DNA of 64,000 bases from NCBI RefSeq assembly GCF_015714725.1, contig NZ_WBKM01000118.1, forward strand, positions 12,501-76,500. The letters are read 5' to 3'. A program made the translations under genes and the position numbers. This document shows positions 1 through 64,000 of the stretch, piece after piece. Under the pieces are notes generated by a model. It saw only the letters and a list, made by a program, of their open reading frames with translations, was not told where the DNA came from and did no database searches. Each line of letters begins with the position of its first letter. Positions within the stretch are counted from its first letter, which is position 1. The stretch is from Nostoc sp. WHI (GTDB lineage: Bacteria; Cyanobacteriota; Cyanobacteriia; Cyanobacteriales; Nostocaceae).

Positions 1-419
1 TAAAGCGAACTTATCCGCCAGGAAAATGGTTTTTCTATGAGCAGATTTTGCAGATTCCTATCTACATAATTTTTAACCCAGATGGCGGTTTGTTAGAATT
101 TTATCAACTAGAAAATGAACGCTATGAGTTAAAGCAACCCGACGAAAATGGTTGTCATTGGGTTGAATTAATGAGTTTGTTTTTGGGAACTTGGCAAGGT
201 ACAAAAGAAGCCAGAAGTGGTTATTGGTTGCGTTGGTGGGATACGGCTGGTAATTTGTTACCTTGGGCTGTGGAACAAATTGCACAAGAACGTCAACAAA
301 AAGAACGATTGATTGCTTATTTACAATCTCAGGGTGTTGATCCAAATAATTTACCCTACAAATATTGGGTGGTGCTGATGAGGTTTGTTTGGATCAAGCG
401 ATCGCATCTTTTATTCTAG
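1..419 (+). CDS. Uma2 family (DUF820) endonuclease-like protein, 5' partial
   Basis: The reading frame is already open at base 3 (Lys-Arg-Thr-Tyr-Pro-Pro-Gly-Lys-Trp), so the start lies outside the window. The visible part matches the C-terminal half of Uma2/DUF820 proteins: a beta-hairpin region around YIIFNPDGG, then WLRWWD, then a basic helix ending in LIAYLQSQGVDPNNLP. Family members normally stop right after that NLP motif. Here the frame continues about 20 residues in low-similarity sequence, which suggests loss of the original stop or a small 3' rearrangement. Uma2 proteins have a PD-(D/E)XK-like fold and are highly multiplied in cyanobacteria; their role is unclear. Catalytic residues are upstream and cannot be judged here. 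Confidence 0.75.
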   Translation, partial: KRTYPPGKWFFYEQILQIPIYIIFNPDGGLLEFYQLENERYELKQPDENGCHWVELMSLFLGTWQGTKEARSGYWLRWWDTAGNLLPWAVEQIAQERQQKERLIAYLQSQGVDPNNLPYKYWVVLMRFVWIKRSHLLF

Positions 420-548
420 GAAATGCTCTGAGGATTTTGCTATTCGCCTTCATCTATCCATTAAGTGAGTTTAACCAAAAGATAAAGTTTATTTAAATAA
501 GTAAATCCATTAATATATTTAAGGGTTTTGAAATTATAATGGATTGAA

Positions 549-1043
549 ATGCGTTTACCTATCATTATCAGTGCCAGTTTGCTGCTATCTGTAAGTCTGA
601 ATCTACCAGTAATGTCCCAATCTTCCATAGAGATAGCACAGTCGCCAGAAAATAATAATTTGAATTCCAGACGATTAAAATTTAATCGCAATTTGTGGAA
701 TCAGCAAAATATTTCCAACTATCGCTATACCTTTAGCAACGGTTGCTTTTGTATACCAGATGCTAGAGGGCCAGTAGTTATTGAAGTACGTAACGGTCAA
801 ACAACTTCTATCACTTCTGTGGCTACCGGTCAACCAGTTGATCCACAATACTTCCAAAAATACAGTACAATTCCCAAGCTTTTTAACCTGATTCAGGACG
901 CTATTGCCCGTCAAGCGTCCAGCTTGAGTGTACGTTATGCTCCTAGCCTTGGCTATCCAACCCAAATCGATATCGATTACAGTAGTCAGATAGCTGATGA
1001 AGAACTATATCTCACAATTGAGAATTTTGAGGAAATTCAATAG
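549..1043 (+). CDS. DUF6174-like secreted protein
   Basis: A 164-residue protein with a clear N-terminal signal peptide: a short basic start, a hydrophobic stretch LLLSVSLNL, and a probable cleavage site near residue 24-30. The mature part has the DUF6174 pattern: an NLW helix, NYRYTF, a Cys-x-Cys (GCFC) and a V.V.NGQ strand, followed by a helix-rich part and a final beta-strand with YPTQIDIDY. The function of the family is unknown; it is small, exported and often found near lipoproteins. The ATG gives a complete signal peptide, so the start is good. No operon partner is evident. Confidence 0.7.
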   Translation: MRLPIIISASLLLSVSLNLPVMSQSSIEIAQSPENNNLNSRRLKFNRNLWNQQNISNYRYTFSNGCFCIPDARGPVVIEVRNGQTTSITSVATGQPVDPQYFQKYSTIPKLFNLIQDAIARQASSLSVRYAPSLGYPTQIDIDYSSQIADEELYLTIENFEEIQ

Positions 1044-1393
1044 AGACTAAACCAATTATCAAGGAATAACAATACAAATAGGGTTAAAGGACTAAATCTT
1101 GCTCTGGATTTGGTGCTTTAATCCAGATTAACTAATTTTAGCTGGTGCGATCGCTTTAATTATTGAGTATGCAAATATGCAAGTGTGCGGTAAAATCGAT
1201 GCTTATAACAAGAGTTAATCTCTAATCTGATCAGATATTTTTAATCAAAACTTGTTACAAATCGAAGGATTTTCCTCGCATAGGAAAAGATAATTGTAGA
1301 AAAATTCAAGATAAAGTTAAAAATGTCAGTGACCCGGAAAACAGATCGGATTAGTTGAATAACTACCGAAAGTCTGACAGGAAAACCATACTA
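1044..1393. other. Intergenic region with one hairpin
   Basis: No gene is supported here. A 7-bp inverted repeat (CTGGATT at 1104-1110 and AATCCAG at 1120-1126, 9-nt loop) could end the upstream transcript, although no strong T-run follows. One near-HIP1 site (GCGATCGC at about 1147) is present. Confidence 0.5.
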
Positions 1394-1930
1394 ATGAGAA
1401 TTTGGGCTACTATTGCTGTGCTAGTTTCTTCTTGGCTAATATCTGGGGTCATAGCTTCTGAGCCGATGAATGGTACTTCTGTTTTGGTAGAAAATATCAT
1501 ATCGTCTCCTGCGCCAACGAATGCGAAACAGATTACTGTCATTAACGCTGAGTTCGGGTTGAAAAGAGTTGACTCTAAAGGTAATATTACCATTTTCCAG
1601 ACAACAAGAGTGCCACTTCAGGAAGGAAACGCCTACGGATGGCGGATTAAACTCAAAGACTACCAAAGTGAAGTGAAATGGCGCGAAGTTTTGCGTTTAC
1701 CAAAACCTCCAGAAACTTGGGGTACAGCTAACGGGGAAGATTTTTCAATATCAGCAGACGGCACTACATCTGTGACGCGGCGCACAGAGTCGCCTCAAAA
1801 CGGTGTGATTGAGAATTTTTGGACGATCGCTCCTGGCGATCCGGTTGGCAAGCATAAAATAGAGGTATATATTGATGACCGTTTGATAGGAACTTTCGAG
1901 TTTGAGTTGATTCCAGTCAAGCAGATATGA
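1394..1930 (+). CDS. Secreted DUF3859-like protein
   Basis: A conserved cyanobacterial-type exported protein of about 178 residues. The ATG at 1394 yields a typical signal peptide (MRIWATIAVLVSSWLISG); an in-frame TTG at 1355 would add 13 polar residues and has no better ribosome site. The mature part begins with a beta-strand, ITVINAEFGLKRVDS, and continues with alternating strands ending in GKHKIEVYIDDRLIGTFEF. That pattern fits the all-beta DUF3859 family, whose role is unknown. No catalytic residues can be named. It is transcribed alone, about 90 bp before the next gene. Confidence 0.6.
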   Translation: MRIWATIAVLVSSWLISGVIASEPMNGTSVLVENIISSPAPTNAKQITVINAEFGLKRVDSKGNITIFQTTRVPLQEGNAYGWRIKLKDYQSEVKWREVLRLPKPPETWGTANGEDFSISADGTTSVTRRTESPQNGVIENFWTIAPGDPVGKHKIEVYIDDRLIGTFEFELIPVKQI

Positions 1931-2020
1931 AAAGGCTTAGGCAGTGGGGACTGGGGGACAAGGAATGCCCAATGTCCAAACTAAGGAGTATCTTAGAGAT
2001 AGAAGTTTGATTCTTGTTGG

Positions 2021-2344
2021 GTGGCGATCGTGAATACAGAGGAATTCCTGCGATTGATCGGAAAACAGCGCCCATGTCCTCAGATATTGCCAAAAGCGCT
2101 GCAAGCAATGTGGTATGACAAGAAAGGTGATTGGAGCAAAGCTCATGAAATAGTTCAAAATGCCAGCGATGCCGACAGTGCCAGGGTTCATGCTTACCTA
2201 CACCGCAAAGAAGGAGATTTGAGCAATGCCCATTATTGGTATCAACGCAGTGGTCAGCTAGAGTTTGCAGGAGAGCTAAATCAGGAATGGGAACAAATAA
2301 CTTCTGTATTGCTGAAGAAGGTCAACGCGACACATGAATGCTGA
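2021..2344 (+). CDS. Small helical (TPR-like) conserved protein
   Basis: A protein of about 107 residues with GTG at 2021 (a second GTG at 2030 is also possible). It contains helix-turn-helix units such as WYDKKGDWSKAHEIVQ and YLHRKEGDLSNAHYWYQRSG, which look like two degenerate tetratricopeptide-type hairpins. The 3' end overlaps the start of the pentapeptide-repeat gene by 11 bp, so the two are very probably co-transcribed and translationally coupled. I do not recognise a named function; a protein-protein adaptor is an inference from the repeats. Confidence 0.6.
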   Translation: MAIVNTEEFLRLIGKQRPCPQILPKALQAMWYDKKGDWSKAHEIVQNASDADSARVHAYLHRKEGDLSNAHYWYQRSGQLEFAGELNQEWEQITSVLLKKVNATHEC

Positions 2345-2702
2345 TGAATTGAAACGGCGTTTTGCCGCAGGGGAAAGATATTTTCCAGCAGTCAACTTAA
2401 GTAGGGACAAGCTGATTGGAGCCTATTTGCCTGGAATCAATTTATGGGGATCTGACCTGAGTGAAGCTAACCTAGCTAAAGCTAAACTCTGGGGAGCAGA
2501 TTTGAGTAGAGCTAACTTAGCCAAAGCGAACTTGACTAGAGCGAATTTGAGCGGTGTTAACCTGAATGAAGCGAATCTGCGGGGAGCTAAACTTAACTAT
2601 GCCAAGTTATATGGAGCAAATCTGACTGGTGCTTACTACGATGAAAGCACTCGCTTTTCTAGAGGTTTTGACCCCATTAGTAACAATATGCGGAAAGTGT
2701 GA
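2334..2702 (+). CDS. Pentapeptide repeat protein
   Basis: A 122-residue protein whose centre (about residues 28-105) is a run of A(N/D)LxX pentapeptides: ANLAKAKLWGADLSRANLA and on. Such repeats fold as a right-handed quadrilateral beta-helix. There is no signal peptide or membrane segment, so it is likely cytosolic. The start codon overlaps the end of the preceding small helical protein. Pentapeptide proteins are very numerous in cyanobacteria and few have known roles; no fused domain gives a clue here. Confidence 0.85.
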   Translation: MNADELKRRFAAGERYFPAVNLSRDKLIGAYLPGINLWGSDLSEANLAKAKLWGADLSRANLAKANLTRANLSGVNLNEANLRGAKLNYAKLYGANLTGAYYDESTRFSRGFDPISNNMRKV

Positions 2703-3122
2703 AGGTGATTGGGGACTGGGTTTCTAATAGTTAACCTGTTCGCTACGTTCACCACCATATTCACTACAACTAAGCAGTATCTTATGAATATTACGAGCAG
2801 TAGTGATGAAGATGTACCTATTTTTTCTCATATTAGTGATGGCAATGAATCTGAGAAAAGCAGATTTCCGTTTGATAGAAAGCGATCTGACATCAATCAA
2901 CATCGTCAAAGCACGACGGTCGAATCCTAGTAACTACAATGCCTATGCTTGATTAATTCGACTGGGATTAATGCCGTTGCGATCGCTTATTTCAGTGTAC
3001 CTTGCCTCAGCTTATTGCCAGGTTTGTAATTTCCTTGCTGTTTACCTTTTGTTGATTTGAGAAAATTTTGCATTATACAGTAATCCTAAAATCAGTTGTG
3101 AAATTAAGAATTATTGCTTTTT
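2703..3122. other. Intergenic region, no supported gene
   Basis: A 74-codon open frame at 2709-2930 has no ribosome site and an unstructured low-similarity product, so I do not call it. The stretch includes one near-repeat typical of Nostoc spacers (CGCTACGTTCACC). It lies between a plus-strand stop and a convergent minus-strand gene. Confidence 0.5.
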
Positions 3123-3671
3123 TTACTCAGCATTCAGCACTGTTTCAGTAAGGCGTTGTGCATTCCAAAATTGTTCTGCAAATGCAACTGCTGGGTGAAT
3201 TGGGGATTTAGGCTTAGTTTTAAGTACCATTCCAGCTTCATGAACTAGGCGATCGCCTTTAGTTGAGTTGCACTTCTCGCACGCAGTCACTACGTTATCC
3301 CAACGGTGCTGTCCACCTTTGGAACGGGGAATTACATGGTCAAGGGTTAGACGCTTGGTGCTGCCGCAGTATTGGCAGGTATGATTATCTCGTTTCAAAA
3401 CTTCACGTCGATTCACTGGAGGTACTTTCCAGTGCCGTTCTGGATTACCCACCGTCAAGCGGATATGTTCAGGCACTTGTAGTACGATACTAGGAGAACG
3501 GACTTCCCAATGCTTTGTAGTGCCAAAATTTAAAGATTCTGCCTGACCCGTAATTAACAGTACTATTGCTCGTTTGATGTTGACGCGTGCTAGTGGTAAG
3601 TAGTTCTTGGAAAACACTACTACCGAATTTTGTAGTATATGTGGTTGCAGACTTGGTGGTTGAGCTTGCAT
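3123..3671 (-). CDS. HNH endonuclease family protein
   Basis: A 182-residue protein. The N-terminal half (VVVFSKNYLPLARVNIKRA) is the conserved leader of this cyanobacterial HNH group. The C-terminal half holds the HNH/zinc motif: a first CxxC (CQYC), then DHVIPRSKGG with the catalytic His, then WDN, then a second CxxC (CEKC) and N. All key residues are present, so a metal-dependent nuclease is likely active. The ATG follows AAGGAG with a 9-nt spacer. It stands alone; the substrate is unknown. Members of this group are common in cyanobacterial chromosomes and are not necessarily mobile. Confidence 0.85.
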   Translation of the reverse strand: MQAQPPSLQPHILQNSVVVFSKNYLPLARVNIKRAIVLLITGQAESLNFGTTKHWEVRSPSIVLQVPEHIRLTVGNPERHWKVPPVNRREVLKRDNHTCQYCGSTKRLTLDHVIPRSKGGQHRWDNVVTACEKCNSTKGDRLVHEAGMVLKTKPKSPIHPAVAFAEQFWNAQRLTETVLNAE

Positions 3672-4161
3672 CTAAAAAAACTCCTTAAAAATAACTCCCA
3701 CCTCTGGTTCTCAGGAGCGGGGGTCAAGCAGTTGAAGTTGATACTTTTTCCACTATATCGGTGTTGCGATCGCTCTACACCTCCCGCTCTGGATTAATTG
3801 CTCTGGATTCAGCCAAAGCGCTAACCCTGTCAAAATGCTTTCGTCAACAGATTTACTGTCTAAAAAACTATATGTTCCCTCAAAACCAAACAGCACAATT
3901 GCTCTGCCTGAAACCCAGCAATGCACTGCACTATTTAAGTTTAAGAATAATCTGCGGCTCATCGAATTTTTGTAGTACTTGTAGTTAATAGTATTTTTTA
4001 TATTACACTTATAGTATATATTTGTCCAGTAGCTTGAGGAGATTAGCGTAGCTGGATTGCACCTTTAGTTTTAAGGGAAAGCTTAAAAGGCAACTGATTT
4101 GATATAAAAAAAAGAGCCTGACTTAGGCTCTTTAATAAAACAACTACTAATGTAATTGTGA
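3672..4161. other. Intergenic region between HNH gene and ribosomal block
   Basis: I see no convincing gene. Two overlapping antiparallel frames at about 3750-3990 lack ribosome sites and family features. The right end carries the terminator of the rplL transcript, listed separately. A GCGATCGC site occurs near 3767. Confidence 0.5.
4111..4133 (-). terminator. Rho-independent terminator after rplL
   Basis: A perfect 9-bp stem (AAAGAGCCT at 4111-4119, AGGCTCTTT at 4125-4133) with a 5-nt loop, followed on the minus strand by a T-run. It sits 28 bp past the rplL stop and closes the ribosomal-protein transcript. Confidence 0.85.
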
Positions 4162-4551
4162 CTACTTCACAGTCACCTTACCGCCAGCTTCTTCGATCCG
4201 CTTTTTAGCATCTTCAGCAGCATCCTTAGCAATACCTTCCTTAACTGCCTTGGGTGCAGCTTCCACCAAGTCTTTTGCTTCTTTGAGACCAAGACCAGTC
4301 AATTCCCGTACAATTTTCAGCACAGCAATCTTCTTATCAGCTTGAACTGATTCTAGAATCACATCAAACTCGGTTTGCTCAACTGCTTCCTCAGCAGGAG
4401 CAGCAGCACCAGGAGCCATCATCATCATACCGCCAGCTGGTGCAGCAGCACTCACGCCAAAGGCTTCTTCAATTTGCTTAACTAATTCAGCTGCTTCCAG
4501 TAAAGACAGAGCTTTTAGTTGTTCTAAAATTTGATCGGTTGCAGTAGACAT
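4162..4551 (-). CDS. rplL: 50S ribosomal protein L7/L12
   Basis: A 129-residue L7/L12. It shows the N-terminal dimerisation helices ([20 protein letters not shown]), an Ala/Pro/Met-rich hinge ([20 protein letters not shown]) and the C-terminal factor-binding domain with [20 protein letters not shown]. It forms the mobile stalk that recruits elongation factors and is anchored on L10, encoded just upstream. The ATG follows AGGAG. It is the last gene of the block before a strong terminator, and the 93-bp gap to rplJ has no terminator. Confidence 0.98.
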
Positions 4552-4644
4552 TGATATAACTCCTGTAATTTTGATTATTTATTTGTCATAGGTCATTGGT
4601 CTTTAACTATAGACTTTTGACTCTTGACTGATGAACCGCTAAGT

Positions 4645-5496
4645 CTATTCAGTAGCGGTTTCGGTGCTGCCATCTTGTACAGCAACAGTTTCAGCGCTGC
4701 CATCTTGTACAGCAACAGTTTCAGCGCTGCCATCTTGTACAGCAACAGTTTCAGCGCTGCCATCTTGTACAGCAACAGTTTCAGCGCTGCCATCTTGTAC
4801 AGCAACAGTTTCAGCGCTGCCATCTTGTACAGCAACAGTTTCAGCGCTGCCATCTTGTACAGCAACAGTTTCAGCGCTGCCATCTTGTACAGCAACAGTT
4901 TCAGCGCTGCCATCTTGTACAGCAACAGTTTCAGCGCCACTATCTTGTACAGCAACAGTTTCAGTGCTGCCATCTTGCTTTTGGTCGGCCACAGCCTGGA
5001 AAGCACGAGCCAGTGAACCAGGAACTTCGTTAATACCCACAGCAATCTTGGTAGCCAAAGCATTGATAGCTCCAGCAATTTGCGCTATGAGTTGTTCCTT
5101 GGATGGCAAGTCTCCCAAAGCCTTAACATCCGGTTCTTTGAGCAAGCGACCTTCCATGACACCACCACGAAGTTCTGTCTTCTTGGTAGCTTTCTGGAAG
5201 TCTTGATATGCCTTAATTGCCGATGAAAAATCTTCTTTAACCAGCAAAAAGGCTGAAGAACCCTTGAGTAATTCCGACATGGGTTGCCATTTTTTATCAC
5301 CTTCAATGGCAATACCCATCAGAGTATTTTTAGTCACCTTACAAACAGTGCCACTCGGACGCAGCCGCCGCCGCAAGTCAGTAATTTCTGCAACGGTTAG
5401 CCCCTGATACTCTATTACCAGTGCCAAAGTTGACTCACTCAAAGTTTCTTTGAGATCAGCTACTATCTCTTTTTTATTTTCTAGTGTTCTACCCAT
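4645..5496 (-). CDS. rplJ: 50S ribosomal protein L10 with a tandem-repeat C-terminal extension
   Basis: Residues 1 to about 177 are a normal cyanobacterial L10: [15 protein letters not shown], the rRNA/L11-side globular domain, and the C-terminal helix that binds L7/L12 dimers ([16 protein letters not shown]). The usual protein ends near there. Here it continues for about 100 residues as ten copies of TVAVQD in a 10-residue period ([10 protein letters not shown]), ending TETATE. The start follows AAGGAGG and is secure. The extension is acidic and contains Gly/Ser, so it may be flexible. It lies directly after the L12-binding helix. Length is 283 residues against about 165-190 for typical family members. 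Confidence 0.96.
4651..4980. repeat. 30-bp tandem repeat (minisatellite) inside rplJ
   Basis: Eight consecutive 30-bp units are identical from 4681 to 4920 (each starts AGCAACAGTTTCAGCGCTGC on the plus strand). They are flanked by diverged units at 4651-4680, 4921-4950 and 4951-4980. The period is a multiple of three, so copy-number change keeps the rplJ frame. Identity at the DNA level, not only in protein, points to recent expansion or ongoing homogenisation. Confidence 0.97.
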
Positions 5497-5570
5497 TCCA
5501 GTCTCACCTCCTTAAAAAATAGGCGATTTCCCTACTTGTGCGTTTTTTCTAAACCTGAATCAAAACAACA

Positions 5571-5595
5571 AACCCCAGCTGATTTAGCCGGGGTT
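5571..5595 (-). promoter_or_regulatory. Hairpin in the rplA-rplJ gap, likely L10-leader/attenuator element
   Basis: The 277-bp gap between rplA and rplJ contains the stem AACCCC (5571-5576) with GGGGTT (5590-5595), extended by three inner pairs, followed on the minus strand by a T/G-rich run. In many bacteria the rplJL unit is preceded by an autoregulatory L10 leader and partial attenuator. The position fits, but the consensus kink-turn of that leader was not verified here. Confidence 0.4.
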
Positions 5596-5773
5596 GGGTA
5601 GTAAAACTCTTGATGCCATAGTTATCACACTTTTACGCATGGTAATTTTGACAATTAGAATTTTCACCTCGGCAGGATATTTAAGCTATTAGCACCTGCT
5701 GTCTCCGGCTTTGCTTATTCAATTTCTCAGGGGGACTAAGGTAATTATTTTATTCCCTAATCCCTACTGGCTT

Positions 5774-6487
5774 TTACGCTGCTTCGCTCAGTTTCAAATC
5801 TCGTAGGGCGCTGACATCAACTTTAATCGATGGCCCCATTGTGGCAGCGATATAAAATGTGCGCCAATAACGACCTTTAGCTCCTGAAGGACGGTTACGA
5901 TCAATTGTCTCCTGCAATGCCTTCAGGTTGACTAACAAATCTTCAGGCGAGAAGGTTGCCTTACCAAACATAACATGGACAATACCAGTTCGATCAGCTC
6001 GAAACTCTAATTTACCAGCTTTGAATTCTGCGATCGCACCTGCTAAATCAAATGTCACGGTTCCACCCTTGGGCGATGGCATCAAACCACGCGGCCCAAG
6101 CAACTTACCCAGCTTTGCCACCTGTGGCATCACATCGGGTGTGGCAATCAGCTTGTCAAAATCCATCCTACCTTTCTGGATTTCGTCAATCAGTTCTTCT
6201 GAACCTACTATATCAGCACCAGCGTTGCTTGCTTCGTTTACTTTTTCGCCTCTAGCTATCACCGCCACCCGAACGATTTGTCCTGTACCTTTGGGCAGTG
6301 CTACCGTTGTCCGTAACTGTTGGTCTGTATACTTGGGGTCAATTCCCAATCGGATATGGGCTTCAGCGGCTTCGGCAAATTTAGCTGTTGCTGTGTCTTT
6401 CAGAAGGGCTAAAGCCTCTAGGGGTTGATAGTCCTTGTCTTCTACTTTTGCTTGCAGCGTCTGCAAACGACGCGATATTTTTGGCAT
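5774..6487 (-). CDS. rplA: 50S ribosomal protein L1
   Basis: A 237-residue L1 of normal length, opening [20 protein letters not shown] and containing the conserved [18 protein letters not shown] segment and the late [13 protein letters not shown] strand. It binds 23S rRNA at the L1 stalk and in many bacteria represses its own operon. It follows rplK after 116 bp in the usual order secE-nusG-rplK-rplA-rplJ-rplL. Confidence 0.98.
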
Positions 6488-6603
6488 TTTTTTCTCCTGG
6501 GGTAATTCCGAAGCTTCGCCTCTCCCCCGATAATTTTTTAGTTATGAGTACTGAGTTATGAGTGCTGAGTAAAGAGTGCCAAGTAATTATCCTGGACTCT
6601 TGA

Positions 6604-7029
6604 CTAATCTGTGATTGTTACACCCATATTCTTAGCTGTTCCTCCCACAATCTTCATTGCCGCGTCTATGTCGTTAGCATTGAGATCGGGCAGTTTCGTT
6701 TGGGCTATTTCTTGCAATTGTGCTTTGGTAATTGACCCAACCTTCTTTTTGTTAGGTTCGTTCGATCCTCGTTCGATTTTCGCCGCCTTGCGAATCAGTT
6801 CTGATGCTGGTGGCGTCTTGAGTATGAATGTAAAACTCCGGTCTTCAAAAACCGAAATTTCTACAGGTATCACCATTCCAGCTTGATCTGCTGTTTTGGC
6901 GTTGTACTCTTTGCAGAACATCATGATATTGACGCCGTGTTGACCCAATGCGGGGCCCACTGGCGGTGCTGGATTGGCTTTTCCAGCATTCAGGGCCAGT
7001 TTGATGACCGCTACTATTTTCTTCGCCAT
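6604..7029 (-). CDS. rplK: 50S ribosomal protein L11
   Basis: A 141-residue L11 of standard length. It has the N-terminal proline-rich [21 protein letters not shown], the linker [13 protein letters not shown], and the rRNA-binding C-terminal domain with KLPDLNA and [11 protein letters not shown]. It forms the GTPase-associated centre with L10/L7/L12. It starts only 6 bp after the nusG stop, so the two are in one operon. Confidence 0.98.
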
Positions 7030-7035
7030 TTGTAT

Positions 7036-7680
7036 TTAGCTCTGTTTCTCTACCTGATTAAATTCCAATTCTACTGGTGTATCCCTGCCGAAAATTGAGA
7101 GCAAGGCTTTGAGCTTACTCCGTTCTGGAGAGACTTCAATCACTTCGCCTTCAAAGTCTTTAAATGGACCAGAAAGCACCATGATCTTATCACCAGTAGC
7201 CATGTCAATTTTGAGAACCGGCTCCTGTTCGCTGGTTTGTTTGAATATTCGTTCGACTTCTGAAGAACTCAGTGGTATGGGGTGCACATGACCTCGACCC
7301 TTACTGCTGCTACCACGTTTTTGTTCTGAACCAACAAAATTAATTACATGGGAGGTGTTTCGTACCACCTGCCAAGTATCATCATCCATCATCATCCGTA
7401 CCAGCACATAGCCAGGGAAAACCTTTTCTTCTGTATGCTGGCGACTGCCATCTTTGCGGATTTTTACCGATGGCGTCTGTGGAATTTCTACCTGGATAAT
7501 TTTGTCAGCTACATCAAAAGTTTGAATGCGTTGCTCTAAGTTAGTTTTTACACGCTTTTCACAGCCTGAGGCTACTTGCACTGCATACCAGCGTGCTTCT
7601 TTTGACGCTGCTTCTGCTGTTTCTGCTGCTTCCTCCGACTGCAACATTGAGTTGCGTGGTTCATCTGTTGCAAAAGTCAT
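7036..7680 (-). CDS. nusG: Transcription termination/antitermination protein NusG
   Basis: About 214 residues when started at the ATG at 7680, which overlaps the secE stop by one base (TGATG), a typical coupling. An upstream in-frame ATG near 7803 would run through secE and is rejected. It has the NGN domain (ARWYAVQVASGCEKRVKTNLEQRI, then VFPGYVLVRM and WQVVRNT) and a C-terminal KOW motif (GDKIMVLSGPFKDFEGEV). A Glu/Ala-rich acidic leader of about 25 residues precedes the NGN domain, as in other cyanobacteria. It contacts RNA polymerase and modulates pausing. Confidence 0.96.
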   Translation of the reverse strand: MTFATDEPRNSMLQSEEAAETAEAASKEARWYAVQVASGCEKRVKTNLEQRIQTFDVADKIIQVEIPQTPSVKIRKDGSRQHTEEKVFPGYVLVRMMMDDDTWQVVRNTSHVINFVGSEQKRGSSSKGRGHVHPIPLSSSEVERIFKQTSEQEPVLKIDMATGDKIMVLSGPFKDFEGEVIEVSPERSKLKALLSIFGRDTPVELEFNQVEKQS

Positions 7681-7901
7681 CAGAATACCTGTTTTGCTGC
7701 CCAAGCAAACAATCCATCGACCAAGTATATCAAAGATGCGGAAAGTGCCACCATTAACAACACAGCGGCGGATTCGCTCACTATCTGCTTCCGACTGGGC
7801 CAAACTACTTTGTCAAGTTCTTCTTTGGTTCCCTGTATGAAGTTGCCGAAGCTAAATCCATTTGTGGTTTCTGGCAATTCTGCTTCACTTTTTTTGGCCA
7901 C
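7680..7901 (-). CDS. secE: Preprotein translocase subunit SecE
   Basis: 73 residues. It has the conserved cytoplasmic amphipathic helix (FIQGTKEELDKVVWPSRKQIV) followed by a single membrane segment (ESAAVLLMVALSASLIYLVDGLFAW). This is the short, one-TM SecE found in cyanobacteria and plastids. Its stop overlaps the nusG start. The upstream gap carries tRNA-Trp. Confidence 0.95.
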   Translation of the reverse strand: MAKKSEAELPETTNGFSFGNFIQGTKEELDKVVWPSRKQIVSESAAVLLMVALSASLIYLVDGLFAWAAKQVF

Positions 7902-7927
7902 GGCCGTTTACCCCCCGTTTATAACTC

Positions 7928-8044
7928 AATTTTGGATTTTGGATTTTGGATTTTAGATTTACCTTATGCCTTAAGGCAAAGGCGTTTAATTTTAGATTTT
8001 GGTTTGTCGATTTTAAATTTCTTCTCAATCCAAAATCCAAAATT
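7928..8044. repeat. Long inverted repeat built from a TTTGGAT heptamer
   Basis: A perfect 18-bp inverted repeat (7928-7945 and 8027-8044) made of TTTGGAT-type units, with partial units in the loop. It lies between tRNA-Trp and secE. A transcript in either direction could fold into a long hairpin. Such heptamer-based elements are common spacer repeats in Nostoc genomes. Confidence 0.8.
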
Positions 8045-8186
8045 CATTCAGGTTTGCAGCTTCGACTCTATTTCACTTACTCAAGCAAAACAACTGCAAA
8101 TACAATAAGTTTACCCGAAATTATTAGCGCTAACTGCTATATTAGCAGCTGCGTAATTATTTCGGGCTTTGTTTTTTGCTCTTGAG

Positions 8187-8259
8187 CGCGCCCTGGAGGA
8201 CTTGAACCCCCGACATCAGGTTTTGGAGACCTGCGTTCTACCAACTGAACTAAGAGCGC
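8187..8259 (-). tRNA. trnW: tRNA-Trp (anticodon CCA)
   Basis: A 73-nt cloverleaf on the minus strand. The acceptor stem GCGCTCT pairs with AGGGCGC, the discriminator is G, the D-arm is TTCAGTTGGTAGAA, the anticodon loop CTCCAAA gives CCA, and the T-arm contains GGTTCAAGTCC. CCA is not encoded. Its place just upstream of secE-nusG is conserved in many bacteria. Confidence 0.97.
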
Positions 8260-8413
8260 ACAAGCTGTTTTTGATTTAGTTATTGCGCTGAACTAAATTT
8301 CAGTTTAACGCAATATGCGATTTCTATCATACCTCAATTTTGTTTAGAGAACAAGTCTAGCGGCAGATGCCGCTTGAGGCTTGAGATTTCTCCCATACTT
8401 TTGAACGACGAAT

Positions 8414-8776
8414 CTACAAAGGGCGGTCAAACCGTTGCTTAATTCGGGTTGCCTTACCGACGCGATCGCGGAGATAATACAACTTAGCACGGCGGACTTT
8501 ACCGCGACGTAATACCTTGATACTGTCAATCCGGGGAGAATGCAATAAAAACACCCGCTCTACGCCTACACCTTGAAAAACCTTACGGACTGTAATAGTT
8601 TCGTTGATGCCGCCATTGCGTCTGGCAATTACTACTCCCTCGTAGGGTTGTACGCGGGATTTTTCGCCTTCCTTGATTTTCACTCCCACTTTTACTGTGT
8701 CGCCCACGTAAATTTCGGGCAGATTCGATTTTATCTGTTCTGCTTCAATTGAGCGGATAATCTCTTGAGCGTTCAT
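8414..8776 (-). CDS. rplS: 50S ribosomal protein L19
   Basis: A 120-residue L19 of normal length. It opens with [14 protein letters not shown], continues with the SH3-like core ([24 protein letters not shown]), and ends with the conserved [20 protein letters not shown]. It binds at the 30S/50S interface. It is divergent from the downstream glycosyltransferase and heads the minus-strand translation block. Confidence 0.97.
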
Positions 8777-8927
8777 AGTCTTTCTGTCTACTTAAAAAAC
8801 TCACAATCATCAATTGTAAATCGATAATCCTATTTCAGTCTACTTGTTAGGATTGATAATTTTACCGATACAACAGCCTAAAGATCAAAGCTATATTGCA
8901 GAATGCTGTACCACAGGGGTGAAATTT

Positions 8928-9872
8928 ATGAAATTTAGCGTTGTCATCACTACCTATAATCGCTTGAACTTGCTGCAAAGAGCAATTGATTCGGCTCGTA
9001 ACCAAACAATTGAGTGTGAGGTGATTGTTGCCGACGACTGTTCATCTGATAATACCCAAATATATCTCAAAAGCTTAGGGGACAACGTTGTTTACCATCG
9101 TAACGAGGTGAACCTTGGTCATGCGGCAACGGTAAATGCTGGAGTTGCCAAAGCTAGCGGTGACTGGATTAAGTTTTTAGATGATGATGACTATTTGGCT
9201 CCCAACTGCATAGAAGAGATGACTAAGGCGATCGCCCTTCGTCCAAATGCTGTAATCTGCTCTTGTGTCGCGGCTCAGGTGGATAGTAATGAAGTTGAAC
9301 TCAGTCGCACCCCACAAGTTGGCCCTGGTTTAGCTTTTTATATCCCCCAAGCCGATATTCACTACGGTATGCTCTTAGAGGTTGTACCTTTTGGTACACC
9401 TGTACAAGTAGCTTGTCAGCGTGACGCTTTCCTGCAAACTGGTGGTTGGGACTCTACACTTGATGCTAACTGTGATGACATCGATTCGTGGATTCGGATT
9501 GCCCAGTTTGGCGATGCCATTTTCTTGAATCAGTGTCTTGCTTATCGGACTATCTGGCCCGGTGCGTATAATCAAAAGTTTTCTTTTTCTCGGCGGTTAG
9601 CTACAAATATTTTGATGAAGGAGAAAATTTACGCCTTGGTAGATGACCAACATCGCTCCAAGATTCCTGTCTTTCAGGATATAAAAAATTACCTGAAACT
9701 CCATTGGATTTTAGTAGCGTTGAAGCAAAAAAATATCAAGAGTTTTCTTTCAATGATAGATCCGTCTATACTTTCTCCTCGCTCTTGGAAGTTTTTAGTA
9801 ACTGCTGGATTATCACGCCGTTCTCAGGGGAACAATTCTCAGATTCGTAAACTTATATTGATTGAGTCCTAG
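8928..9872 (+). CDS. Glycosyltransferase family 2 protein
   Basis: About 314 residues from the ATG at 8928 (MKFSVVITTYNRLNLL); an in-frame TTG upstream would add an unlikely leader. It has a GT-A fold: VVITTYNR, then the nucleotide-binding ADDCSSDNT, then the metal-binding FLDDDDYLAPN, then ANCDDIDSWIRIA. No membrane anchor is seen, so it is a cytosolic or peripheral enzyme that transfers a sugar from a nucleotide-sugar donor. Acceptor and donor cannot be read from sequence. It stands alone, ahead of a shared terminator. Confidence 0.88.
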   Translation: MKFSVVITTYNRLNLLQRAIDSARNQTIECEVIVADDCSSDNTQIYLKSLGDNVVYHRNEVNLGHAATVNAGVAKASGDWIKFLDDDDYLAPNCIEEMTKAIALRPNAVICSCVAAQVDSNEVELSRTPQVGPGLAFYIPQADIHYGMLLEVVPFGTPVQVACQRDAFLQTGGWDSTLDANCDDIDSWIRIAQFGDAIFLNQCLAYRTIWPGAYNQKFSFSRRLATNILMKEKIYALVDDQHRSKIPVFQDIKNYLKLHWILVALKQKNIKSFLSMIDPSILSPRSWKFLVTAGLSRRSQGNNSQIRKLILIES

Positions 9873-9936
9873 CTTTTAAGTGTTGGCGATGGTTTTACGG
9901 ATTACGCAAAGGGACTTTTATCGAATGTTGTTTTGC

Positions 9937-9968
9937 AAAAAAAAGGCGGATATTACCCGCCCTTTTTT
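9937..9968. terminator. Bidirectional terminator between convergent genes
   Basis: Stem GGCGG (9945-9949) with CCGCC (9957-9961), flanked by an A-run on the left and a T-run on the right. It can serve both the plus-strand glycosyltransferase and the minus-strand nuclease gene, whose stop is 11 bp away. Confidence 0.8.
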
Positions 9969-9978
9969 ATGCTTTAAA

Positions 9979-12900
9979 TTAGGCTGCGATGAAATCGCTC
10001 GTCGTAATTGTGTTTGCTAGAACGCCGTTTAGGGTCGCCAGTAGCTCGTTTGTTTCTGTGATGCGGATGAGGGTGTTTTTGCCATTTCCCTGGATCGACA
10101 GTTGACCGAATATCAGACCACCCGACAGAGCAATTAAATCTGTGCCGTTATTGAAGTCCTGAATCGTATCTGAGCCTTCGCCTGCTGCCAACACGAAGCG
10201 ATCGCTACCATTACCGCCAAGTAGGATATCCTGACCTTGACCGCCATTTAGCAGGTCATTGCCATTAGCACCACTGAGGCTATCGTTGCTGACCCCACCC
10301 AGCAAAATGTCGTTGCCGTTGCCACCGTTGAGGGTATCGTTGCCATTGCCACCGCTAAGGGTGTCGTTCTCATTGTTACCGTTGAGGATGTCTCTACCAG
10401 AAGTGCCAGTGAGTGCATCCTTGCCAGTGCCGCCGTCAAATACGCTGAGGTTACTCGCTAATTGGGCACCGATTACAACCGGATCGTGATCTGAGGAGCG
10501 ATAAGGCGTTGGCTCATAGAGTCCAGGGGGGTTAAATTCCTGGTTGTAATCCAGGATTCTGGGTTCGTCGGCGTTGATATGCCATTCGGTTGCTCCCGTC
10601 ACCTGGGCACTGAGGCTGGAAGTGCTTAGGGCATGATCCAGTCGTCCAGACTGCCCATCAAAGATAAAGGAGTAGGGGTCTTCGACATATTTGCCGAGTT
10701 CATCTAATAGTCCGCCATTTCGCAACACATCAATCGGATCTTCTTCACCATAAGCATTCAGATCCCCCAGGACTAATACATCGCTGTCGCCTGTGGTGGT
10801 CTTAAGCTCATTAACAAAGCCAAGCAAGGCTTCTGCCTGCTGAACCCGCGTGAAGTTAAAAGCACCTTGTCCATCGCCCTGGTCTACGTCTAACCCTGTG
10901 CCTGTACCAGCCTTTGACTTGAAATGGTTAATTACAGGGGTAAAGGTTTCGCCGTTGGAATTCAGGGCAAAGGTTTGAGCGACGGGTTGGCGATTGTAAA
11001 CAGTGTCAGGATCGCTGAGGGAAGCACCAACTGGGGTCACTATTCCTGGCTTGTAGATGAAGGCAACTTTAATCTCGTCAGTTCCTACTCCTGTAGCAGG
11101 ATCACGAATGTAGTCATAGATTTCTGCACCCAAAGATGTATTCAGCCGATCTACCAGTTCTGCGATCGCAGAATTAGCACCATCGCCATCATTTTCGATT
11201 TCAATCAGACCCACCACATCGGCATCGAGGGCAGAGATTGCGCTGACAATCTTGGCACTTTGTCGCTCAAACTCTGCTACATTGTCTGCTCCCCGCGAGG
11301 TCGGGAAGCCGCCACCCAAGCCGTCGCCATTGAAGTAATTCAGTACGTTAAAGCTAGCAACCTTAACGTTGCCGCCCACCTCATCGGGCGCAGCCGTCCG
11401 GGGATTAGAATCGATAAAATTGGGTGTTGCGGTGGGTTGGAGTCGGTAGCTGCCAAATCCGAAGCCCAGTACACCTGTAAGAGATGCAACCGTGCTACCT
11501 GCGCGCAGCGTGCCGTCATTTAAGAAGGGAACCGTTACGGGATTTTGGGTGTTGCTGCCATCGTCGAGCAGAATCTGACGCAAGTCGTTTGCGTTTTGTT
11601 GTGCTGTCACCGCAGCAACGTTGTTTTCGTCGTTCTCGGTTCCAGTAGTCGGAATATCGGTGGGGTCAATGAAGTTTGTGGGGTTAAACAACCGTCCCTC
11701 TGAAGATAGCAACACCTCACCAAACCGACCCAGGTTAAAGGTTTCAGTTACCGTCAAGGTTTCGGGGAATGTGACTAACATTCCCTCATAGCGCTCCAGA
11801 ACGGTTGTTGCAGTCACAGGTAGATCAAGCACTGTAGGGGCAATTAAGCCTGAACCCACGATGCTCAGTCCACTAATATTGCTGATCTGAGTTTGAGTAA
11901 AGCTCTCTCCAACGGTTCCGGTCAGCCGCACGGTTTGACCCACACTTACGTCTGTACTGTTAGGCGCAAAGATAAATATTCCGTCTGAGGTTGCAGTATT
12001 GCCATCTCCAACTGCTTCCTGTACAAAAAATCCATTCAGCCCACTGCTACCCTGAAAGTCGCCAACAACTACTGCCTCAATTGCCACTGTCTGCCCGACG
12101 AAAGGACTGATTGCACCACTTCCCTGAATTTCGTAAACCTCTCTGAGAGCAACATCGTTGTCAAGGATATTGACGTTGAGGTTAGGAATAGGCGTAAGTG
12201 TGTTGGAGTATGTCGGATCAGCACTGCTGGTGATCGTATGGGTAATTACTCCCGTGTGAGGAGATCCTTCGGCATCGAAGTCATTTACTGCTCTGACGGT
12301 AATCGTCCTGGAAGTAGCATTTGTCAAGCTTAGGGTGACGGAGTTAAAGAAGTTTATTCCATCCGTACTCACTTGAGTTTCTGCATCTGCGGCGATCGCT
12401 ACATTTACTGCACCTGTAGGTGTGGTCGTGAGGGCGATCGTGTAGGTATCAGTTGTCTCATTCTGCTCATCCACATCAGTACTGTTGCCAGATTGAACGA
12501 TGATTACTCCCGCTCCCGCTCCAGTTCCCGGATTAACGGTGTGGTTTCCTAATCCGCCAAAGGTGTCAACAGCAAAGCCGTTCCACTGCACACTCGGATC
12601 AAACGCATCGTTGGGATTGCTATCGCCAGTGGTGATACTACTGTTGCGGCGCAAGGTGTTGTCTGCTGTGCTAATTAGACCAGTTCCCCACTCAGTACCG
12701 GGGTCAAAGCCAATCTGACCGATTGAATCAAGGAGCATCCCACTAGCGCCGCCTTGCCGTAGCACGATCGCATCATCTCCGTTAAACCAGGCCGCACCGC
12801 TTGTTTGGTCTGCCTGCGCCAAAATTGGTGCGCTGGCGCTGCTTTGAGCTAGCACGAACACATCCCCATTTGCCACCGTGCCTGTTAAAGGAATGGTTAA

Positions 12901-13044
12901 TCCTGCCGTGGTGCTGCCATTGAAGTAAAACTGAACCACATAATTTCCAGCAGTTAAATCGATCGTTGCACCAGTGCTGTTGTAAATCTCTAGGGCTTTA
13001 TTGTTGCTGCTGCCCTCAATGTATTCCGAAAAAAATAATGCCAT
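9979..13044 (-). CDS. Secreted lamin-tail / endonuclease-exonuclease-phosphatase / RTX protein (ExeM-like)
   Basis: A 1021-residue multidomain protein. Residues 1 to about 130 form a lamin-tail domain (FFSEYIEGSSNNKALEIYN). About 175-290 is a beta-sandwich resembling Calx-beta. About 295-550 contains an OB-like segment seen in ExeM/NucH nucleases. About 558-863 is an EEP nuclease domain (VKVASFNVLNYF, ADVVGLIEIEN, LGDLNAYGEEDP, SSDHDPVV) with the expected Asn, Glu, Asp and His residues. About 873-960 holds GGxGxDxLxG calcium-binding RTX nonapeptides. There is no signal peptide, and the C-terminal RTX suggests type I secretion. It is probably an extracellular DNase or phosphatase for nutrient scavenging. 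Confidence 0.88.
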   Translation of the reverse strand: MALFFSEYIEGSSNNKALEIYNSTGATIDLTAGNYVVQFYFNGSTTAGLTIPLTGTVANGDVFVLAQSSASAPILAQADQTSGAAWFNGDDAIVLRQGGASGMLLDSIGQIGFDPGTEWGTGLISTADNTLRRNSSITTGDSNPNDAFDPSVQWNGFAVDTFGGLGNHTVNPGTGAGAGVIIVQSGNSTDVDEQNETTDTYTIALTTTPTGAVNVAIAADAETQVSTDGINFFNSVTLSLTNATSRTITVRAVNDFDAEGSPHTGVITHTITSSADPTYSNTLTPIPNLNVNILDNDVALREVYEIQGSGAISPFVGQTVAIEAVVVGDFQGSSGLNGFFVQEAVGDGNTATSDGIFIFAPNSTDVSVGQTVRLTGTVGESFTQTQISNISGLSIVGSGLIAPTVLDLPVTATTVLERYEGMLVTFPETLTVTETFNLGRFGEVLLSSEGRLFNPTNFIDPTDIPTTGTENDENNVAAVTAQQNANDLRQILLDDGSNTQNPVTVPFLNDGTLRAGSTVASLTGVLGFGFGSYRLQPTATPNFIDSNPRTAAPDEVGGNVKVASFNVLNYFNGDGLGGGFPTSRGADNVAEFERQSAKIVSAISALDADVVGLIEIENDGDGANSAIAELVDRLNTSLGAEIYDYIRDPATGVGTDEIKVAFIYKPGIVTPVGASLSDPDTVYNRQPVAQTFALNSNGETFTPVINHFKSKAGTGTGLDVDQGDGQGAFNFTRVQQAEALLGFVNELKTTTGDSDVLVLGDLNAYGEEDPIDVLRNGGLLDELGKYVEDPYSFIFDGQSGRLDHALSTSSLSAQVTGATEWHINADEPRILDYNQEFNPPGLYEPTPYRSSDHDPVVIGAQLASNLSVFDGGTGKDALTGTSGRDILNGNNENDTLSGGNGNDTLNGGNGNDILLGGVSNDSLSGANGNDLLNGGQGQDILLGGNGSDRFVLAAGEGSDTIQDFNNGTDLIALSGGLIFGQLSIQGNGKNTLIRITETNELLATLNGVLANTITTSDFIAA

Positions 13045-13561
13045 TGAAATCTCCGTAAAAGTCGCGAATTTAATGTTAGTTGATCAGGTGGACTGAGGCG
13101 ATCACCCTTCAGTATGAATATCACTCATAAACTCAGTAGAGTTTATGCGCTAAAAACTCTAGTGGTTTTAGGCGATCGCTGGACTAGCAGGTGAATGTTT
13201 ATTAATTCAAAAGCTTTAATAAGTTGTGGCTAGCAGATCCAATTTGGAAGTTTATCATAGCGACATTAAGGGATTAATATCCTTGGTTTAAACAATACCT
13301 TCGCCACAATGCCCTCACTCTAGAAAAGTGGGGCTAATACTTTTTGGTTAAGCAGAAAAGCTATTTGTTGAGGCAAGCTGCTCTTGAGCGGGAAGAGAAA
13401 GAATTACTGAACAACAACCCTCTTTTTTCTCCAGCCTAAAGAGCCGATCCGAAAAGTATTGGGGCTATTCCTAACTCAGTACTAATTAGATGTTAGTTTC
13501 ATCCACGCCAAGGGATTAATAATTCAAGGGATATCAAATATCCCTTTGAGTTTTTAGACGA
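13045..13561. other. Intergenic region between divergent secreted-protein genes
   Basis: This 517-bp gap must hold promoters for both the minus-strand nuclease and the plus-strand SLH gene. It contains scattered short inverted repeats (for example around AACTCAGTAGAGTTT near 13132) and one GCGATCGC at about 13173. I see no gene and no recognised operator. Confidence 0.5.
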
Positions 13562-15265
13562 ATGGTTAAATGTGAGATGAAATACATCAATCAAAGTTAC
13601 TCGGCTCATTTAAGCAAATTTGTGATTGCTGCAACCTCTGTGGCAATGTTCTCGCCAATAGCTTCTGCCTATGCAGCTTTAGGCTTCTCCACCACCATCG
13701 CACAAATACCTAGTAATTCCACTGAGCAACAACTTTTAGCTGACAACGAAGTAAAAATACGGAATCGCACCACTATCCAACGGCAAACTGTTACTACAGA
13801 AAGCCGCACTCAGGCAAAAGCGAAAAAAACAGGTTTTAGCCTTGCCATTTGGGAACCATCCGGTAGTTTGTCAGAGGTGATTGCTCGCGTTTCTGTCAAG
13901 AGTAAACGTAGCAAAAGCTATTTAAAAGAGCGGTTTTTGGGTGATTACAAGTACAAAATTAAGCAAAAAGCAAAATTTGCTAAGGGCTTAAAAGCTGGCG
14001 ATCGCATTGTCGTGCGATTATATGATATTCAAAACCGCTTTCTTGGCTACAGCGAATTTGAATGTTTGTCGGCAAATACCACAGTTAACCTGATTTTGTC
14101 AGCCAAATCTACAGAATATCAAGTTGTTCGTACTGTTTATGGTGTTGATGCTGACCAAAACGGCACTATTGATCGAGGTACTACCACTTACGACTACTTC
14201 ACCCAGTCCAGCAGCGACCAAAGGGTTAGTTTCCTTAGTAGTTCCCAAACCTTCCAAGCTAGTCAGTTCCAAGTAGAGGAATTGTCAACAGTTGCAGCAA
14301 CCAGCGTTTATCCCCTCTCTTTTACCCAAGGTGAATTCGCTGTGGTGCGTCAGTCGTCCATTAGCGTTTTTAGTTCCGACTTAGCAGAGGCTTTGCAAGC
14401 TACTCCTGGCAGCTTGGTACAGGTGACCGAAGTTAGCGATAACTCTAGCTATGATATCAGCCAACTGCTAATGAATTATCGCCAAGTTGGGATGTCTCGC
14501 GCTCTCCAGGTTGGTTTTTCTGATGTTTCCACAGACTACTGGGCCAAAGATTTTATTACCGAATTGGCAGCGATGGAAATTCTCGAAGGTTTTCCTGATG
14601 GGACTTTCCGCCCAGATGCACCAGTAACTCGTGCCCAATTTGCGGCAATGCTACGGAAAGCTTTTACAAAGGGGAAAATTCGCCAAGCGATCGCCTTTAA
14701 AGATGTCTCAACTCAATTCTGGGCTTATAATGCCATCAGAGAAGTTTATCAAATGGGCTTTTTAAACGCTGTTATTGCCAAGGATTTCAACCCCAGTCAA
14801 AGCCTGTCTCGCCTTGATATTCTGGTAGCATTAGCGCAGGGATTAAATTATCAAACCAGTGGTTCCACGGATACAATTTTATCTGTTTACAGTGATGCGA
14901 CTACTATTCGTCGTGAACATCGCAGTCTAATTGCTGCCTTGACACAACGCGGTATAGTCGTCAACTATCCCAATGTGAACATGCTAAGTGCTGAACGGGT
15001 AGCAACCAGGTCTGAAGTGTCTGCTTTGTTATACCAAGCCCTTTCTAGTACCGAAGAGGTAGCAAACATCTCCTCGCAATATGTCGTTGGAGAATCACAA
15101 CAAGTTGCAGTTGAGGAGCAAACTGAAACTTCGACAGAGGGCGTCAAACCCCGTCGCAATTGCAACCAAGGAATTGGTAATGGTGCTGAGGGCTGTGACC
15201 CTGGCAATTCCCGTCCCCACGGTGGCAGTAACGATGAAGGCGGACGTACTCCTGGTAACAAGTAA
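13562..15265 (+). CDS. S-layer homology (SLH) domain protein
   Basis: 567 residues (ATG at 13562; an ATG at 13577 is equally possible). A signal peptide ends near ASAYA. The middle (about residues 40-310) is a basic, beta-rich region of unknown fold. Three SLH motifs follow: about 318 (FSDVSTDYWAKDFI with EGFPDGTFRPDAPVTRAQFA), about 378 (FKDVSTQFWAYNAI) and a weaker one at about 443-498. The tail is Gly/Asn/Pro-rich (GNSRPHGGSNDEGG). In cyanobacteria SLH domains bind peptidoglycan-linked polymers and usually anchor outer-envelope proteins. A cell-envelope structural role is inferred. Confidence 0.88.
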   Translation: MVKCEMKYINQSYSAHLSKFVIAATSVAMFSPIASAYAALGFSTTIAQIPSNSTEQQLLADNEVKIRNRTTIQRQTVTTESRTQAKAKKTGFSLAIWEPSGSLSEVIARVSVKSKRSKSYLKERFLGDYKYKIKQKAKFAKGLKAGDRIVVRLYDIQNRFLGYSEFECLSANTTVNLILSAKSTEYQVVRTVYGVDADQNGTIDRGTTTYDYFTQSSSDQRVSFLSSSQTFQASQFQVEELSTVAATSVYPLSFTQGEFAVVRQSSISVFSSDLAEALQATPGSLVQVTEVSDNSSYDISQLLMNYRQVGMSRALQVGFSDVSTDYWAKDFITELAAMEILEGFPDGTFRPDAPVTRAQFAAMLRKAFTKGKIRQAIAFKDVSTQFWAYNAIREVYQMGFLNAVIAKDFNPSQSLSRLDILVALAQGLNYQTSGSTDTILSVYSDATTIRREHRSLIAALTQRGIVVNYPNVNMLSAERVATRSEVSALLYQALSSTEEVANISSQYVVGESQQVAVEEQTETSTEGVKPRRNCNQGIGNGAEGCDPGNSRPHGGSNDEGGRTPGNK

Positions 15266-15271
15266 GACGAT

Positions 15272-15715
15272 TTAAGTTGTAGAGACGCGATTAGTTGCGT
15301 CTCTAGCTTGATTAACTGTAAAACTAATTTCCTGACCAGATGAAATCTCTAGCGTATGACCATCTGGGTCTTGAAGGTAAGCCCAGTAACCAACGGGCGG
15401 TTCCCAGTCATTTGGCCCAGCCAGCAGTAGCCCTTCTTGGCGTGCCTCATCGCACAGGCGAGTAACTTCCTCACGATTCTGATAAGCTACACCTAGATGG
15501 GATTGGGGTAACAGTGCGCCTTGTACTTTAGCTGCTTTAATTAGGACAATCACAAAAGGTCTGGTTAGGTCACTAATCCAAGCAACATCTACTTGAGTCG
15601 TTTGATCAGTGCGACGATGTACGACTGTCATCTGGGCATACTTTGCATAAAACGAGATACTTGCATCGACATTAGTAACTGCAAGTGCAATATGAGTAAA
15701 ACCGAGATCAGACAT
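15272..15715 (-). CDS. VOC family (glyoxalase/bleomycin-resistance-like) protein
   Basis: About 147 residues from the ATG at 15715, which follows GGAG; an upstream in-frame ATG at 15790 adds a non-homologous leader. It has the paired beta-alpha-beta-beta-beta modules of the vicinal-oxygen-chelate fold: GFTHIALAVTNVDASISFYAKYA, then HLGVAYQ, then YWAYLQDPDGHTLEIS. The candidate metal ligands His (THIALA), His (SHLG) and Glu (TLEIS) are present. The substrate is unknown. The last ten codons (RDATNRVSTT) are encoded by an inverted repeat that also looks like a terminator. It converges on the SLH gene with a 6-bp gap. Confidence 0.82.
   Translation of the reverse strand: MSDLGFTHIALAVTNVDASISFYAKYAQMTVVHRRTDQTTQVDVAWISDLTRPFVIVLIKAAKVQGALLPQSHLGVAYQNREEVTRLCDEARQEGLLLAGPNDWEPPVGYWAYLQDPDGHTLEISSGQEISFTVNQARDATNRVSTT
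15279..15305. repeat. Inverted repeat/terminator-like hairpin overlapping the VOC gene end
   Basis: TAGAGACGC and GCGTCTCTA flank an 8-nt loop (GATTAGTT). This is a widespread Nostoc spacer hairpin. Here it forms the last codons of the VOC gene and follows the SLH stop by about 14 bp, so it may terminate the SLH transcript while being translated from the other strand. Confidence 0.75.
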
Positions 15716-15834
15716 TAAAAGAACTCCGTGTGTAGACTTGAGCGGACGAATGTAGGTATTGGACTCAGTGCTTACCAAGAAAGCTGACACGATTGATAAT
15801 GAAGATAGACGTTATCTTCACAAAATTTAAATTT

Positions 15835-16593
15835 ATGTTTTTAACTTGGTTAGACAGCAACTCCTGGCTGCTGGAAATCGGTAGTAAAAGTATACTAATT
15901 GACCCTTGGCTAGTTGGTTCGTTAATTTTCAGCAATTTGGATTGGTTGTTTAAAGGTTCGCGATCGCAAAATCGCCCAATACCAGATAATATTGATCTGA
16001 TCCTCCTGTCTCAGGGTTTAGAAGACCATACTCACCCACCAACGCTTAAATTACTTGATCACAGCATCAAGGTTGTAGCTTCTCCCAATGCTGCCAAGGT
16101 AGTACAGCAGTTAGGTTACACCCAGGTAACAACTCTGGCTCATGGTGAAACTTTCACTTTAAATAATCAAGTTGAAATCAAAGCTTTTCCCGGCTCTCCC
16201 ATTGGCCCCACTTTAGTGGAAAATAGTTATCTCCTCAAAGAATTGGAGAGTGGTTTAACAGTATACTACGAGCCTCACGGGTATCATTCTCCACAACTTA
16301 ATCAGGCTGCCCCAGTTGATGTGGTGATTACACCATTTGTTGACTTAACGCTGCCTTTGCTTGGGTCGATTATTAAAGGACAAAATAGCGCTTTGGAAGT
16401 GGTAAAGTCGTTACAGCCTCAAGTAATATTACCTACAGCCGCCGGTGGAGATGTGGCGTTTGAGGGATTGCTGATGAAATTTATTCAGACGAAAGGAAGT
16501 GCTGAGGAATTTCGTTCGTTATTAGAGAAAAATAATCTTTCGACGCGGGTACTTGAGCCGAAACCAGGCGATCGCTTTGAACTACCATTTTAG
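15835..16593 (+). CDS. MBL-fold metallo-hydrolase (UlaG-like)
   Basis: About 252 residues from the ATG at 15835 (MFLTWLDSNSWLLEIG); upstream in-frame starts at 15793 and 15799 add non-conserved residues. It has the beta-lactamase-superfamily layout: NSWLLEIGSKSILIDPWLVG, the metal-binding loop SQGLEDHTHPPTLKLL (a variant of HxHxDH), then YYEPHGYHS and VVITPFVD. This resembles the cyanobacterial UlaG-like branch. The metal-ligand loop is less canonical than in lactonases, so the chemistry is uncertain. No operon partner; divergent from the VOC gene. Confidence 0.8.
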   Translation: MFLTWLDSNSWLLEIGSKSILIDPWLVGSLIFSNLDWLFKGSRSQNRPIPDNIDLILLSQGLEDHTHPPTLKLLDHSIKVVASPNAAKVVQQLGYTQVTTLAHGETFTLNNQVEIKAFPGSPIGPTLVENSYLLKELESGLTVYYEPHGYHSPQLNQAAPVDVVITPFVDLTLPLLGSIIKGQNSALEVVKSLQPQVILPTAAGGDVAFEGLLMKFIQTKGSAEEFRSLLEKNNLSTRVLEPKPGDRFELPF

Positions 16594-16738
16594 TGTTCTG
16601 TGGAAAATCTTACCAAAAGTAATGAATTATCTAAAGGTTTAAAACAATTGGTAATTAAATTAGTTGGAGTTTAAATTTCCAATAGATAAATACCACCAAT
16701 TTTACAACTTTGTGACCAGCTTAAACCTATTTCCTTAA

Positions 16739-16770
16739 TTACGAATTACGAATTACGAATTACGAATTAT
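16739..16770. repeat. Heptamer short tandem repeat (TTACGAA)
   Basis: About four and a half tandem copies of the 7-bp unit TTACGAA. The stop codon of the minus-strand coiled-coil gene lies inside it. The same heptamer recurs at 36843-36877. Confidence 0.85.
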
Positions 16771-17089
16771 TTGAATCTCCCTGATTACCTCGAATCAAAT
16801 AGCGTACTTCTTCGAGGAGGATATTAAACCTCTGATCATTTTCTACTTGTCGTTGTTTGAGTAACTCCGTATCCCTTTGACTTTGAGATGCTACTTGCAA
16901 CAAAGCTTGAACAGTCACTCTCAAGCCATCTACACTATCTCGGACTTCAGCTATACTATCTCGGACTTCAGTTAGACTATCTCGTAGTTCAGTTACACTA
17001 CCTCGGACTTCAACTACACTATCTCGTATCTCGGACACACTTGAAGCTAACTCATCAAGCATTCCGTCTGTCCAACGTTCAACTGCCAT
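16760..17089 (-). CDS. Small heptad-repeat coiled-coil protein
   Basis: About 109 residues from the ATG at 17089 (MAVERWTDGMLDELASS). Residues about 18-65 are near-perfect heptads of the form S-V-x-E-V-R-D, which is also visible as 21-bp imperfect tandem repeats in the DNA. A second helix follows (LLKQRQVENDQRFNILLEEVRYLIRG). This is a strongly predicted coiled coil, probably oligomeric, with no signal peptide. Families of such proteins are common in Nostoc and have no assigned role. The gene ends within a heptamer repeat that supplies the stop codon. Confidence 0.7.
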   Translation of the reverse strand: MAVERWTDGMLDELASSVSEIRDSVVEVRGSVTELRDSLTEVRDSIAEVRDSVDGLRVTVQALLQVASQSQRDTELLKQRQVENDQRFNILLEEVRYLIRGNQGDSNNS

Positions 17090-17235
17090 TGTGATTTTGT
17101 GTTTTGTTAAATTTATTTTTCTCACTACTTTTTATTTTACCAATCGGCAGGTTAAAAAAGTAATACCATGAGTTTTTGGCTGGGCGATCGCAAATAAGTG
17201 TATTTGGCATCAGACTATGGTTCACAATTAATAAC

Positions 17236-18153
17236 ATGGACTTGCCAATTATCTACCACGCAGATTACGTTGCCCCATTGCCTGAAGGACATCGTTTTCC
17301 GATGTCTAAGTTCCGACAACTCTACGAATTACTGTTAGCTGATAGTGTAGCTAATAAAGAACAATTTCATACCCCCGAACGTCCACCGCTAGAGTTGATA
17401 GAGTTAGTCCACACCCCAAACTATGTTAAAGCTTATTGCGAAGGAACCCTAGACTCCAAAGCACAGCGTCGCATTGGTTTGCCTTGGAGTCCAGCATTAG
17501 TGAATCGCACTTGTGTAGCGGTAGGTGGTACGATACTCACTGCTAAACTGGCACTAAGTCAAGGTTTAGCTTGTAATACGGCTGGTGGAACTCATCATGC
17601 CTTTCCCAGTTATGGATCTGGTTTTTGTATTTTCAACGATTTAGCGATCGCTTGCCGCGTTTTACAAAAAATTGGACTCGTCCAAAAAATCCTAATTGTA
17701 GATTTGGATGTACATCAAGGAGACGGCACCGCTTTTATTTTCCAAGACGACGATAGTGTTTTTACTTTTTCCATGCACTGCGAAGTCAATTTCCCTGGTA
17801 CTAAACAAAACAGTGATTTGGATGTTCCTTTGCCGGTGGGAATGGAGGATGACGCTTATTTACAAACTTTATCGAATTACTTAGCAGATTTATTATCTGA
17901 AGTCAAGCCAGATTTAGTATTTTATGATGCAGGTGTTGACCCTCATATAGGCGATCGCTTAGGAAAATTAGCCTTAACCGATGCTGGCATTTTTCGCCGG
18001 GAAATGCAGGTTTTGAGTACCTGTATGAGCAGAGGTTATCCTGTAGCTTGCGTCATTGGCGGCGGTTATGCTGATGATATGAAATCCCTAGTTTGGCGAC
18101 ACTCTCTGCTGCATCGCGCCGCCAGTGAAATTTATCAGCAGTACAAACTTTGA
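17236..18153 (+). CDS. Histone deacetylase family (AcuC/AphA-type) protein
   Basis: About 305 residues from the ATG at 17236 (MDLPIIYHADYVAPLPEGH). It shows the HDAC arginase-like fold: GGTHHAFPSYGSGFCIFND with the tandem catalytic His, LIVDLDVHQGDGTAF with zinc-binding Asp and His, YDAGVDPHIGDRLG with the second zinc Asp, and GGGYA. All signature residues are intact. Bacterial homologues act on acetylpolyamines, acetyl-lysine or acetoin-related substrates; the target here is unknown. Confidence 0.9.
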   Translation: MDLPIIYHADYVAPLPEGHRFPMSKFRQLYELLLADSVANKEQFHTPERPPLELIELVHTPNYVKAYCEGTLDSKAQRRIGLPWSPALVNRTCVAVGGTILTAKLALSQGLACNTAGGTHHAFPSYGSGFCIFNDLAIACRVLQKIGLVQKILIVDLDVHQGDGTAFIFQDDDSVFTFSMHCEVNFPGTKQNSDLDVPLPVGMEDDAYLQTLSNYLADLLSEVKPDLVFYDAGVDPHIGDRLGKLALTDAGIFRREMQVLSTCMSRGYPVACVIGGGYADDMKSLVWRHSLLHRAASEIYQQYKL

Positions 18154-18203
18154 TGCAGCCGCTTGAGTTTTTTTGATTAATTGATTCTTTGGAAGTTCTT
18201 TAG

Positions 18204-18575
18204 ATGAGCAAATTTAGAGAAGCAATAGCAGCAATAATATTGAGTTCATTGTTAGGAATTCCCTTCGTTATATTATCGCTGTGGTATCAGAATCCTCCTG
18301 GTTGTGAGCGATTCTGCTTCAGTAAACCATGTCCTCTAAATGCGTGTATGGGTGGAAATTCCTTAACGGCTGGGTTCCCATTCCCAATACTGCATGACGA
18401 TAATGCTGGCTCACCTGTACACGGCTGGGGAAGAATCGGGGTTGAAGATTTCCAGAATATAAATCTTGGAGTATTTTTATTAGATGCCTTGTTTTACGGT
18501 GTCATAATAATCATGCTTGTGGTAATAGCAAAAAGCGTTTTTAGATTCCTAAAACGTTCTAGACGGTTGGGCTAA
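18204..18575 (+). CDS. Two-helix membrane protein, hypothetical
   Basis: 123 residues. There is one hydrophobic helix at about residues 8-27 and another at about 90-112, followed by a basic tail (RFLKRSRRLG). The loop between them has four closely spaced Cys (GCERFCFSKPCPLNACMGG), which probably lie outside the membrane and may form disulfides or bind metal. I do not recognise the family. It is 50 bp after the deacetylase gene, so the two may be co-transcribed. Confidence 0.6.
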   Translation: MSKFREAIAAIILSSLLGIPFVILSLWYQNPPGCERFCFSKPCPLNACMGGNSLTAGFPFPILHDDNAGSPVHGWGRIGVEDFQNINLGVFLLDALFYGVIIIMLVVIAKSVFRFLKRSRRLG

Positions 18576-18795
18576 CACTGCCCCAGATTCGTACAAACAC
18601 TTATAATGAATATCATTATATTGAATCAGGATTGTTATAAATATAGGAATTACACGAAATTTTGAAAAACGAACTGCATTTGCATATCGGACGCAAAATG
18701 TCAAAGCCTTTCGTATATTCGTATAGAAGAAGAGTTTAAAGAGTTATTGCGTAAGTTATAAAATAAAAAAACTTTGTGTGTAAAGGCAGTACTGG

Positions 18796-21700
18796 ATGAA
18801 CAAAGTCAAACTCAGAATCTACGAACTAGCAAAAGAATTAAATTTGGATAGCAAGAAGCTATTAGCAATTTGTCAGCAACTCAACATTGCAGTCAAAAGC
18901 CATAACAGCAGTATCTCAGAATCCGAAGCAGAACGCATTCGTGTAGAGGCAAAGAAACTAACAGTAAAATCCTCGAAAATTAAAACAAACTCTGAAGATT
19001 GGGGCTATGTATTTATAGCTTCAGCAATTGATAGTTTTATCCGCCATCTTGAAGGTAAAACTGCCCTAGAAGCATATCCCGAATTTAGAGAGCGACGCGA
19101 TCGCGCCAATGAGTTAATGTATGAATGTGTAGGTAAAAAGCCTTCTCTATTTTATGTACATCGCAAGGGTGCGGGGAAAGAGCCAAGAGAAGAAATTTGG
19201 GATTTGACAATAGCAACAGACTGCGATGATTTTCAATTACCCACAATACTTGACAAGCTCAGAAAAACATTAGGATTTAGAGCGGCTGTACAAAAAGATG
19301 GACGCGGCGGTTTAAAAATACTATCGGCTCAGTTGCTACAGCCCTCACGGGGACACGCCGATAGCTATGCTGTACCTTGTCGCTTACGTTTGCTCCCTAA
19401 TCATCAGCATCATCTCGACATTCCGCCGAAGATATTGGCACGTATAGCAGCAGCGCCAGTTTGTGGCGATCATGTGCCTACAGAAGAGCAGCTGAAAGCT
19501 TGGAAAGCGTTTTTGCAAATTGAAGAAAAAATCGCAAAAGCGCGTCAATTTTGTGTGCGTTATGTAAGTCATAACTATAACTTTAAAAGGCGGATCAGTT
19601 TTGAAATTGATGTAGCCTCAGCCACCCTTGACGGCTTTTATCAAAATTCCCTCGACGTGGAAAACTTTTGGGAGCGAGCAAGACGGACAAAAAACGAAGA
19701 TTTAAAACTTTTTGAAACTGCTCCCATCGGAAAAAATTGGATTAGCGGCCGCCAACTAGGGACTGTTGAAGATGTTGACCCCAACCGTTGTATTATCAGT
19801 CTCAGACTAGAACGCGACTTAGCTGAATATATGGCAGCAGAGCGTTATCAATTACCAGCTACCGGATTCTTGTGTTTTGAGGCAGTTGGTGACATTCAGC
19901 AGATTCAGCGCAAGAAAAAAGCTTTGGAAGATTTGAATAATGGTTACACCCAAAATCCATATTTGGGAAACTTTTTGTTCGATGCTTCTCAGGCTAGACA
20001 AATCAAAACAACTATCGAACTTCAACCACAAGATTTGTTACTATCTTCTGCTAATCCTGGTCAAAAAGCAGCAGTAGAAAAGGTACTTGCCGCCAAGGAT
20101 CTTGTTCTTATCCAAGGGCCACCGGGTACTGGTAAAACTACCGTAATTGCCGAGATTTGCTATCAAATTGCCCTTCGCGGTGGACGCACGTTAATTGCAT
20201 CTCAAGCCAATTTAGCAGTAGATAACGCCCTAAGTCGATTAGTTCATAACCCAGTAATTCGGGCTGTACGCAAGGGGAGAGCCGAGAAAGTTGGGGAAGA
20301 AGGACAGCCATTTTTAGAAGACCAAGTGATTGGCAGATGGCTAGAAAATACTGCGGCTGACTGCGAAAATAATCTTACTAAACGGCTCGAAAATATTCAA
20401 ATTTTCAGTCAATTAGTGGCATCATCACCAAGATTTACAGCTTACTTCCAAGCAGAGGAAGAATTTAATCAGCAACAAAATAAATTCACTAAAAATAAGA
20501 TAAAAGTAGAGGAAAACTTTAAAAATCAAGAGAAATCTTATAATGAAACTGTAGCAAAACAAAATGAGGTTGAATCCCTAATTGCGGGTATGGGAAACAT
20601 ACTAAATACTGCACCAAATATCAATTGGGAAGCTCCAGAAGTTACAAATTTTTTGCCACTTCTTAAGCCCTACACAGAAGGAAACAGTTTAGTAGAAGAA
20701 TTTTTAGCAAATATTCGTAAAGCTACTCAATATACTGATGAACTTGGCTTGGTGCGGCCGACGCTTGGTGCTTTTGGTTTAGCGGCTTGGTTGCGTGAAA
20801 CTGTAGCAACAGAAATTTCTGAGTTTAAAACTGCTTTTAGTTATGCTCAAAATGCAACTGAAATCATGTCGGAAGTTGCAGCGCAGGTACAGGTTGTTAA
20901 ACAGAATTTCGCCTTATTAAATCAGCTACAACCAGAATATCAGCAATATCTTACCAAACTGCAAAATCTACAGCAAACAATCCAGATATGGCAAAACCGC
21001 CAACGGGAAATTGATTATATTATCTCAGCAGTCAAGGAATGGAAATCTACAGCACATTCCCATCTGTATCAAACCTTGAAAGAATGTCATCAATCAGGTT
21101 TACCATTAACAGAGAATTTAGTAGATTTACCACTAGGTTTGTTGATGTTTGCTAATACATTAAAGCTAACAATAGTCCCAAATAATTATAATATAAACTT
21201 ACCAGACTGGGAGCTATTGGCAAAAGCGATCGCTTATGAAATAGAAGGAGGTTTTACTGATAGGCGGGGTAAACAGCATAATTTTAGCTATTTTTTACAA
21301 CAAAATTTTAGTCAGATTCCAATGGTGCTATCTAAAAGCGATACCTCCGGCGGGCTTTGCGATCGCACCCGATGGCAAGAAATCTATCAACAGTTTAACA
21401 ATTATCAATTACTCACCCCAAAACAGCGAAAATTACTAGTTGAAAATACCCAGGTTTTTTTAATTAGAATGCAAAAAACCTATGGTGCATCATGGGAATG
21501 GAATAACATAGATTCTACTCTTACCCAAATTACACAAGAATTGTTAGATACTATTCTTATAAATGCACGTCAATGCGTTTTAAAAGTAAAAACCGAAACT
21601 GAACAACAGCTTCAGAATTTACAACAACTATTAAATGAACTTCAGAAAAATGAAATTAGTCAACAGCAAATATCTATTACTCAAGCTGAGGTAGAAAAAG

Positions 21701-23295
21701 CACAGCAAGACGCTAATTTGCAACTTGGAAGAGTTATTAATATTTTGCAAGAACTTAATCAACAAAATATACCTGCTCAATTACGCATTCTAACTGAACA
21801 ATATCTTGCAACACAATCAAATATTTGGGAGCAACCCCAAGAATTCTCAAAGCAAGTGCATTCTTGGGGAAGTTGCATCAGTCAACTTGAAACCTTAATT
21901 TCATCATTAGAACCTTTTGCTGTGCTGGAGATAATTAGAAATTCTCTGCATGAGCATTTATCAAAACTAAAACAAGAAACTGAAACTTCTCTACAGCAGC
22001 TTCAGAAATTACAAATTAATCTCCGCGAAATAGAACATAAATCACAACCACAACCCTCAGAAAACTTAACAGAGCAAAGAAACTGGTGGTTGACAGAATG
22101 GCAAACAATACCGGATAAATTTAAACCAGGAAATTCTGCTGCTGACTTGTTTAATTTAGAGTTATTACGCAGTATGAATACTAATTTTGAGTCTTGGCAA
22201 CAGCAACTCCAAAAAGACGAAGTTTATCTCAATAAATATCAGAATTTTGTTCAAGATTGGATTGGAAAACTAAGAAATCCAACTGAACGCGATAGCGACG
22301 ATTTAAGGCGTATATATCTAGATAATGCCAACGTCGTCGGTATCACCTGTGTTCAAGCTGCGAGTAGGGGTTTTTCGGAAGAATTCAAATCTTTTGATGT
22401 CGTCATCATTGATGAAGTGAGTAAATGTACTCCTCCAGAGTTACTAATCCCAGCTTTGAAAGGCAAAAAGTTAGTCATGGTAGGCGATCATCGGCAATTA
22501 CCACCTATGCTTGATACTAGCACTTTAGAAGAAGTTGCTCAAACAATTGGCAATACACGAGACGAACTACAATTCTTAGAAGAATCGCTGTTTAAAAGTC
22601 AGTTTGAATCTGCTGATGAAAGCATCAAACAAATGCTAACTACACAATATCGAATGCACCCATTTATTATGGGAGCAATCAACCAGTTTTATGACGGCAA
22701 ACTAGAATCTGGTATTTTGGAGCCGGACACAAAACGTGCACATCATCTAGCAGGTGAAATCATCCAAGAATCTCACCACATTCTCTGGGTAAAAACGCCT
22801 ATTGAGAATCAGTTTTTAGAGCAACGAAAGGGAACTTCTTACTTTAATACTCAAGAAATTGATGCGATTGAACGTCTGTGTCAGCAGTTTGAGAATATTT
22901 GGGCTTCTAAAGTTGCCAATGGGGAACCAAAAAAAGAAATTGCCGTAATTACGTTTTATGGCGCTCAATTAAGAAAAATCGATGAACGTCTGCAATCTGA
23001 ACTTTTCCCTTCGCTAGAAATTCGTACTGGTACAGTAGATAGATTTCAAGGTATGGAAAGACCTGTTGTAATTGTAAGTATGGTTCGCAACAACAGTAAA
23101 GGAGATGTGGGATTTGCTAAGAAGCCAGAACGGGTAAATGTTGCATTCTCTCGCGCTCAAGAACTCCTGATAATTGTGGGTTGTCATAATTTATTTACCC
23201 ATCAATCAGGTCAAGTCGGAAGTATGTACTCAGAAGTTTCAAATATTGTAAGTCTTCATGGAGGTTTCGTTGATGTTTCTCGCCTCTTCTACTAA
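18796..23295 (+). CDS. Giant SF1 (UPF1/Dna2-like) helicase with N-terminal IF2_N domain
   Basis: 1499 residues. Residues 1-50 are an IF2_N-type domain ([27 protein letters not shown]). About 70-430 is a helicase-associated region without a name I can give. The SF1 core is split: Walker A at about 442 ([17 protein letters not shown]) with motif Ia ([15 protein letters not shown]), then about 700 residues of Gln/Glu-rich coiled coil, then motif II at about 1203 (VVIIDEVSK), motif III ([12 protein letters not shown]), motif IV-like YRMHPF, motif V ([18 protein letters not shown]) and motif VI ([17 protein letters not shown]). All ATPase motifs look intact. The last 23 bp overlap a vestigial PLD start. 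A possible nucleic-acid defence or repair role is inferred. Confidence 0.85.
21338..21366 (+). repeat. Nostoc dispersed repeat inside the helicase coding region
   Basis: A 29-bp stretch beginning GCGATACCTCCGGCGGGC and ending GCGATCGC resembles the dispersed Nostoc element of type GCGATGCCT..GGCGGGCTACGC. It encodes the odd segment [10 protein letters not shown] (about residues 848-857) within the coiled-coil insert, in frame. It looks like a repeat tolerated inside a gene. Confidence 0.5.
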
Positions 23296-23320
23296 ACCTC
23301 TTGATGACAATTTTAAGAAT
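23273..23320 (+). pseudogene. Vestigial 5' end of a PLD-like gene (first copy)
   Basis: An ATG at 23273, inside the helicase 3' end, opens [16 protein letters not shown], nearly identical to the start of the intact PLD-like gene at 26373 (MFLAYSAKPIDDNLKN). Homology stops after about 16 codons and the frame soon ends. This marks where a helicase-PLD overlap once continued into a full PLD gene. Confidence 0.8.
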
Positions 23321-23952
23321 TGTATAAGTAGGTATGCAAAAATATTTATGTGATTGCGTACTCCTGTGGAGACGCTACACTCGCAATGACGATGTATATT
23401 TAATTTTGCATTACTACTTAGAAGAGATTGAGGCTATCTATTAGGCAAATTAGCCCTTGCCCTTACCCATAATGCCATTCCCTCTTTCTTCTTTAACCGA
23501 GAAGTATTTAGATACCATACATTTCTGGAAAAGAGATTGTGGCATGTGTAGTCTAGAGCAAATATCACTTGATGCTCAATTTAGCTCAAGGGGGGTCTAA
23601 TGATTGATCGCTTAGTGAATCTAATTTTTATCGATTCCTTTGCCCTAGCAATTAACCTGGCGTTTGGTACACTGCTTCGCACTAAAATCTGCAATTATTC
23701 ATGGGATGGATTTGCAGATGAGCTTTCAACACCAGCAAGCAGTATTAGTTCTTCTGAATTGCCACCATCTTTGGAGGAAGTAGATATAAACACTCCTATT
23801 TCATAAAGCCTGCCTGCTATTGTTGTCGAATTACTTTAGTTGACGTTTTGCGTGATTTGCAAAGATTATTAAAATTTAATCTTTGCAAATCAAAAAAATC
23901 TGAGAATTGGATTACCTTAAGGCTCTCAACCAGCAAAACACCCATGTTCACA
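23321..23952. other. Insert left part: spacer with no secure gene
   Basis: This stretch follows the PLD vestige. It contains a typical Nostoc spacer repeat at about 23355-23390 (CTGTGGAGACGCTACACTCG) and a 68-codon frame at 23600-23806 (MIDRLVNLIFIDSFALAI), which has no recognisable family and which I do not support as a gene. Confidence 0.5.
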
Positions 23953-24253
23953 CAGGGTTAGCGCGTCTCAAACCCTATTGACAAATCGATTCTATGAGAG
24001 TGTTGAGTTAGAGAAAGCCGCCGCCAAAACAGAAACCATATACTGATCATTCATCGCGGCTCGCCGTGACTTTTGGCGAATACTGCGGCGGAAAGATGAT
24101 TCTCGCCCTAAGGCATTCAGGGCAATGCGACGTAGCTTTAGAATTATTCTGTGGACTGTGCAGAGAACGAATTCGACATTCATCCTCATTGAAAGTGACA
24201 TCTAATGTCCAATGAACAGAATTTTCAATACCCCAATGCTCGCGCTAACCCTG
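23953..24253. mobile_element. 301-bp MITE-like remnant of an ISAs1-type insertion sequence
   Basis: Perfect 13-bp terminal inverted repeats: CAGGGTTAGCGCG at 23953-23965 and its complement at 24241-24253. They bracket a fragment of an ISAs1-family transposase on the minus strand. A 19-bp extended form of the end (CAGGGTTAGCGCGTCTCAA) recurs in the same orientation at 25988-26006. No clear target duplication is visible. The element is an internally deleted, non-autonomous copy. Confidence 0.75.
23992..24238 (-). pseudogene. ISAs1-family transposase, C-terminal fragment with frameshift
   Basis: On the minus strand the fragment begins [20 protein letters not shown], the signature of ISAs1 (H-repeat-associated) DDE transposases, where the Glu is catalytic. 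Near 24140 it shifts frame into [20 protein letters not shown] and ends [18 protein letters not shown]. Only about 80 of some 370 residues remain and the frame is broken, so it is inactive. Confidence 0.8.
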
Positions 24254-24281
24254 GCTCATCTCCCTCCCTAAAAATAGTACC

Positions 24282-24304
24282 TGCGCCACCGTTCGCGTGG
24301 CGCA
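24282..24304 (-). terminator. Hairpin after the amidotransferase-like gene
   Basis: A perfect 8-bp stem (TGCGCCAC at 24282-24289, GTGGCGCA at 24297-24304) with a 7-nt loop, 12 bp past the gene's stop. It could terminate the minus-strand transcript. Part of it (24267-24289) matches the C-terminal coding sequence of the GAF fragment at 25763-25785, so it may instead be relic coding DNA. Confidence 0.45.
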
Positions 24305-24315
24305 AGCTAATAGCA

Positions 24316-25713
24316 TTACTCTTGCATTCCTGCATACAGCAGTCGTACAAATAAACGCACACCATCATCATTCTTCAATATAGAATATGATGGAGCTTCA
24401 CTGTTACCAATCGCACGCAAATCTGACAGCAATTCTGGATGGAATTGACAAGTAAAAGAGCGTCGGATTTTCTTAGTTTCAAAGTCTTTATAATTAATAC
24501 AGGTAGCCGAACATTCCGTAACTATTTCACCATTTTCCTCTGCTGTTGAACAAAGAATTTCTACAGCATCGGGTAGTTGTATCAACCATGACAAAGTACT
24601 ACCAGCGATGATGTGCCGATAAGGAACAATGGCATCATGTATCATCCGGTAAGCCCAATTAGCAAACAGTATCGCTTCTTCGTTGACTTCATCCGAGTGG
24701 AACATCGAAATCGATACTTGACGCTCGTATTGAATCGTTGTGTCAATCACGCCTTCGTGAGTATCAGCCGTTACATCATGAGCATGAATAATTTCCCAAG
24801 GAATACTTAAGGCATCGCCATCAGGAGACTGATAAGGCAACAACACACTCGCGCCTACTTCCTTTGATTCGTTGCGCGTCACGGCAAAATGTTCATCATT
24901 CCAGCCAGTAGCAACTATGCGTCCATCGCGCTTTTTGATTTGGAGTGTCTTGCCCATCGCTTGGATGCGTTCTGCAACTTCTTGCAGTGATTTGAGAGTT
25001 CTACCGTCTTTGTCACGTTCTAGAGATGTCGTGCTAAGAACTTTCTTGACTGCTCGCCGAATCAGTCGGATATGACATTCAGCAGCCAGTTGATGCCCTA
25101 CACAAATAAAGATTGCGGCAGCACTACTAGGCGATCGCGAAATCAGTAACTTTTCCACTAATCCAAACATATCTTCTCGCGGGCAAGCCGGACTTGTCCA
25201 AGTGGATGCATCGTAAGTCGAAGGATCGCCGCCTTCCACTACCACCGCATAACCAGAAGTAATTGCCGGAATCACTATCTCTGGATCGATGACTCCAGTT
25301 GACCAAACAGGCAACAATACTGAGTCCATATCCGCGACTTTCTGAGCAATGTAGGCAATGTTTTTCGAGGCTCTAACATCTTCACCGGCAGCGTTAACAC
25401 CTACATGTTCCCAAGGTTCGATGATGGTTATAGAATTGCGTAACAAATTAGAGTGCAACAGCAGAAACTCTAAATCTGACCGTGAATTAATGACTTTTTC
25501 TAAAGGCGAAGCATGTCCCCATTCAAAAATGCCATCGGCGGCAAACAATTCTTTTTGGTCAAGCGGATTTTCCGAATTTCTATCTGCTAAGAAACGACCT
25601 AATAAAATATGTGCCGATTCAAAATCTGATCTGCCTGAATGCAAGTAGCCGGGAGTTAATCGCCAGTCGGCTATGGTGGTTTTATTGTTGTTAAATTTGA
25701 TAGCTTCTACCAT
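24316..25713 (-). CDS. Class I glutamine-amidotransferase-like protein
   Basis: 465 residues. I do not know a named family. The segment at 199-212 (AAIFICVGHQLAAE) matches the GATase nucleophile elbow (C-x-G-H-Q, Cys204), and FTCQFHPELLSDLR at 420-433 matches the catalytic His-x-Glu (His425, Glu427). So the full Cys-His-Glu triad of a class I amidotransferase is present. The N-terminal 190 residues (SVLLPVWSTGVIDPEI, GYAVVVEGGDPSTYD) extend the Rossmann-like domain, and a 60-residue insert separates the Cys from the core. It sits alone in the insert between two copies of a helicase-PLD module. Its amide acceptor is unknown. Confidence 0.6.
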   Translation of the reverse strand: MVEAIKFNNNKTTIADWRLTPGYLHSGRSDFESAHILLGRFLADRNSENPLDQKELFAADGIFEWGHASPLEKVINSRSDLEFLLLHSNLLRNSITIIEPWEHVGVNAAGEDVRASKNIAYIAQKVADMDSVLLPVWSTGVIDPEIVIPAITSGYAVVVEGGDPSTYDASTWTSPACPREDMFGLVEKLLISRSPSSAAAIFICVGHQLAAECHIRLIRRAVKKVLSTTSLERDKDGRTLKSLQEVAERIQAMGKTLQIKKRDGRIVATGWNDEHFAVTRNESKEVGASVLLPYQSPDGDALSIPWEIIHAHDVTADTHEGVIDTTIQYERQVSISMFHSDEVNEEAILFANWAYRMIHDAIVPYRHIIAGSTLSWLIQLPDAVEILCSTAEENGEIVTECSATCINYKDFETKKIRRSFTCQFHPELLSDLRAIGNSEAPSYSILKNDDGVRLFVRLLYAGMQE

Positions 25714-25736
25714 GTGTCCTCAACAATAGATTTATA

Positions 25737-26006
25737 TTATATGATATGGTCATCTTCATTCCTAAAAGTAGTACCTGTGCCACACTTTGCATATCGCCTA
25801 ACGATCGCCTCGGTTGCTGCAATAATTTCCATATCTTGCTCCCAAATTTCCGACATGAAAAAGACAAGGATAGCTACGATATTTCTCTCTACTATAGGTA
25901 TCCCAAAGCCAGCTTTAGCTCCAAAAGCTTTAGCAATTTGATTACGTAAAAAATAGGATTCGGATTGAGCAGAGACATCGGCAATCCCAGGGTTAGCGCG
26001 TCTCAA
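25737..26006 (-). pseudogene. GAF-domain protein, C-terminal fragment
   Basis: The frame encodes the second half of a GAF sensor domain: an IADVS motif, then FLRNQIAKAFGAKAGFGIPIV, then VAILVFFMSEIWEQD and IIAATEAIVRRY. This is the pattern of cyanobacterial GAF-histidine-kinase or cyclase sensors. It lacks the start of the domain and any effector. The 5' end runs straight into the IS terminus (25988-26006), so it was truncated by that insertion. A short match to its last codons lies at 24267-24289. Confidence 0.65.
25988..26006. mobile_element. Solo IS end (ISAs1-type terminus)
   Basis: A 19-bp sequence CAGGGTTAGCGCGTCTCAA identical to the left end of the MITE-like element at 23953-23971 and in the same orientation. 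It marks the point where the GAF fragment is cut. The rest of the element is missing. Confidence 0.65.
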
Positions 26007-26257
26007 GGCATCTTATTTGCCTGTAATTTTCAAGTAGCCATCACCAAAGCTAACATTTTTCGTCGTAAAACTTAGGTTTTAAGTCACTTCTAGTATTGAG
26101 AATATAGGCAATATAGCAATCCTATTTGATTTGTGAAAATTGAAAGCCTTAGATTCCCGACTTTTTAAATAAGTTGGGAATTTTATTGTTGGTGGGCAAT
26201 ACTACTCCAAATAAGCAAAGCAGCAGAAATTGAAGATGTTTTTTCTTCCCAGCATCG

Positions 26258-26395
26258 GGGTTCCATAATGATAGCATCAAACAAATGTGGTATCTTAGAG
26301 CCTGACACCAAACGCGCACATAATCTCGGAAGTTTATTTAAAACATCGTGCGTCTACATGGAGGTTTCATTGATGTTTCTCGCCTATTCAGCTAA
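26258..26395 (+). pseudogene. Shredded 3' end of a second helicase copy
   Basis: Three blocks align with the intact helicase gene in order. AGCATCAAACAAATG (26265-26279) matches about 22621. The block coding [13 protein letters not shown] (near 26283-26325) matches 22711-22750. The end coding LHGGFIDVSRLFS plus stop (26352-26395) matches 23252-23295. Intervening sequence is deleted and the frame is broken between blocks. This is the relic of a second helicase gene directly upstream of the surviving PLD gene. Confidence 0.85.
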
Positions 26396-28205
26396 ACCTA
26401 TTGATGACAATCTCAAAAATTTGGTAGACGAAATAGAAGCGCAAAGCCTTAGTTTATCAGTTTTAGCAGCGCGTCAATTTCGCTATAGCTTGCGTCAAAC
26501 TCCTGTAGAAGTAAATATCAAAGAACCCCGCCAGTTTAACGTACTCGAAGAATTTATTATCCGCGCTGCTATTGAATTTCAACCTCCGCCAACAGAGGAT
26601 GAATTAGCATCTGTACTTGGGCTTGATTCTATATTTATCCAAACTACTACTGCAACTCTTCGGACATTACAAACTCTATCAGCAACATCGCCAATTACAG
26701 TCACTCCTGAAGGTCGTTTATTCTATGAGAAAGGCTCTGTACCACAGCCACCATATCTTGTACAGCTTAATGCTATTACAGACCCTTTAAGCGACAAAAT
26801 CACCTTTCAATCTGAATCCTTAAACGAGACAGTGATAAATTTGCCAGACTTGGCAGACTTTATAACTATTGATCATACAATTATTGATATTTCTTTGTTA
26901 CCGCTTGAGGAAATACAAAAAAGTATTCAAGCTTCAGGTTTAGCACTTCATGTCCCAGAAGAGGGAAAAATTGTCACTTCCTATAAGGTATTAGCTTCGA
27001 CTCAAAAAATTTGGAGAAAGATATCGTTTTTTGTTATCTTTGATTCCCTTGAGGATAAGTTGAGCATCCAAATAAGAAATGGAAAGCAAATTTTAGAGTC
27101 AGCATCAAATTGGTTAGAAGTGCTACACGCTGAAGGCAAAATATCTTTGCAAGCATTATGTAAATTGTCAACTGAAACCATCAATTTTCAACGTGAAGTC
27201 GTTCTCAAGGAAAAAAATGCTGAAATAGAAGCTAGACTCGAAAAGGTTCGCCAAAAGGCGCTAGAAACTGCCACAAAAACCAGTCAAAAACTAGATAATT
27301 CTACAGTGCTAGGTGAAGCTATACAGTTACGCAATGGACAAATTAGCCAAGCTTTTTCAGAAGTTTTAAATTCGGCTAAACGTCAGGTTTTGATTTATTC
27401 TCCTTGGGTGAATCAGGCAGTTGTCAATGACACATTTCTAACTCTGTTACAGAAATTAGCTAATCGCGGAGTTTGGATTTTAATTGGACATGGAATTTCG
27501 CGGCAACAAGAAGACGAAGATAAACCAATTCCACCAGAAGTAGAGAAAAAACTTCGAGCGATAAAAACACCTGATGGTTTACCATCTGTACAGGTTTTTT
27601 GGTTGGGAGATTCCCATGTTAAAGAAGTAATAGTTGATCAGGAAATCCATCTTTGTGGTTCTCATAACTGGCTATCTTATCGCGGCGATTACCTACCACG
27701 AGGTGAGTCAGTTTATAAAGTTACAATTCCCCATCAAGTCCAGGAAGCTTATGAATTTCTCGCTAATCGCTTCCAAAATCAGGCTCAAAAATTATGGCAA
27801 AATGCTCTAGAAAACCGCGATTATAAACTGGCTGTAGAGTCTTTATGTGTGTGGGGTGCGCTATGTATGGAAGACATTGCACTCCAAAAGATAGAGCAAA
27901 ACAACTGGCTGGAACTTCTGCCTATATGGTTGAGTGTGGCACTTCAGGGGTTAAAGTCCAAGAATATACAACCTGATTCAGTAATTTTTAAGACAGCACT
28001 TTCGTTGCTGAATCAAGTTTCTATTGAAGAAGCTTTTATTGAGCCATTGCAAGAGGGATGGCGTAAAGTTATGGGCGCGATCGCAATTAACAATCCTCAA
28101 ATTGCTTCAAACTTACTTAGTGATGAAGTGTGGGCGCAGTTTCTACGTCTCAATATTGTTCAAAAGAGTGATTCACCTGCTGATTTTATTCTGTATCGCC
28201 CTTAA
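26373..28205 (+). CDS. Phospholipase-D-like (HKD) protein with N-terminal winged-helix-like region
   Basis: 610 residues from the ATG at 26373 (MFLAYSAKPIDDNLKN). A longer frame opens at 26268 but its first 35 codons are helicase relic. Residues about 44-125 look like a winged helix (EEFIIRAAIEFQPPPTEDELASVLGL). About 275-310 is a coiled coil. The PLD domain spans about 315-470: QVLIYSPWVNQAVVND, then the HKD motif HVKEVIVD near residue 415, then GSHNWLSYRGD. One HKD is visible, so an active enzyme would need dimerisation. The start once overlapped the helicase stop by 23 bp, so helicase and PLD form one module. Confidence 0.82.
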   Translation: MFLAYSAKPIDDNLKNLVDEIEAQSLSLSVLAARQFRYSLRQTPVEVNIKEPRQFNVLEEFIIRAAIEFQPPPTEDELASVLGLDSIFIQTTTATLRTLQTLSATSPITVTPEGRLFYEKGSVPQPPYLVQLNAITDPLSDKITFQSESLNETVINLPDLADFITIDHTIIDISLLPLEEIQKSIQASGLALHVPEEGKIVTSYKVLASTQKIWRKISFFVIFDSLEDKLSIQIRNGKQILESASNWLEVLHAEGKISLQALCKLSTETINFQREVVLKEKNAEIEARLEKVRQKALETATKTSQKLDNSTVLGEAIQLRNGQISQAFSEVLNSAKRQVLIYSPWVNQAVVNDTFLTLLQKLANRGVWILIGHGISRQQEDEDKPIPPEVEKKLRAIKTPDGLPSVQVFWLGDSHVKEVIVDQEIHLCGSHNWLSYRGDYLPRGESVYKVTIPHQVQEAYEFLANRFQNQAQKLWQNALENRDYKLAVESLCVWGALCMEDIALQKIEQNNWLELLPIWLSVALQGLKSKNIQPDSVIFKTALSLLNQVSIEEAFIEPLQEGWRKVMGAIAINNPQIASNLLSDEVWAQFLRLNIVQKSDSPADFILYRP

Positions 28206-28393
28206 CCCATACTAGGATATTTTGCATACTTCAATAGTAATAATTTTTTGGAGGACAACTAATAAATCTGTCGTCCTGATTTCGCGTGAGTTGGCAATTA
28301 AATGATTCTTAACCTTTGATTGACTTAAAGATAGATCCAGAGATTCGTCTTATTCGATACAATTTATAGGTAGAGAGAGCCGAGGAGAACAAG

Positions 28394-29533
28394 GTGGTTT
28401 TATTAAAAGGCTTTGAGATTGAGATGTACACTGGCACGCCTCAAGGTGAAATCGTCGGTCTCTCAGACAAAATTGTTGCAGCTTTGGATGGATTTATGCG
28501 GGAGCCAGACAGCCGCAACGTGGAATACATAACCCAACCATCCCCTGATTACGAGAATTTATTGTGTGCTTTGCTGCGTCCCCGGCGGGAGTTGCGAAAC
28601 TACCTCGATCGCTTGGGCAATTACACCCTGATACCGGGGAGTACTTTGTCTTTGGGTGGGAGCGATCGCTTTCTCCGTTCCGATCCAGCTAACCCCTATC
28701 ATGACTACATTGAAAATACTTACAGTACGAAAGTAGTCACCGCTAGCGTACATATTAATATAGGCATCAGCGACCCGGAAGTATTAATGCGGGCGTGTCG
28801 GGTGATCCGGATGGAAGCACCTTTATTTCTTGCCCTCAGTGCCTCATCTCCTTTCCTGGATGGCAAAGCTACTGGTTATCACTCCACTCGTTGGGGAGTC
28901 TTCCCGCAAACGCCTACCCATGTGCCCCTATTTGCTAGCCACGCCGATCATATTCAGTGGGTGGAAAATCAACTCGCTGCTGGAACAATGCAAAACGTGC
29001 GGCATTTATGGACATCAGTACGACCAAATGGCGATCGCCGTCCCTATGACTTAAATCGGCTAGAACTGCGAATTTGCGATTTAGTCACAGATCCCATTGC
29101 CTTACTAGCCATTGCTGCCTTATTAGAAGCGCGTTTGTTGCAAATAATCGAAAATCCCAGCATCGATCCATTAACTCAAAGTACCTTCTCTCCTGAAGAA
29201 CTTGTCACCCTGACTGCTGAAAACGAAACTGCTGCTGCTGTTGGTAGTCTTGATGCTCAACTGAGGCATTGGCAAGATGGCAGAAGCATTGTAGCTAGAG
29301 ATTGGATTGCTCAAATGTACCAAGATGTTTGGGCGATCGCCAAACAACGAGGCTTTAGCTGTTTCCTTTCCCCTTTGCAGAAAATCCTCCGCGAAGGCAA
29401 TGAAGCTCAACAGTGGTTGCAGTTACACACAGTTGGTTTTGACAGCCAGCGCGTTATCACTCAAGCTATTGTTGCCACCCAAGAACGCGAAATCGAACTC
29501 GAAAACAAATTGTGTTCGTCCCTGCTGGCTTAA
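28394..29533 (+). CDS. gshA: Glutamate-cysteine ligase, cyanobacterial type
   Basis: 379 residues with a GTG start placed 6 nt after GAGGAG. It opens VLLKGFEIEMYTGTPQGEIVGL and matches the cyanobacterial/proteobacterial GshA family (TIGR02048) through its whole length, including ASVHINIGISDPE, YHSTRWGVFPQTP and RLELRICDLV. It makes gamma-glutamylcysteine from glutamate, cysteine and ATP, the first step of glutathione synthesis. Transcribed alone; no gshB is in view. Confidence 0.93.
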   Translation: MVLLKGFEIEMYTGTPQGEIVGLSDKIVAALDGFMREPDSRNVEYITQPSPDYENLLCALLRPRRELRNYLDRLGNYTLIPGSTLSLGGSDRFLRSDPANPYHDYIENTYSTKVVTASVHINIGISDPEVLMRACRVIRMEAPLFLALSASSPFLDGKATGYHSTRWGVFPQTPTHVPLFASHADHIQWVENQLAAGTMQNVRHLWTSVRPNGDRRPYDLNRLELRICDLVTDPIALLAIAALLEARLLQIIENPSIDPLTQSTFSPEELVTLTAENETAAAVGSLDAQLRHWQDGRSIVARDWIAQMYQDVWAIAKQRGFSCFLSPLQKILREGNEAQQWLQLHTVGFDSQRVITQAIVATQEREIELENKLCSSLLA

Positions 29534-29968
29534 CTCAAGAGGCAGGGAGTAGGGAGTAGGGAGTAGGGAGTAGGGAGTAGGGAGTAGGGAGTAGGGAGTA
29601 GGGAGTAGGGAGTAGGGAGTAGGGAGTAGGGGGGACGGGAGGTAAAAAGGGGAAAGACTTACTGCAACTTCTAGCTTGCTTTCTTGCCCACGTCCTCTGT
29701 CTTCAGACAAATGGTAAATTTTCTGGGAGATACCACTAACCCTAAAGGACACTAGCACTTAACCTTCTCTATATAAAACTTAATATTTCCTAATTTTAAC
29801 CAAACATCCTCTCAGGCATTGCTCTGGGAGGGTTTGTACTTTGTTTTAAAAATCTAATCAATAGCCAGTATTTTATTATTATTAACAAAACCTATGAATA
29901 GCCTCTACCTTTTGGTAGATTCTACATTTGCGATAATTTTTTTATACAATACGTAAATTATACGGACA
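29534..29968. other. Intergenic region with a heptamer array
   Basis: The left third is the GGGAGTA array listed separately. The rest has an AT-rich stretch and a short GC hairpin near 29810-29830 (CCTCTCAGGCATTGCTCTGGGAGG) that could terminate a transcript. No gene is seen; the trmL promoter must lie in the right part. Confidence 0.5.
29545..29628. repeat. Heptamer short tandem repeat, 12 copies of GGGAGTA
   Basis: Twelve perfect tandem copies of GGGAGTA, starting 12 bp after the gshA stop. This is the longest STRR in the window. Perfect identity suggests active slippage. Confidence 0.95.
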
Positions 29969-30430
29969 ATGACTCAGGTAGTTTTAGTTAACCCGCAAAT
30001 TCCTCCGAATACAGGTAATATTGCTCGTACTTGTGCAGCTACGGGTACAGAGTTACATTTAGTCGGGCCTTTAGGATTTGAAATTAGCGATCGCTACCTC
30101 AAAAGAGCTGGATTAGATTACTGGCCTTATGTAAAACTACACTATCACGAATCGCTAGAAGCCTTTAAAACCTTACATCAGGAGCGTGGAGGCAGATGGT
30201 TAGGTTTTACAGTCGGTGGAAAGTTGAATTACGCCAGCTTTCAGTTTCAAGCCGATGATTGGCTGCTCTTTGGTAGTGAAACCACTGGCTTACCACCAAC
30301 AATTCTGTCAGATTGTGATGCTACCCTTTATATTCCGATGAGCCAACCTGGAGTTCGCAGCTTGAATCTGTCAGTGAGTGTGGCAATTGGTTTATTTGAA
30401 ACCCGTCGTCAGTTAGGCTATTTACAATAA
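29969..30430 (+). CDS. trmL: tRNA (cytidine(34)-2'-O)-methyltransferase
   Basis: 153 residues, the normal length for TrmL. It has the SPOUT trefoil-knot signatures: VLVNPQIPPNTGNIARTCAAT at the N-terminus, LHLVGPLGFEI, then LLFGSETTGLP and IPMSQPGVRSLNLSVSVAI at the knot. It methylates the wobble C34 or U34 ribose of tRNA-Leu isoacceptors using S-adenosylmethionine. The ATG is the only sensible start. Confidence 0.95.
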   Translation: MTQVVLVNPQIPPNTGNIARTCAATGTELHLVGPLGFEISDRYLKRAGLDYWPYVKLHYHESLEAFKTLHQERGGRWLGFTVGGKLNYASFQFQADDWLLFGSETTGLPPTILSDCDATLYIPMSQPGVRSLNLSVSVAIGLFETRRQLGYLQ

Positions 30431-30799
30431 TTGTTTACCTTGATATTCACAAGTATATTTACTTATGCTATATTCAAGTATCTATTAGACAAATGATTTG
30501 TGGCGGCAAAAACTTTCTTAGTTACCGTAAGAATGTGTAAAGCAATATACCTAAAAATGGGTTTATTTGCAAATTGTAGTGGAAGATACTTACAAGCAAT
30601 GGAAGGTTATTATAAGAAATCTGTATATAAGACTTGGGATATTGCCAAATTTGAATGATAAATATTGATGAATTGGAAGCATCCTAAATTGGGGAACCAA
30701 AGGGCTAAAACCCAGTTGTGCTTGATATTTGAGCTATTTTGGCTCAATGAACGCTAGAGAGCAGCTAAAAAGCAACCGATAGTTCATACGGTTGTTTTT

Positions 30800-31150
30800 T
30801 AGGGAATAATCAACGTAAAGTCTCGTGTTGAGAAGACGGATTCGGTAGAAATATCTTGAAGATATCTACAGCAGGGGGCATCACTTTTACAGAAGTCGCA
30901 GCAATTTAATTCTCAGCAGCGACTATGGACTTGGCAAATAATTTGTCCAGTCCCCGCGATTGACGCAAGACAGGCGCGGACAATGGTAAAAAGTAAAACG
31001 TCCTAAGTGGTGTTAGGAGTGGTTCTGAGAAGTAAACACAGCAAACTTTAAGTTTTGCTAATACGTGTGAACTTGTCTAAATCAGAGAAGCAGGTTAATC
31101 TTGCGTAAGCATCTCTGGTGAATGTGATCTTGATCTATCGTTCGTTGTGA
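30800..31150 (+). promoter_or_regulatory. Long structured 5' leader of the LysM/M23 gene, candidate riboswitch
   Basis: The 729-bp gap before the M23 gene has a run of stable hairpins close to the gene: AGTCGC/GCGACT (30894/30919), CCGCG/CGCGG (30954/30975), TCCTAA/TTAGGA (31001/31013), a GCAAA stem near 31041 and CAGAGA/TCTCTG (31083/31112). The last encloses CAGGTTAATCTTGCGTAAGC, which loosely recalls the 3' core of the c-di-AMP (ydaO) riboswitch, a class known upstream of cell-wall hydrolases. The rest of that consensus was not found, so the class is uncertain. Confidence 0.35.
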
Positions 31151-31159
31151 TCTAAACCA

Positions 31160-33517
31160 TTGACTAGTATCCAACTGAAAAATCGAGGTCAGTTAAGCGC
31201 TAGTGATCATAGGAGGTCGTCTTTGAAACGAGCATTGAAAAAGAGAGTAAAAGCTGTGTTGAACAATAACCCCAGCAGCGATGATGCCCCGGTAGAACTG
31301 CTAAATGTGATAAATCCAAAAATTAACCGCCGGGTGCGGACAAAAGCCGCGATGATTGGCTTGGCAATCTCTATGGGAGCAACCAGCCTTTTGGTGACTC
31401 GACAAAGCGATCAAGCCCAAGCAGCAGTGCCTGTAGGTAGCCAAAAGGCAACTTCAACGATTCCTGCTGCTAACATTGAGGTGAAATTTGCCTCCACAAA
31501 GCTGGAGTCCCAAGCAATCTCATCAGCGAGCGTGCCGGAAAATCCTGTGATCGTGGAACCAACCGCAGTCTCACAAGTGCCTGGGCTTGAAGCTAAATGG
31601 CAAGTTGCGGCCAATGGAATGTCTTTGCCAGTTCCTGCATCAGCAACGTTTTCCCAGGCAACACCAGTTTATAAAAATTCCACCTACCTGAAGCCTCAAA
31701 TAGCACAGGGATTGAGCAATACCTTAGCTGAGACTAGTTTTCCAACAGTCAACAAGCTATCTAACTCTAGTGCTGATGGTATTGAGGGCAGTACAGAGGA
31801 TGCATCGGTGAGTGTCCTACCACAAACAGTGGCAACATCTGGCGCAGCCAACAGTGAAATAAATGCACAACTTAAGGCGCAACAAGAGTTCGCACTGAAT
31901 CGTTTACAAGAAAAATCGAATCGTTTAAGAAAGAGTCTGGCACAGTTGCGGTCTGGGGAAACCAAAAATTTATCACAAGCTGATATAGCTTTGGTGCAGC
32001 CAACAACTGTAGTTGAGAAGACTGCATTAGCCCAGTCGGACACTTCTGACGATGCAACCCAAGCAAACCTGATATCGAGGTTAAAACAGAAGACACAGAC
32101 GAGTGTAGTTGTCCCAGCTACACCAACATTGATCGCGTCTTCGACTCGAATAGCCTACGAAGTTAAGCCTGGAGATACATTAGCAGCGATCGCCAGCAGA
32201 TACAAGACTTCAGTATCAGAACTAGCTAGGGCAAATAACCTCAGCAACCCAAATGAACTGCAAATTAGTCAAAAACTAATTATTCCTGCCGCTCAAGTTG
32301 AGGCAAGTGTAGCTACTAAGCCTACTTTCGTAGAGTCCAGTAATACTCCAAAGTTGGCCAGCTACCCTGTGAACATTGGTAGTGCCAACTCGTATCTACC
32401 TGCTCCACAATCACCAACTATTGCCGACAACAGCAGCATTACCGTCCCTACACCGGTAATTGCGAACAAGCAGATTCAGGCAAATAGTACGACCGACTTA
32501 GAAATAGCTCCCACCCCTGCTACCTCCTATGCCGTAGGTGGTGACACCCCAGTGCCAAAAGTTTTTGGCGAAATGCAGCCGCCTAAAACACCAGCAAATA
32601 GGGTAGCAAGGGCAAACAATAACAATAATGACCGTTTGCGGGGCTTACAAGCAGAAATCCAGAGGTTACAGCAGAAATATCGCGCTCAACAGTCTGGGAA
32701 CTTAGTTGTGCCAGCAGCTACCGAAACTAATAATGCTGCGATGCTCACTCCTGTTTCTAGCCCCAATAATTTCACTGTACCTAACCCCGCAGTTCGACCA
32801 AATAGTGTAGCGATACAAATTCCAGTTCCTACACCTATGAGAGCTAACTTTAGCGCTCAACCAATTAAGTCCCAATTCCGTGCTACTCTCCCGGCTAACG
32901 ATCCAGTAAACCCAGATTTCTTGCCCAGTCTAGGATCTGCTAGTCAATGGACTCCCTCTAGCAATCCATCTGGAACAAGGGTTACAACGCCTTCTGGAAG
33001 AGTAAATAGCTCTGATTCATTAGGAAAGATGCGGGGAAGGACAGTTTCTCCACAGGTACTACCGCCTTTGGCAGCAGTGGATCAATATTTGCCCAGGCAG
33101 ATTGACGAACTTACACCTCCTCCATCTTCTTCATCCATAGCTTACACCTGGCCAGCAAAGGGTACTCTCACCTCTGGCTATGGCTGGCGCTGGGGTAGAA
33201 TGCACAAAGGAATTGACGTTGCTAACTCCACTGGCACCCCAGTTGTCGCCTCAGCTGAGGGTACGATAGAAAAAGCTGGCTGGAATAAAAGTGGTTACGG
33301 CATCCTTGTCCAAATCCGCCATCCTGATGGCAGCACGACCCGCTATGCTCATAACAGCAAACTTCTGGTGCAAGCTGGTCAGCAGGTAAATCAGGGAGAC
33401 ACAATTGCTTTAATGGGTAGCACTGGTCACAGCACTGGCCCACACACCCACTTTGAAATCCACCCATCAGGTAAGGGTGCCGTTAATCCAATAGCTATGT
33501 TGCCGGAGCGCGTGTAA
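31160..33517 (+). CDS. LysM / M23 peptidoglycan endopeptidase
   Basis: 785 residues with a TTG start; a stop codon lies 12 bp upstream in frame, so no earlier start is possible. A cytoplasmic basic N-terminus (about residues 1-60) is followed by one membrane helix (about 64-82, AAMIGLAISMGATSLLV). A long Ser/Pro/Thr-rich region carries a LysM domain at about 332-375 (YEVKPGDTLAAIASRYKTS). The C-terminal M23 domain (about 660-780) has GRMHKGIDVAN and the GPHTHFEIHP motif; the zinc His, Asp and His are all intact. It is probably a periplasmic DD-endopeptidase for wall remodelling. Confidence 0.9.
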   Translation: MTSIQLKNRGQLSASDHRRSSLKRALKKRVKAVLNNNPSSDDAPVELLNVINPKINRRVRTKAAMIGLAISMGATSLLVTRQSDQAQAAVPVGSQKATSTIPAANIEVKFASTKLESQAISSASVPENPVIVEPTAVSQVPGLEAKWQVAANGMSLPVPASATFSQATPVYKNSTYLKPQIAQGLSNTLAETSFPTVNKLSNSSADGIEGSTEDASVSVLPQTVATSGAANSEINAQLKAQQEFALNRLQEKSNRLRKSLAQLRSGETKNLSQADIALVQPTTVVEKTALAQSDTSDDATQANLISRLKQKTQTSVVVPATPTLIASSTRIAYEVKPGDTLAAIASRYKTSVSELARANNLSNPNELQISQKLIIPAAQVEASVATKPTFVESSNTPKLASYPVNIGSANSYLPAPQSPTIADNSSITVPTPVIANKQIQANSTTDLEIAPTPATSYAVGGDTPVPKVFGEMQPPKTPANRVARANNNNNDRLRGLQAEIQRLQQKYRAQQSGNLVVPAATETNNAAMLTPVSSPNNFTVPNPAVRPNSVAIQIPVPTPMRANFSAQPIKSQFRATLPANDPVNPDFLPSLGSASQWTPSSNPSGTRVTTPSGRVNSSDSLGKMRGRTVSPQVLPPLAAVDQYLPRQIDELTPPPSSSSIAYTWPAKGTLTSGYGWRWGRMHKGIDVANSTGTPVVASAEGTIEKAGWNKSGYGILVQIRHPDGSTTRYAHNSKLLVQAGQQVNQGDTIALMGSTGHSTGPHTHFEIHPSGKGAVNPIAMLPERV

Positions 33518-33556
33518 TTATTGGCTGTCTGTAACTAAATCATTGCTTTGTTAGTT

Positions 33557-33575
33557 GAGGGAGTTTACCTCCCTC
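33557..33575 (+). terminator. Terminator after the M23 gene
   Basis: Perfect 7-bp stem GAGGGAG (33557-33563) with CTCCCTC (33569-33575), extended by a T-A pair, 5-nt loop, followed by a T-rich run. It lies 40 bp after the stop. Confidence 0.8.
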
Positions 33576-33681
33576 ATTTGCTTTCTATTAACTCAACAGG
33601 TATGAAAGCTGGAAAAAATTGCAAAAGGGCTAGCCTTAAGCAAATTTCTATGCTAAAGTAGTAAATGACTTGAAGATATAT

Positions 33682-33755
33682 GGCTCAGTAGCTCAGTTGG
33701 TTAGAGCGCGGGACTCATAAGCCTGAGGTCGTTGGTTCAATTCCAACCTGAGCCA
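33682..33755 (+). tRNA. trnM: tRNA-Met (anticodon CAT), elongator-type
   Basis: A 74-nt cloverleaf. The acceptor GGCTCAG pairs with CTGAGCC, the discriminator is A, the D-arm is GCTCAGTTGGTTAGAGC, the anticodon loop is CTCATAA, and the T-arm contains GGTTCAATTCC. CCA is not encoded. A CAT anticodon can also be tRNA-Ile2 after lysidine modification; the general shape fits elongator Met, but this is not certain. Its 3' half is duplicated at 35302. Confidence 0.9.
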
Positions 33756-33763
33756 CTTTAAAA
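33710..33763 (+). repeat. attL-like direct repeat (3' half of tRNA-Met plus 8 bp)
   Basis: A 54-bp sequence covering the anticodon loop, T-arm, acceptor 3' strand and 8 bp beyond the tRNA, identical to 35302-35355. Duplication of a tRNA 3' end is the hallmark of tyrosine-recombinase islands. Confidence 0.85.
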
Positions 33764-33996
33764 GTAAGACTACATAAGGGTTTCAGCTTCTAGTCATCAG
33801 TAGTACTAGGGAGCTGAATTTGTGTATAAGGCTCTTTTGACTATAAAATGACTATGCTTATTCAACAGCGTGATAGTCATGAAAGTTGGAATTGAAGCCT
33901 TGGAAGGTCGTTTAAGATTAAGATTTCCTAGAGTTTTATTCAATGGTAATCAGAAATACTTATCTTTGAATTTAGCTGATTAAAAAGTTTTTAAGC

Positions 33997-34284
33997 ATGA
34001 AATACGGCAACCTCATTATAGCTACTTTATTATCCATTACTTCATCTGCAATACCTCCAGCTTTAGCCCAAGATTCCCTAATGGATAGAGAGTTTAGACG
34101 AAGACAAAGAGACTATGAGCAGCTAAATACCCAAAACCAGATAAGATACCTTGAGTTTCAAAATGATGCTGCTAAACAAGCTGAACAACAAAAACAGTTA
34201 ATTTTAATTGGAGTTGGTGTATTAATAGTAGGAGGTTTAGGTGGGGTATGGTTCTACAATAGGAAATTTAAATCACCATCCTAA
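33997..34284 (+). CDS. Small exported, membrane-anchored coiled-coil protein
   Basis: 95 residues. A signal peptide ends at PALAQ (residue about 25). A charged helical stretch follows (REFRRRQRDYEQLNTQNQIRY), then one membrane helix at about 68-87 and a short basic tail. I recognise no family. It lies inside the segment flanked by duplicated tRNA sequence, so it may be cargo of a mobile element. Confidence 0.55.
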   Translation: MKYGNLIIATLLSITSSAIPPALAQDSLMDREFRRRQRDYEQLNTQNQIRYLEFQNDAAKQAEQQKQLILIGVGVLIVGGLGGVWFYNRKFKSPS

Positions 34285-34391
34285 GTTCTAATGATAAGTT
34301 CCCAAATGCGATCGCTCACTAATTTGATAGCTAACTGCATCTGGGAAATAATTTCTTACCTTATTGAGTTGTATTACTTGTGATAGCTTTT

Positions 34392-34994
34392 TTATGAGCT
34401 AGTGGTTCTAATCTCTTGCGTTTTTTTTAAATGGTAGTCCCAGCCATCACTATTCGGGTTATTATTTTCTTGCTTAATTTGGTACATTGTGAAATCAGAA
34501 ACATCCCAAGTTACCCCTTCATGAAGAAAACTTTCATAACTTGGAGGATCTATTGGATAACCTCTTTTTGCTAACTCCTGTATATCTTTGTTATCAATTC
34601 TAGCCGTAGCTTCATATTGACTAGAACCTGGGTAAGGAGAAGATGGCTCAGAGTAAATACGAAACAGAGAACACTTGATTTTTTGTGCTGGTAAAAATGA
34701 ATTTCCTGATCTTAGTATTAGCTCAAGATCCACATCTTCATATTCTTTATGTTGTGTATTTGACTGCATAAACATTTCTAAGTTTTCTATGTATTTTTTT
34801 TCAGTAACTTTATTATGTGAAAAAGTTACTTGTACTTTAGAGCCATCTGGATTTTCCCATGTCAAAACTGTAGGGATATAGTTTGCCCAATCTTCATGAT
34901 TGTCATCATCTGGATCACCAAATATTTTCTTAACATCCGCCTCCCACATACCTAGATGAATCTCATCAAAAGCCTCTCTGCTAACATTAGCCAT
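34392..34994 (-). CDS. Hypothetical protein with a BamE/SmpA-like N-terminal motif
   Basis: 200 residues, no signal peptide or membrane segment. The start (FDEIHLGMWEADVKKIFGDPD) has the I-x-x-G-M-x-x-x-x-V-x-x-I-x-G-x-P pattern of SmpA/BamE-type beta modules, followed by a strand (TVLTWENPDGSKVQVTF). The rest is unrecognised. In the tRNA-flanked segment, on the strand opposite to the small exported protein. The origin by transfer is an inference from that context. Confidence 0.55.
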   Translation of the reverse strand: MANVSREAFDEIHLGMWEADVKKIFGDPDDDNHEDWANYIPTVLTWENPDGSKVQVTFSHNKVTEKKYIENLEMFMQSNTQHKEYEDVDLELILRSGNSFLPAQKIKCSLFRIYSEPSSPYPGSSQYEATARIDNKDIQELAKRGYPIDPPSYESFLHEGVTWDVSDFTMYQIKQENNNPNSDGWDYHLKKTQEIRTTSS

Positions 34995-35301
34995 AGAAAT
35001 TTTTACTCCATAGTGCAGGACAATTAACCAGACTCTTAGAGAGATAAGAGCCTAATGATGCTTGGTTTTAGTAACCTGCCCAAGTAACTCTGTGGCTGTA
35101 GTTTCCTTAGATACCACAACACGTCAACTTTATTGACCCAAGAGTTATTTATTACTTACAAGCTATATCAACTTTACCTAATGAAAATATTAGTGTCAAT
35201 GATTACTCAATATCATAAAATTATAAAACAGGTGTTGACTATTACCTGACTATGAAATAAGATACCTGGAGCTGAGATGCTTATATAGTTGGCTTTATTT
35301 T
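34995..35301. other. Intergenic region at the right end of the tRNA-flanked segment
   Basis: AT-rich, no gene or clear regulatory site. It ends at the duplicated tRNA 3' half. Confidence 0.5.
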
Positions 35302-35355
35302 GGGACTCATAAGCCTGAGGTCGTTGGTTCAATTCCAACCTGAGCCACTTTAAAA
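35302..35355 (+). repeat. attR-like direct repeat: orphan 3' half of tRNA-Met
   Basis: Identical over 54 bp to 33710-33763. The 5' half of the tRNA is absent, so it is not a functional gene. It is followed after 8 bp by a lone 13-bp transposon-type end (TAGACCTCTTGCA, 35364-35376). Confidence 0.9.
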
Positions 35356-35363
35356 TTTATAAA

Positions 35364-35376
35364 TAGACCTCTTGCA
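35364..35376. mobile_element. Solo end of the TAGACCTCTTGCA element
   Basis: Identical to the left terminus of the 91-bp MITE-like element at 42435-42525. No partner end is nearby. Confidence 0.5.
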
Positions 35377-35432
35377 AATGTTATCGGCCAGTCATTCATG
35401 CACCCATAGTTTGATTGATCTTAGAACCTCGA

Positions 35433-36236
35433 TTAGGTAGATGAAGTTAGCAATTCTTGAATCTGTCTTGGGGTCAATTCCTGGACATTACGCAAAACTA
35501 TCGATGCTCCTGCTGCTATTAGTGTCTCACCATAGGCATCACTACGCGCTGCTGTTTCTTGCACATGGGGCGGTAAAACTCCTACACCAATCCAAATACG
35601 AGAATAATCTAGATTCCGTGCTTTCTTGACGGTATACATATCTGCTACTGTATCTCCCACATACACGATCGCTGATTTTTGCTCAATTCCATTTTCTAAC
35701 TGACGAACTGTAGCAAAAAGTCCAGTGGGGTCAGGTTTTCCTGGGGCATCTTCCATTGCAATCAACACCGGAGATTCCAAACCCAGGCGTTTTTCTAATA
35801 CATAGTTAGCAGAAGCACGAGTCGCACCACTAAAAAATCCCCAAGCAATCCCCCCTTTAGTAAGTTGCTTTAAATAGCTAGGTTGCAATAATAAAGGTTC
35901 ATTACAGATATACCCAGTAAAATTATTTGGGTCTGGGCCTCGGTAACGCGATTGAAAAAAAGCAACGATCGCATTGTAATCTAGTTGCAGTTGTTCGCGG
36001 GTCTGTTCTTGGGTTTCAAAGTAGCGATAAATTAATTCCTGCGAGGCTTCCCAATCATTATTCCACACACCTTCAGATTTCAGTTGGTCAATATCTAATG
36101 ATGTTGGACGATATGCTTGGGTAGTAAAATATTCTACGGTATCTGCGATCGCTCGGCGATAGGAACCGCTAACATCGCGCACAACGCCATCAATATCGAA
36201 AATAACGATCGCTTTTACAGAAGTTTGTTGAGTCAT
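35433..36236 (-). CDS. HAD-family hydrolase (TIGR01548-like)
   Basis: 267 residues with all four HAD motifs: IFDIDGVVRD (nucleophile and acid Asp), FFSGATR (motif II), KPDPTG (motif III Lys) and YVGDTVADMYTV (motif IV). The cap region between motifs I and II is helical. It fits the cyanobacterial TIGR01548 group. It is a phosphatase of unknown substrate. The ATG at 36236 is well placed. Confidence 0.87.
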   Translation of the reverse strand: MTQQTSVKAIVIFDIDGVVRDVSGSYRRAIADTVEYFTTQAYRPTSLDIDQLKSEGVWNNDWEASQELIYRYFETQEQTREQLQLDYNAIVAFFQSRYRGPDPNNFTGYICNEPLLLQPSYLKQLTKGGIAWGFFSGATRASANYVLEKRLGLESPVLIAMEDAPGKPDPTGLFATVRQLENGIEQKSAIVYVGDTVADMYTVKKARNLDYSRIWIGVGVLPPHVQETAARSDAYGETLIAAGASIVLRNVQELTPRQIQELLTSST

Positions 36237-36276
36237 GAGGTAGGAAGCAAAAGAGTTTTACATCATCATAATGCGC

Positions 36277-36747
36277 TCATGACTCCGGCAAAAAATCAGA
36301 GTCAAGGACTTGCTCTAGTGTAAAGGGAGATTGTTCAGGGAAGGTAGCGATCGCTAATCCAGTTTCAATTACAGTCAGTCGTCTAGCCGTTTGATAGCTT
36401 TCGTCAAAAACCTGATCAAAGTGAGGTTTCAAGCTCGGACTTTCCTTAAGTGCCTTTTGGACTCGCCTACGGTGTTCTAAAATTGTATACTGCCAACTTT
36501 TTGAGCGTCTTTCAGTTTGAATCTGGTATTTGAGCAAATGCATCAGCAACACTTCCAGATTGCTTTCCAATGCCCGCTTTTCACTTCTGCCCATCGTTTC
36601 GATTTCTTCAATCAGATTCTCTAAGTCCAGTTGTGTGAAATTCTTTTGCTTGAGCAGTTCTGCTGTGGTTTGAATCCACAGATAAAAGTCTTGCTCATAT
36701 AAATCTAAACCAGCTGTTGTTTGAGATTGGGGCAGTTGGGCAGTCAT
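36277..36747 (-). CDS. DUF29 family protein (copy A)
   Basis: About 156 residues (MTAQLPQSQTT; an ATG two codons earlier is also possible). It has the DUF29 pattern LYEQDFYLWIQTTAELLKQ, LDLENLIEEIETMGRSEK, then a helix HLLKYQIQTERRS. These all-alpha proteins are multiplied in cyanobacteria and have no proven function. A tandem paralogue lies 127 bp upstream in transcription. Confidence 0.85.
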   Translation of the reverse strand: MTAQLPQSQTTAGLDLYEQDFYLWIQTTAELLKQKNFTQLDLENLIEEIETMGRSEKRALESNLEVLLMHLLKYQIQTERRSKSWQYTILEHRRRVQKALKESPSLKPHFDQVFDESYQTARRLTVIETGLAIATFPEQSPFTLEQVLDSDFLPES

Positions 36748-36842
36748 AAGCATCTGTAGTTAGCGCCGACTAAACTTTATGGTAGTTCACGACGGCAAAA
36801 ATAAGCCACCGATCTTAAATGTCTAAAACCCTTGCAGTATAT

Positions 36843-36877
36843 GAATTACGAATTACGAATTACGAATTACGAATTAT
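36843..36877. repeat. Heptamer short tandem repeat (GAATTAC)
   Basis: Five tandem copies of GAATTAC (the last one ends in T). This is the same heptamer as at 16739-16770. The stop codon of DUF29 copy B lies in it. Confidence 0.9.
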
Positions 36878-37347
36878 GTTGATTCTGGTAAAAAATCAGG
36901 GTCGAGGGCTTGCTCTGGCGTGAAAGGAGATTCTTCAGGAAAGATAACTACATCCAATTCAGTTTCATCGGCTGCCAACAATCTAGCATCGTCATAACAC
37001 AGTCCAAAAACCTCAGAGAAATAGGGTTTGAGGCTAGGACTTTCTTCTAGAGCTTGTCTGAGGCGTTTGCGATGCTCCCGAATTGTTGCTCGCCAACTAC
37101 CAGAGCGCTTCTCGGACTGATATTTATACTTTAATAGATGCATTAGCACCACTTCCAAATTGCTTCTCAGTGCTTTCTTTTCACTCCTGCCCATTGTTTC
37201 GATTTCATCAATCAAATTCTCTAAGTCCAGTTCTGTGAGCCGACCTTGTTTTAGCAGTTCTGCCGTGGTTTGAATCCACAGGTAAAAGTCTTGCTGATAC
37301 AAATCTGAACCAGATGTTGTTTGAGATTGGGGCAGCTGGGCAGTCAT
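36874..37347 (-). CDS. DUF29 family protein (copy B)
   Basis: About 157 residues, closely related to copy A (same MTAQLPQSQTT start and LYQQDFYLWIQTTAELLKQ, with MGRSEK), though the C-terminal third differs more. This indicates a tandem duplication followed by divergence. The stop codon is formed by a heptamer repeat. No partner gene suggests a role. Confidence 0.85.
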   Translation of the reverse strand: MTAQLPQSQTTSGSDLYQQDFYLWIQTTAELLKQGRLTELDLENLIDEIETMGRSEKKALRSNLEVVLMHLLKYKYQSEKRSGSWRATIREHRKRLRQALEESPSLKPYFSEVFGLCYDDARLLAADETELDVVIFPEESPFTPEQALDPDFLPEST

Positions 37348-37485
37348 AAACATCTTTAGTTAGCACTGACTAGACTTTATAGTAGTCCATTCTCAATTAC
37401 TGTTTAGTCATTTGGTAAGGTATTGCGTTAGAATAAGCGATCGCTATCATAATTAAGTAATGCCCGGAAATTCCCGGAGGTGTGA

Positions 37486-37785
37486 TTGACCAAGTTTATT
37501 TTGAAAATTTTGTGGTTAGACGAGAACGTTGCTCTAGCAGTCGATCAAATTGTAGGTAAAGGCACAAGTCCTTTAACGAAGTACTTTTTCTGGCCCAGAA
37601 ATGATGCCTGGGAAGAGTTAAAAAAGGAACTAGAGGCCAAACATTGGATTGCTGATCTGGATCGTGTCGAGTTGCTTAATAAAGCGACCGAAGTAATTAA
37701 CTACTGGCAAGAGGAAGGTAGAAACCGTCCAATGGCAGAAGCTCAATTGAAATTTCCTGAAGTTGCCTTCACAGGTAGCGCTTGA
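37486..37785 (+). CDS. Probable 30S ribosomal protein PSRP-3 (Ycf65-like)
   Basis: 99 residues matching the plastid/cyanobacterial PSRP-3 family: [39 protein letters not shown] and [17 protein letters not shown]. It binds the 30S subunit. The start is TTG at 37486, 5 nt after GGAGG; no ATG is available in frame with that ribosome site. It converges with the kinase gene after only 9 bp. Confidence 0.93.
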
Positions 37786-37794
37786 TATTCACAA

Positions 37795-39588
37795 TTAGCT
37801 CTTCTGCTGTTCTACAAGCTGCCACAGTTTGATAGTCTTGTCCTTGCTGCCACTTGCAATCAATTGTGTAACTTTGCTTATAGCAATGGTAGATACTGAG
37901 TCTACATGACCAGAGAGAGTAACAATCTCTTCTCCTGTGCTTACCCTCCAGAGCTTAACTGTTTTGTCGCAACTTGCACTTAGGAGGGTTTCGCTATCGT
38001 CAGTAAAAGCCACAGCCACCACAGACCAGGAATGGCTTAAAAGTGTGCTGATTAGCTGACCAGTGTTTACCTCCCACAATTTAATGGTGTTATCATCACT
38101 ACCTGTCGCCAAAATTTGACCATCGGGACTAAAAGCGACTGTCAAAACCGCCCATGCATGACCCGAAAGGGTGCTTAACAAGCTATAGCATGGGCGGTTT
38201 TTAAATTCTCTATGCAAATCATCTGCAAATGTAGGTATTTGCCACAGGCGAATTGTTCTGTCATAACTAGCGCTGGCTAGAATCTGTCCTTGGGGACTAA
38301 ACGCCACTGAATTTACCTGTAATTGGTGTCCAATTATGGTGCAAATTTCTGCGCCAGTATTTACATCCCAAAGTTTGATTGTCTTATCCCAGCTACCACT
38401 AGCGAGAATCTGCCCATTAGGACTAAAAGCTACTGATTTTACAATATGTGAGTGTCCCAAGAGGGTGCAGACTTCTTCTAATGTCTCAATCTGCCACAAT
38501 TTGATAGTTTTATCGTCGCTAGCAGTTGCCAGAATTTGACCATTTGGACTGAAGGCGACTGATGTCACAGGTTGGAAATGTCCCAATAGGCTAGTTAAAA
38601 ATTTTTTGGTATTTAGATTCCACAATTTAATGTTTTTGTCATCCCCACCACTGGCTAAGGTGTTACCGTCAGGGCTGATGGCAATGGTATTCACACTACT
38701 CAATACACCGGAATGTCCAGTTAAAGTATGCAAGCATTGCCACAGAGGATTTGGTAATTTAAAATTTTGAGTTTTACATTCCATACCCATTGCTTGCATA
38801 ACTTCATTAGCTGACTGAAAGCGGCGGCTAACAGCATTTTGCAGCAACTTGTCGAGGATTAGTGCTAGACGTAGACGCCTTGCGTCTTGTCGCCAGACAT
38901 CGCTTACTTTGGTGGTAATATACTGTCGCCAAGCCCAGCAATCATTAGCAATATCAAATAAATCAAAGGGAGGAATCTGGGTAAGTAGGTAAATGCAAGT
39001 TACACCCAGACTGTAAAGGTCACTAGCAAAAACTGCTTTTCCCCTCGCTTGTTCTGGTGCCGCATATTCTGGACTACCAAGGCTGATTTCATCTGTTAGC
39101 CAATCAATTTCTGTGACGATTTTTGCAGTGGTAAAATCGACTATGACTAAATCCCCTTTCTTTGTAATTGGGGATCTACGGATGATATTGTGGGGTTTAA
39201 TATCGCGGTGGATAATGTTGCGATCGCTAATAAACTGTAAAACTGGCAACAAATCCTCTAAAAGTTGCCAAATCTGAGTTTCATTAAAAGCGCCTTCTTC
39301 CTCAACCACCTGAGCCAAATTAGTGCCTGCAATAAACTCCTGCACCCAATAAAAGTATCCATCCTCCTGGAAATATGCCAGTAAAGTGGAAATTTGCGGA
39401 TGTTTGGCTAATTGTTCTAGCTGTTGTGCTTTTTGCTGACAGGCTTTAAGTGATTCGTTTTGCAGTAAGAATTGTTGCACTACACAAGGAACTGGAGAAA
39501 ATTGACCCTCATCTACAGCGAGGAAGGTTTTGCACAATTCCCCTTCATCAGTCAGCTTGAGTAAACGATAACGTTCTTGGATCAGCAA
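37795..39588 (-). CDS. Ser/Thr protein kinase-like protein with seven WD40 repeats
   Basis: 597 residues. The kinase domain spans about residues 7-265: catalytic loop HRDIKPHN (His127 to Asn134), activation loop GSPEYAAPEQARG. The nucleotide site is degenerate: the glycine loop reads LTDEGELCKTF, the usual VAIK lysine appears as Gln38 in CVVQQF, and DFG is DFT (151-153). Seven WD40 blades follow (about 284-597), each ending LW. It may be a weak kinase or scaffold. Residues about 231-239 (VWRQDARRL) look like a repeat-derived insertion. Confidence 0.87.
   Translation of the reverse strand: MLIQERYRLLKLTDEGELCKTFLAVDEGQFSPVPCVVQQFLLQNESLKACQQKAQQLEQLAKHPQISTLLAYFQEDGYFYWVQEFIAGTNLAQVVEEEGAFNETQIWQLLEDLLPVLQFISDRNIIHRDIKPHNIIRRSPITKKGDLVIVDFTTAKIVTEIDWLTDEISLGSPEYAAPEQARGKAVFASDLYSLGVTCIYLLTQIPPFDLFDIANDCWAWRQYITTKVSDVWRQDARRLRLALILDKLLQNAVSRRFQSANEVMQAMGMECKTQNFKLPNPLWQCLHTLTGHSGVLSSVNTIAISPDGNTLASGGDDKNIKLWNLNTKKFLTSLLGHFQPVTSVAFSPNGQILATASDDKTIKLWQIETLEEVCTLLGHSHIVKSVAFSPNGQILASGSWDKTIKLWDVNTGAEICTIIGHQLQVNSVAFSPQGQILASASYDRTIRLWQIPTFADDLHREFKNRPCYSLLSTLSGHAWAVLTVAFSPDGQILATGSDDNTIKLWEVNTGQLISTLLSHSWSVVAVAFTDDSETLLSASCDKTVKLWRVSTGEEIVTLSGHVDSVSTIAISKVTQLIASGSKDKTIKLWQLVEQQKS
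38870..38898 (-). repeat. Dispersed-repeat insertion in the kinase domain
   Basis: On the minus strand the segment following AGCGAT has the character of the dispersed Nostoc element (GCGATGTCTG..GACG..CTACG). It codes VWRQDARRL between VSD and LRLALILDKL. Related kinases as I recall them run more directly from VSD to ILDKL, so this looks like an in-frame insertion of about nine codons. Confidence 0.45.
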
Positions 39589-39794
39589 AATTTCCCTGCC
39601 AGCATTACAGGGTGGGCAGGATTACCCACCAGATAATTTTATTTGTTGTAGTGAAGCTTTGGACGGATAGCTGTAATTTCGTAATGATCTCGTGCAAGGA
39701 ATTTGGTAGCGTTTGGTATAGGCGATCGAGAAATATCCTCACTAGAAAGCCTGCAAATCTTTTCAAAAGACTAGCAGGCATGGCTTATCATCAA

Positions 39795-39868
39795 TCGGAG
39801 CGGCGGGATTCGAACCCACGACCTCCACTACCCCAAAGTGGCGCGCTACCAAGCTGCGCTACGCCCCG
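39795..39868 (-). tRNA. trnP: tRNA-Pro (anticodon TGG)
   Basis: A 74-nt cloverleaf on the minus strand. The acceptor CGGGGCG pairs with CGCTCCG, the discriminator is A, the D-arm is GCGCAGCTTGGTAGCGC, the anticodon loop reads TTTGGGG with TGG, and the T-arm contains GGTTCGAATCC. CCA is not encoded. Confidence 0.96.
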
Positions 39869-39919
39869 GTCAAGAACCTATATTATATTACAAAACGCTA
39901 GGATAATCAAGAGACAAAG

Positions 39920-40285
39920 TTAAAAAACTTTGAGCATTGCAGTAGCTTGCAGTAAATCTGGAACCGCAGAAGCATCCCACTGACCTTCTACACATCGCCC
40001 TGTATTTAAGATAAAGCGCAGACTGTAAGCATGAGGATAGCCTTCTACCTCCATCCATAATAAATCGCTTTCAGCTTCACAGGCAATTTTTTCCTCTTCC
40101 ATCAATTCAGTTGCGAGTTGCTTTATGGTATCTGCTAGCTGTGCTAAGAGACGACAAAAATCATTCAACTCGGCTTCGGTTAACTCAATTGCCCAATCAT
40201 CTGTACCCACTAAACCTTTAAATTCATCTACATCGGGATTCCAGCCAATACGCCAACCAGATCCGCTTTTGACAACGCGTTCCAT
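39920..40285 (-). CDS. DUF1818 family protein
   Basis: 121 residues matching DUF1818, a family limited to cyanobacteria and photosynthetic eukaryotes: SGSGWRIGWNPD, LVGTDDWAIELTEAELNDFCRLL, then LRFILNTGRCVEGQWDA. No catalytic residues are known and it is cytosolic. It is 51 bp past tRNA-Pro on the same strand. Confidence 0.85.
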   Translation of the reverse strand: MERVVKSGSGWRIGWNPDVDEFKGLVGTDDWAIELTEAELNDFCRLLAQLADTIKQLATELMEEEKIACEAESDLLWMEVEGYPHAYSLRFILNTGRCVEGQWDASAVPDLLQATAMLKVF

Positions 40286-40341
40286 AAAAAGTTAGGAGGC
40301 AGGGGGCAGGAGTTATTGATTTACAACTTATAACTCCGCGA

Positions 40342-40989
40342 TTACTTAAGTAATTCAGCACCTCCTCGTTGGGGTGGTTGTGGGGTGGTGGATGTAGTTG
40401 GACTGGGTGTGGTGTTGGGGTTAGGGGATAAGGTATTTTTGGAAGGAGGATTAAATATATTTACTAAGACTTGTATTAAATCGTTTCGCTGGTTGCGGGT
40501 GAGACGTGCGATCGCATCTCGATCACTTTCCAGAGGATTATTCCGTAGCGTATCATTCCCTGGATAGCTAGTATCATACATAATTTCGTTTGCACCCAGG
40601 TAATCAGCTAAAGTCAGCTTCCAATCCAAGCGATAAATTGGAGCACGTCCTTTGGTATAAATGTGATATGTAATTAGGCGATTTACCAAGGTGTTGTTTT
40701 CGGCAACTTTACCATTTTCTTTGCTGATATACTTATTTTCCCGTGGGAAATCTGGTAATTGCTGATATACTAGCTGCCAAACATCGCTAGGAGTAATTCT
40801 TTGAGCGTAGACCCTTGGTGTTGGCGCAGCGATCGCTCTTTGGATAGTAAATAAATTTGTATATATTGGTTTGTCCACGCTTGAACCCAAAACAATCACA
40901 CTCATTACTATTAAAGCAAGCATTAGTGGTGAGTGCTGAGTTCCGAGTTTGGAGAGGATTAATCTAGATAGAAGTTTTTTCTTTTTCAT
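40342..40989 (-). CDS. Exported hypothetical protein
   Basis: About 215 residues from the ATG at 40989 (MKKKKLLSRLILSK). A basic start and hydrophobic helix (LMLALIVMSVIVLG) form a signal or anchor. The globular part (TPSDVWQLVYQQLPDFPRENKYI, then YHIYTKGRAPIYRLDWKLTLADYLG) is unrecognised but looks conserved in cyanobacteria. The last 40 residues are a Thr/Pro/Ser linker (TTPSPTTSTTPQPPQ), probably disordered. Downstream of rpoZ on the same strand with a 119-bp gap. Confidence 0.6.
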   Translation of the reverse strand: MKKKKLLSRLILSKLGTQHSPLMLALIVMSVIVLGSSVDKPIYTNLFTIQRAIAAPTPRVYAQRITPSDVWQLVYQQLPDFPRENKYISKENGKVAENNTLVNRLITYHIYTKGRAPIYRLDWKLTLADYLGANEIMYDTSYPGNDTLRNNPLESDRDAIARLTRNQRNDLIQVLVNIFNPPSKNTLSPNPNTTPSPTTSTTPQPPQRGGAELLK

Positions 40990-41108
40990 AGAACGATATT
41001 TTGAAATGAGAGTGCTATCACACTGCATTTTTACTTATCGGGAAGTTGAAGTTGAGGCTTCCCGCGCTCCAACTTCAGTGACTCAGCACTCTCAACTCAG
41101 TACTGTTT

Positions 41109-41345
41109 TTAAATTTCCCCAATAATTTCTGGCTGAGTCAATTCATCCGACATTTCGATAATTGCCCTTAACACTGGCTTCATCATCGCATCTTCGTTAT
41201 TTTCAAAGTCTTCATAACGCCGACGTTTTGCACGATTTGCCACCTGAACCGTAATGCGGTAACGATTTGAGGCTGCACTAATTAGCTCCTCAGAACGGTG
41301 CATAATCTGAGACTGAGTTGTCTCGAACTTAGAACGCTTTAGCAT
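41109..41345 (-). CDS. rpoZ: RNA polymerase omega subunit
   Basis: 78 residues matching cyanobacterial Rpo[48 protein letters not shown], then a short acidic tail. It helps assemble the beta-prime subunit and influences sigma-factor use. The start follows a weak ribosome site. Not in an obvious operon. Confidence 0.92.
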
Positions 41346-41540
41346 AATCAGTGGTTCTTAGGGTCATTCTCCAGTGTAGCAGTACTGATAGATATGCTGC
41401 TATCTGTTTCGTTGCCAGCAACCTTTATCAAGAGAGAGGTTGAGAGTGTTTTAGTCATTACAAGCTACTTATAATATAGGACTATGATTTAATTTTTGAA
41501 AAAACTCTGTAGGAATTATACTGAGATATTGAGGAAAATA

Positions 41541-42401
41541 ATGCCTATATACACAGCTAGCGGGCAAAAAAGAGCTTCAGGTACAAAGGAACACTGTTCT
41601 GCTGATCCACAAAAGCTAGCAACCATTGGTTGTGCTCTTGGTCACCAAGTTCGTGTGAGGCTTACTGCTAATGAATACGCGCTTTATACTGTTAAGCAAA
41701 CGCCTCAAGAGAACCCAGACAATATCGTCCGCATGACAGACACAGGATGGTCACGTTTAGCAGCAGTCTCATTCCCATGCAATGCTACAGTAGATTCTCA
41801 AGTAGTTCACCCGACATATACTGATGCATACGCAGAAGCCAATAGCGAGTTTGTCGAGCGTTTAACAGACAACGGCACTCATGTTGGACTCGTTGCGATC
41901 GCTCCCCACGGTGGCAAGATTGAAGAGGGAACTGACTTACAAGCAGAGCGTGTGGCTTCTGTGCTTGCTGCTAAAGGTGTATCTTCTTGGTGTTGCAAAG
42001 GTTGGAAACAAGGCGGCGATGCTTATGATCGGTGGCACATCACATCTACAGATATTCACGAAGCTTCATTTCCCTTACTGAGTAAAATTATTAATCGTGA
42101 ATTTAGCTATGCAGTAGCTTTTCATGGCTTCTCTCAAAATAAGATCCTGATTGGTGGCGGTGCTAACCTCGCACTCAAGCTAGAAATCCAACAGGCAATT
42201 CAGAATGCTATTGTCGGTAGCGGCATCAGTGTAGAGATTGCTACTCCAAAGAGTCCATTCGATGGCGATAATCCTAACAATATTGTCAACCGATTGGCTA
42301 ATGGCAATGGTATCCAAATTGAGCAGTCTAAAAAAGCGCGAACAAATTATTGGCAGCAAATTGCTGATGCTGTTGCGTCTGTCTATAACTCCAAAATTTA
42401 A
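41541..42401 (+). CDS. Poly-gamma-glutamate hydrolase (PghP/DUF867) family protein
   Basis: About 286 residues from the ATG at 41541, 6 nt after GAGG. It matches the phage-type PghP zinc hydrolases: VAIAPHGGKIEEGTD provides His and Glu ligands, VAFHGFSQNKILIGG the second His, and FPLLSKI and NIVNRLANGNGIQIEQSK the later core. It could cleave poly-gamma-glutamate or a related amide polymer. There is no signal peptide, so the target is either intracellular or the protein is released by lysis. Neighbours do not help. Confidence 0.75.
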   Translation: MPIYTASGQKRASGTKEHCSADPQKLATIGCALGHQVRVRLTANEYALYTVKQTPQENPDNIVRMTDTGWSRLAAVSFPCNATVDSQVVHPTYTDAYAEANSEFVERLTDNGTHVGLVAIAPHGGKIEEGTDLQAERVASVLAAKGVSSWCCKGWKQGGDAYDRWHITSTDIHEASFPLLSKIINREFSYAVAFHGFSQNKILIGGGANLALKLEIQQAIQNAIVGSGISVEIATPKSPFDGDNPNNIVNRLANGNGIQIEQSKKARTNYWQQIADAVASVYNSKI

Positions 42402-42434
42402 TCGATTTGTCACATAATTGTAAAAGTCAATCAA

Positions 42435-42525
42435 TAGACCTCTTGCATAAATAATTTTTTGTCTCACGCAAAGGCGCAAAGGCGCAAAGAAGAAAGCGAA
42501 AAGAAGGACTTTTGCAAGAGGTCTA
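42435..42525. mobile_element. 91-bp MITE-like inverted-repeat element
   Basis: Perfect 13-bp terminal inverted repeats (TAGACCTCTTGCA at 42435-42447 and TGCAAGAGGTCTA at 42513-42525) around a core of GGCGCAAA-type direct repeats. No coding capacity. Its left end recurs alone at 35364. Confidence 0.75.
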
Positions 42526-42605
42526 ATGTACATTGCTTCTTTAGGCTTAAGCAGCTGCGATAAATGAAACAATGTACATTGACCTTTGAAGCTAGTATCT
42601 ATGTT

Positions 42606-43055
42606 CTAGTTGTTAAAAGCATCTTTGATGCTATCAACAGTGCGTTCAACAGCATTCTTTGTTTTGTCTACTGCTTCTTTAGTCCGAGACGCATCTTCAT
42701 TTGCTCTTTTCTCAATTCGAGCGGCATCTCTCTTTGCTTTTCGCTCAACAAAACTACCATTGTTATCTGTTGCTTGGTCAACTTTATTGGCATTTTTGTT
42801 TGCAGTTTGCTTGACTTTATCTGCCGTATCATCGATAAAATTTTTGGCTCGTCCAGCATCTTTGCTAGCTTTCTCTTGAACTTGATCGCCTGCATCTGCC
42901 GATGCAATCAAGTTGACAGTAGGATCAGCCATTGCTGAGGTGTTTGAGAAAAACGCACCTTGCCAAACAAAAGCGATCGCTAATAGACAAAACAGGGTTG
43001 TAGTCATCCAACGTTTTACAGTCGAAAGCCCTTTTGTCAAGTAATTCAGTTTCAT
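42606..43055 (-). CDS. Exported LEA-like/apolipoprotein-like helical protein
   Basis: About 149 residues from the ATG at 43055 (MKLNYLTKGLST). A signal peptide (TLFCLLAIAFVWQGAFF) ends near SAMA. The mature part is a very hydrophilic helix with repeating A-K-D/E-A units (EKASKDAGRAKNFIDDTAD, VKQTANKNANKVDQA) of about 11 residues, as in late-embryogenesis-abundant proteins. Such proteins protect membranes during drying; desiccation or envelope stress is inferred. No gene neighbour confirms it. Confidence 0.65.
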   Translation of the reverse strand: MKLNYLTKGLSTVKRWMTTTLFCLLAIAFVWQGAFFSNTSAMADPTVNLIASADAGDQVQEKASKDAGRAKNFIDDTADKVKQTANKNANKVDQATDNNGSFVERKAKRDAARIEKRANEDASRTKEAVDKTKNAVERTVDSIKDAFNN

Positions 43056-43257
43056 AGAGTACAATCTTCATGAGATTTAGCATACTATTTTTACTTCATC
43101 TAGCCTATTTACCATATCCTTCCCTAGATAGAGGTTCTTCCGCCATAAGTTGTTAAACAAATTCACTATTTTGACAGATTAAACTTTGGTAAAGATTTTT
43201 CCCTGGTAATCAAGGAGCGAATTAAACGGTTCACAGATTTTGGACATATTCTTGAGG

Positions 43258-44487
43258 TCATCGCTGCCATGCGCGCAACACTGCTCCCAGAGTAGCGATT
43301 CCCTCCACAATCTTCTGAGTTGGCTGAAAGCTAAAAGCAAGCCTGATGGCATCATCCCCTTGTCCGTTGGCGTAGCAGCGTGTCCCTGGCAGAAAGCTGA
43401 CACCGTGTTCACTGGCAGCAATTAGGAGGGCTTTGGCGCTGATGTCTGGCGGTAATTTACACCAGACATAAAAGCCCCCCTCTGGTCGCAGAGTGACTAT
43501 ATCACTGGGAAACTCCTGAGCGATCGCTTCTAACAACAAATTACACTTATGCTGATAACAGGCGATTAGCTCCTGAATGTGATAATCTAATTTGCCTGTT
43601 GCACAGTAGCGGGCGACTACATGGCTGATCAATGGTCCGACTGGCCCCTCGCTTTTAAACATTGCCAACCGCTCAATAATCGCTGGATCGCCACAAGCCC
43701 AGCCCAGCCGGATACCAGGCGCAATAATTTTCGAGAAGGTATTCACATATAATACCCACCCCTCTTGGTCTAGGGTCGCCAGGGGAGGTACAGTTTCTCC
43801 TTGGAAACGCAAATCGCTGTAAGCATCGTCTTCTACCACTAGGACGCCATACTCAGCCGCCAGTGCTACTAGCTTTTGGCGACGAAATAACGGCATAGTA
43901 GCGCCTGTGGGATTGTGAAAGGTGGGGATAGTATAAATAAACCGAGGTCTGATGCCCTGTTTCTTCAAGTCGCTCAATGTTACTTCTAACGCATCTACAT
44001 CCATCCCCAACTCATCCACAGGAATGGTAATCAGACGTGCACCAGCGTTGACGAATCTGCCAACTGCTCCCAGATAGGTTGGTGCTTCCACAATCACCAC
44101 GTCACCGGGTTCGATAAATACATCTGGTAACAAGCCAAGAATCTGACTAGAACCGTAGCCAATGATCACCCGATCGCGATCGGCAGCGATTCCTTTAGCC
44201 TGCAAGCGGAGGATAATTTGCTCATACAATTGACCTGAAGGTGGGCCGTAGTTGAGGGCGATCGGAGCCTCTTCTGCCAGCACAGCAGCACTTGCAGTAG
44301 CCAAGTCAGTGTGGGGAAAGAGAATCGGGTCAGCTAGTCCGTAGGCAAAGCTGACGGTGATGATTTTGGTTAACTCTGTGCCATAGGTTGGTGGTGCAAG
44401 GTTTCTAGCTCGTTCAGCGAACAAATCAGCAATTTGGTGGGTATGGGTGATGGGAACCATAAGTAATTTAAAAACTTCTTTATTCAT
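43258..44487 (-). CDS. PLP-dependent aminotransferase (class I/II)
   Basis: 409 residues (a start at 44460 is also possible). It has the fold-type I layout: GYGSSQILGLLPDVFIEPGD, VEAPTYLGAVG, YTIPTFHNPTGATM, VVEDDAYSDLRF, and the Schiff-base lysine in NTFSKIIAPGIRLGW. The late segment PEGGFYVWCKLP is typical of the 2-aminoadipate/aromatic aminotransferase subgroup. The amino-acid substrate is unknown. No wHTH domain, so not a MocR regulator. Confidence 0.87.
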   Translation of the reverse strand: MNKEVFKLLMVPITHTHQIADLFAERARNLAPPTYGTELTKIITVSFAYGLADPILFPHTDLATASAAVLAEEAPIALNYGPPSGQLYEQIILRLQAKGIAADRDRVIIGYGSSQILGLLPDVFIEPGDVVIVEAPTYLGAVGRFVNAGARLITIPVDELGMDVDALEVTLSDLKKQGIRPRFIYTIPTFHNPTGATMPLFRRQKLVALAAEYGVLVVEDDAYSDLRFQGETVPPLATLDQEGWVLYVNTFSKIIAPGIRLGWACGDPAIIERLAMFKSEGPVGPLISHVVARYCATGKLDYHIQELIACYQHKCNLLLEAIAQEFPSDIVTLRPEGGFYVWCKLPPDISAKALLIAASEHGVSFLPGTRCYANGQGDDAIRLAFSFQPTQKIVEGIATLGAVLRAWQR

Positions 44488-45191
44488 TTGCTAGTCGCCC
44501 AGAATCCAGAATCCAGCATAGATTCTGACTTCTTTCTGTACAGATGCGATGAATCGCGTCTGTACTTCTGAATTCTTTCTCATAACATTATGATAAGCAT
44601 CGTGAATATTGATTAATAAAACGGAATTATTTAGAGTGAAATTGATTAACTTTAAGTGCCAGCAGCTAATTCTGAGTTTAGGCTTGTCTGCTACTGATTA
44701 TTGCCTATGAAGAGTGCTGAGTTCCGTTAGCGATAGCGGGGCGTTTAGCCCGTGCTGAGTGCTGAGTGAAAAGACCGCCCACACTCTTGCTGGTATCAAC
44801 CTTCTCTTTATAAGAAGATTCCGCGCCACTTGCGGGCGGGGCTTTTACCGTAGTGCTGAGTGCTGAGTACTTCTTAAATTTACTTAGCACTGAGTTGATC
44901 AAAAATGGTTTAGCGCTAAACCTCCGCAATTGCCAGACTCTGTGGCATTGGACATTAGTTAATAATCAATAGTTCTTCTTGCCCTGCTTCTCCATTCCGC
45001 AATTTGTCAGGAATTGGCTGCCAATATCTGAAATATTTATCTAATATACGTCACAATTAATACTGCCACCAAAATTGACTGATAAAACTACAATCTAATG
45101 TAGGTCTACTAAAATCAGGGGCAGCCAATTGTGGCACCTGGAATCTTAGTGGCTAAAAGCACCTTGGAACGGGAATTAAGGAACTTCCACT
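44488..45191. other. Intergenic region with degenerate heptamer repeats
   Basis: Holds repeated AGTGCTG-type heptamers (around 44708-44770 and 44852-44875) and a Nostoc spacer repeat (GCGATAGCGGGGCGTTTAGC at 44732). A 74-codon minus-strand frame at 44705-44929 is made of these repeats and is not supported as a gene. The promoter of the PP2C gene should lie in the right third; no operator is recognised. Confidence 0.5.
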
Positions 45192-47186
45192 ATGCTGATT
45201 TGCCCTCAGTGTAAATTTGAAAACCCCAATACAAACAAATTCTGTCAGAACTGTGGCACATCGCTAACTCACAAGGTCTGTCCTGAATGTAGTACCGATG
45301 TAGCTGTGAATGTACAACATTGTCATAACTGTGGCACAGAATGCGGAACAGTGTTTTGGGCAATTATTGCTAAAGAACCGACTAGGGACTTAGAAGTAGG
45401 GCAAGATCAGGAAGATGGAGGAGACGATGGGGAAAATTTTACCTTGTCCTCCTTGCCTCCCTCATCTCCTCTACCCCCTAGTTCTCAAATTGCATTAGGC
45501 TCCTATTTAGACTCTCAGCAACGCTATAAATTGTTAGATGCGTTACCTACTCTGGAAAAAATTACTGAGGTAGAGGCGAGAGTTTTAGACTGCCGACCAT
45601 ATCAAATATCGCCTCTTGAGGCAATAGTAGTAAGTCAAGAATCAGATGTAGTAACGTCATCAGTGGAAGCAAGTGAAATTCCTAGCCTTGCTAAACTTTA
45701 TATTACTTTACAATCAGAAGGTCAGCGAGGGATACCGCCAATTCACGATGCTTGGCAGCAGGATGATCTACAGGTAGTACTAATTGAAGACCGTTCCGAT
45801 TGGCAGCATTTACTCGACCTGTGGAAAGAAGAAACAACGAGTTCGTTAAAAATTTTACACTGGTGTTATCAAATGACCCAACTTTGGGCATTATTAGAAT
45901 CAGTGAATTGTCATCAAAGCCTCTTAGATTTGTCAAATTTGCGATTGGATGAAGACCAAACGCTGGCGCTACAAAGGTTGTATATAAAATCATGGAATTG
46001 TCAGTCCGCCACCGAGTCGCCAGAAGATGCACCAGCCCAAACATCTGTGATTCCAGAGCAACCATTAACCATCCAAGCTTTGGGGCGGGTTTGGCAAGCG
46101 CTATTTAGACAGTCTCAGCGCACTCAATTTGGCTCTGTAGTGCAGATGTTGGGGGATTTAGAGGTAGGCAAGATTCAGACGATCGCACAGTTGCGATCGC
46201 GTTTGGAAGAAATTTCTATTGAACTGGAAGCACTAGGAACCGCAAATTTGCCTCCAATAACGGAGGAACATATCGCTGTGCCTACTATTCCCCAATCAGA
46301 TGAGCCAGAAGATATCATCAGCAAAACTGATGATATGCCAACTGTTGTGCTAGCGATGCAGTTAAGTAGCTTGGAAGATGCAGGACGCACAGATGTGGGG
46401 CGTCAACGTCATCATAACGAAGACTACTTTGGCATTGAAACAAAAATTAACAAGCTGGAGTTGCCCAAAAGTCGAGTGCTGCAAGGGCATGGTTTGTATA
46501 TTCTCTGTGATGGTATGGGTGGACACGCTGGCGGCGAGATCGCCAGTGAGTTAGCAGTCAACACCCTACGGCAATACTTTCAAGAACACTGGATTGCAAA
46601 CCAACTGCCAACAGAAGACAGGATTCGTGAGGCAGTGTATTTAGCCAATGAAGCAATTTACAAGCTCAATCAACAAGATGCCCGTTCTGGAGTGGGGCGT
46701 ATGGGTACAACTCTAGTCATGCTCTTAATTCAAGATACTCAAGCAGTAGTTGCTCATGTGGGAGATAGCCGTCTCTATCGCTTGACGCGCAAGCGGGGAC
46801 TGGAACAAGTTACAGAGGATCACGAAGTCGGGCAACGGGAAATTACACGAGGAGTAGAAGCAACCATAGCTTACGCTCGCCCTGATGCCTACCAACTCAC
46901 CCAAGCTTTGGGGCCTCGTGACGAAAATGCGATTAATCCCGATGTGGACTTTTTCGACATCAATGAAGATACCCTTCTGCTGTTGGCATCGGACGGTCTA
47001 TCAGATAATGATTTACTAGAAACTCATTGGCAAACTCACTTAGAACCTTTACTTAGTTCTGGCGCTAACTTAGAACGGGGCGTTACAGACTTAATTGACT
47101 TAGCAAACCAACACAATGGTCACGACAACATTACTGCTATACTTGTTCGGGCAAAAGTGCGGCCAAATCTCGAAAGTCAAAAATAA
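45192..47186 (+). CDS. PP2C-type Ser/Thr phosphatase with N-terminal double zinc ribbon
   Basis: 664 residues. The start has two zinc ribbons (CPQC..CQNC and CPEC..CHNC, residues 4-52). Residues 53-390 are a long, partly acidic region that may be a degenerate kinase-like or scaffold domain (SLAKLYITLQSEGQ). The PP2C domain spans about 395-655: DVGRQRHHNEDYFG, LYILCDGMGGHAGGEIAS, GTTLVMLLI, AHVGDSRLYRL, ASDGLSD. The metal-binding Asp residues are intact. It lies 80 bp before an FHA-kinase gene, suggesting a kinase/phosphatase signalling pair. Confidence 0.9.
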   Translation: MLICPQCKFENPNTNKFCQNCGTSLTHKVCPECSTDVAVNVQHCHNCGTECGTVFWAIIAKEPTRDLEVGQDQEDGGDDGENFTLSSLPPSSPLPPSSQIALGSYLDSQQRYKLLDALPTLEKITEVEARVLDCRPYQISPLEAIVVSQESDVVTSSVEASEIPSLAKLYITLQSEGQRGIPPIHDAWQQDDLQVVLIEDRSDWQHLLDLWKEETTSSLKILHWCYQMTQLWALLESVNCHQSLLDLSNLRLDEDQTLALQRLYIKSWNCQSATESPEDAPAQTSVIPEQPLTIQALGRVWQALFRQSQRTQFGSVVQMLGDLEVGKIQTIAQLRSRLEEISIELEALGTANLPPITEEHIAVPTIPQSDEPEDIISKTDDMPTVVLAMQLSSLEDAGRTDVGRQRHHNEDYFGIETKINKLELPKSRVLQGHGLYILCDGMGGHAGGEIASELAVNTLRQYFQEHWIANQLPTEDRIREAVYLANEAIYKLNQQDARSGVGRMGTTLVMLLIQDTQAVVAHVGDSRLYRLTRKRGLEQVTEDHEVGQREITRGVEATIAYARPDAYQLTQALGPRDENAINPDVDFFDINEDTLLLLASDGLSDNDLLETHWQTHLEPLLSSGANLERGVTDLIDLANQHNGHDNITAILVRAKVRPNLESQK

Positions 47187-47266
47187 ATGGCGACTGGGGA
47201 TCGGGGAAATAATTTCTCTAATCCCTAATCCCTACTCCCTGTTCCTCTTAGCTTTTAGGTTGTATT

Positions 47267-48550
47267 GTGGTTAGTCTGACTTTGTTAGAACCGCAACAGA
47301 AAACGCCCCTCCAGCAGTGGTGCTTTGAGAACTCCTCCATAATTCGGATTGGTCGAGCGGTAGATAATCACGTTGTTTTAACTGATAGTTTAGTTTCCCG
47401 GCATCATCTAGAACTCAGACAAGTCGGTTCTGCCAGTGATGGCGGTGCTTGGCAGCTAATTAGTCAAGGTACAAATGGGACTTTTCTCAACGGTATCCTT
47501 GTGATTCAGAGTCCGTTACCAGATAATTCTCTTTTACAACTGGCACAGGGAGGCCCAATACTGCAATTCCAAATTCAGGAGGTAACAGCACTAGAAACTG
47601 GATTGCGATCGCAGCAAAAAATGCAAGGGGTAGAAGAAAACGCTGCTGCAACACTCTACTCAGCCCCAGTTAGAGGAAATTCATCCTCCACTTGCACGCA
47701 CGCAGGCAACCCCCCGAACAATCTGTTTTGCATCCACTGCGGTCAACCTCTCTCAGTACAACAGAGAATTCGCCATTATCAGGTGTTGCGAACTCTCGGA
47801 CAAGGAGGTATGGGTACTACTTATCTCGCTTGGGATGCGGCTGGTCAGGTTGCGGGTATCTCACAACTGCTGGTGTTGAAACAAATGAATGCTGATATGG
47901 TGAAAATTGCCAAAGCTCAAGAATTATTTGAGCGCGAGGCGTATACTCTCAAATCCCTTAACTATCCTGGAATTCCCAAGTATTACGATTTTTTTGTAGA
48001 AGACGGAAAAAAATACCTGGCAATGGAACTAATCCACGGACAAGATTTGGAGAAACGTGTCTACAGCACTGGGCCGGTTACGCCAAGTCAAGCGATCGCT
48101 TGGATGATCCAAACCTGCGATATCTTAGACTATCTTCATAGCCAAAGCCTGCCACTAATTCACCGCGATATTAAACCCGCCAACTTAATGGTGCGAAGTT
48201 CTTCAAATCACATAGTAGTGCTGGATTTTGGCGCAGTTAAAGAAATTGGCACAATGCCCGGTACTCGAATTGGTGCAGAAGGTTACTGCGCTCCTGAACA
48301 AGAACGAGGACAACCTTTAACTCAATCTGATTTGTATGCAATTGGGCCAACGCTGATTTTTCTGCTCACAGGCGAAAACCCCTTCAAGTATTACCGCCAA
48401 CGAGGGCGAAACTTCAGGTTTGATGTGGCAAAGGTTCCCACCATTAGTTCCCAATTAAGAGATGTTATTGACCGCGTTACAGAACCATTGCCACGCGATC
48501 GCTACCAAACTGCAAAGGAATTAGCTGCGGCGTTAGCTGCTTGCCAATAA
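47267..48550 (+). CDS. FHA domain - zinc ribbon - Ser/Thr kinase
   Basis: 427 residues, GTG start. An FHA domain at about 20-105 (IRIGRAVDNHVVL, SRHHLELRQ, NGTFLNG) binds phosphothreonine. A zinc-ribbon-like Cys pair follows at about 142-160 (C..FCIHCG). The kinase domain spans about 168-427 with GQGGMGTTYLAWD, the Lys in LVLKQMN, HRDIKPANLM, DFGAVKEIG and YCAPEQERGQP. All catalytic residues are present. Paired with the PP2C gene upstream, it probably forms a reversible phosphorylation switch read by the FHA domain. Confidence 0.92.
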   Translation: MVSLTLLEPQQKTPLQQWCFENSSIIRIGRAVDNHVVLTDSLVSRHHLELRQVGSASDGGAWQLISQGTNGTFLNGILVIQSPLPDNSLLQLAQGGPILQFQIQEVTALETGLRSQQKMQGVEENAAATLYSAPVRGNSSSTCTHAGNPPNNLFCIHCGQPLSVQQRIRHYQVLRTLGQGGMGTTYLAWDAAGQVAGISQLLVLKQMNADMVKIAKAQELFEREAYTLKSLNYPGIPKYYDFFVEDGKKYLAMELIHGQDLEKRVYSTGPVTPSQAIAWMIQTCDILDYLHSQSLPLIHRDIKPANLMVRSSSNHIVVLDFGAVKEIGTMPGTRIGAEGYCAPEQERGQPLTQSDLYAIGPTLIFLLTGENPFKYYRQRGRNFRFDVAKVPTISSQLRDVIDRVTEPLPRDRYQTAKELAAALAACQ

Positions 48551-48591
48551 AGGTACTTGGACTAGGAACTCTAAAAGAACATTTCCAATAC

Positions 48592-48810
48592 TTATTGTTC
48601 ATCCCAAGTTTCTACAGCTAGCAATTCACTAACTGGGTCTTGCATACTAAAGCCAAAGTCTAGCAGTTCCTTTTTCCAGTGCTGCCATTCATTACCATAG
48701 AGCAAAGCGATTTTCCAGATGCTATCGCTTGGCTTGATAATGTTCGATTCTATGAGTGATTGCACGTTACGTTGCAATTTCACCATTGGGTGAATCACTT
48801 TTTGAGTCAT
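48592..48810 (-). CDS. DUF4327-like small cyanobacterial protein
   Basis: 72 residues: KVIHPMVKLQRNVQSLIESN, then IIKPSDSIWKIALLYGNEW, then a conserved tail ELLDFGFSMQDPVSELL. This matches a small family restricted to cyanobacteria (DUF4327 as I recall it). No known function. It converges with the kinase gene. Confidence 0.7.
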   Translation of the reverse strand: MTQKVIHPMVKLQRNVQSLIESNIIKPSDSIWKIALLYGNEWQHWKKELLDFGFSMQDPVSELLAVETWDEQ

Positions 48811-49701
48811 AACCTCGATTCAATTCAGATGTTTGTTGGTAAATGCTTAATTAAAACTGCTTTCCATTCTGCAATTGTTGCCGGATCGTAGAGTGGTGTA
48901 ATTTGGTAAAGCTAGTCTTAACTTTCTAACTATACCATAACAAACCCTACTAAGTTACTCTTAATTTCGGTTTTGTACGGTAATTACCACCACAAAACTT
49001 TAATTACAACAAGCAGTCCTCATATTTCTTACAGAAATTAGGCAAGGGTTGAGCAGGAAGGATTAAGGTATTAGCGGGTAAGGGATATTTCTATTTTCCT
49101 TTTTCCTCTATACCTTTACCCTTTTTCCACAAGAGTACAACAGTACCTTTGGTAAGATATCTGTTGTGGAGGCCGAGCAAAATAATTAGTCATCCGGGAA
49201 GTTGCACTAAGTAGTGTAACTGAGGACGACTGGGAAAATTTTATTTGTTTTAGTCACGAAAAATATGTGTGCTTGTCAAAGAACCCATAGGAAAGGGGCT
49301 AGTTTGAACGTTTTTGATTTACAGTGAAATTTGCAATTGAGTAGAAATGTCTACTGTTTTTGTTTATTTAAACGTTATTAAGAATATCGCAAACATCTGG
49401 ACATTAGGCAGAATTATCGCAAATCTTTATATAATTTTAATGTTTCGTCCAGTGAATAAGACCTGGATGGTTGGCTGTGTCTATGCACAGGAGAAGGTTT
49501 TGCTTTGAAGCATAGGGGCGATGCCTACGGCGGTAAACTACGCATGGGTATACCATAAACTTCTCTCATCTTCAGAGTCAGGATTTGAAGTTTGTGTAAA
49601 AAGTTTCTAGCGAAGATGTTAGTTTCTGTTGAGCAGGTGGGTATCCTCAGAACGGGAGGCTTGCTAATACCTAAGTATTTATTACAGCAAGTGTGTGAGG
49701 C
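48811..49701. other. Long intergenic region, no supported gene
   Basis: About 890 bp. It contains a purine/pyrimidine-rich tract near 49080-49130, a possible folded stretch near 49190-49240 (CCGGGAAGTTGCACTAAG) and a Nostoc spacer repeat at about 49518-49540 (GGGCGATGCCTACGGCGG). I found no gene and no riboswitch I can name. A small RNA cannot be excluded. Confidence 0.45.
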
Positions 49702-50100
49702 ATGGCTGGTGCAGACGAAGAATACTTAATTACCCGCAAAAAGCAGATTGGGCGGCGACAAAAGATTGTTACGATAGTATCGTTGTTCTCGTTTTTTGGT
49801 TCTACAGTATTTGCAGTCATTCCGGCAATACAACAGGCTAGTCAACCTAAGCCAGCAATTGCGTCTTCTTCTGCTGAGTCAGTACTACAGCAACAAGTGC
49901 GGGGCTACGAGCTGGTTTTACAACGGGAACCAGAAAACCAACTAGCTTTAGAGAAACTGTCTCTGGTGCGGTTGAAATTGAAAGATGCTAAGGGTGCGAT
50001 CGCACTTTTGGAGAAGCTGGTGAAGTTGCACCCTGATCGGCAAGATTACAAAGTTGTTTTAGAGCAGATTAAGAAACGAGAGGGTGAGAGCGATCAATAG
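49702..50100 (+). CDS. Membrane-anchored TPR protein
   Basis: 132 residues. One membrane helix at about 22-45 (IVTIVSLFSFFGSTVFAVIPAI) follows a basic cytosolic start. Two TPR-like helical hairpins follow (YELVLQREPENQLALEKLSLV, AIALLEKLVKLHPDRQDYKVV). Conserved cyanobacterial type. It lies 29 bp before the large glycosyltransferase gene, so it may be in that operon and act as a membrane dock. Confidence 0.7.
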   Translation: MAGADEEYLITRKKQIGRRQKIVTIVSLFSFFGSTVFAVIPAIQQASQPKPAIASSSAESVLQQQVRGYELVLQREPENQLALEKLSLVRLKLKDAKGAIALLEKLVKLHPDRQDYKVVLEQIKKREGESDQ

Positions 50101-50129
50101 AGTAGACAACTAAAAAGAAGAATACGAAT

Positions 50130-53100
50130 ATGAATGATAAAATTGCCGATTCTGAGCTTAACAGTTTGATTCCTCCAGAAATTAAAAACGATGAATTTTA
50201 TACAGCTATTCAAAAGATTGCTAAAGAAGAAGATATAAAAACAGTTCTAGAAATTGGTTCATCTTCAGGGCAAGGAAGTACCGAAGCATTTGTAACAGGG
50301 CTTCGTGAAAACCCTAATAAGCCAATATTGTTTTGCATGGAAGTTTCAAAAGTTAGATTCGCTGAGTTAAAAAATAATTATAAAAATGAATATTTTGTAA
50401 AATGCTATAATATGTCTTCTGTTCCTGTAAAAAAATTTCCTAATGAAAAGGAAATTATTGATTTTTATAATAGCCATCATACTAATCTAAATCTTTATCC
50501 TCTGGAGCGTGTGCTTAGTTGGCTGCGACAAGATATTGAGTATGTAAATAATTCTGGAGTATCTGATAACGGAATTCAAAAAATTAAAGATGAAAACAAC
50601 ATTGATTGTTTTGATTTAGTTTTAATTGACGGTTCAGAATTTACTGGTCAAGCTGAATTAGATGAAATATATGGGGCAAAATTTATTTGTCTAGATGATA
50701 TTACTACGTTTAAAAACTATCAAAATTTCAATCGCCTGTTGAGTGATTCTGACTATATCCTCATTATGTCAAACCAAAATATACGTAATGGTTATGCGAT
50801 ATTTCAACGAAGAACAGTAAGCCCAATCAGCTATCAAAATATCCATGATGCCGTCGAATGTATTGAAGGATTCATGGTTACTGGGCAAGAAGAATTCCTT
50901 TTTAATAAGGTGATATCTCTTCCTGAAGATGCTGTTATAGTTGAGATTGGTTCTTTTAAAGGTCGCTCGACAGTTGCTATGGCATATGCTTGCATAGGAA
51001 CCAAACGTAAAATTTATTCTATTGATACATGGGATGGTAATGATGCTGACTTTTCTGAACGACAATTCTTTGAAGTTTGGCAGCAAAATATTCAATTAAA
51101 CGGTCTTGAGCAATATGTAATACCACTACGTGGCTACTCTCATGATGTATTAAAGCGTTGGGATAAATTGACAAATAGTAAAGCTATTGATTTTATTTTT
51201 ATTGATGGCTCTCATCAGTATTTAGATGTTTTAAAAGATTTTGAACTATCGTTTTCATTGGTAAAAAACGGCGGCTGGATAGCATTTCATGATGTTGTAC
51301 CCACTTGGCCTGGGCCAGAACGTGTATGGCATAACATTGCTAAACTACGTCTTGTCAACCATGAGTATTCCTCAACGCTAGCGTGTGGTCAAAAAAATTT
51401 GGCTGCTATCACCTCTACCTCAACGCTAGAATTACCAATTGACTTTTTTACTATTGTTCTGAATGGGCAACCGTTTATCCGCTACCACATTGAGATATTC
51501 AAACAACTTCCTTTCAAATGGCATTGGCACATTGTCGAAGGTGTAGCTGAATTAAAGCACGATACTGGATGGAGTCTGAAGCTGGGTGGATATATAAACA
51601 ATGAAATCCATCATCATGGTCGCAGCAATGACAGTACGACAGAATATTTGGATGAATTGACACAGCAATATCCCGACAATATCACAGTTTATCGTAAGCC
51701 AGATGGTGTGTTTTGGGATGGCAAACGGGAAATGGTTAATGAGCCATTGTTAAACATAAATGAAGAATGTTTACTATGGCAAATAGATGCAGATGAATTA
51801 TGGACAGTCGAGCATATTTTAACTGCACGACAGCTGTTTATTGAGAATCCTGATAAAACTGCCGCTTTCTATTGGTGCTGGTATTTTGTAGGAGAAAGAA
51901 TAATTATCAGTACTCGTAATTGTTACGCCCAAAATCCCAGACAAGAGTGGTTGCGAACCTGGAGATACAAGCCAGGTTCAGTGTGGGTAGCACATGAACC
52001 ACCCAGACTAGAAGAACCTTTACCAAATGGTCAATGGCGGGATGTTGCAGCAGTAAACCCTTTTCTGCATCATGAGACTGAAGGGCATGGTTTAGTTTTC
52101 CAACATTTTGCTTATGTAACACCAGAGCAATTACGTTTTAAAGACCAATATTATGGCTATAGGAATGCTGTTTCACAATGGAAAGCTTTGCAGGAGACAA
52201 CTAAATTTCCAGTTCTGCTACGCGAATATTTTTCGTGGGTAAGAGATGAAACAATGGTGGATACCGTTGAATCATGCGGTATAGTACCAATTGCACAAAG
52301 AGAACTCAGCAACAATGGTTGGCGGTTCTTACAACCAGATGAAGTACAGCAAAAAGTTGCACAGATTAGGAAAGAAACACCAATAATTCTGGTTGACGGT
52401 GTGTTTTTCCAACTTTACCAAACTGGTATTGCGCGTGTCTGGAAATCTTTATTAGAAGAATGGGTAAACATAGGGTTTGCTAGGCGTATCGTTGTACTTG
52501 ACCGGGCTGGAACTGCTCCCAAAATTCCCGGTATTAGATATCGCAGCATTCCACAATATGACTATAACAATACTGATGCTGACCGAGAAATGCTACAGCA
52601 AGTTTGCGATGAAGAAGGGACAGATTTATTTATATCTTCCTACTATACAACGCCGACTACAACACCTTCTGTGTTCATGGCTTATGACATGATTCCAGAA
52701 ATTATGGGATGGGATATGAATAATCCCATGTGGCGAGAGAAGCATCATAGTATTCAACATGCATCTGCTTATATAGCAATTTCAGAGTATACGGCGCATG
52801 ACTTGGCACGCTGTTTTACTATACCTCTAGAGTCTATTACTGTTGCTCATTGCGGAGTTAGTAGTACTTTTTCACCAGACAAATCCGAAGAGGTTAATGC
52901 TTTTAAATCAAAATACGGGATTACAAAACCATACTTTATTTTAGTTGGTGGTGGAAGTGGTTATAAAAATAGTATTTTGTTCTTTCAAGCTTTTTCGCAA
53001 CTTGCCAGTAGCTATGGATTTGATATTGTCTTTACAGGAAGCGGTGGTGTATTAGCATCTGAATTTAGAATCTACACATCAGATAGTGTCGTTCATATGT

Positions 53101-53864
53101 TGCAACTCAGCGATGAAGAGTTAGCAACAGCTTACTCTGGTGCTGTGGCACTGGTTTATCCTTCTAAGTATGAAGGTTTTGGAATGCCTCTGATTGAAGC
53201 AATGGCTTGTGGTTGTCCTGTTATCACCTGTTCTAATGCCTCAATTCCAGAAGTAGCAGGAGACGCAGCAATATATGTGAATGATGATGATGTGGATGAA
53301 CTTGCAAATGCGCTCTGTGAGGTACAAAAGCCTAGTATTCGTAAGTTATTAATTACTGCGGGTTTGGCACAGGCGAAAAAGTTTTCTTGGTCAAAAATGG
53401 CGCAAACTGTAAGTTATGCCTTGATTAATGCTACTCTCCTGTCTTTAAATCTTAATGAGATTAATTTAATTATTTTCCCAGATTGGTCGCGACCAGAAGA
53501 GTTAGTCGGTTTAGAATTGCAACGAGTGATGAAGACGATCGCCACTGATCCTAATAGTGAAAAAATCACTCTACTTATCGATACTGGTAACATTCCTGGT
53601 GAAGATGCAGAACTGTTTTTATCTAGTGTGGTTATGAATCTTTTGGTAGAGGAAGATTTAGATGTTACCGAAAGATTAGAAATTTCTCTAGTGGAAAACT
53701 TGGCTGATATTCAGTGGGAAGCTTTGCTACCTCGCATCCATGCAAGAATTGTTTTGGAATACGAAGATAAAAACGCGCTGAGTCAAGCAAAAGCAGAAAC
53801 TATCACATCTTACGAAATAGAAGTTTTTAGCGAAGCAAAAGCTGAACAGTTTTTTTTTGCTTGA
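50130..53864 (+). CDS. Four-domain protein: two methyltransferases, GT2-like and GT4 glycosyltransferase
   Basis: 1244 residues. A class I methyltransferase lies at about 30-235 (VLEIGSSSGQGST). A second lies at about 245-435 (IVEIGSFKGRSTVAMA, FIDGSHQYLDVLKD, FHDV). About 440-690 is a GT2-like module (FFTIVLNGQPFIRYHIEIF, LLWQIDADELW). About 745-1105 is a GT-B/GT4 glycosyltransferase (ILVGGGSGYKN, YPSKYEGFGMPLIEAMACG with the donor-binding Glu residues). The last 130 residues resemble the tail found beside SPINDLY-type enzymes. It overlaps the next gene by 4 bp (TTGA). This is a polysaccharide or glycoprotein decorating enzyme; substrate unknown. Confidence 0.85.
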   Translation: MNDKIADSELNSLIPPEIKNDEFYTAIQKIAKEEDIKTVLEIGSSSGQGSTEAFVTGLRENPNKPILFCMEVSKVRFAELKNNYKNEYFVKCYNMSSVPVKKFPNEKEIIDFYNSHHTNLNLYPLERVLSWLRQDIEYVNNSGVSDNGIQKIKDENNIDCFDLVLIDGSEFTGQAELDEIYGAKFICLDDITTFKNYQNFNRLLSDSDYILIMSNQNIRNGYAIFQRRTVSPISYQNIHDAVECIEGFMVTGQEEFLFNKVISLPEDAVIVEIGSFKGRSTVAMAYACIGTKRKIYSIDTWDGNDADFSERQFFEVWQQNIQLNGLEQYVIPLRGYSHDVLKRWDKLTNSKAIDFIFIDGSHQYLDVLKDFELSFSLVKNGGWIAFHDVVPTWPGPERVWHNIAKLRLVNHEYSSTLACGQKNLAAITSTSTLELPIDFFTIVLNGQPFIRYHIEIFKQLPFKWHWHIVEGVAELKHDTGWSLKLGGYINNEIHHHGRSNDSTTEYLDELTQQYPDNITVYRKPDGVFWDGKREMVNEPLLNINEECLLWQIDADELWTVEHILTARQLFIENPDKTAAFYWCWYFVGERIIISTRNCYAQNPRQEWLRTWRYKPGSVWVAHEPPRLEEPLPNGQWRDVAAVNPFLHHETEGHGLVFQHFAYVTPEQLRFKDQYYGYRNAVSQWKALQETTKFPVLLREYFSWVRDETMVDTVESCGIVPIAQRELSNNGWRFLQPDEVQQKVAQIRKETPIILVDGVFFQLYQTGIARVWKSLLEEWVNIGFARRIVVLDRAGTAPKIPGIRYRSIPQYDYNNTDADREMLQQVCDEEGTDLFISSYYTTPTTTPSVFMAYDMIPEIMGWDMNNPMWREKHHSIQHASAYIAISEYTAHDLARCFTIPLESITVAHCGVSSTFSPDKSEEVNAFKSKYGITKPYFILVGGGSGYKNSILFFQAFSQLASSYGFDIVFTGSGGVLASEFRIYTSDSVVHMLQLSDEELATAYSGAVALVYPSKYEGFGMPLIEAMACGCPVITCSNASIPEVAGDAAIYVNDDDVDELANALCEVQKPSIRKLLITAGLAQAKKFSWSKMAQTVSYALINATLLSLNLNEINLIIFPDWSRPEELVGLELQRVMKTIATDPNSEKITLLIDTGNIPGEDAELFLSSVVMNLLVEEDLDVTERLEISLVENLADIQWEALLPRIHARIVLEYEDKNALSQAKAETITSYEIEVFSEAKAEQFFFA

Positions 53865-55534
53865 GCAATAAATTCTTTTTTGACGGAAGATGGAAGGAAG
53901 CGATCGCGCAGTATCAAAAACTCCTAGAAATTCAATCAGGTGATGCAGATATTTATTGGAACTTAAGCCATTGCTACAGACAGTTAAACCTTCTAAATGA
54001 ATATTTTAGTACTCTCCAGCAAGGAATTAAGCTCTATCCTACAGATGAAAGACTCCATTTTTCATTAATCATCGATTTGCGGCAGAATGGACGTATTCAA
54101 GAAGCAATTTTAAGTGCAGATAATGCTGCTAAATGTTTCCCTGATGATTATACTTTTCAAATTCTCAAATATTTAACAGTTCCATCAATATATGAGAATC
54201 AAGAGGAAATTAACTTTTATCGCCAACGCTACACTCAAGGATTGCGAGATTTAATTGAGCAAACATCTATTAAAACTACAGAAGAGCAACATAACGCTTT
54301 AGCAGGTATAGGTCGCCTCACAAATTTTTACCTATCATATCAAGCACAAAATGATATTGATTTGCAACGCCAATATGGAAACTTAGTGCATGAAATTATG
54401 GCTGTTAACTATCCACAATGGGTCGTTCCTTTATCTATGCCTAAGCTTCAGCCTAATAACAAAGTTCGTATTGGTTACGTTTCCCATTACCTGCATTCTT
54501 ATAGTGGAACACTTTGGTTAACAGGTTGGTTGCGTCAGAGCAATCATGAAAGCTTTGAAATATACTGTTATTACACAGGAAATGAACCAGATCCAATTAC
54601 CCAACAATTTCAAGAATACAGTGATGTTTTTCATCATATTCCTCATAATTTATCAGCAGTATGTGAACAGATAATTGCTGATAAGTTGCACATTTTAGTT
54701 TTCCCCGAAATTGGGATGAATCCGCAAACTATGCAAATGGCAGGTTTGCGGCTTGCTCCTGTACAATGTACGGCTTGGGGACATCCGGTAACAACTGGCT
54801 TACCCACAATTGATTACTTTTTATCTAGTGAGTTAATGGAACCTGAAAATGCCCAAGAGCATTATTCAGAAAGATTAATTCGCTTACCTAATATTGGCGT
54901 TTCTTATCCTAAACCATATATTCCACCAGTTATTAAAACACGCTCGGATTTTGGGCTAGGAGATGATGCGGTTATCTATTTATGCTGCCAAGCTCCTTTT
55001 AAATATCTACCGCAATATGATTTTATTTTTGCAGAAATTGCTCATCGCGTTCTGCAAGCTAAATTTGTGTTTTTGCGTGGTACTTTACTTCAGCCACGCC
55101 TGAAGCGTGCTTTTGCTGCTATCGGTTTGAACAGCAAGGATTATTGTGTATTTCTCAGTATTCCAGAACGACTAGACTATCTAATGATTAACTTACTTTC
55201 AGACGTTTATCTAGATACATTTACCTGGTCTGGTGGTAATACTACCTTAGAAGCGATCGCTTGTAATCTCCCCATTGTTACCTGTCCGGGAAAATTTATG
55301 CGGGGTCGTCACTCTGACAGCTTCCTGAAAATGCTAGGAGTGACAGATACCATTGCTGAAAATGAAGCAGAATACATCAAGATTGCTGTTAAATTAGGAC
55401 TAGACCCGACTTGGCGAGGCACTATTGCCGAAACAATGAGCCAAAATCACGATCGTCTCTTTGATGATAAAGCTTGTGTCGCAGGTTTAGAAGCCTTCTA
55501 TAAAGAAGTTTGTAGTCAGCACTTCAATGCTTAA
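53861..55534 (+). CDS. TPR / GT41 (SPINDLY/OGT-like) glycosyltransferase
   Basis: 557 residues with a TTG start overlapping the upstream stop by 4 bp, so translation is coupled. TPR-like helices occupy about 1-110 (WKEAIAQYQKLLEIQ, DIYWNLSHCYRQL). The catalytic GT41 region spans about 200-550: VRIGYVSHYLHSY, CTAWGHPVTTGLPTIDYF, then LDTFTWSGGNTTLEAIACNLPIV. Such enzymes transfer GlcNAc, glucose or fucose to protein Ser/Thr/Asn. The acceptor is probably supplied by the same operon. Confidence 0.87.
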   Translation: MSNKFFFDGRWKEAIAQYQKLLEIQSGDADIYWNLSHCYRQLNLLNEYFSTLQQGIKLYPTDERLHFSLIIDLRQNGRIQEAILSADNAAKCFPDDYTFQILKYLTVPSIYENQEEINFYRQRYTQGLRDLIEQTSIKTTEEQHNALAGIGRLTNFYLSYQAQNDIDLQRQYGNLVHEIMAVNYPQWVVPLSMPKLQPNNKVRIGYVSHYLHSYSGTLWLTGWLRQSNHESFEIYCYYTGNEPDPITQQFQEYSDVFHHIPHNLSAVCEQIIADKLHILVFPEIGMNPQTMQMAGLRLAPVQCTAWGHPVTTGLPTIDYFLSSELMEPENAQEHYSERLIRLPNIGVSYPKPYIPPVIKTRSDFGLGDDAVIYLCCQAPFKYLPQYDFIFAEIAHRVLQAKFVFLRGTLLQPRLKRAFAAIGLNSKDYCVFLSIPERLDYLMINLLSDVYLDTFTWSGGNTTLEAIACNLPIVTCPGKFMRGRHSDSFLKMLGVTDTIAENEAEYIKIAVKLGLDPTWRGTIAETMSQNHDRLFDDKACVAGLEAFYKEVCSQHFNA

Positions 55535-55589
55535 AAATATATTTTTAATGTTTGTAGTAAGCGGCTCTAGCCTTATTAATATTTAATTT

Positions 55590-55605
55590 GAGGGATCAAT
55601 CCCTC
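55590..55605. terminator. Hairpin between convergent glycosyltransferase genes
   Basis: GAGGG (55590-55594) and CCCTC (55601-55605) around ATCAAT form a tight hairpin between the plus- and minus-strand glycosyltransferase stops. It belongs to the AGGGAT-type Nostoc spacer hairpins and may work in both directions. Confidence 0.55.
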
Positions 55606-55614
55606 ACTACGAGC

Positions 55615-57834
55615 TTATTTTACCTCAATATATCTCTGCCACATCTGCTCGTAAGCTTTCTCCATTTCACGGGTGAACTGCTTGCCATTCCACAACGGTG
55701 CTGTTTGCCGCGATGCTTTCAGCTTCAAAGCCACCTGCTGGCGTAAAGCTTCATCTTTCCCCAAACGCACACCCCACTCTATATACTCTTCATCATTCCA
55801 GGCAATGCCTTCTGTGATCCCAGCATTTATCATCATGGTGTAGCTATTACGAGCCGCAAACTGTTCACCAACTCTCGTCACCAAGGGGATACCCATCCAC
55901 AATGTTTCTAGAGTTGTTGTCGCTCCGTTGTAAGGAAATGTATCTAATACAATATCAGCAATCCCTAAATTAGCACGATGAACTGCCTCTGAATGAACTA
56001 TTGGTAAAAATCGTAACCGAGAACAATCTACACCTTCTTTTTCGGCAATTTGGTAAAAGAAGCGTTTAATTGTTTCCTGCTCACCAAGTCCTTTAATCAA
56101 AAAGTAGCTGTTAGGCACTTGTTTGATAATTTGCATTTGCCACTTTGTCGTTTCTGGATGGCGTTTATATCCTCTTTGGGCGCTGAGATATACAACGGCA
56201 TCCATAGGGATATCCAAGTCATCACGACGGAGAGTTGGTATACCAACTTCAAAACCATCTACTGCTATGTAAGTTTGAGGTAATCGCCAGATTTTCTCTG
56301 TGTAGTAATTTTGTGCATCATTTGGTAGAACATAAGGATCTGCGATAAAGTAATCAATTGCAGGTATGCCTGATGCATCCCACCCCAGCCAAGTAACTTG
56401 AATTGGGGCTGGCTTGAATGCCATCACTTCACAAGTAATATCTAGAGTGACACTATCAAGGTCAATTAAAATATCAATTTCATCTTGATATATCTGGTCA
56501 GCAATTTCTAGACCATTCATACCTAATTTGTGAGCTTTTCCTGCCTGAGTTAGATACCATTCTTGGAGATAGTCATTTCCTAATGCGTAGTTAACAAAAT
56601 AAGTATGAATATCAAATTTATCTCGATCATGATGTTCAAATAACCAGCGAGCTAGCCACCCAACAGAATGGCTCCTTAAAGCGTAAGATACATAACCAAT
56701 TTTTAATTTTTTTGGATGGAGTATTAAAGATTGATTATTAATAATTTTATGAACATAGTTTTTCCCTTCTGATTCAGCAAGATTTTTAATATAATTATTA
56801 AAAATCTCAGCTACCTGATTTTGAATAGCTCGAAATTCAGCAGGAGCATCTTTAATGTGAGGTATCGCAAAAGATGGCGAAAGCAACCGTAATATTCTTC
56901 CTTCTTCTAAAGGAATTCGTTCAGCTTTAATAAACTGTTGAAATACAGCTTCTAATTCTTGACAAGTTGTACATATCTCTTGCCAATATCCCCCTGCTGA
57001 CATTAGACCCCTTAACAGCAAATGCAGTGCAAAAATTTTATCAGCCAAGCCTTCTGATAAGGAATAACACAACCTAGCTGTCTCTATACCTTGAGAATAA
57101 TTACGAGCATCTTGATAAAAAATCGCTAAGTGCCGCAAAATTTCTACATTATCTGGTTCTAATCGTAAATGCAGTTCCAGCAGAGATGCTGCTAGTAAAG
57201 GCCGCCGTAAAGTATGGCCAATTTCCAGAGCAGGAGTAAGCAGTATACAGAAGCATTGATGAGGATCAGAGAAATAAGGCAGACTAGCTTCTATTAAATT
57301 CAGATTGACTGGATGTAAGGGGATAGTATTTAACAGTTCTTTTAAAACTTGTATTAATAATTCGAGGTCAATCTCTATATTTTCTTTTATTATTAAGGCT
57401 TCAATTAATCCCCACTCATTCAAATCATCAATTTCTTCAAATTTTTGCAACTTGATACAAAGTATAAGAATTTGAAGCAAATTATTTATATAACTAGGAT
57501 TAATTTCCCGCATGTGCTGGCGAATTAACCAAGCTAGAGAATATTCCGCCAGTGTTTCACGCCTTTCTGCTTCTATTTGCAAAAATTCAAACAGTTCGTT
57601 CGTCCAAATTTGTAACTGATCTTCATCTGCCTCTGTCATTGGCAGCATCCAAGTCATCTGAGCTTCTTCTTCTTGCCCTTGTAATAGTAATATCAATCCT
57701 AAATACCAATAATATGAAATAGTATTTGGCTCTATCGCTATTGCTTGTTCGTATAATTTTGACGCTTGCAGATAGTTTTCTTGAATGAAGTATTCTTCAG
57801 CCTGATTTTGCCAATTATATGTATCAGTAATCAT
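55615..57834 (-). CDS. TPR / GT41 O-GlcNAc-transferase-like protein (OgtA-type)
   Basis: 739 residues. TPR-like helices are at 1-50 (AEEYFIQENYLQASKLYEQA) and about 215-270. The GT41 domain spans about 375-735: LKIGYVSYALRSHSVGWLARWL with the catalytic-region His, VTWLGWDASGIPAIDYFIADP, then LDTFPYNGATTTLETLWMGIP. It lies downstream of pilA on the same strand, beyond a terminator. In Nostoc punctiforme an OGT named ogtA is needed for hormogonium motility and PilA accumulation; this gene is a plausible counterpart by type and neighbourhood, but orthology is not proven. Confidence 0.85.
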   Translation of the reverse strand: MITDTYNWQNQAEEYFIQENYLQASKLYEQAIAIEPNTISYYWYLGLILLLQGQEEEAQMTWMLPMTEADEDQLQIWTNELFEFLQIEAERRETLAEYSLAWLIRQHMREINPSYINNLLQILILCIKLQKFEEIDDLNEWGLIEALIIKENIEIDLELLIQVLKELLNTIPLHPVNLNLIEASLPYFSDPHQCFCILLTPALEIGHTLRRPLLAASLLELHLRLEPDNVEILRHLAIFYQDARNYSQGIETARLCYSLSEGLADKIFALHLLLRGLMSAGGYWQEICTTCQELEAVFQQFIKAERIPLEEGRILRLLSPSFAIPHIKDAPAEFRAIQNQVAEIFNNYIKNLAESEGKNYVHKIINNQSLILHPKKLKIGYVSYALRSHSVGWLARWLFEHHDRDKFDIHTYFVNYALGNDYLQEWYLTQAGKAHKLGMNGLEIADQIYQDEIDILIDLDSVTLDITCEVMAFKPAPIQVTWLGWDASGIPAIDYFIADPYVLPNDAQNYYTEKIWRLPQTYIAVDGFEVGIPTLRRDDLDIPMDAVVYLSAQRGYKRHPETTKWQMQIIKQVPNSYFLIKGLGEQETIKRFFYQIAEKEGVDCSRLRFLPIVHSEAVHRANLGIADIVLDTFPYNGATTTLETLWMGIPLVTRVGEQFAARNSYTMMINAGITEGIAWNDEEYIEWGVRLGKDEALRQQVALKLKASRQTAPLWNGKQFTREMEKAYEQMWQRYIEVK

Positions 57835-57894
57835 TATGATTGTTGTGGAAAAATGTATGGGCGATATGTTGTGAATGACTCACATAATGTAAAT

Positions 57895-57922
57895 AAAGTG
57901 GATAGAAGAATCTATCCACTTT
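57895..57922 (-). terminator. Terminator after pilA
   Basis: A perfect 11-bp stem (AAAGTGGATAG at 57895-57905, CTATCCACTTT at 57912-57922) with a 6-nt loop, between pilA and the GT41 gene on the minus strand. It likely ends most pilA transcripts, so the GT41 gene may have its own promoter or depend on read-through. Confidence 0.8.
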
Positions 57923-58025
57923 GAAAAATACTTAATTTAGTTAAATACAAACTACATGAAGAATTAATTTTGGTATGCAGTGGCTTAGACAAACTATATT
58001 CTTACGTAGTAAGTCCCTTCTCTAC

Positions 58026-58571
58026 TTATTTCAAAGCTGTGAAGTTCGTGGGGCAAGAACTCACACCAGTCATACTGGTTACATCGGCACCACTGTTAAC
58101 TTTTGGTTTGTCGGCTTCACACAAAATAGCTACAGTAGTAGCTTCACTGGTACCAGATTGAGTTACTACACCCACACCGCCGACATAATTTTTGAGAGGC
58201 GCAGTACTAACTACTGTACTTGCTTGGTTGGTTACTACGGTATCACTACCACCACCACCAGCAATCGCATATACGTAATTTGTGGTTTGTGTTGCAATAC
58301 CAAGACCTAAACTACCAAACTCAGTTTGAGACGCAAATGCGCCTTTTTCCAAGTAAAATGCTTGCTGCGCGCGGTTCATGGAACCTACGTAAGTTTTAGC
58401 TTCTGACTGCTTGGCTTTGTTAGCTTGGTTGAGGAAAGAAGGCAAAGCGATCGCAGATAGAATACCGATGATGATAATTACTACCAGTAATTCAATGAGT
58501 GTAAAACCCTCATCTCCCTTTTTCTTGGCGAGGATGTGTTGAAGAAACTTGGCTTTTAATTCGCTTTTCAT
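58026..58571 (-). CDS. pilA: Type IV pilin (PilA-like)
   Basis: 181 residues. A type IV prepilin leader ends at DEG before FTLIELLVVIIIIGILSAIALPS; the Gly, Phe+1 and Glu+5 are all conserved, so PilD should cleave and N-methylate it. The hydrophobic helix is followed by QANKAKQSEAKTYVGSMNRAQQAFYLEKGAFA, the standard cyanobacterial pilin core, and a C-terminal Cys pair (LCEADK ... SSCPTNF) forming the D-loop. Ser/Thr-rich patches offer glycosylation sites. It is the major or a main pilin for gliding motility. Confidence 0.92.
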   Translation of the reverse strand: MKSELKAKFLQHILAKKKGDEGFTLIELLVVIIIIGILSAIALPSFLNQANKAKQSEAKTYVGSMNRAQQAFYLEKGAFASQTEFGSLGLGIATQTTNYVYAIAGGGGSDTVVTNQASTVVSTAPLKNYVGGVGVVTQSGTSEATTVAILCEADKPKVNSGADVTSMTGVSSCPTNFTALK

Positions 58572-58776
58572 AAGTGTTTTCCTGGGGGTAGGAAGCGCTT
58601 GGGTGTTCTAGATGTAACTTACCCACCTGCGATCGCTTTCCTATCACCTTGAGAAAAAAAGTTTGGGGAGATGCAGTTACACAATCCACAATCCTTGCAT
58701 CCAAAATGGCACAAACATAACTAAGCCCCTAGTGTTGACCAAGGGCTAAATTCTCAACTTCGATTGTGGAAGTGCC

Positions 58777-59343
58777 TTATTCAAACTCAGGTGGCCACAA
58801 CTCTGATATTGTCAGTTCCCAACCTGGTAGCAAGTCTGGTAGTGTTAGCGTATCGCCATTCTGCATCAACACTGGAGCTTGGTTTAGTCGATAAACCATT
58901 ACTGTTAATTTGTCAGGGTCAATCAATATGCCGACTACAGACCCAAGTTGCAAAAATAGCTGAATCTTCTCTTCAAGCGGTTTAATTCTGTCGCTTTTAG
59001 ATTTAATCTCAACCATCAGGTCTGGAACTAATTCTACAAAGTCGCGCTTGGTTTTCTTCAGTCGGTCAGCCCGAACAAAAGACACGTCAGGAGCACGTAG
59101 GTTTATTTTTTCCGAGTCGTCCTCTTCCATTCTAGGTAATATGAAACCTGCGCTAGAACCAGTTATACGTCCTAGTTTGCGCGACATGACCCAGTTATTT
59201 AAGAAGGTAATTAGACGAGCGCCAATTTCCTCTGACTCGTAATCTGATGGCCCCATAACTATGATTTTCCCCTCTACCAGCTCCATCTGCCATTCTGGAT
59301 GCTCGGTTTGTAGTTGCTCTAAGTCTGTAATGGTGAAAGACAT
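58777..59343 (-). CDS. Uma2 family (DUF820) endonuclease-like protein
   Basis: 188 residues, full length. It has the Uma2 pattern: EHPEWQMELVEGKIIVMGP at the N-terminus, LRAPDVSFV and LVPDLMVEIKSKSDR (the PD-(D/E)XK-like Asp, Glu and Lys), then GSVVGILIDPDKLTVMVYR. This group is hugely amplified in cyanobacteria. A nuclease fold is likely but the target is unknown. A 5'-truncated relative lies at the left edge of the window. Confidence 0.87.
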   Translation of the reverse strand: MSFTITDLEQLQTEHPEWQMELVEGKIIVMGPSDYESEEIGARLITFLNNWVMSRKLGRITGSSAGFILPRMEEDDSEKINLRAPDVSFVRADRLKKTKRDFVELVPDLMVEIKSKSDRIKPLEEKIQLFLQLGSVVGILIDPDKLTVMVYRLNQAPVLMQNGDTLTLPDLLPGWELTISELWPPEFE

Positions 59344-59453
59344 AATATTACAGAAAATACTTCTCTATCTATCATAAGTACTGCACTCTAAGAAAGCTAA
59401 AATGTATTGTATTCAAAGAAAAACGACTGTATAGTTTGCAATTAGTAGCATCC

Positions 59454-60251
59454 ATGAAAACAGATGTAATTTTTTATGAACTTATTAAGGAACTACCACA
59501 GATATTTTTTGAACTTATTGATAAAGCTGATACTAATCCCAATATCTACACATTTATTGCCCCTGAAATCAAACAACAATCATTTCGTTTAGACGGTTTA
59601 TTTTCTACTGTCAAGGGATTTGAAAATGAACCCTTATACTTTGTAGAATTGCAAACCTACAAAGATGAAGAATTTTACGAACGACTTTTTGGGGAAATTT
59701 TTGTTTACTTCCGTCAATATAAACCCGCAAACTCAGACTGGTACGCAATCGTTATCTACGATCGCCGCATTCATGAAACCCCACCTCACCCCCGCTATCG
59801 AGTTTTAATCGAACAACATCTCCGTTGCATTTATCTGAATGAACTTTCTACTAGGACTGAAGATTCCTTGGGGATAGGAATTGGCAAACTATTTATAGAA
59901 ACACCTACAAAAGCTACTTCCTTAGCTCAACAGCTAATCGCTCAGGCAAGAGAAAACTTACCCGATGAAAATCTTCAAAAGAAAGTGCTAGCATTTATCC
60001 AAGCCATTGTATTTTATAAGTTTCCCAATCTTGCTTTAGAGGAAATTGAAGCCATGCTTGATTTAGATGAATTCAAAAATACTCGATTATACGAGAGTAT
60101 CGTGGCAAAGACAAAGCCGAAGACAGAACTAGAAACAAAATTGAAATTAGTCCCAAAATGTGTTGAGAGGGGCATGAGCATTCAAGAAATAGCAGAATTT
60201 TTAGAATTAGATGTTGAAATTATCAGAAAATATCTGCAAGAACAGTCTTAG
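59454..60251 (+). CDS. Rpn-family (DUF2887) PD-(D/E)XK nuclease-like protein
   Basis: About 265 residues from the ATG at 59454 (MKTDVIFYELIKELP). Matches the cyanobacterial Rpn/DUF2887 group: FRLDGLF (active-site Asp), YFVELQTYKDEEFYERL (Glu-x-Gln in place of the usual E-x-K), then WYAIVIYD. A helical region follows and the C-terminus has a short HTH-like end (MSIQEIAEFLELDVEIIRKYL). Relatives are annotated as putative transposases or recombination-promoting nucleases. Confidence 0.82.
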   Translation: MKTDVIFYELIKELPQIFFELIDKADTNPNIYTFIAPEIKQQSFRLDGLFSTVKGFENEPLYFVELQTYKDEEFYERLFGEIFVYFRQYKPANSDWYAIVIYDRRIHETPPHPRYRVLIEQHLRCIYLNELSTRTEDSLGIGIGKLFIETPTKATSLAQQLIAQARENLPDENLQKKVLAFIQAIVFYKFPNLALEEIEAMLDLDEFKNTRLYESIVAKTKPKTELETKLKLVPKCVERGMSIQEIAEFLELDVEIIRKYLQEQS

Positions 60252-60303
60252 CGTTTAAGAGGATGTTTGGCAAGTGTTGAGCGCATAATACCGTAAGCAT
60301 TTT

Positions 60304-60332
60304 GCGTAGGCGTAGCCCGTCGCAGACATCGC
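60304..60332. repeat. Dispersed Nostoc spacer repeat
   Basis: A 29-bp copy of the element GCGTAGGCGTAGCCCGTCGC followed by AGACATCGC. Degenerate relatives occur inside the kinase and helicase coding regions. Confidence 0.7.
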
Positions 60333-60405
60333 TTACCATCTGGTGTAGCCAATCTGAGTTTATTATGCTAAATTAAACGTAGTCGTTATGAGTTTATATA
60401 TGGTC

Positions 60406-61773
60406 ATGACTAACCCCACAGTAGAAAACTTGGTAATTATCGGTTCTGGGCCAGCAGGGTACACAGCTGCCATTTATGCCGGACGCGCTAACCTGAAACC
60501 CGTTGTATTTGAAGGTTTCCAAGCCGGGGGATTACCTGGTGGGCAACTAATGACAACGACGGAAGTCGAGAACTTTCCTGGGTTTCCCCAAGGGATTACC
60601 GGGCCGGAACTGATGGATCAGATGAAGGCTCAGGCGGAGCGCTGGGGGGCTGAACTATATACTGAAGATGTTATATCAGTTGACTTGAGTCAGCGTCCCT
60701 TTACTGTCCGCTCAGAAGAGAGGGAAATTAAAACCAACAGCATTGTCATTGCTACTGGTGCAACTGCAAAGCGTTTGGGTTTACCCAACGAACATGAGTT
60801 TTGGAGTCGGGGTATCTCTGCTTGTGCGATTTGCGATGGTGCAACACCAATTTTTCACGGCGCAGAATTGGCTGTGATTGGTGCTGGCGACTCGGCGGCG
60901 GAAGAGTCAATTTACCTCACCAAATACGGCTCTAAGGTGAATATGTTGGTACGCACCGATAAAATGCGGGCTTCTAAAGCCATGCAAGACAGGGTTTTGA
61001 GCAATCCAAAAATCCAGGTGCATTGGAACACAGAAGCCGTGGATATCTTCGGTAATGGTCACATGGAAGGAGTGAAAGTCCGAAATACCAAAACTGGTGA
61101 AGAAAGCAAACTGCACGCTAAGGGTTTATTTTACGCCGTTGGTCACAGTCCCAATACCTCTTTATTTAAAGGGCAATTAGAACTGGATGAGATCGGTTAT
61201 GTTGTCACACACGGTTCTGTGGAAACCAGTGTAGAAGGCGTTTTTGCTGCTGGCGACGTGCAAGATCATGAGTTTCGGCAAGCAATTACGGCGGCCGGTA
61301 CTGGCTGTATGGCGGCAATGTTGGCAGAACGTTGGTTGTCATCCAGTGGCTTAATTCAAGAATTCCATCAACGGCCACAAACAGCAGATAATGAATTAGA
61401 ACATCAACCAGCCAAAAAGACTGAAGCCGAGGAAGAAGCTGGATTTAATTTGAATGCGACGCGCCATCTAGGAGGTTATGCCTTACGGAAATTGTTCCAT
61501 GAAAGCGATCGCTTACTTCTTGTTAAATACGTTTCTCCTGGTTGTGGCCCTTGCCATACTCTGAAGCCAATTTTAAATAAAGTGGTGGATGAATTTGATA
61601 GCAAAATTCACTTTGTGGAAATTGATATCGATAAAGACCGAGATATTGCTGAAAATGCTGGTGTGACAGGAACGCCAACGGTTCAATTGTTCAAAAATAA
61701 GGAACTGGTCAAGGAAGTCAAAGGCGTGAAGCAAAAGAGCGAATACCGCCAGTTGATTGAAAGTAATCTGTAA
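60406..61773 (+). CDS. trxB: NADPH-thioredoxin reductase fused to thioredoxin (NTRC type)
   Basis: About 455 residues from the ATG at 60406; earlier in-frame ATGs at 60388 and 60403 are possible. The reductase module (about 1-320) has the FAD motif [10 protein letters not shown], the active CAIC (Cys140, Cys143), the NADPH motif [10 protein letters not shown] and the FAD-closing [12 protein letters not shown] linker leads to a thioredoxin domain with CGPC (Cys380, Cys383). This is the NTRC architecture that reduces 2-Cys peroxiredoxin and other targets with NADPH in cyanobacteria and chloroplasts. Confidence 0.95.
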
Positions 61774-61836
61774 GAGAATAGGGAGTGGGGAATAGTAAAA
61801 AATCATTGACAATTACCAGTGTCCAATACTTACCCC

Positions 61837-62256
61837 CTACTTCCTATCCCCTACATCGCAAACTAACCTGTTAAATAAAGATACAGAAATAATCGTTGTA
61901 TTTACCAAAGTTTGCGCCTGATTAAAATCAGAATCACCCGTAATCAAGAAATCTGCCTCTGCTGCAATAGCACAAGCTAAAAACTTTGCATCTTTTCTAT
62001 CTCTGGGAAAATCAATTTCTAAATAAACATCAATTAACGTTATGAATGTATCAATAATTTCAAACCATTCATATATCACTTCATCGGTCAACTTAAACTT
62101 CCTGCGACTTAATACCTCCTTATATTCTCCAACGATTTCTTCAGAAGCTATCCATTGCCAATCAGGATTATCAAAAATAAACTGAATAACGTCCCTTGGT
62201 ACTCTACCTTTAAGGACAGCAGAAACTAAAACATTCGTGTCAATAACAACTTTCAT
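61837..62256 (-). CDS. PIN-domain toxin of a toxin-antitoxin pair
   Basis: About 139 residues from the ATG at 62256, overlapping the antitoxin stop by 3-4 bp (ATGA). It has the PIN fold: MKVVIDTNVLVSAVLKG with the first Asp, EEIVGEYKEVLSRRKF with a conserved Glu, and DRKDAKFLACAIAAEADFLITGDSDF with the remaining Asp residues. It is probably an RNase of the cyanobacterial PIN/COG1569 type, held silent by its partner. Confidence 0.9.
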   Translation of the reverse strand: MKVVIDTNVLVSAVLKGRVPRDVIQFIFDNPDWQWIASEEIVGEYKEVLSRRKFKLTDEVIYEWFEIIDTFITLIDVYLEIDFPRDRKDAKFLACAIAAEADFLITGDSDFNQAQTLVNTTIISVSLFNRLVCDVGDRK

Positions 62257-62492
62257 TCTCCGCGTTGGCAAGCTTCAATTTCTGCTAATATTTCTGCTTC
62301 TGTAATATCTTGTACTCCCGGTAACGACTGTGTTTTATCAAATAAATCTCTCAGCTTTTTACTGATTTCCGCTCTTGGGTTATCCTCAGTTAATATAATT
62401 ATTTCTACTCTCTGTCCTACCTGAAAAGGTAAATCAGATAATATTAATTGACTTGGATCTGTAATGGTGATGTATTTTTTGTAAGCGTTCAT
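62253..62492 (-). CDS. Antitoxin partner of the PIN toxin
   Basis: 79 residues. An N-terminal beta-rich DNA-binding-like segment (KYITITDPSQLILSDLPFQVGQ) resembles the AbrB/Phd-type cyanobacterial antitoxins, and the C-terminus is acidic and helical (LPGVQDITEAEILAEIEAC), suited to toxin binding. It is upstream of and overlapping the toxin, the usual order. Confidence 0.82.
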   Translation of the reverse strand: MNAYKKYITITDPSQLILSDLPFQVGQRVEIIILTEDNPRAEISKKLRDLFDKTQSLPGVQDITEAEILAEIEACQRGE

Positions 62493-62719
62493 AATTCCTC
62501 CCTTAACTTGGTCTTTGTTTACTTGGAATCATTTACCTTTGCGGTAACACTTAACTGGGAATTTATCTTTAGCAAAAATGAGGCATAATCTCACCTCTTC
62601 CTCAGTCTAGCTCTGTATCCACCGCGAAGCAGTCGGATTTTTATTCAGGATGTTTACGCAATCCCCTATCTGATATGTAAAATGGTCAGCGTATCTTGCT
62701 TGATCCAGGCGATCGCTTT

Positions 62720-63616
62720 ATGGCCATTACAAAACGGCGACTACCGACATTTTTACAGTTTGCCAAAACTTCCAATCTTTCCCAAAAACTCATGCTCATT
62801 GGGTTAGCCATCACCCTGTTTTTCATTTTCCTGGCATTCTTCGCTCCCGTATTCCAGGCTTGGGGATGGCTGCAAAATCCCAAAGATTTTCTTTCTAATC
62901 CAATTCACGAGCCACCCTCAGCTAAACATTGGTTTGGTACTAGTCGCCTGGGTTATGATGTCTTTTCCCGGACAATGTTCGGCGCTCAAGCTGCTTTGCA
63001 GGTGGTGATTTTGGCAACAGCGCTGAGTATGATTATCGGTGTGCCTTTGGGGATGTTGAGTGGTTATCTCGGCGGTAAATTGGATAAAGTGTTGCTGTTT
63101 CTTATGGATAGCATCTACACTCTACCGGGGCTACTGCTGTCTGTGACGCTGGCGTTTGTGGTGGGACGTGGGATATTAAATGCAGCGATCGCTATTAGTA
63201 TTGCCTATATTCCCCAATATTATCGCGTTGTTCGCAACCACACTGTCAGCGTGAAAACTGAAGTATTCATCGAAGCTGCTCAAGCAATGGGTGCTTCCAC
63301 TTGGGTTGTGCTTTCTCGATATCTGTTTTTCAACGTCATTCAAAGTGTACCGGTATTATTCACACTCAACGCTGCTGATGCAATTCTAGTATTGGGCGGT
63401 TTGGGTTTTTTGGGGCTAGGACTTCCCGAAGAAGTGCCAGAATGGGGACATGATTTAAAACAAGCCCTAGAAGCTTTACCTACTGGCATTTGGTGGACTA
63501 CGCTTTTCCCTGGTTTAACGATGACATTTATGGTGGTAGGGTTATCACTACTTGGTGAGGGGTTAAATGAATTTGTCAATCCCCGATTGCGGAGAGAAAA
63601 TAGAATCCGAAAGTAG
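62720..63616 (+). CDS. ABC transporter permease, DppC/OppC type
   Basis: About 298 residues from the ATG at 62720 (MAITKRRLPTFLQFAK); an in-frame TTG at 62696 is also possible. Six membrane helices: the first at about 28-50 (LMLIGLAITLFFIFLAFFAPV), and the core includes HWFGTSRLGYDVFSRTMFGAQ, GYLGGKLDKVLLFLMD and the coupling-helix motif EAAQAMGAS. It belongs to the oligopeptide/dipeptide importer family; its other subunits are outside this window. A heptamer repeat follows its stop. Confidence 0.9.
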   Translation: MAITKRRLPTFLQFAKTSNLSQKLMLIGLAITLFFIFLAFFAPVFQAWGWLQNPKDFLSNPIHEPPSAKHWFGTSRLGYDVFSRTMFGAQAALQVVILATALSMIIGVPLGMLSGYLGGKLDKVLLFLMDSIYTLPGLLLSVTLAFVVGRGILNAAIAISIAYIPQYYRVVRNHTVSVKTEVFIEAAQAMGASTWVVLSRYLFFNVIQSVPVLFTLNAADAILVLGGLGFLGLGLPEEVPEWGHDLKQALEALPTGIWWTTLFPGLTMTFMVVGLSLLGEGLNEFVNPRLRRENRIRK

Positions 63617-63621
63617 TCAAT

Positions 63622-63682
63622 GGTCATTAGTCATTAGTCATTAGTCATTAGTTTTGGACAAAGGACAAAGGACAAAGGACAA
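63622..63682. repeat. Two heptamer tandem repeats (TCATTAG and GGACAAA)
   Basis: About four copies of TCATTAG (63628-63650) followed by four copies of GGACAAA (63656-63682), between the permease and the next small gene. Confidence 0.8.
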
Positions 63683-63703
63683 ATAAACAATACAGAGATT
63701 TGT

Positions 63704-63868
63704 ATGAAAGATAATTTAACGTTAATTGCCGCCGCTACTGGCGGATTTATCCTTTCCGTTGCCCTTGCTGGCATCTTAAGAGGTGCCCCTATTACAGCTT
63801 GGCAGGAGCAATCGAGTTTTCGTTCATCCCCGGTAGCGAATGTGCGAATTATTAATAACGACAGATAA
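63704..63868 (+). CDS. Small exported or membrane-anchored protein (54 residues)
   Basis: ATG at 63704 and TAA at 63866 frame a 54-residue product: MKDNLTLIAAATGGFILSVA, a hydrophobic helix (about 6-26), then a short polar tail. No family recognised. A spacing of about 65 bp before the ROK gene suggests a possible shared transcript. Confidence 0.45.
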   Translation: MKDNLTLIAAATGGFILSVALAGILRGAPITAWQEQSSFRSSPVANVRIINNDR

Positions 63869-63934
63869 AAAACATCTTTGTGCAGCTGTGTTTATCTGTG
63901 GTTCGATACAAATAAAGATTTTGGATTGGCCATT

Positions 63935-64000
63935 GTGGATCAAGTAATTGGCATTGATGTGGGGGGAACAGCAATTAAGCTGGGGCGTTTTACAGATGAT
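63935..64000 (+). CDS. ROK family protein (glucokinase/repressor type), 3' partial
   Basis: GTG at 63935 begins VDQVIGIDVGGTAIKLGRF. The motif D-x-G-G-T at residues 8-12 is the phosphate-1 loop of ROK sugar kinases. Only 22 codons are in the window. A cytosolic sugar kinase such as polyphosphate/ATP glucokinase is likely. Confidence 0.7.
   Translation, partial: MDQVIGIDVGGTAIKLGRFTDD

What the first reader, a model, noticed from the sequence alone, without database searches (positions are those of the whole stretch)
18796..28205. A helicase-PLD gene module duplicated, then split: reciprocal relics at 23273 and 26258
Seen: the helicase gene (18796-23295) overlaps an ATG at 23273 that opens a 16-codon match to the PLD gene's start. 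Upstream of the intact PLD gene (26373) lie three ordered fragments of the helicase 3' end (26258-26395), with the same stop/start overlap preserved. So the two genes are normally one overlapping unit, and this locus descends from two copies in tandem that were trimmed to one working gene each. Known: helicase plus PLD nuclease pairs recur in bacterial anti-phage systems such as DISARM (DrmA helicase, DrmC PLD), but this SF1/coiled-coil/PLD pairing is not one I can name. Inference: an IF2_N-SF1 helicase/PLD system, possibly defensive, with recombination shuffling its copies.
Basis: partly seen in the sequence, partly recalled or inferred. Interest (0 to 1): 0.82.

Follow-up and report, generated by a model that had tools for sequence, protein, structure and literature searches.

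The report
Ribosome-tagged helicase with swappable nuclease partner
In Nostoc cyanobacteria a helicase resembling an antiviral protein carries a piece of a translation factor and is encoded apart from its partner protein; remains of a second, different helicase gene lie between them, and relatives repeatedly lose or replace the partner's cutting domain, which suggests that a virus-defence module became a stable part of the cell.

Summary
The helicase (18796-23295) and PLD gene (26373-28205) are MkoA- and MkoB-like: a divergent relative of the Mokosh anti-phage system. Outside the genus, 95 of 102 helicase 3' ends have MkoB within 1.5 kb behind and 77 overlap it: normally one unit. The blocks at 26046-26400 are not from a copy of the intact helicase but from a second, divergent helicase (helB), its 5' leader included; 4 of 34 congeners keep large parts of helB. 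Two unlike modules stood in tandem and were trimmed to one gene each. New here: (1) helA begins with an IF2_N domain 65-67% identical to the genome's own translation factor IF-2; helB of one congener has an IF-2 piece too, with IF-2 linker that helA lacks; (2) the MkoB N-terminal domain is the conserved part; the PLD domain has been lost repeatedly, with the N-domain still under purifying selection where tested, or replaced by DarT; (3) helA is core and follows infB in divergence in Nostoc (33 of 34 congeners). Where helA is missing or decayed (G202, G366), MkoB is broken too. The likely role is translation-coupled RNA surveillance or defence; this is inferred, not shown.

The parts
18796..23295 (+). 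helA: UPF1-like SF1 helicase, MkoA-like, with N-terminal IF2_N domain (residues 5-51), AAA_11/AAA_12 and a fast-evolving central region
   Evidence: PADLOC MkoA E 2e-115, Pfam AAA_12 3e-48, AAA_11 8e-40, IF2_N 2e-13; PDB sequence hits IGHMBP2, UPF1, NAM7, IF-2
18796..18981 (+). IF2_N segment, by similarity taken from infB
   Evidence: 65-67% aa and 71% nt identity to the start of the genome's own InfB; helicase matches that include it were seen only in this family
23273..23321 (+). relic of a MkoB start behind helA (the first 23 nt are helicase coding)
   Evidence: repeat D1; collinear relics in 8 congeners; not significant beyond the stop in the window alone
24316..25713 (-). gene of unknown function inserted between the two halves; not part of the module
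   Evidence: no match in the other regions of the 54 examined; weak GATase hit below cut-off
26046..26255 (+). remnant of the 5' leader of the second helicase gene, helB
   Evidence: 81% over 211 nt to the helB leader of G018, E 1e-50
26151..26183 (+). terminator-like hairpin in the helB leader
   Evidence: 13-bp stem, -15.7 kcal/mol for the 46-nt stretch folded; comparable stems with other letters in G018, G031, G009 and G019, other folds in G020, G010 and G024
26266..26326 (+). two helB coding fragments (at about helA residues 1273-1280 and 1304-1318)
   Evidence: 96% over 23 nt and 98% over 43 nt to G018 helB
26337..26395 (+). helB 3' end with its stop codon, still overlapping the MkoB start by 23 nt
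   Evidence: 94% over 64 nt to G018 helB
26373..28205 (+). MkoB-like gene, 610 aa: N-terminal domain, single-HKD PLD nuclease domain, helical C-terminal region
   Evidence: PADLOC MkoB 4e-27; model pLDDT 86, pTM 0.57; Foldseek matches NucT, PLD3/PLD4, Zucchini and TrmB-family proteins, aligned ranges not given
26373..27227 (+). MkoB N-terminal domain, the conserved part
   Evidence: alignment A1; dN/dS 0.19 against 0.31 and 0.34 for the PLD and C regions, 13 long forms chosen from the genus
27615..27638 (+). catalytic HKD motif HVKEVIVD (residues 415-422)
   Evidence: H and D invariant among the 21 long forms of alignment A2

Best explanation
A Mokosh-like helicase/partner module of Nostoc and related cyanobacteria. 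Shown by comparison: a UPF1-like SF1 helicase is normally encoded with a short overlap (often 23 nt) in front of a MkoB partner made of an N-terminal domain plus, in many lineages, a PLD nuclease domain. In ancestors of this genus a second, divergent helicase-MkoB pair stood just downstream. The first pair lost its partner gene and the second its helicase, so one helicase (helA, with an IF2_N domain taken from infB) and one partner remain, separated by debris. Inferred: helA and the remaining partner form one complex. IF2_N brings the helicase to ribosomes or initiation complexes, the helicase acts on abnormal or foreign transcripts being translated, the MkoB N-domain couples to it, and the PLD domain cuts the RNA. 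The effector is exchangeable: some lineages lack it, and a rare one carries DarT instead.
For: Family. Unit: 95 of 102 within 1.5 kb, 77 overlapping; helicase stop exactly 23 nt inside MkoB in 46 of 80 named loci, 46 of the 51 with a helicase adjacent. Second helicase; helB-like 3'-end traces just before MkoB in 14 of 35 genus genomes plus 4 with large helB. IF-2 origin. Both partners retained: MkoB in 34 of 34 congeners, helicase in 33 of 34 (the exception, G034, is 72% complete). Joint loss: G202 has no helA (20 of 20 candidates scored) and a frameshifted MkoB, G366 has both decayed, while infB is intact in both. helA distances follow infB (Spearman 0.86, 0 of 2000 permutations). Effector modularity.
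Against: No experiment: complex formation, RNA cleavage, ribosome binding and phage defence are all untested. helA and MkoB are unlinked in several congeners, so they might act apart. The PLD domain is missing or has a changed motif in many relatives, so nuclease activity cannot be the core function everywhere. It is unresolved which helicase lineage the surviving MkoB first belonged to: the MkoB tree does not place it with G069 or G101. IF2_N could bind something other than the ribosome.
Confidence: 0.55

Rival explanations
1. An ordinary anti-phage Mokosh system: the Nostoc pair is a divergent Mokosh I that degrades phage transcripts, and the locus changes are routine turnover in a defence gene.
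For: PADLOC MkoA and MkoB hits; recurrent loss and effector swap (DarT) are typical of defence systems; helB is decayed to different degrees in different congeners.
Against: The same genome carries a full Mokosh I with kinase, helicase and PLD on another contig (MkoA 894 bits against 385 for the window gene). Matches like that one (33-35% to helA) were listed in 4 of 35 genus genomes, which used helA as query and scored at most 9 candidates a genome, while helA is in 34 of 35 and follows infB in divergence. Six neighbouring window ORFs gave no PADLOC hit.
Confidence: 0.3
2. True tandem duplication of one module within Nostoc, followed by reciprocal loss.
For: 84% repeat over 85 nt; tandem arrangement in G018 and G025; in G004 helA and helB agree at residues 1290-1380 as closely as helA orthologues do (pS 0.20), which fits a local exchange between them.
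Against: helB forms a clade with G069 and G101 away from the helA genes (quick tree, G069 and G101 are long rows); helA and helB agree about as poorly as helA and G069 in the central region (14-43% per 60-residue bin), and most of the high 3' identity is general conservation.
Confidence: 0.1
3. helA and MkoB in Nostoc no longer work together: each was kept for a separate function after the split.
For: They are unlinked in several congeners (G002, G003, G012, G015, G026); the PLD domain is lost in 6 of 34 congeners while helA stays open.
Against: Both are kept in nearly every congener; in G202 helA is gone and MkoB broken, and in G366 both are decayed, with infB intact in both genomes. G020 was dropped as evidence because its own infB is broken, which points to assembly errors.
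Confidence: 0.2

Closest known systems
Mokosh type I (MkoA + MkoB)
   Same: UPF1-like SF1 helicase and a PLD-nuclease partner that matches the MkoB model including its N-terminal part.
   Different: No kinase or NERD domain found; IF2_N instead; helicase and partner encoded apart; core gene in Nostoc; partner often without PLD domain in relatives.
Mokosh type II (MkoC)
   Same: Both window proteins hit the MkoC model.
   Different: Two genes, not one fused protein.
DISARM (DrmA/DrmC)
   Same: PLD nuclease; weak DrmC hit.
   Different: DrmC model 19.6 bits against a cut-off of 133; no DrmA hit.
DarTG toxin-antitoxin
   Same: In relatives G042 and G024 the MkoB N-domain is fused to or followed by DarT, with an ADP-ribosylglycohydrolase gene next to it.
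   Different: Not in the window; the hydrolase family (PF03747) differs from the macrodomain antitoxin DarG (recalled).
UPF1 / IGHMBP2 helicases and Zucchini/PLD6
   Same: Nearest solved helicase sequences are IGHMBP2 and UPF1; Zucchini and NucT are among the fold matches; PMC11291487 (passages seen) notes homology of Mokosh to the piRNA pathway.
   Different: Bacterial; bears a translation-factor domain.

Membership tests
Mokosh type I | UPF1-like SF1 helicase (AAA_11/AAA_12) | tested here: met
Mokosh type I | PLD-nuclease partner matching MkoB | tested here: met
   met in the window, but of 76 relatives' proteins 21 are short PLD-less forms and 7 other deviant forms
Mokosh type I | kinase domain on MkoA (as in the genome's own second locus; recalled as typical for type I) | tested here: not met
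   no Pkinase hit in helA at E 0.1; present at C252
Mokosh type I | NERD domain (listed for type I in PMC10952713, passage seen) | tested here: not met
Mokosh type I | helicase and PLD genes adjacent | tested here: not met
   3 kb apart here; within 1.5 kb in 95 of 102 matches outside the genus
Mokosh type I | anti-phage activity | not testable with these tools
   needs phage assays
Mokosh type II | helicase and PLD fused in one protein | tested here: not met
   two ORFs
DISARM | DrmA helicase and DrmC above model cut-offs | tested here: not met

The most novel reading that the evidence does not exclude
A Mokosh-type defence helicase was domesticated in Nostoc as a ribosome-targeted RNA surveillance factor by capturing the N-terminus of translation factor IF-2, and this capture happened twice, once in each of two unlike helicases at one locus. 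Its partner is an adaptor (MkoB N-domain) whose catalytic part (PLD nuclease, DarT, or none) is interchangeable.
Probability: 0.25. Interest if true: 0.82.

Novelty: new variant of a known kind. Interest (0 to 1): 0.6.

Why it matters
A 2026 review still lists Mokosh as of unknown mechanism (PMC12926258, passage seen). If a Mokosh relative carries a domain of the cell's own IF-2 and is kept as a core gene, that points to where the system works (at translation) and gives a direct test. Repeated loss of the PLD domain with the partner domain still under selection says the adaptor, not the nuclease, is the constant part. The Nostoc locus also shows, at several stages, how two unlike modules are reduced to one gene each.

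Tried and rejected
Gene conversion between the 3' ends of helA and helB: suggested by 80-90% identity there. Not supported in general, because helA against the G069 helicase shows the same profile and synonymous differences are mostly 0.33-0.63. One exception stands: in G004, residues 1290-1380, pS is 0.20 over 91 codons, as low as between helA orthologues, so a local exchange there is possible. The C-terminal helicase tree was too short to use.

Co-decay of helA and MkoB in G020 as evidence of partnership: dropped, because infB of that assembly is broken as well. G202 and G366 passed the same control.

IF2_N tree as proof of two captures: not decisive. helB falls between helA and infB, and the one-clade test was uninformative. 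The argument rests on the extra IF-2 linker in helB of G018 (score 99, 0 of 1000 shuffles; helA of G018 563, of the window 283 of 1000) and on IF2_N being absent from helB's sisters G069 and G101. For the IF2_N tree 20 of 33 InfB loci given were used; the pattern missed the other 13.

TrmB-family fold matches as a sign of a winged helix in the N-domain: not claimed, since the output gives no aligned ranges. Window relic at 23273 alone: not significant beyond the stop. DISARM: rejected. A DarT-bearing 681-aa ORF in G109: not this system; another N-part by eye, and no helicase of this family in that genome. Paper searches for Mokosh with cyanobacteria, IF2_N with helicase, and DarT with helicase and related terms gave no description of this combination in the listings seen (one search asked for 3 of 4 terms and listed 10 of 31 papers); some searches were further Mokosh listings. 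Of papers, only passages of PMC10952713, PMC11291487, PMC12278908 and PMC12926258 were seen. Millman et al. 2022 is recalled only.
Full report
What is there. The window lies in a cyanobacterium whose same-genus relatives match contigs mostly named Nostoc (the held genomes themselves are unnamed). The helicase at 18796-23295 (1499 aa) is a UPF1-like SF1 helicase and hits PADLOC MkoA at E 2e-115; the PLD gene hits MkoB at 4e-27. The nearest solved helicase sequences are IGHMBP2 and UPF1. The PLD domain carries one HKD motif (HVKEVIVD), and the model (pLDDT 86, pTM 0.57) matches NucT, PLD3, Zucchini and TrmB-family proteins (no aligned ranges given). So this is a Mokosh relative. It is not a canonical type I: the helicase's best MkoA stretch is its core, and it has no kinase or NERD hit. 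The genome's own canonical system (kinase, helicase, PLD) sits on another contig and matches MkoA at 894 bits, against 385 for the window gene.

The normal unit. In draws of 388 and 378 genomes of the order, MkoB relatives were found in 119 (E <= 1e-15) and the helicase in 108 (E <= 1e-50) (at most 3 and 2 candidates a genome were scored). For adjacency I used the 102 helicase matches outside the genus that reach the 3' end (query residue 1492 or later) and dropped shorter pieces. MkoB lies within 1.5 kb behind in 95, by match coordinates overlapping in 77, 0-50 nt away in 4 and 51-917 nt away in 14. Of the 7 without, G319 and G401 end within 460 nt of a contig edge, and G351 and G341 have MkoB 7 and 3 kb further on. 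Of 80 named loci (the best 80 of 152 found), 51 have a helicase end within 200 nt, and in 46 of these its stop falls exactly 23 nt inside MkoB, even where the helicase is reduced to a frame of 33-43 codons. Among the 35 genus genomes the intact helA overlaps MkoB in G029 only.

The relics. The blocks before 26373 match the second helicase, helB, better than the intact helA: leader 81% over 211 nt, then 23, 43 and 64 nt at 94-98% in order, against 84% over 63 nt and 95% over 20 nt for own helA. Large helB genes stand before MkoB in G018, G020, G025 and G031. helB-like 3'-end traces stand just before MkoB in a further 14 of 35 genus genomes, the window's included; two of these (G005, G022) are only 32 and 45 nt. 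Of the rest, G029 has helA there, G008 only a weak match elsewhere, and 15 none. In 11 of those 15 the end of another gene precedes MkoB, by eye; it is the SBF transporter identified in G018. G018 shows helA, transporter, a 23-codon MkoB relic, helB and MkoB in a row. Behind helA, 8 congeners keep a clear MkoB-start relic. The first 23 nt of such a relic are helicase coding and prove nothing.

Not copies. In a quick tree of residues 200-780, helB of four genomes forms one clade (99) that joins G069 and G101 (100), away from helA. G069 and G101 are long rows there, so their exact place is less sure. The similarity of the 3' ends is mostly general conservation: helA against G069 gives the same profile, and synonymous differences do not suggest recent conversion except in G004, residues 1290-1380. 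So two unlike modules stood in tandem.

The IF-2 piece. helA begins with an IF2_N domain (2e-13) that is 65-67% identical to the start of the genome's own InfB, 71% at DNA level. Helicase matches that include it were listed in the genus and in other genera of the same family only. helB of G018 also starts with IF2_N (1e-9) and continues for 48 residues of IF-2 linker (0 of 1000 shuffles), which helA lacks (563 and 283 of 1000). Its DNA match to infB starts before the ATG and runs 215 nt. helB's sisters G069 and G101 lack IF2_N. A separate capture is therefore favoured, though the short IF2_N tree does not decide it. In G020 helB has the start codons but not the domain, and helB of G018 is itself decayed.

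The partner is modular. Of 76 MkoB proteins read (the broken genes of G020, G202 and G366 left out), 48 are long with HKD, 21 are short (272-327 aa) and without the motif, and 7 are other. Presence and absence of the PLD domain needs at least 6 changes on the N-domain tree of the 76, and 1 within the 36 genus rows. In the genus, five short forms make one clade (100/96), and their N-domain evolves at dN/dS 0.22-0.30, so it is still under selection without the nuclease; in 13 long forms chosen from the genus the N-domain is the most constrained part (median 0.19, against 0.31 and 0.34, my own counting script). G351, G402 and G392 keep the N and C parts but lack the PLD part. Full-length forms with a changed motif exist: G379 (HIRE), G246 (HAQE), L219 (SYVKE), L249 and L251. 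In G042 the N-domain is fused to DarT (2e-18), and in G024 it is followed by a DarT-like frame (4e-17), both beside an ADP-ribosylglycohydrolase gene. Such fusions look rare: a draw of 388 genomes of the class (the table lists no match for G042 or G024) gave one long DarT frame, in G109; it begins with another sequence, has a hydrolase-like frame behind it by eye, and that genome has no helicase of this family.

Core or defence. MkoB is in 34 of 34 congeners and the helicase in 33 of 34 (G034 is a 72% complete draft; G027 is cut by a contig end and G020 is broken). Pairwise distances of helA follow those of infB (Spearman 0.86; MkoB N-domain 0.74; 20 genomes; 0 of 2000 permutations). In G202, a congener outside that set, helA is gone apart from short 3' pieces (20 of 20 candidates scored) and MkoB is frameshifted; in G366, of another genus, both genes hold many stops; infB is intact in both. 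Matches like the genome's own canonical system (33-35% identity to helA, E <= 1e-20) were listed in 4 of 35 genus genomes (at most 9 candidates a genome scored; kinase checked only for the own genome). Six window ORFs near the pair gave no PADLOC hit. This is the behaviour of a core gene.

Mechanism. PMC11291487 (passages seen) states that Mokosh degrades viral transcripts and has domain homology to the piRNA pathway; PMC12926258 (passage seen) lists its mechanism as unknown. I infer that IF2_N places the helicase at initiating or translating ribosomes, the helicase acts on the RNA, the MkoB N-domain binds the helicase, and the PLD domain cuts where it is present. None of these steps is shown. 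The core status makes RNA surveillance as plausible as phage defence.

Verdict. The new points are the captured IF-2 domain, the core status in Nostoc and the exchangeable effector.

Noticed in passing
26151-26183: A terminator-like hairpin in the remnant helB leader; comparable stems with different letters in G018, G031, G009 and G019, but not in the stretches of G020, G010 and G024 folded. It may end an upstream transcript or regulate helB.
   Followed up: partly
23953-23971 and 25988-26006: An identical 19-nt direct repeat flanks the stretch with the inserted minus-strand gene (24316-25713); by eye, not searched, 24000-24240 resembles a degraded transposase, so a mobile element may have inserted here.
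   Followed up: no
L116:7651-10539 and L118:1757-4913: A MkoB N-domain joined to or followed by DarT, behind a helicase and beside an ADP-ribosylglycohydrolase gene (G042, G024): possibly a new toxin-type offshoot of Mokosh.
   Followed up: partly
L174, L175, L176, L180, L117, L179 (start of the helicase ORF): Helicases of other lineages carry a 190-230 aa N-terminal extension with a recurring pattern around 'GEYKGP'; the five tested (all but L179) had no Pfam hit at E 0.01. The N-terminus seems to be a site of domain exchange.
   Followed up: partly
G000:C252, about 11380-16584 (L121): A full canonical Mokosh I (kinase, helicase, PLD) is present in the same genome.
   Followed up: yes
L322 (G020 infB): infB is broken in the G020 assembly, so frameshifts in that genome should be read as probable assembly errors.
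   Followed up: yes
L324 (G109): DarT at the end of a 681-aa frame with another N-part, followed by an ADP-ribosylglycohydrolase-like frame: the DarT-hydrolase pair also occurs without the helicase.
   Followed up: partly
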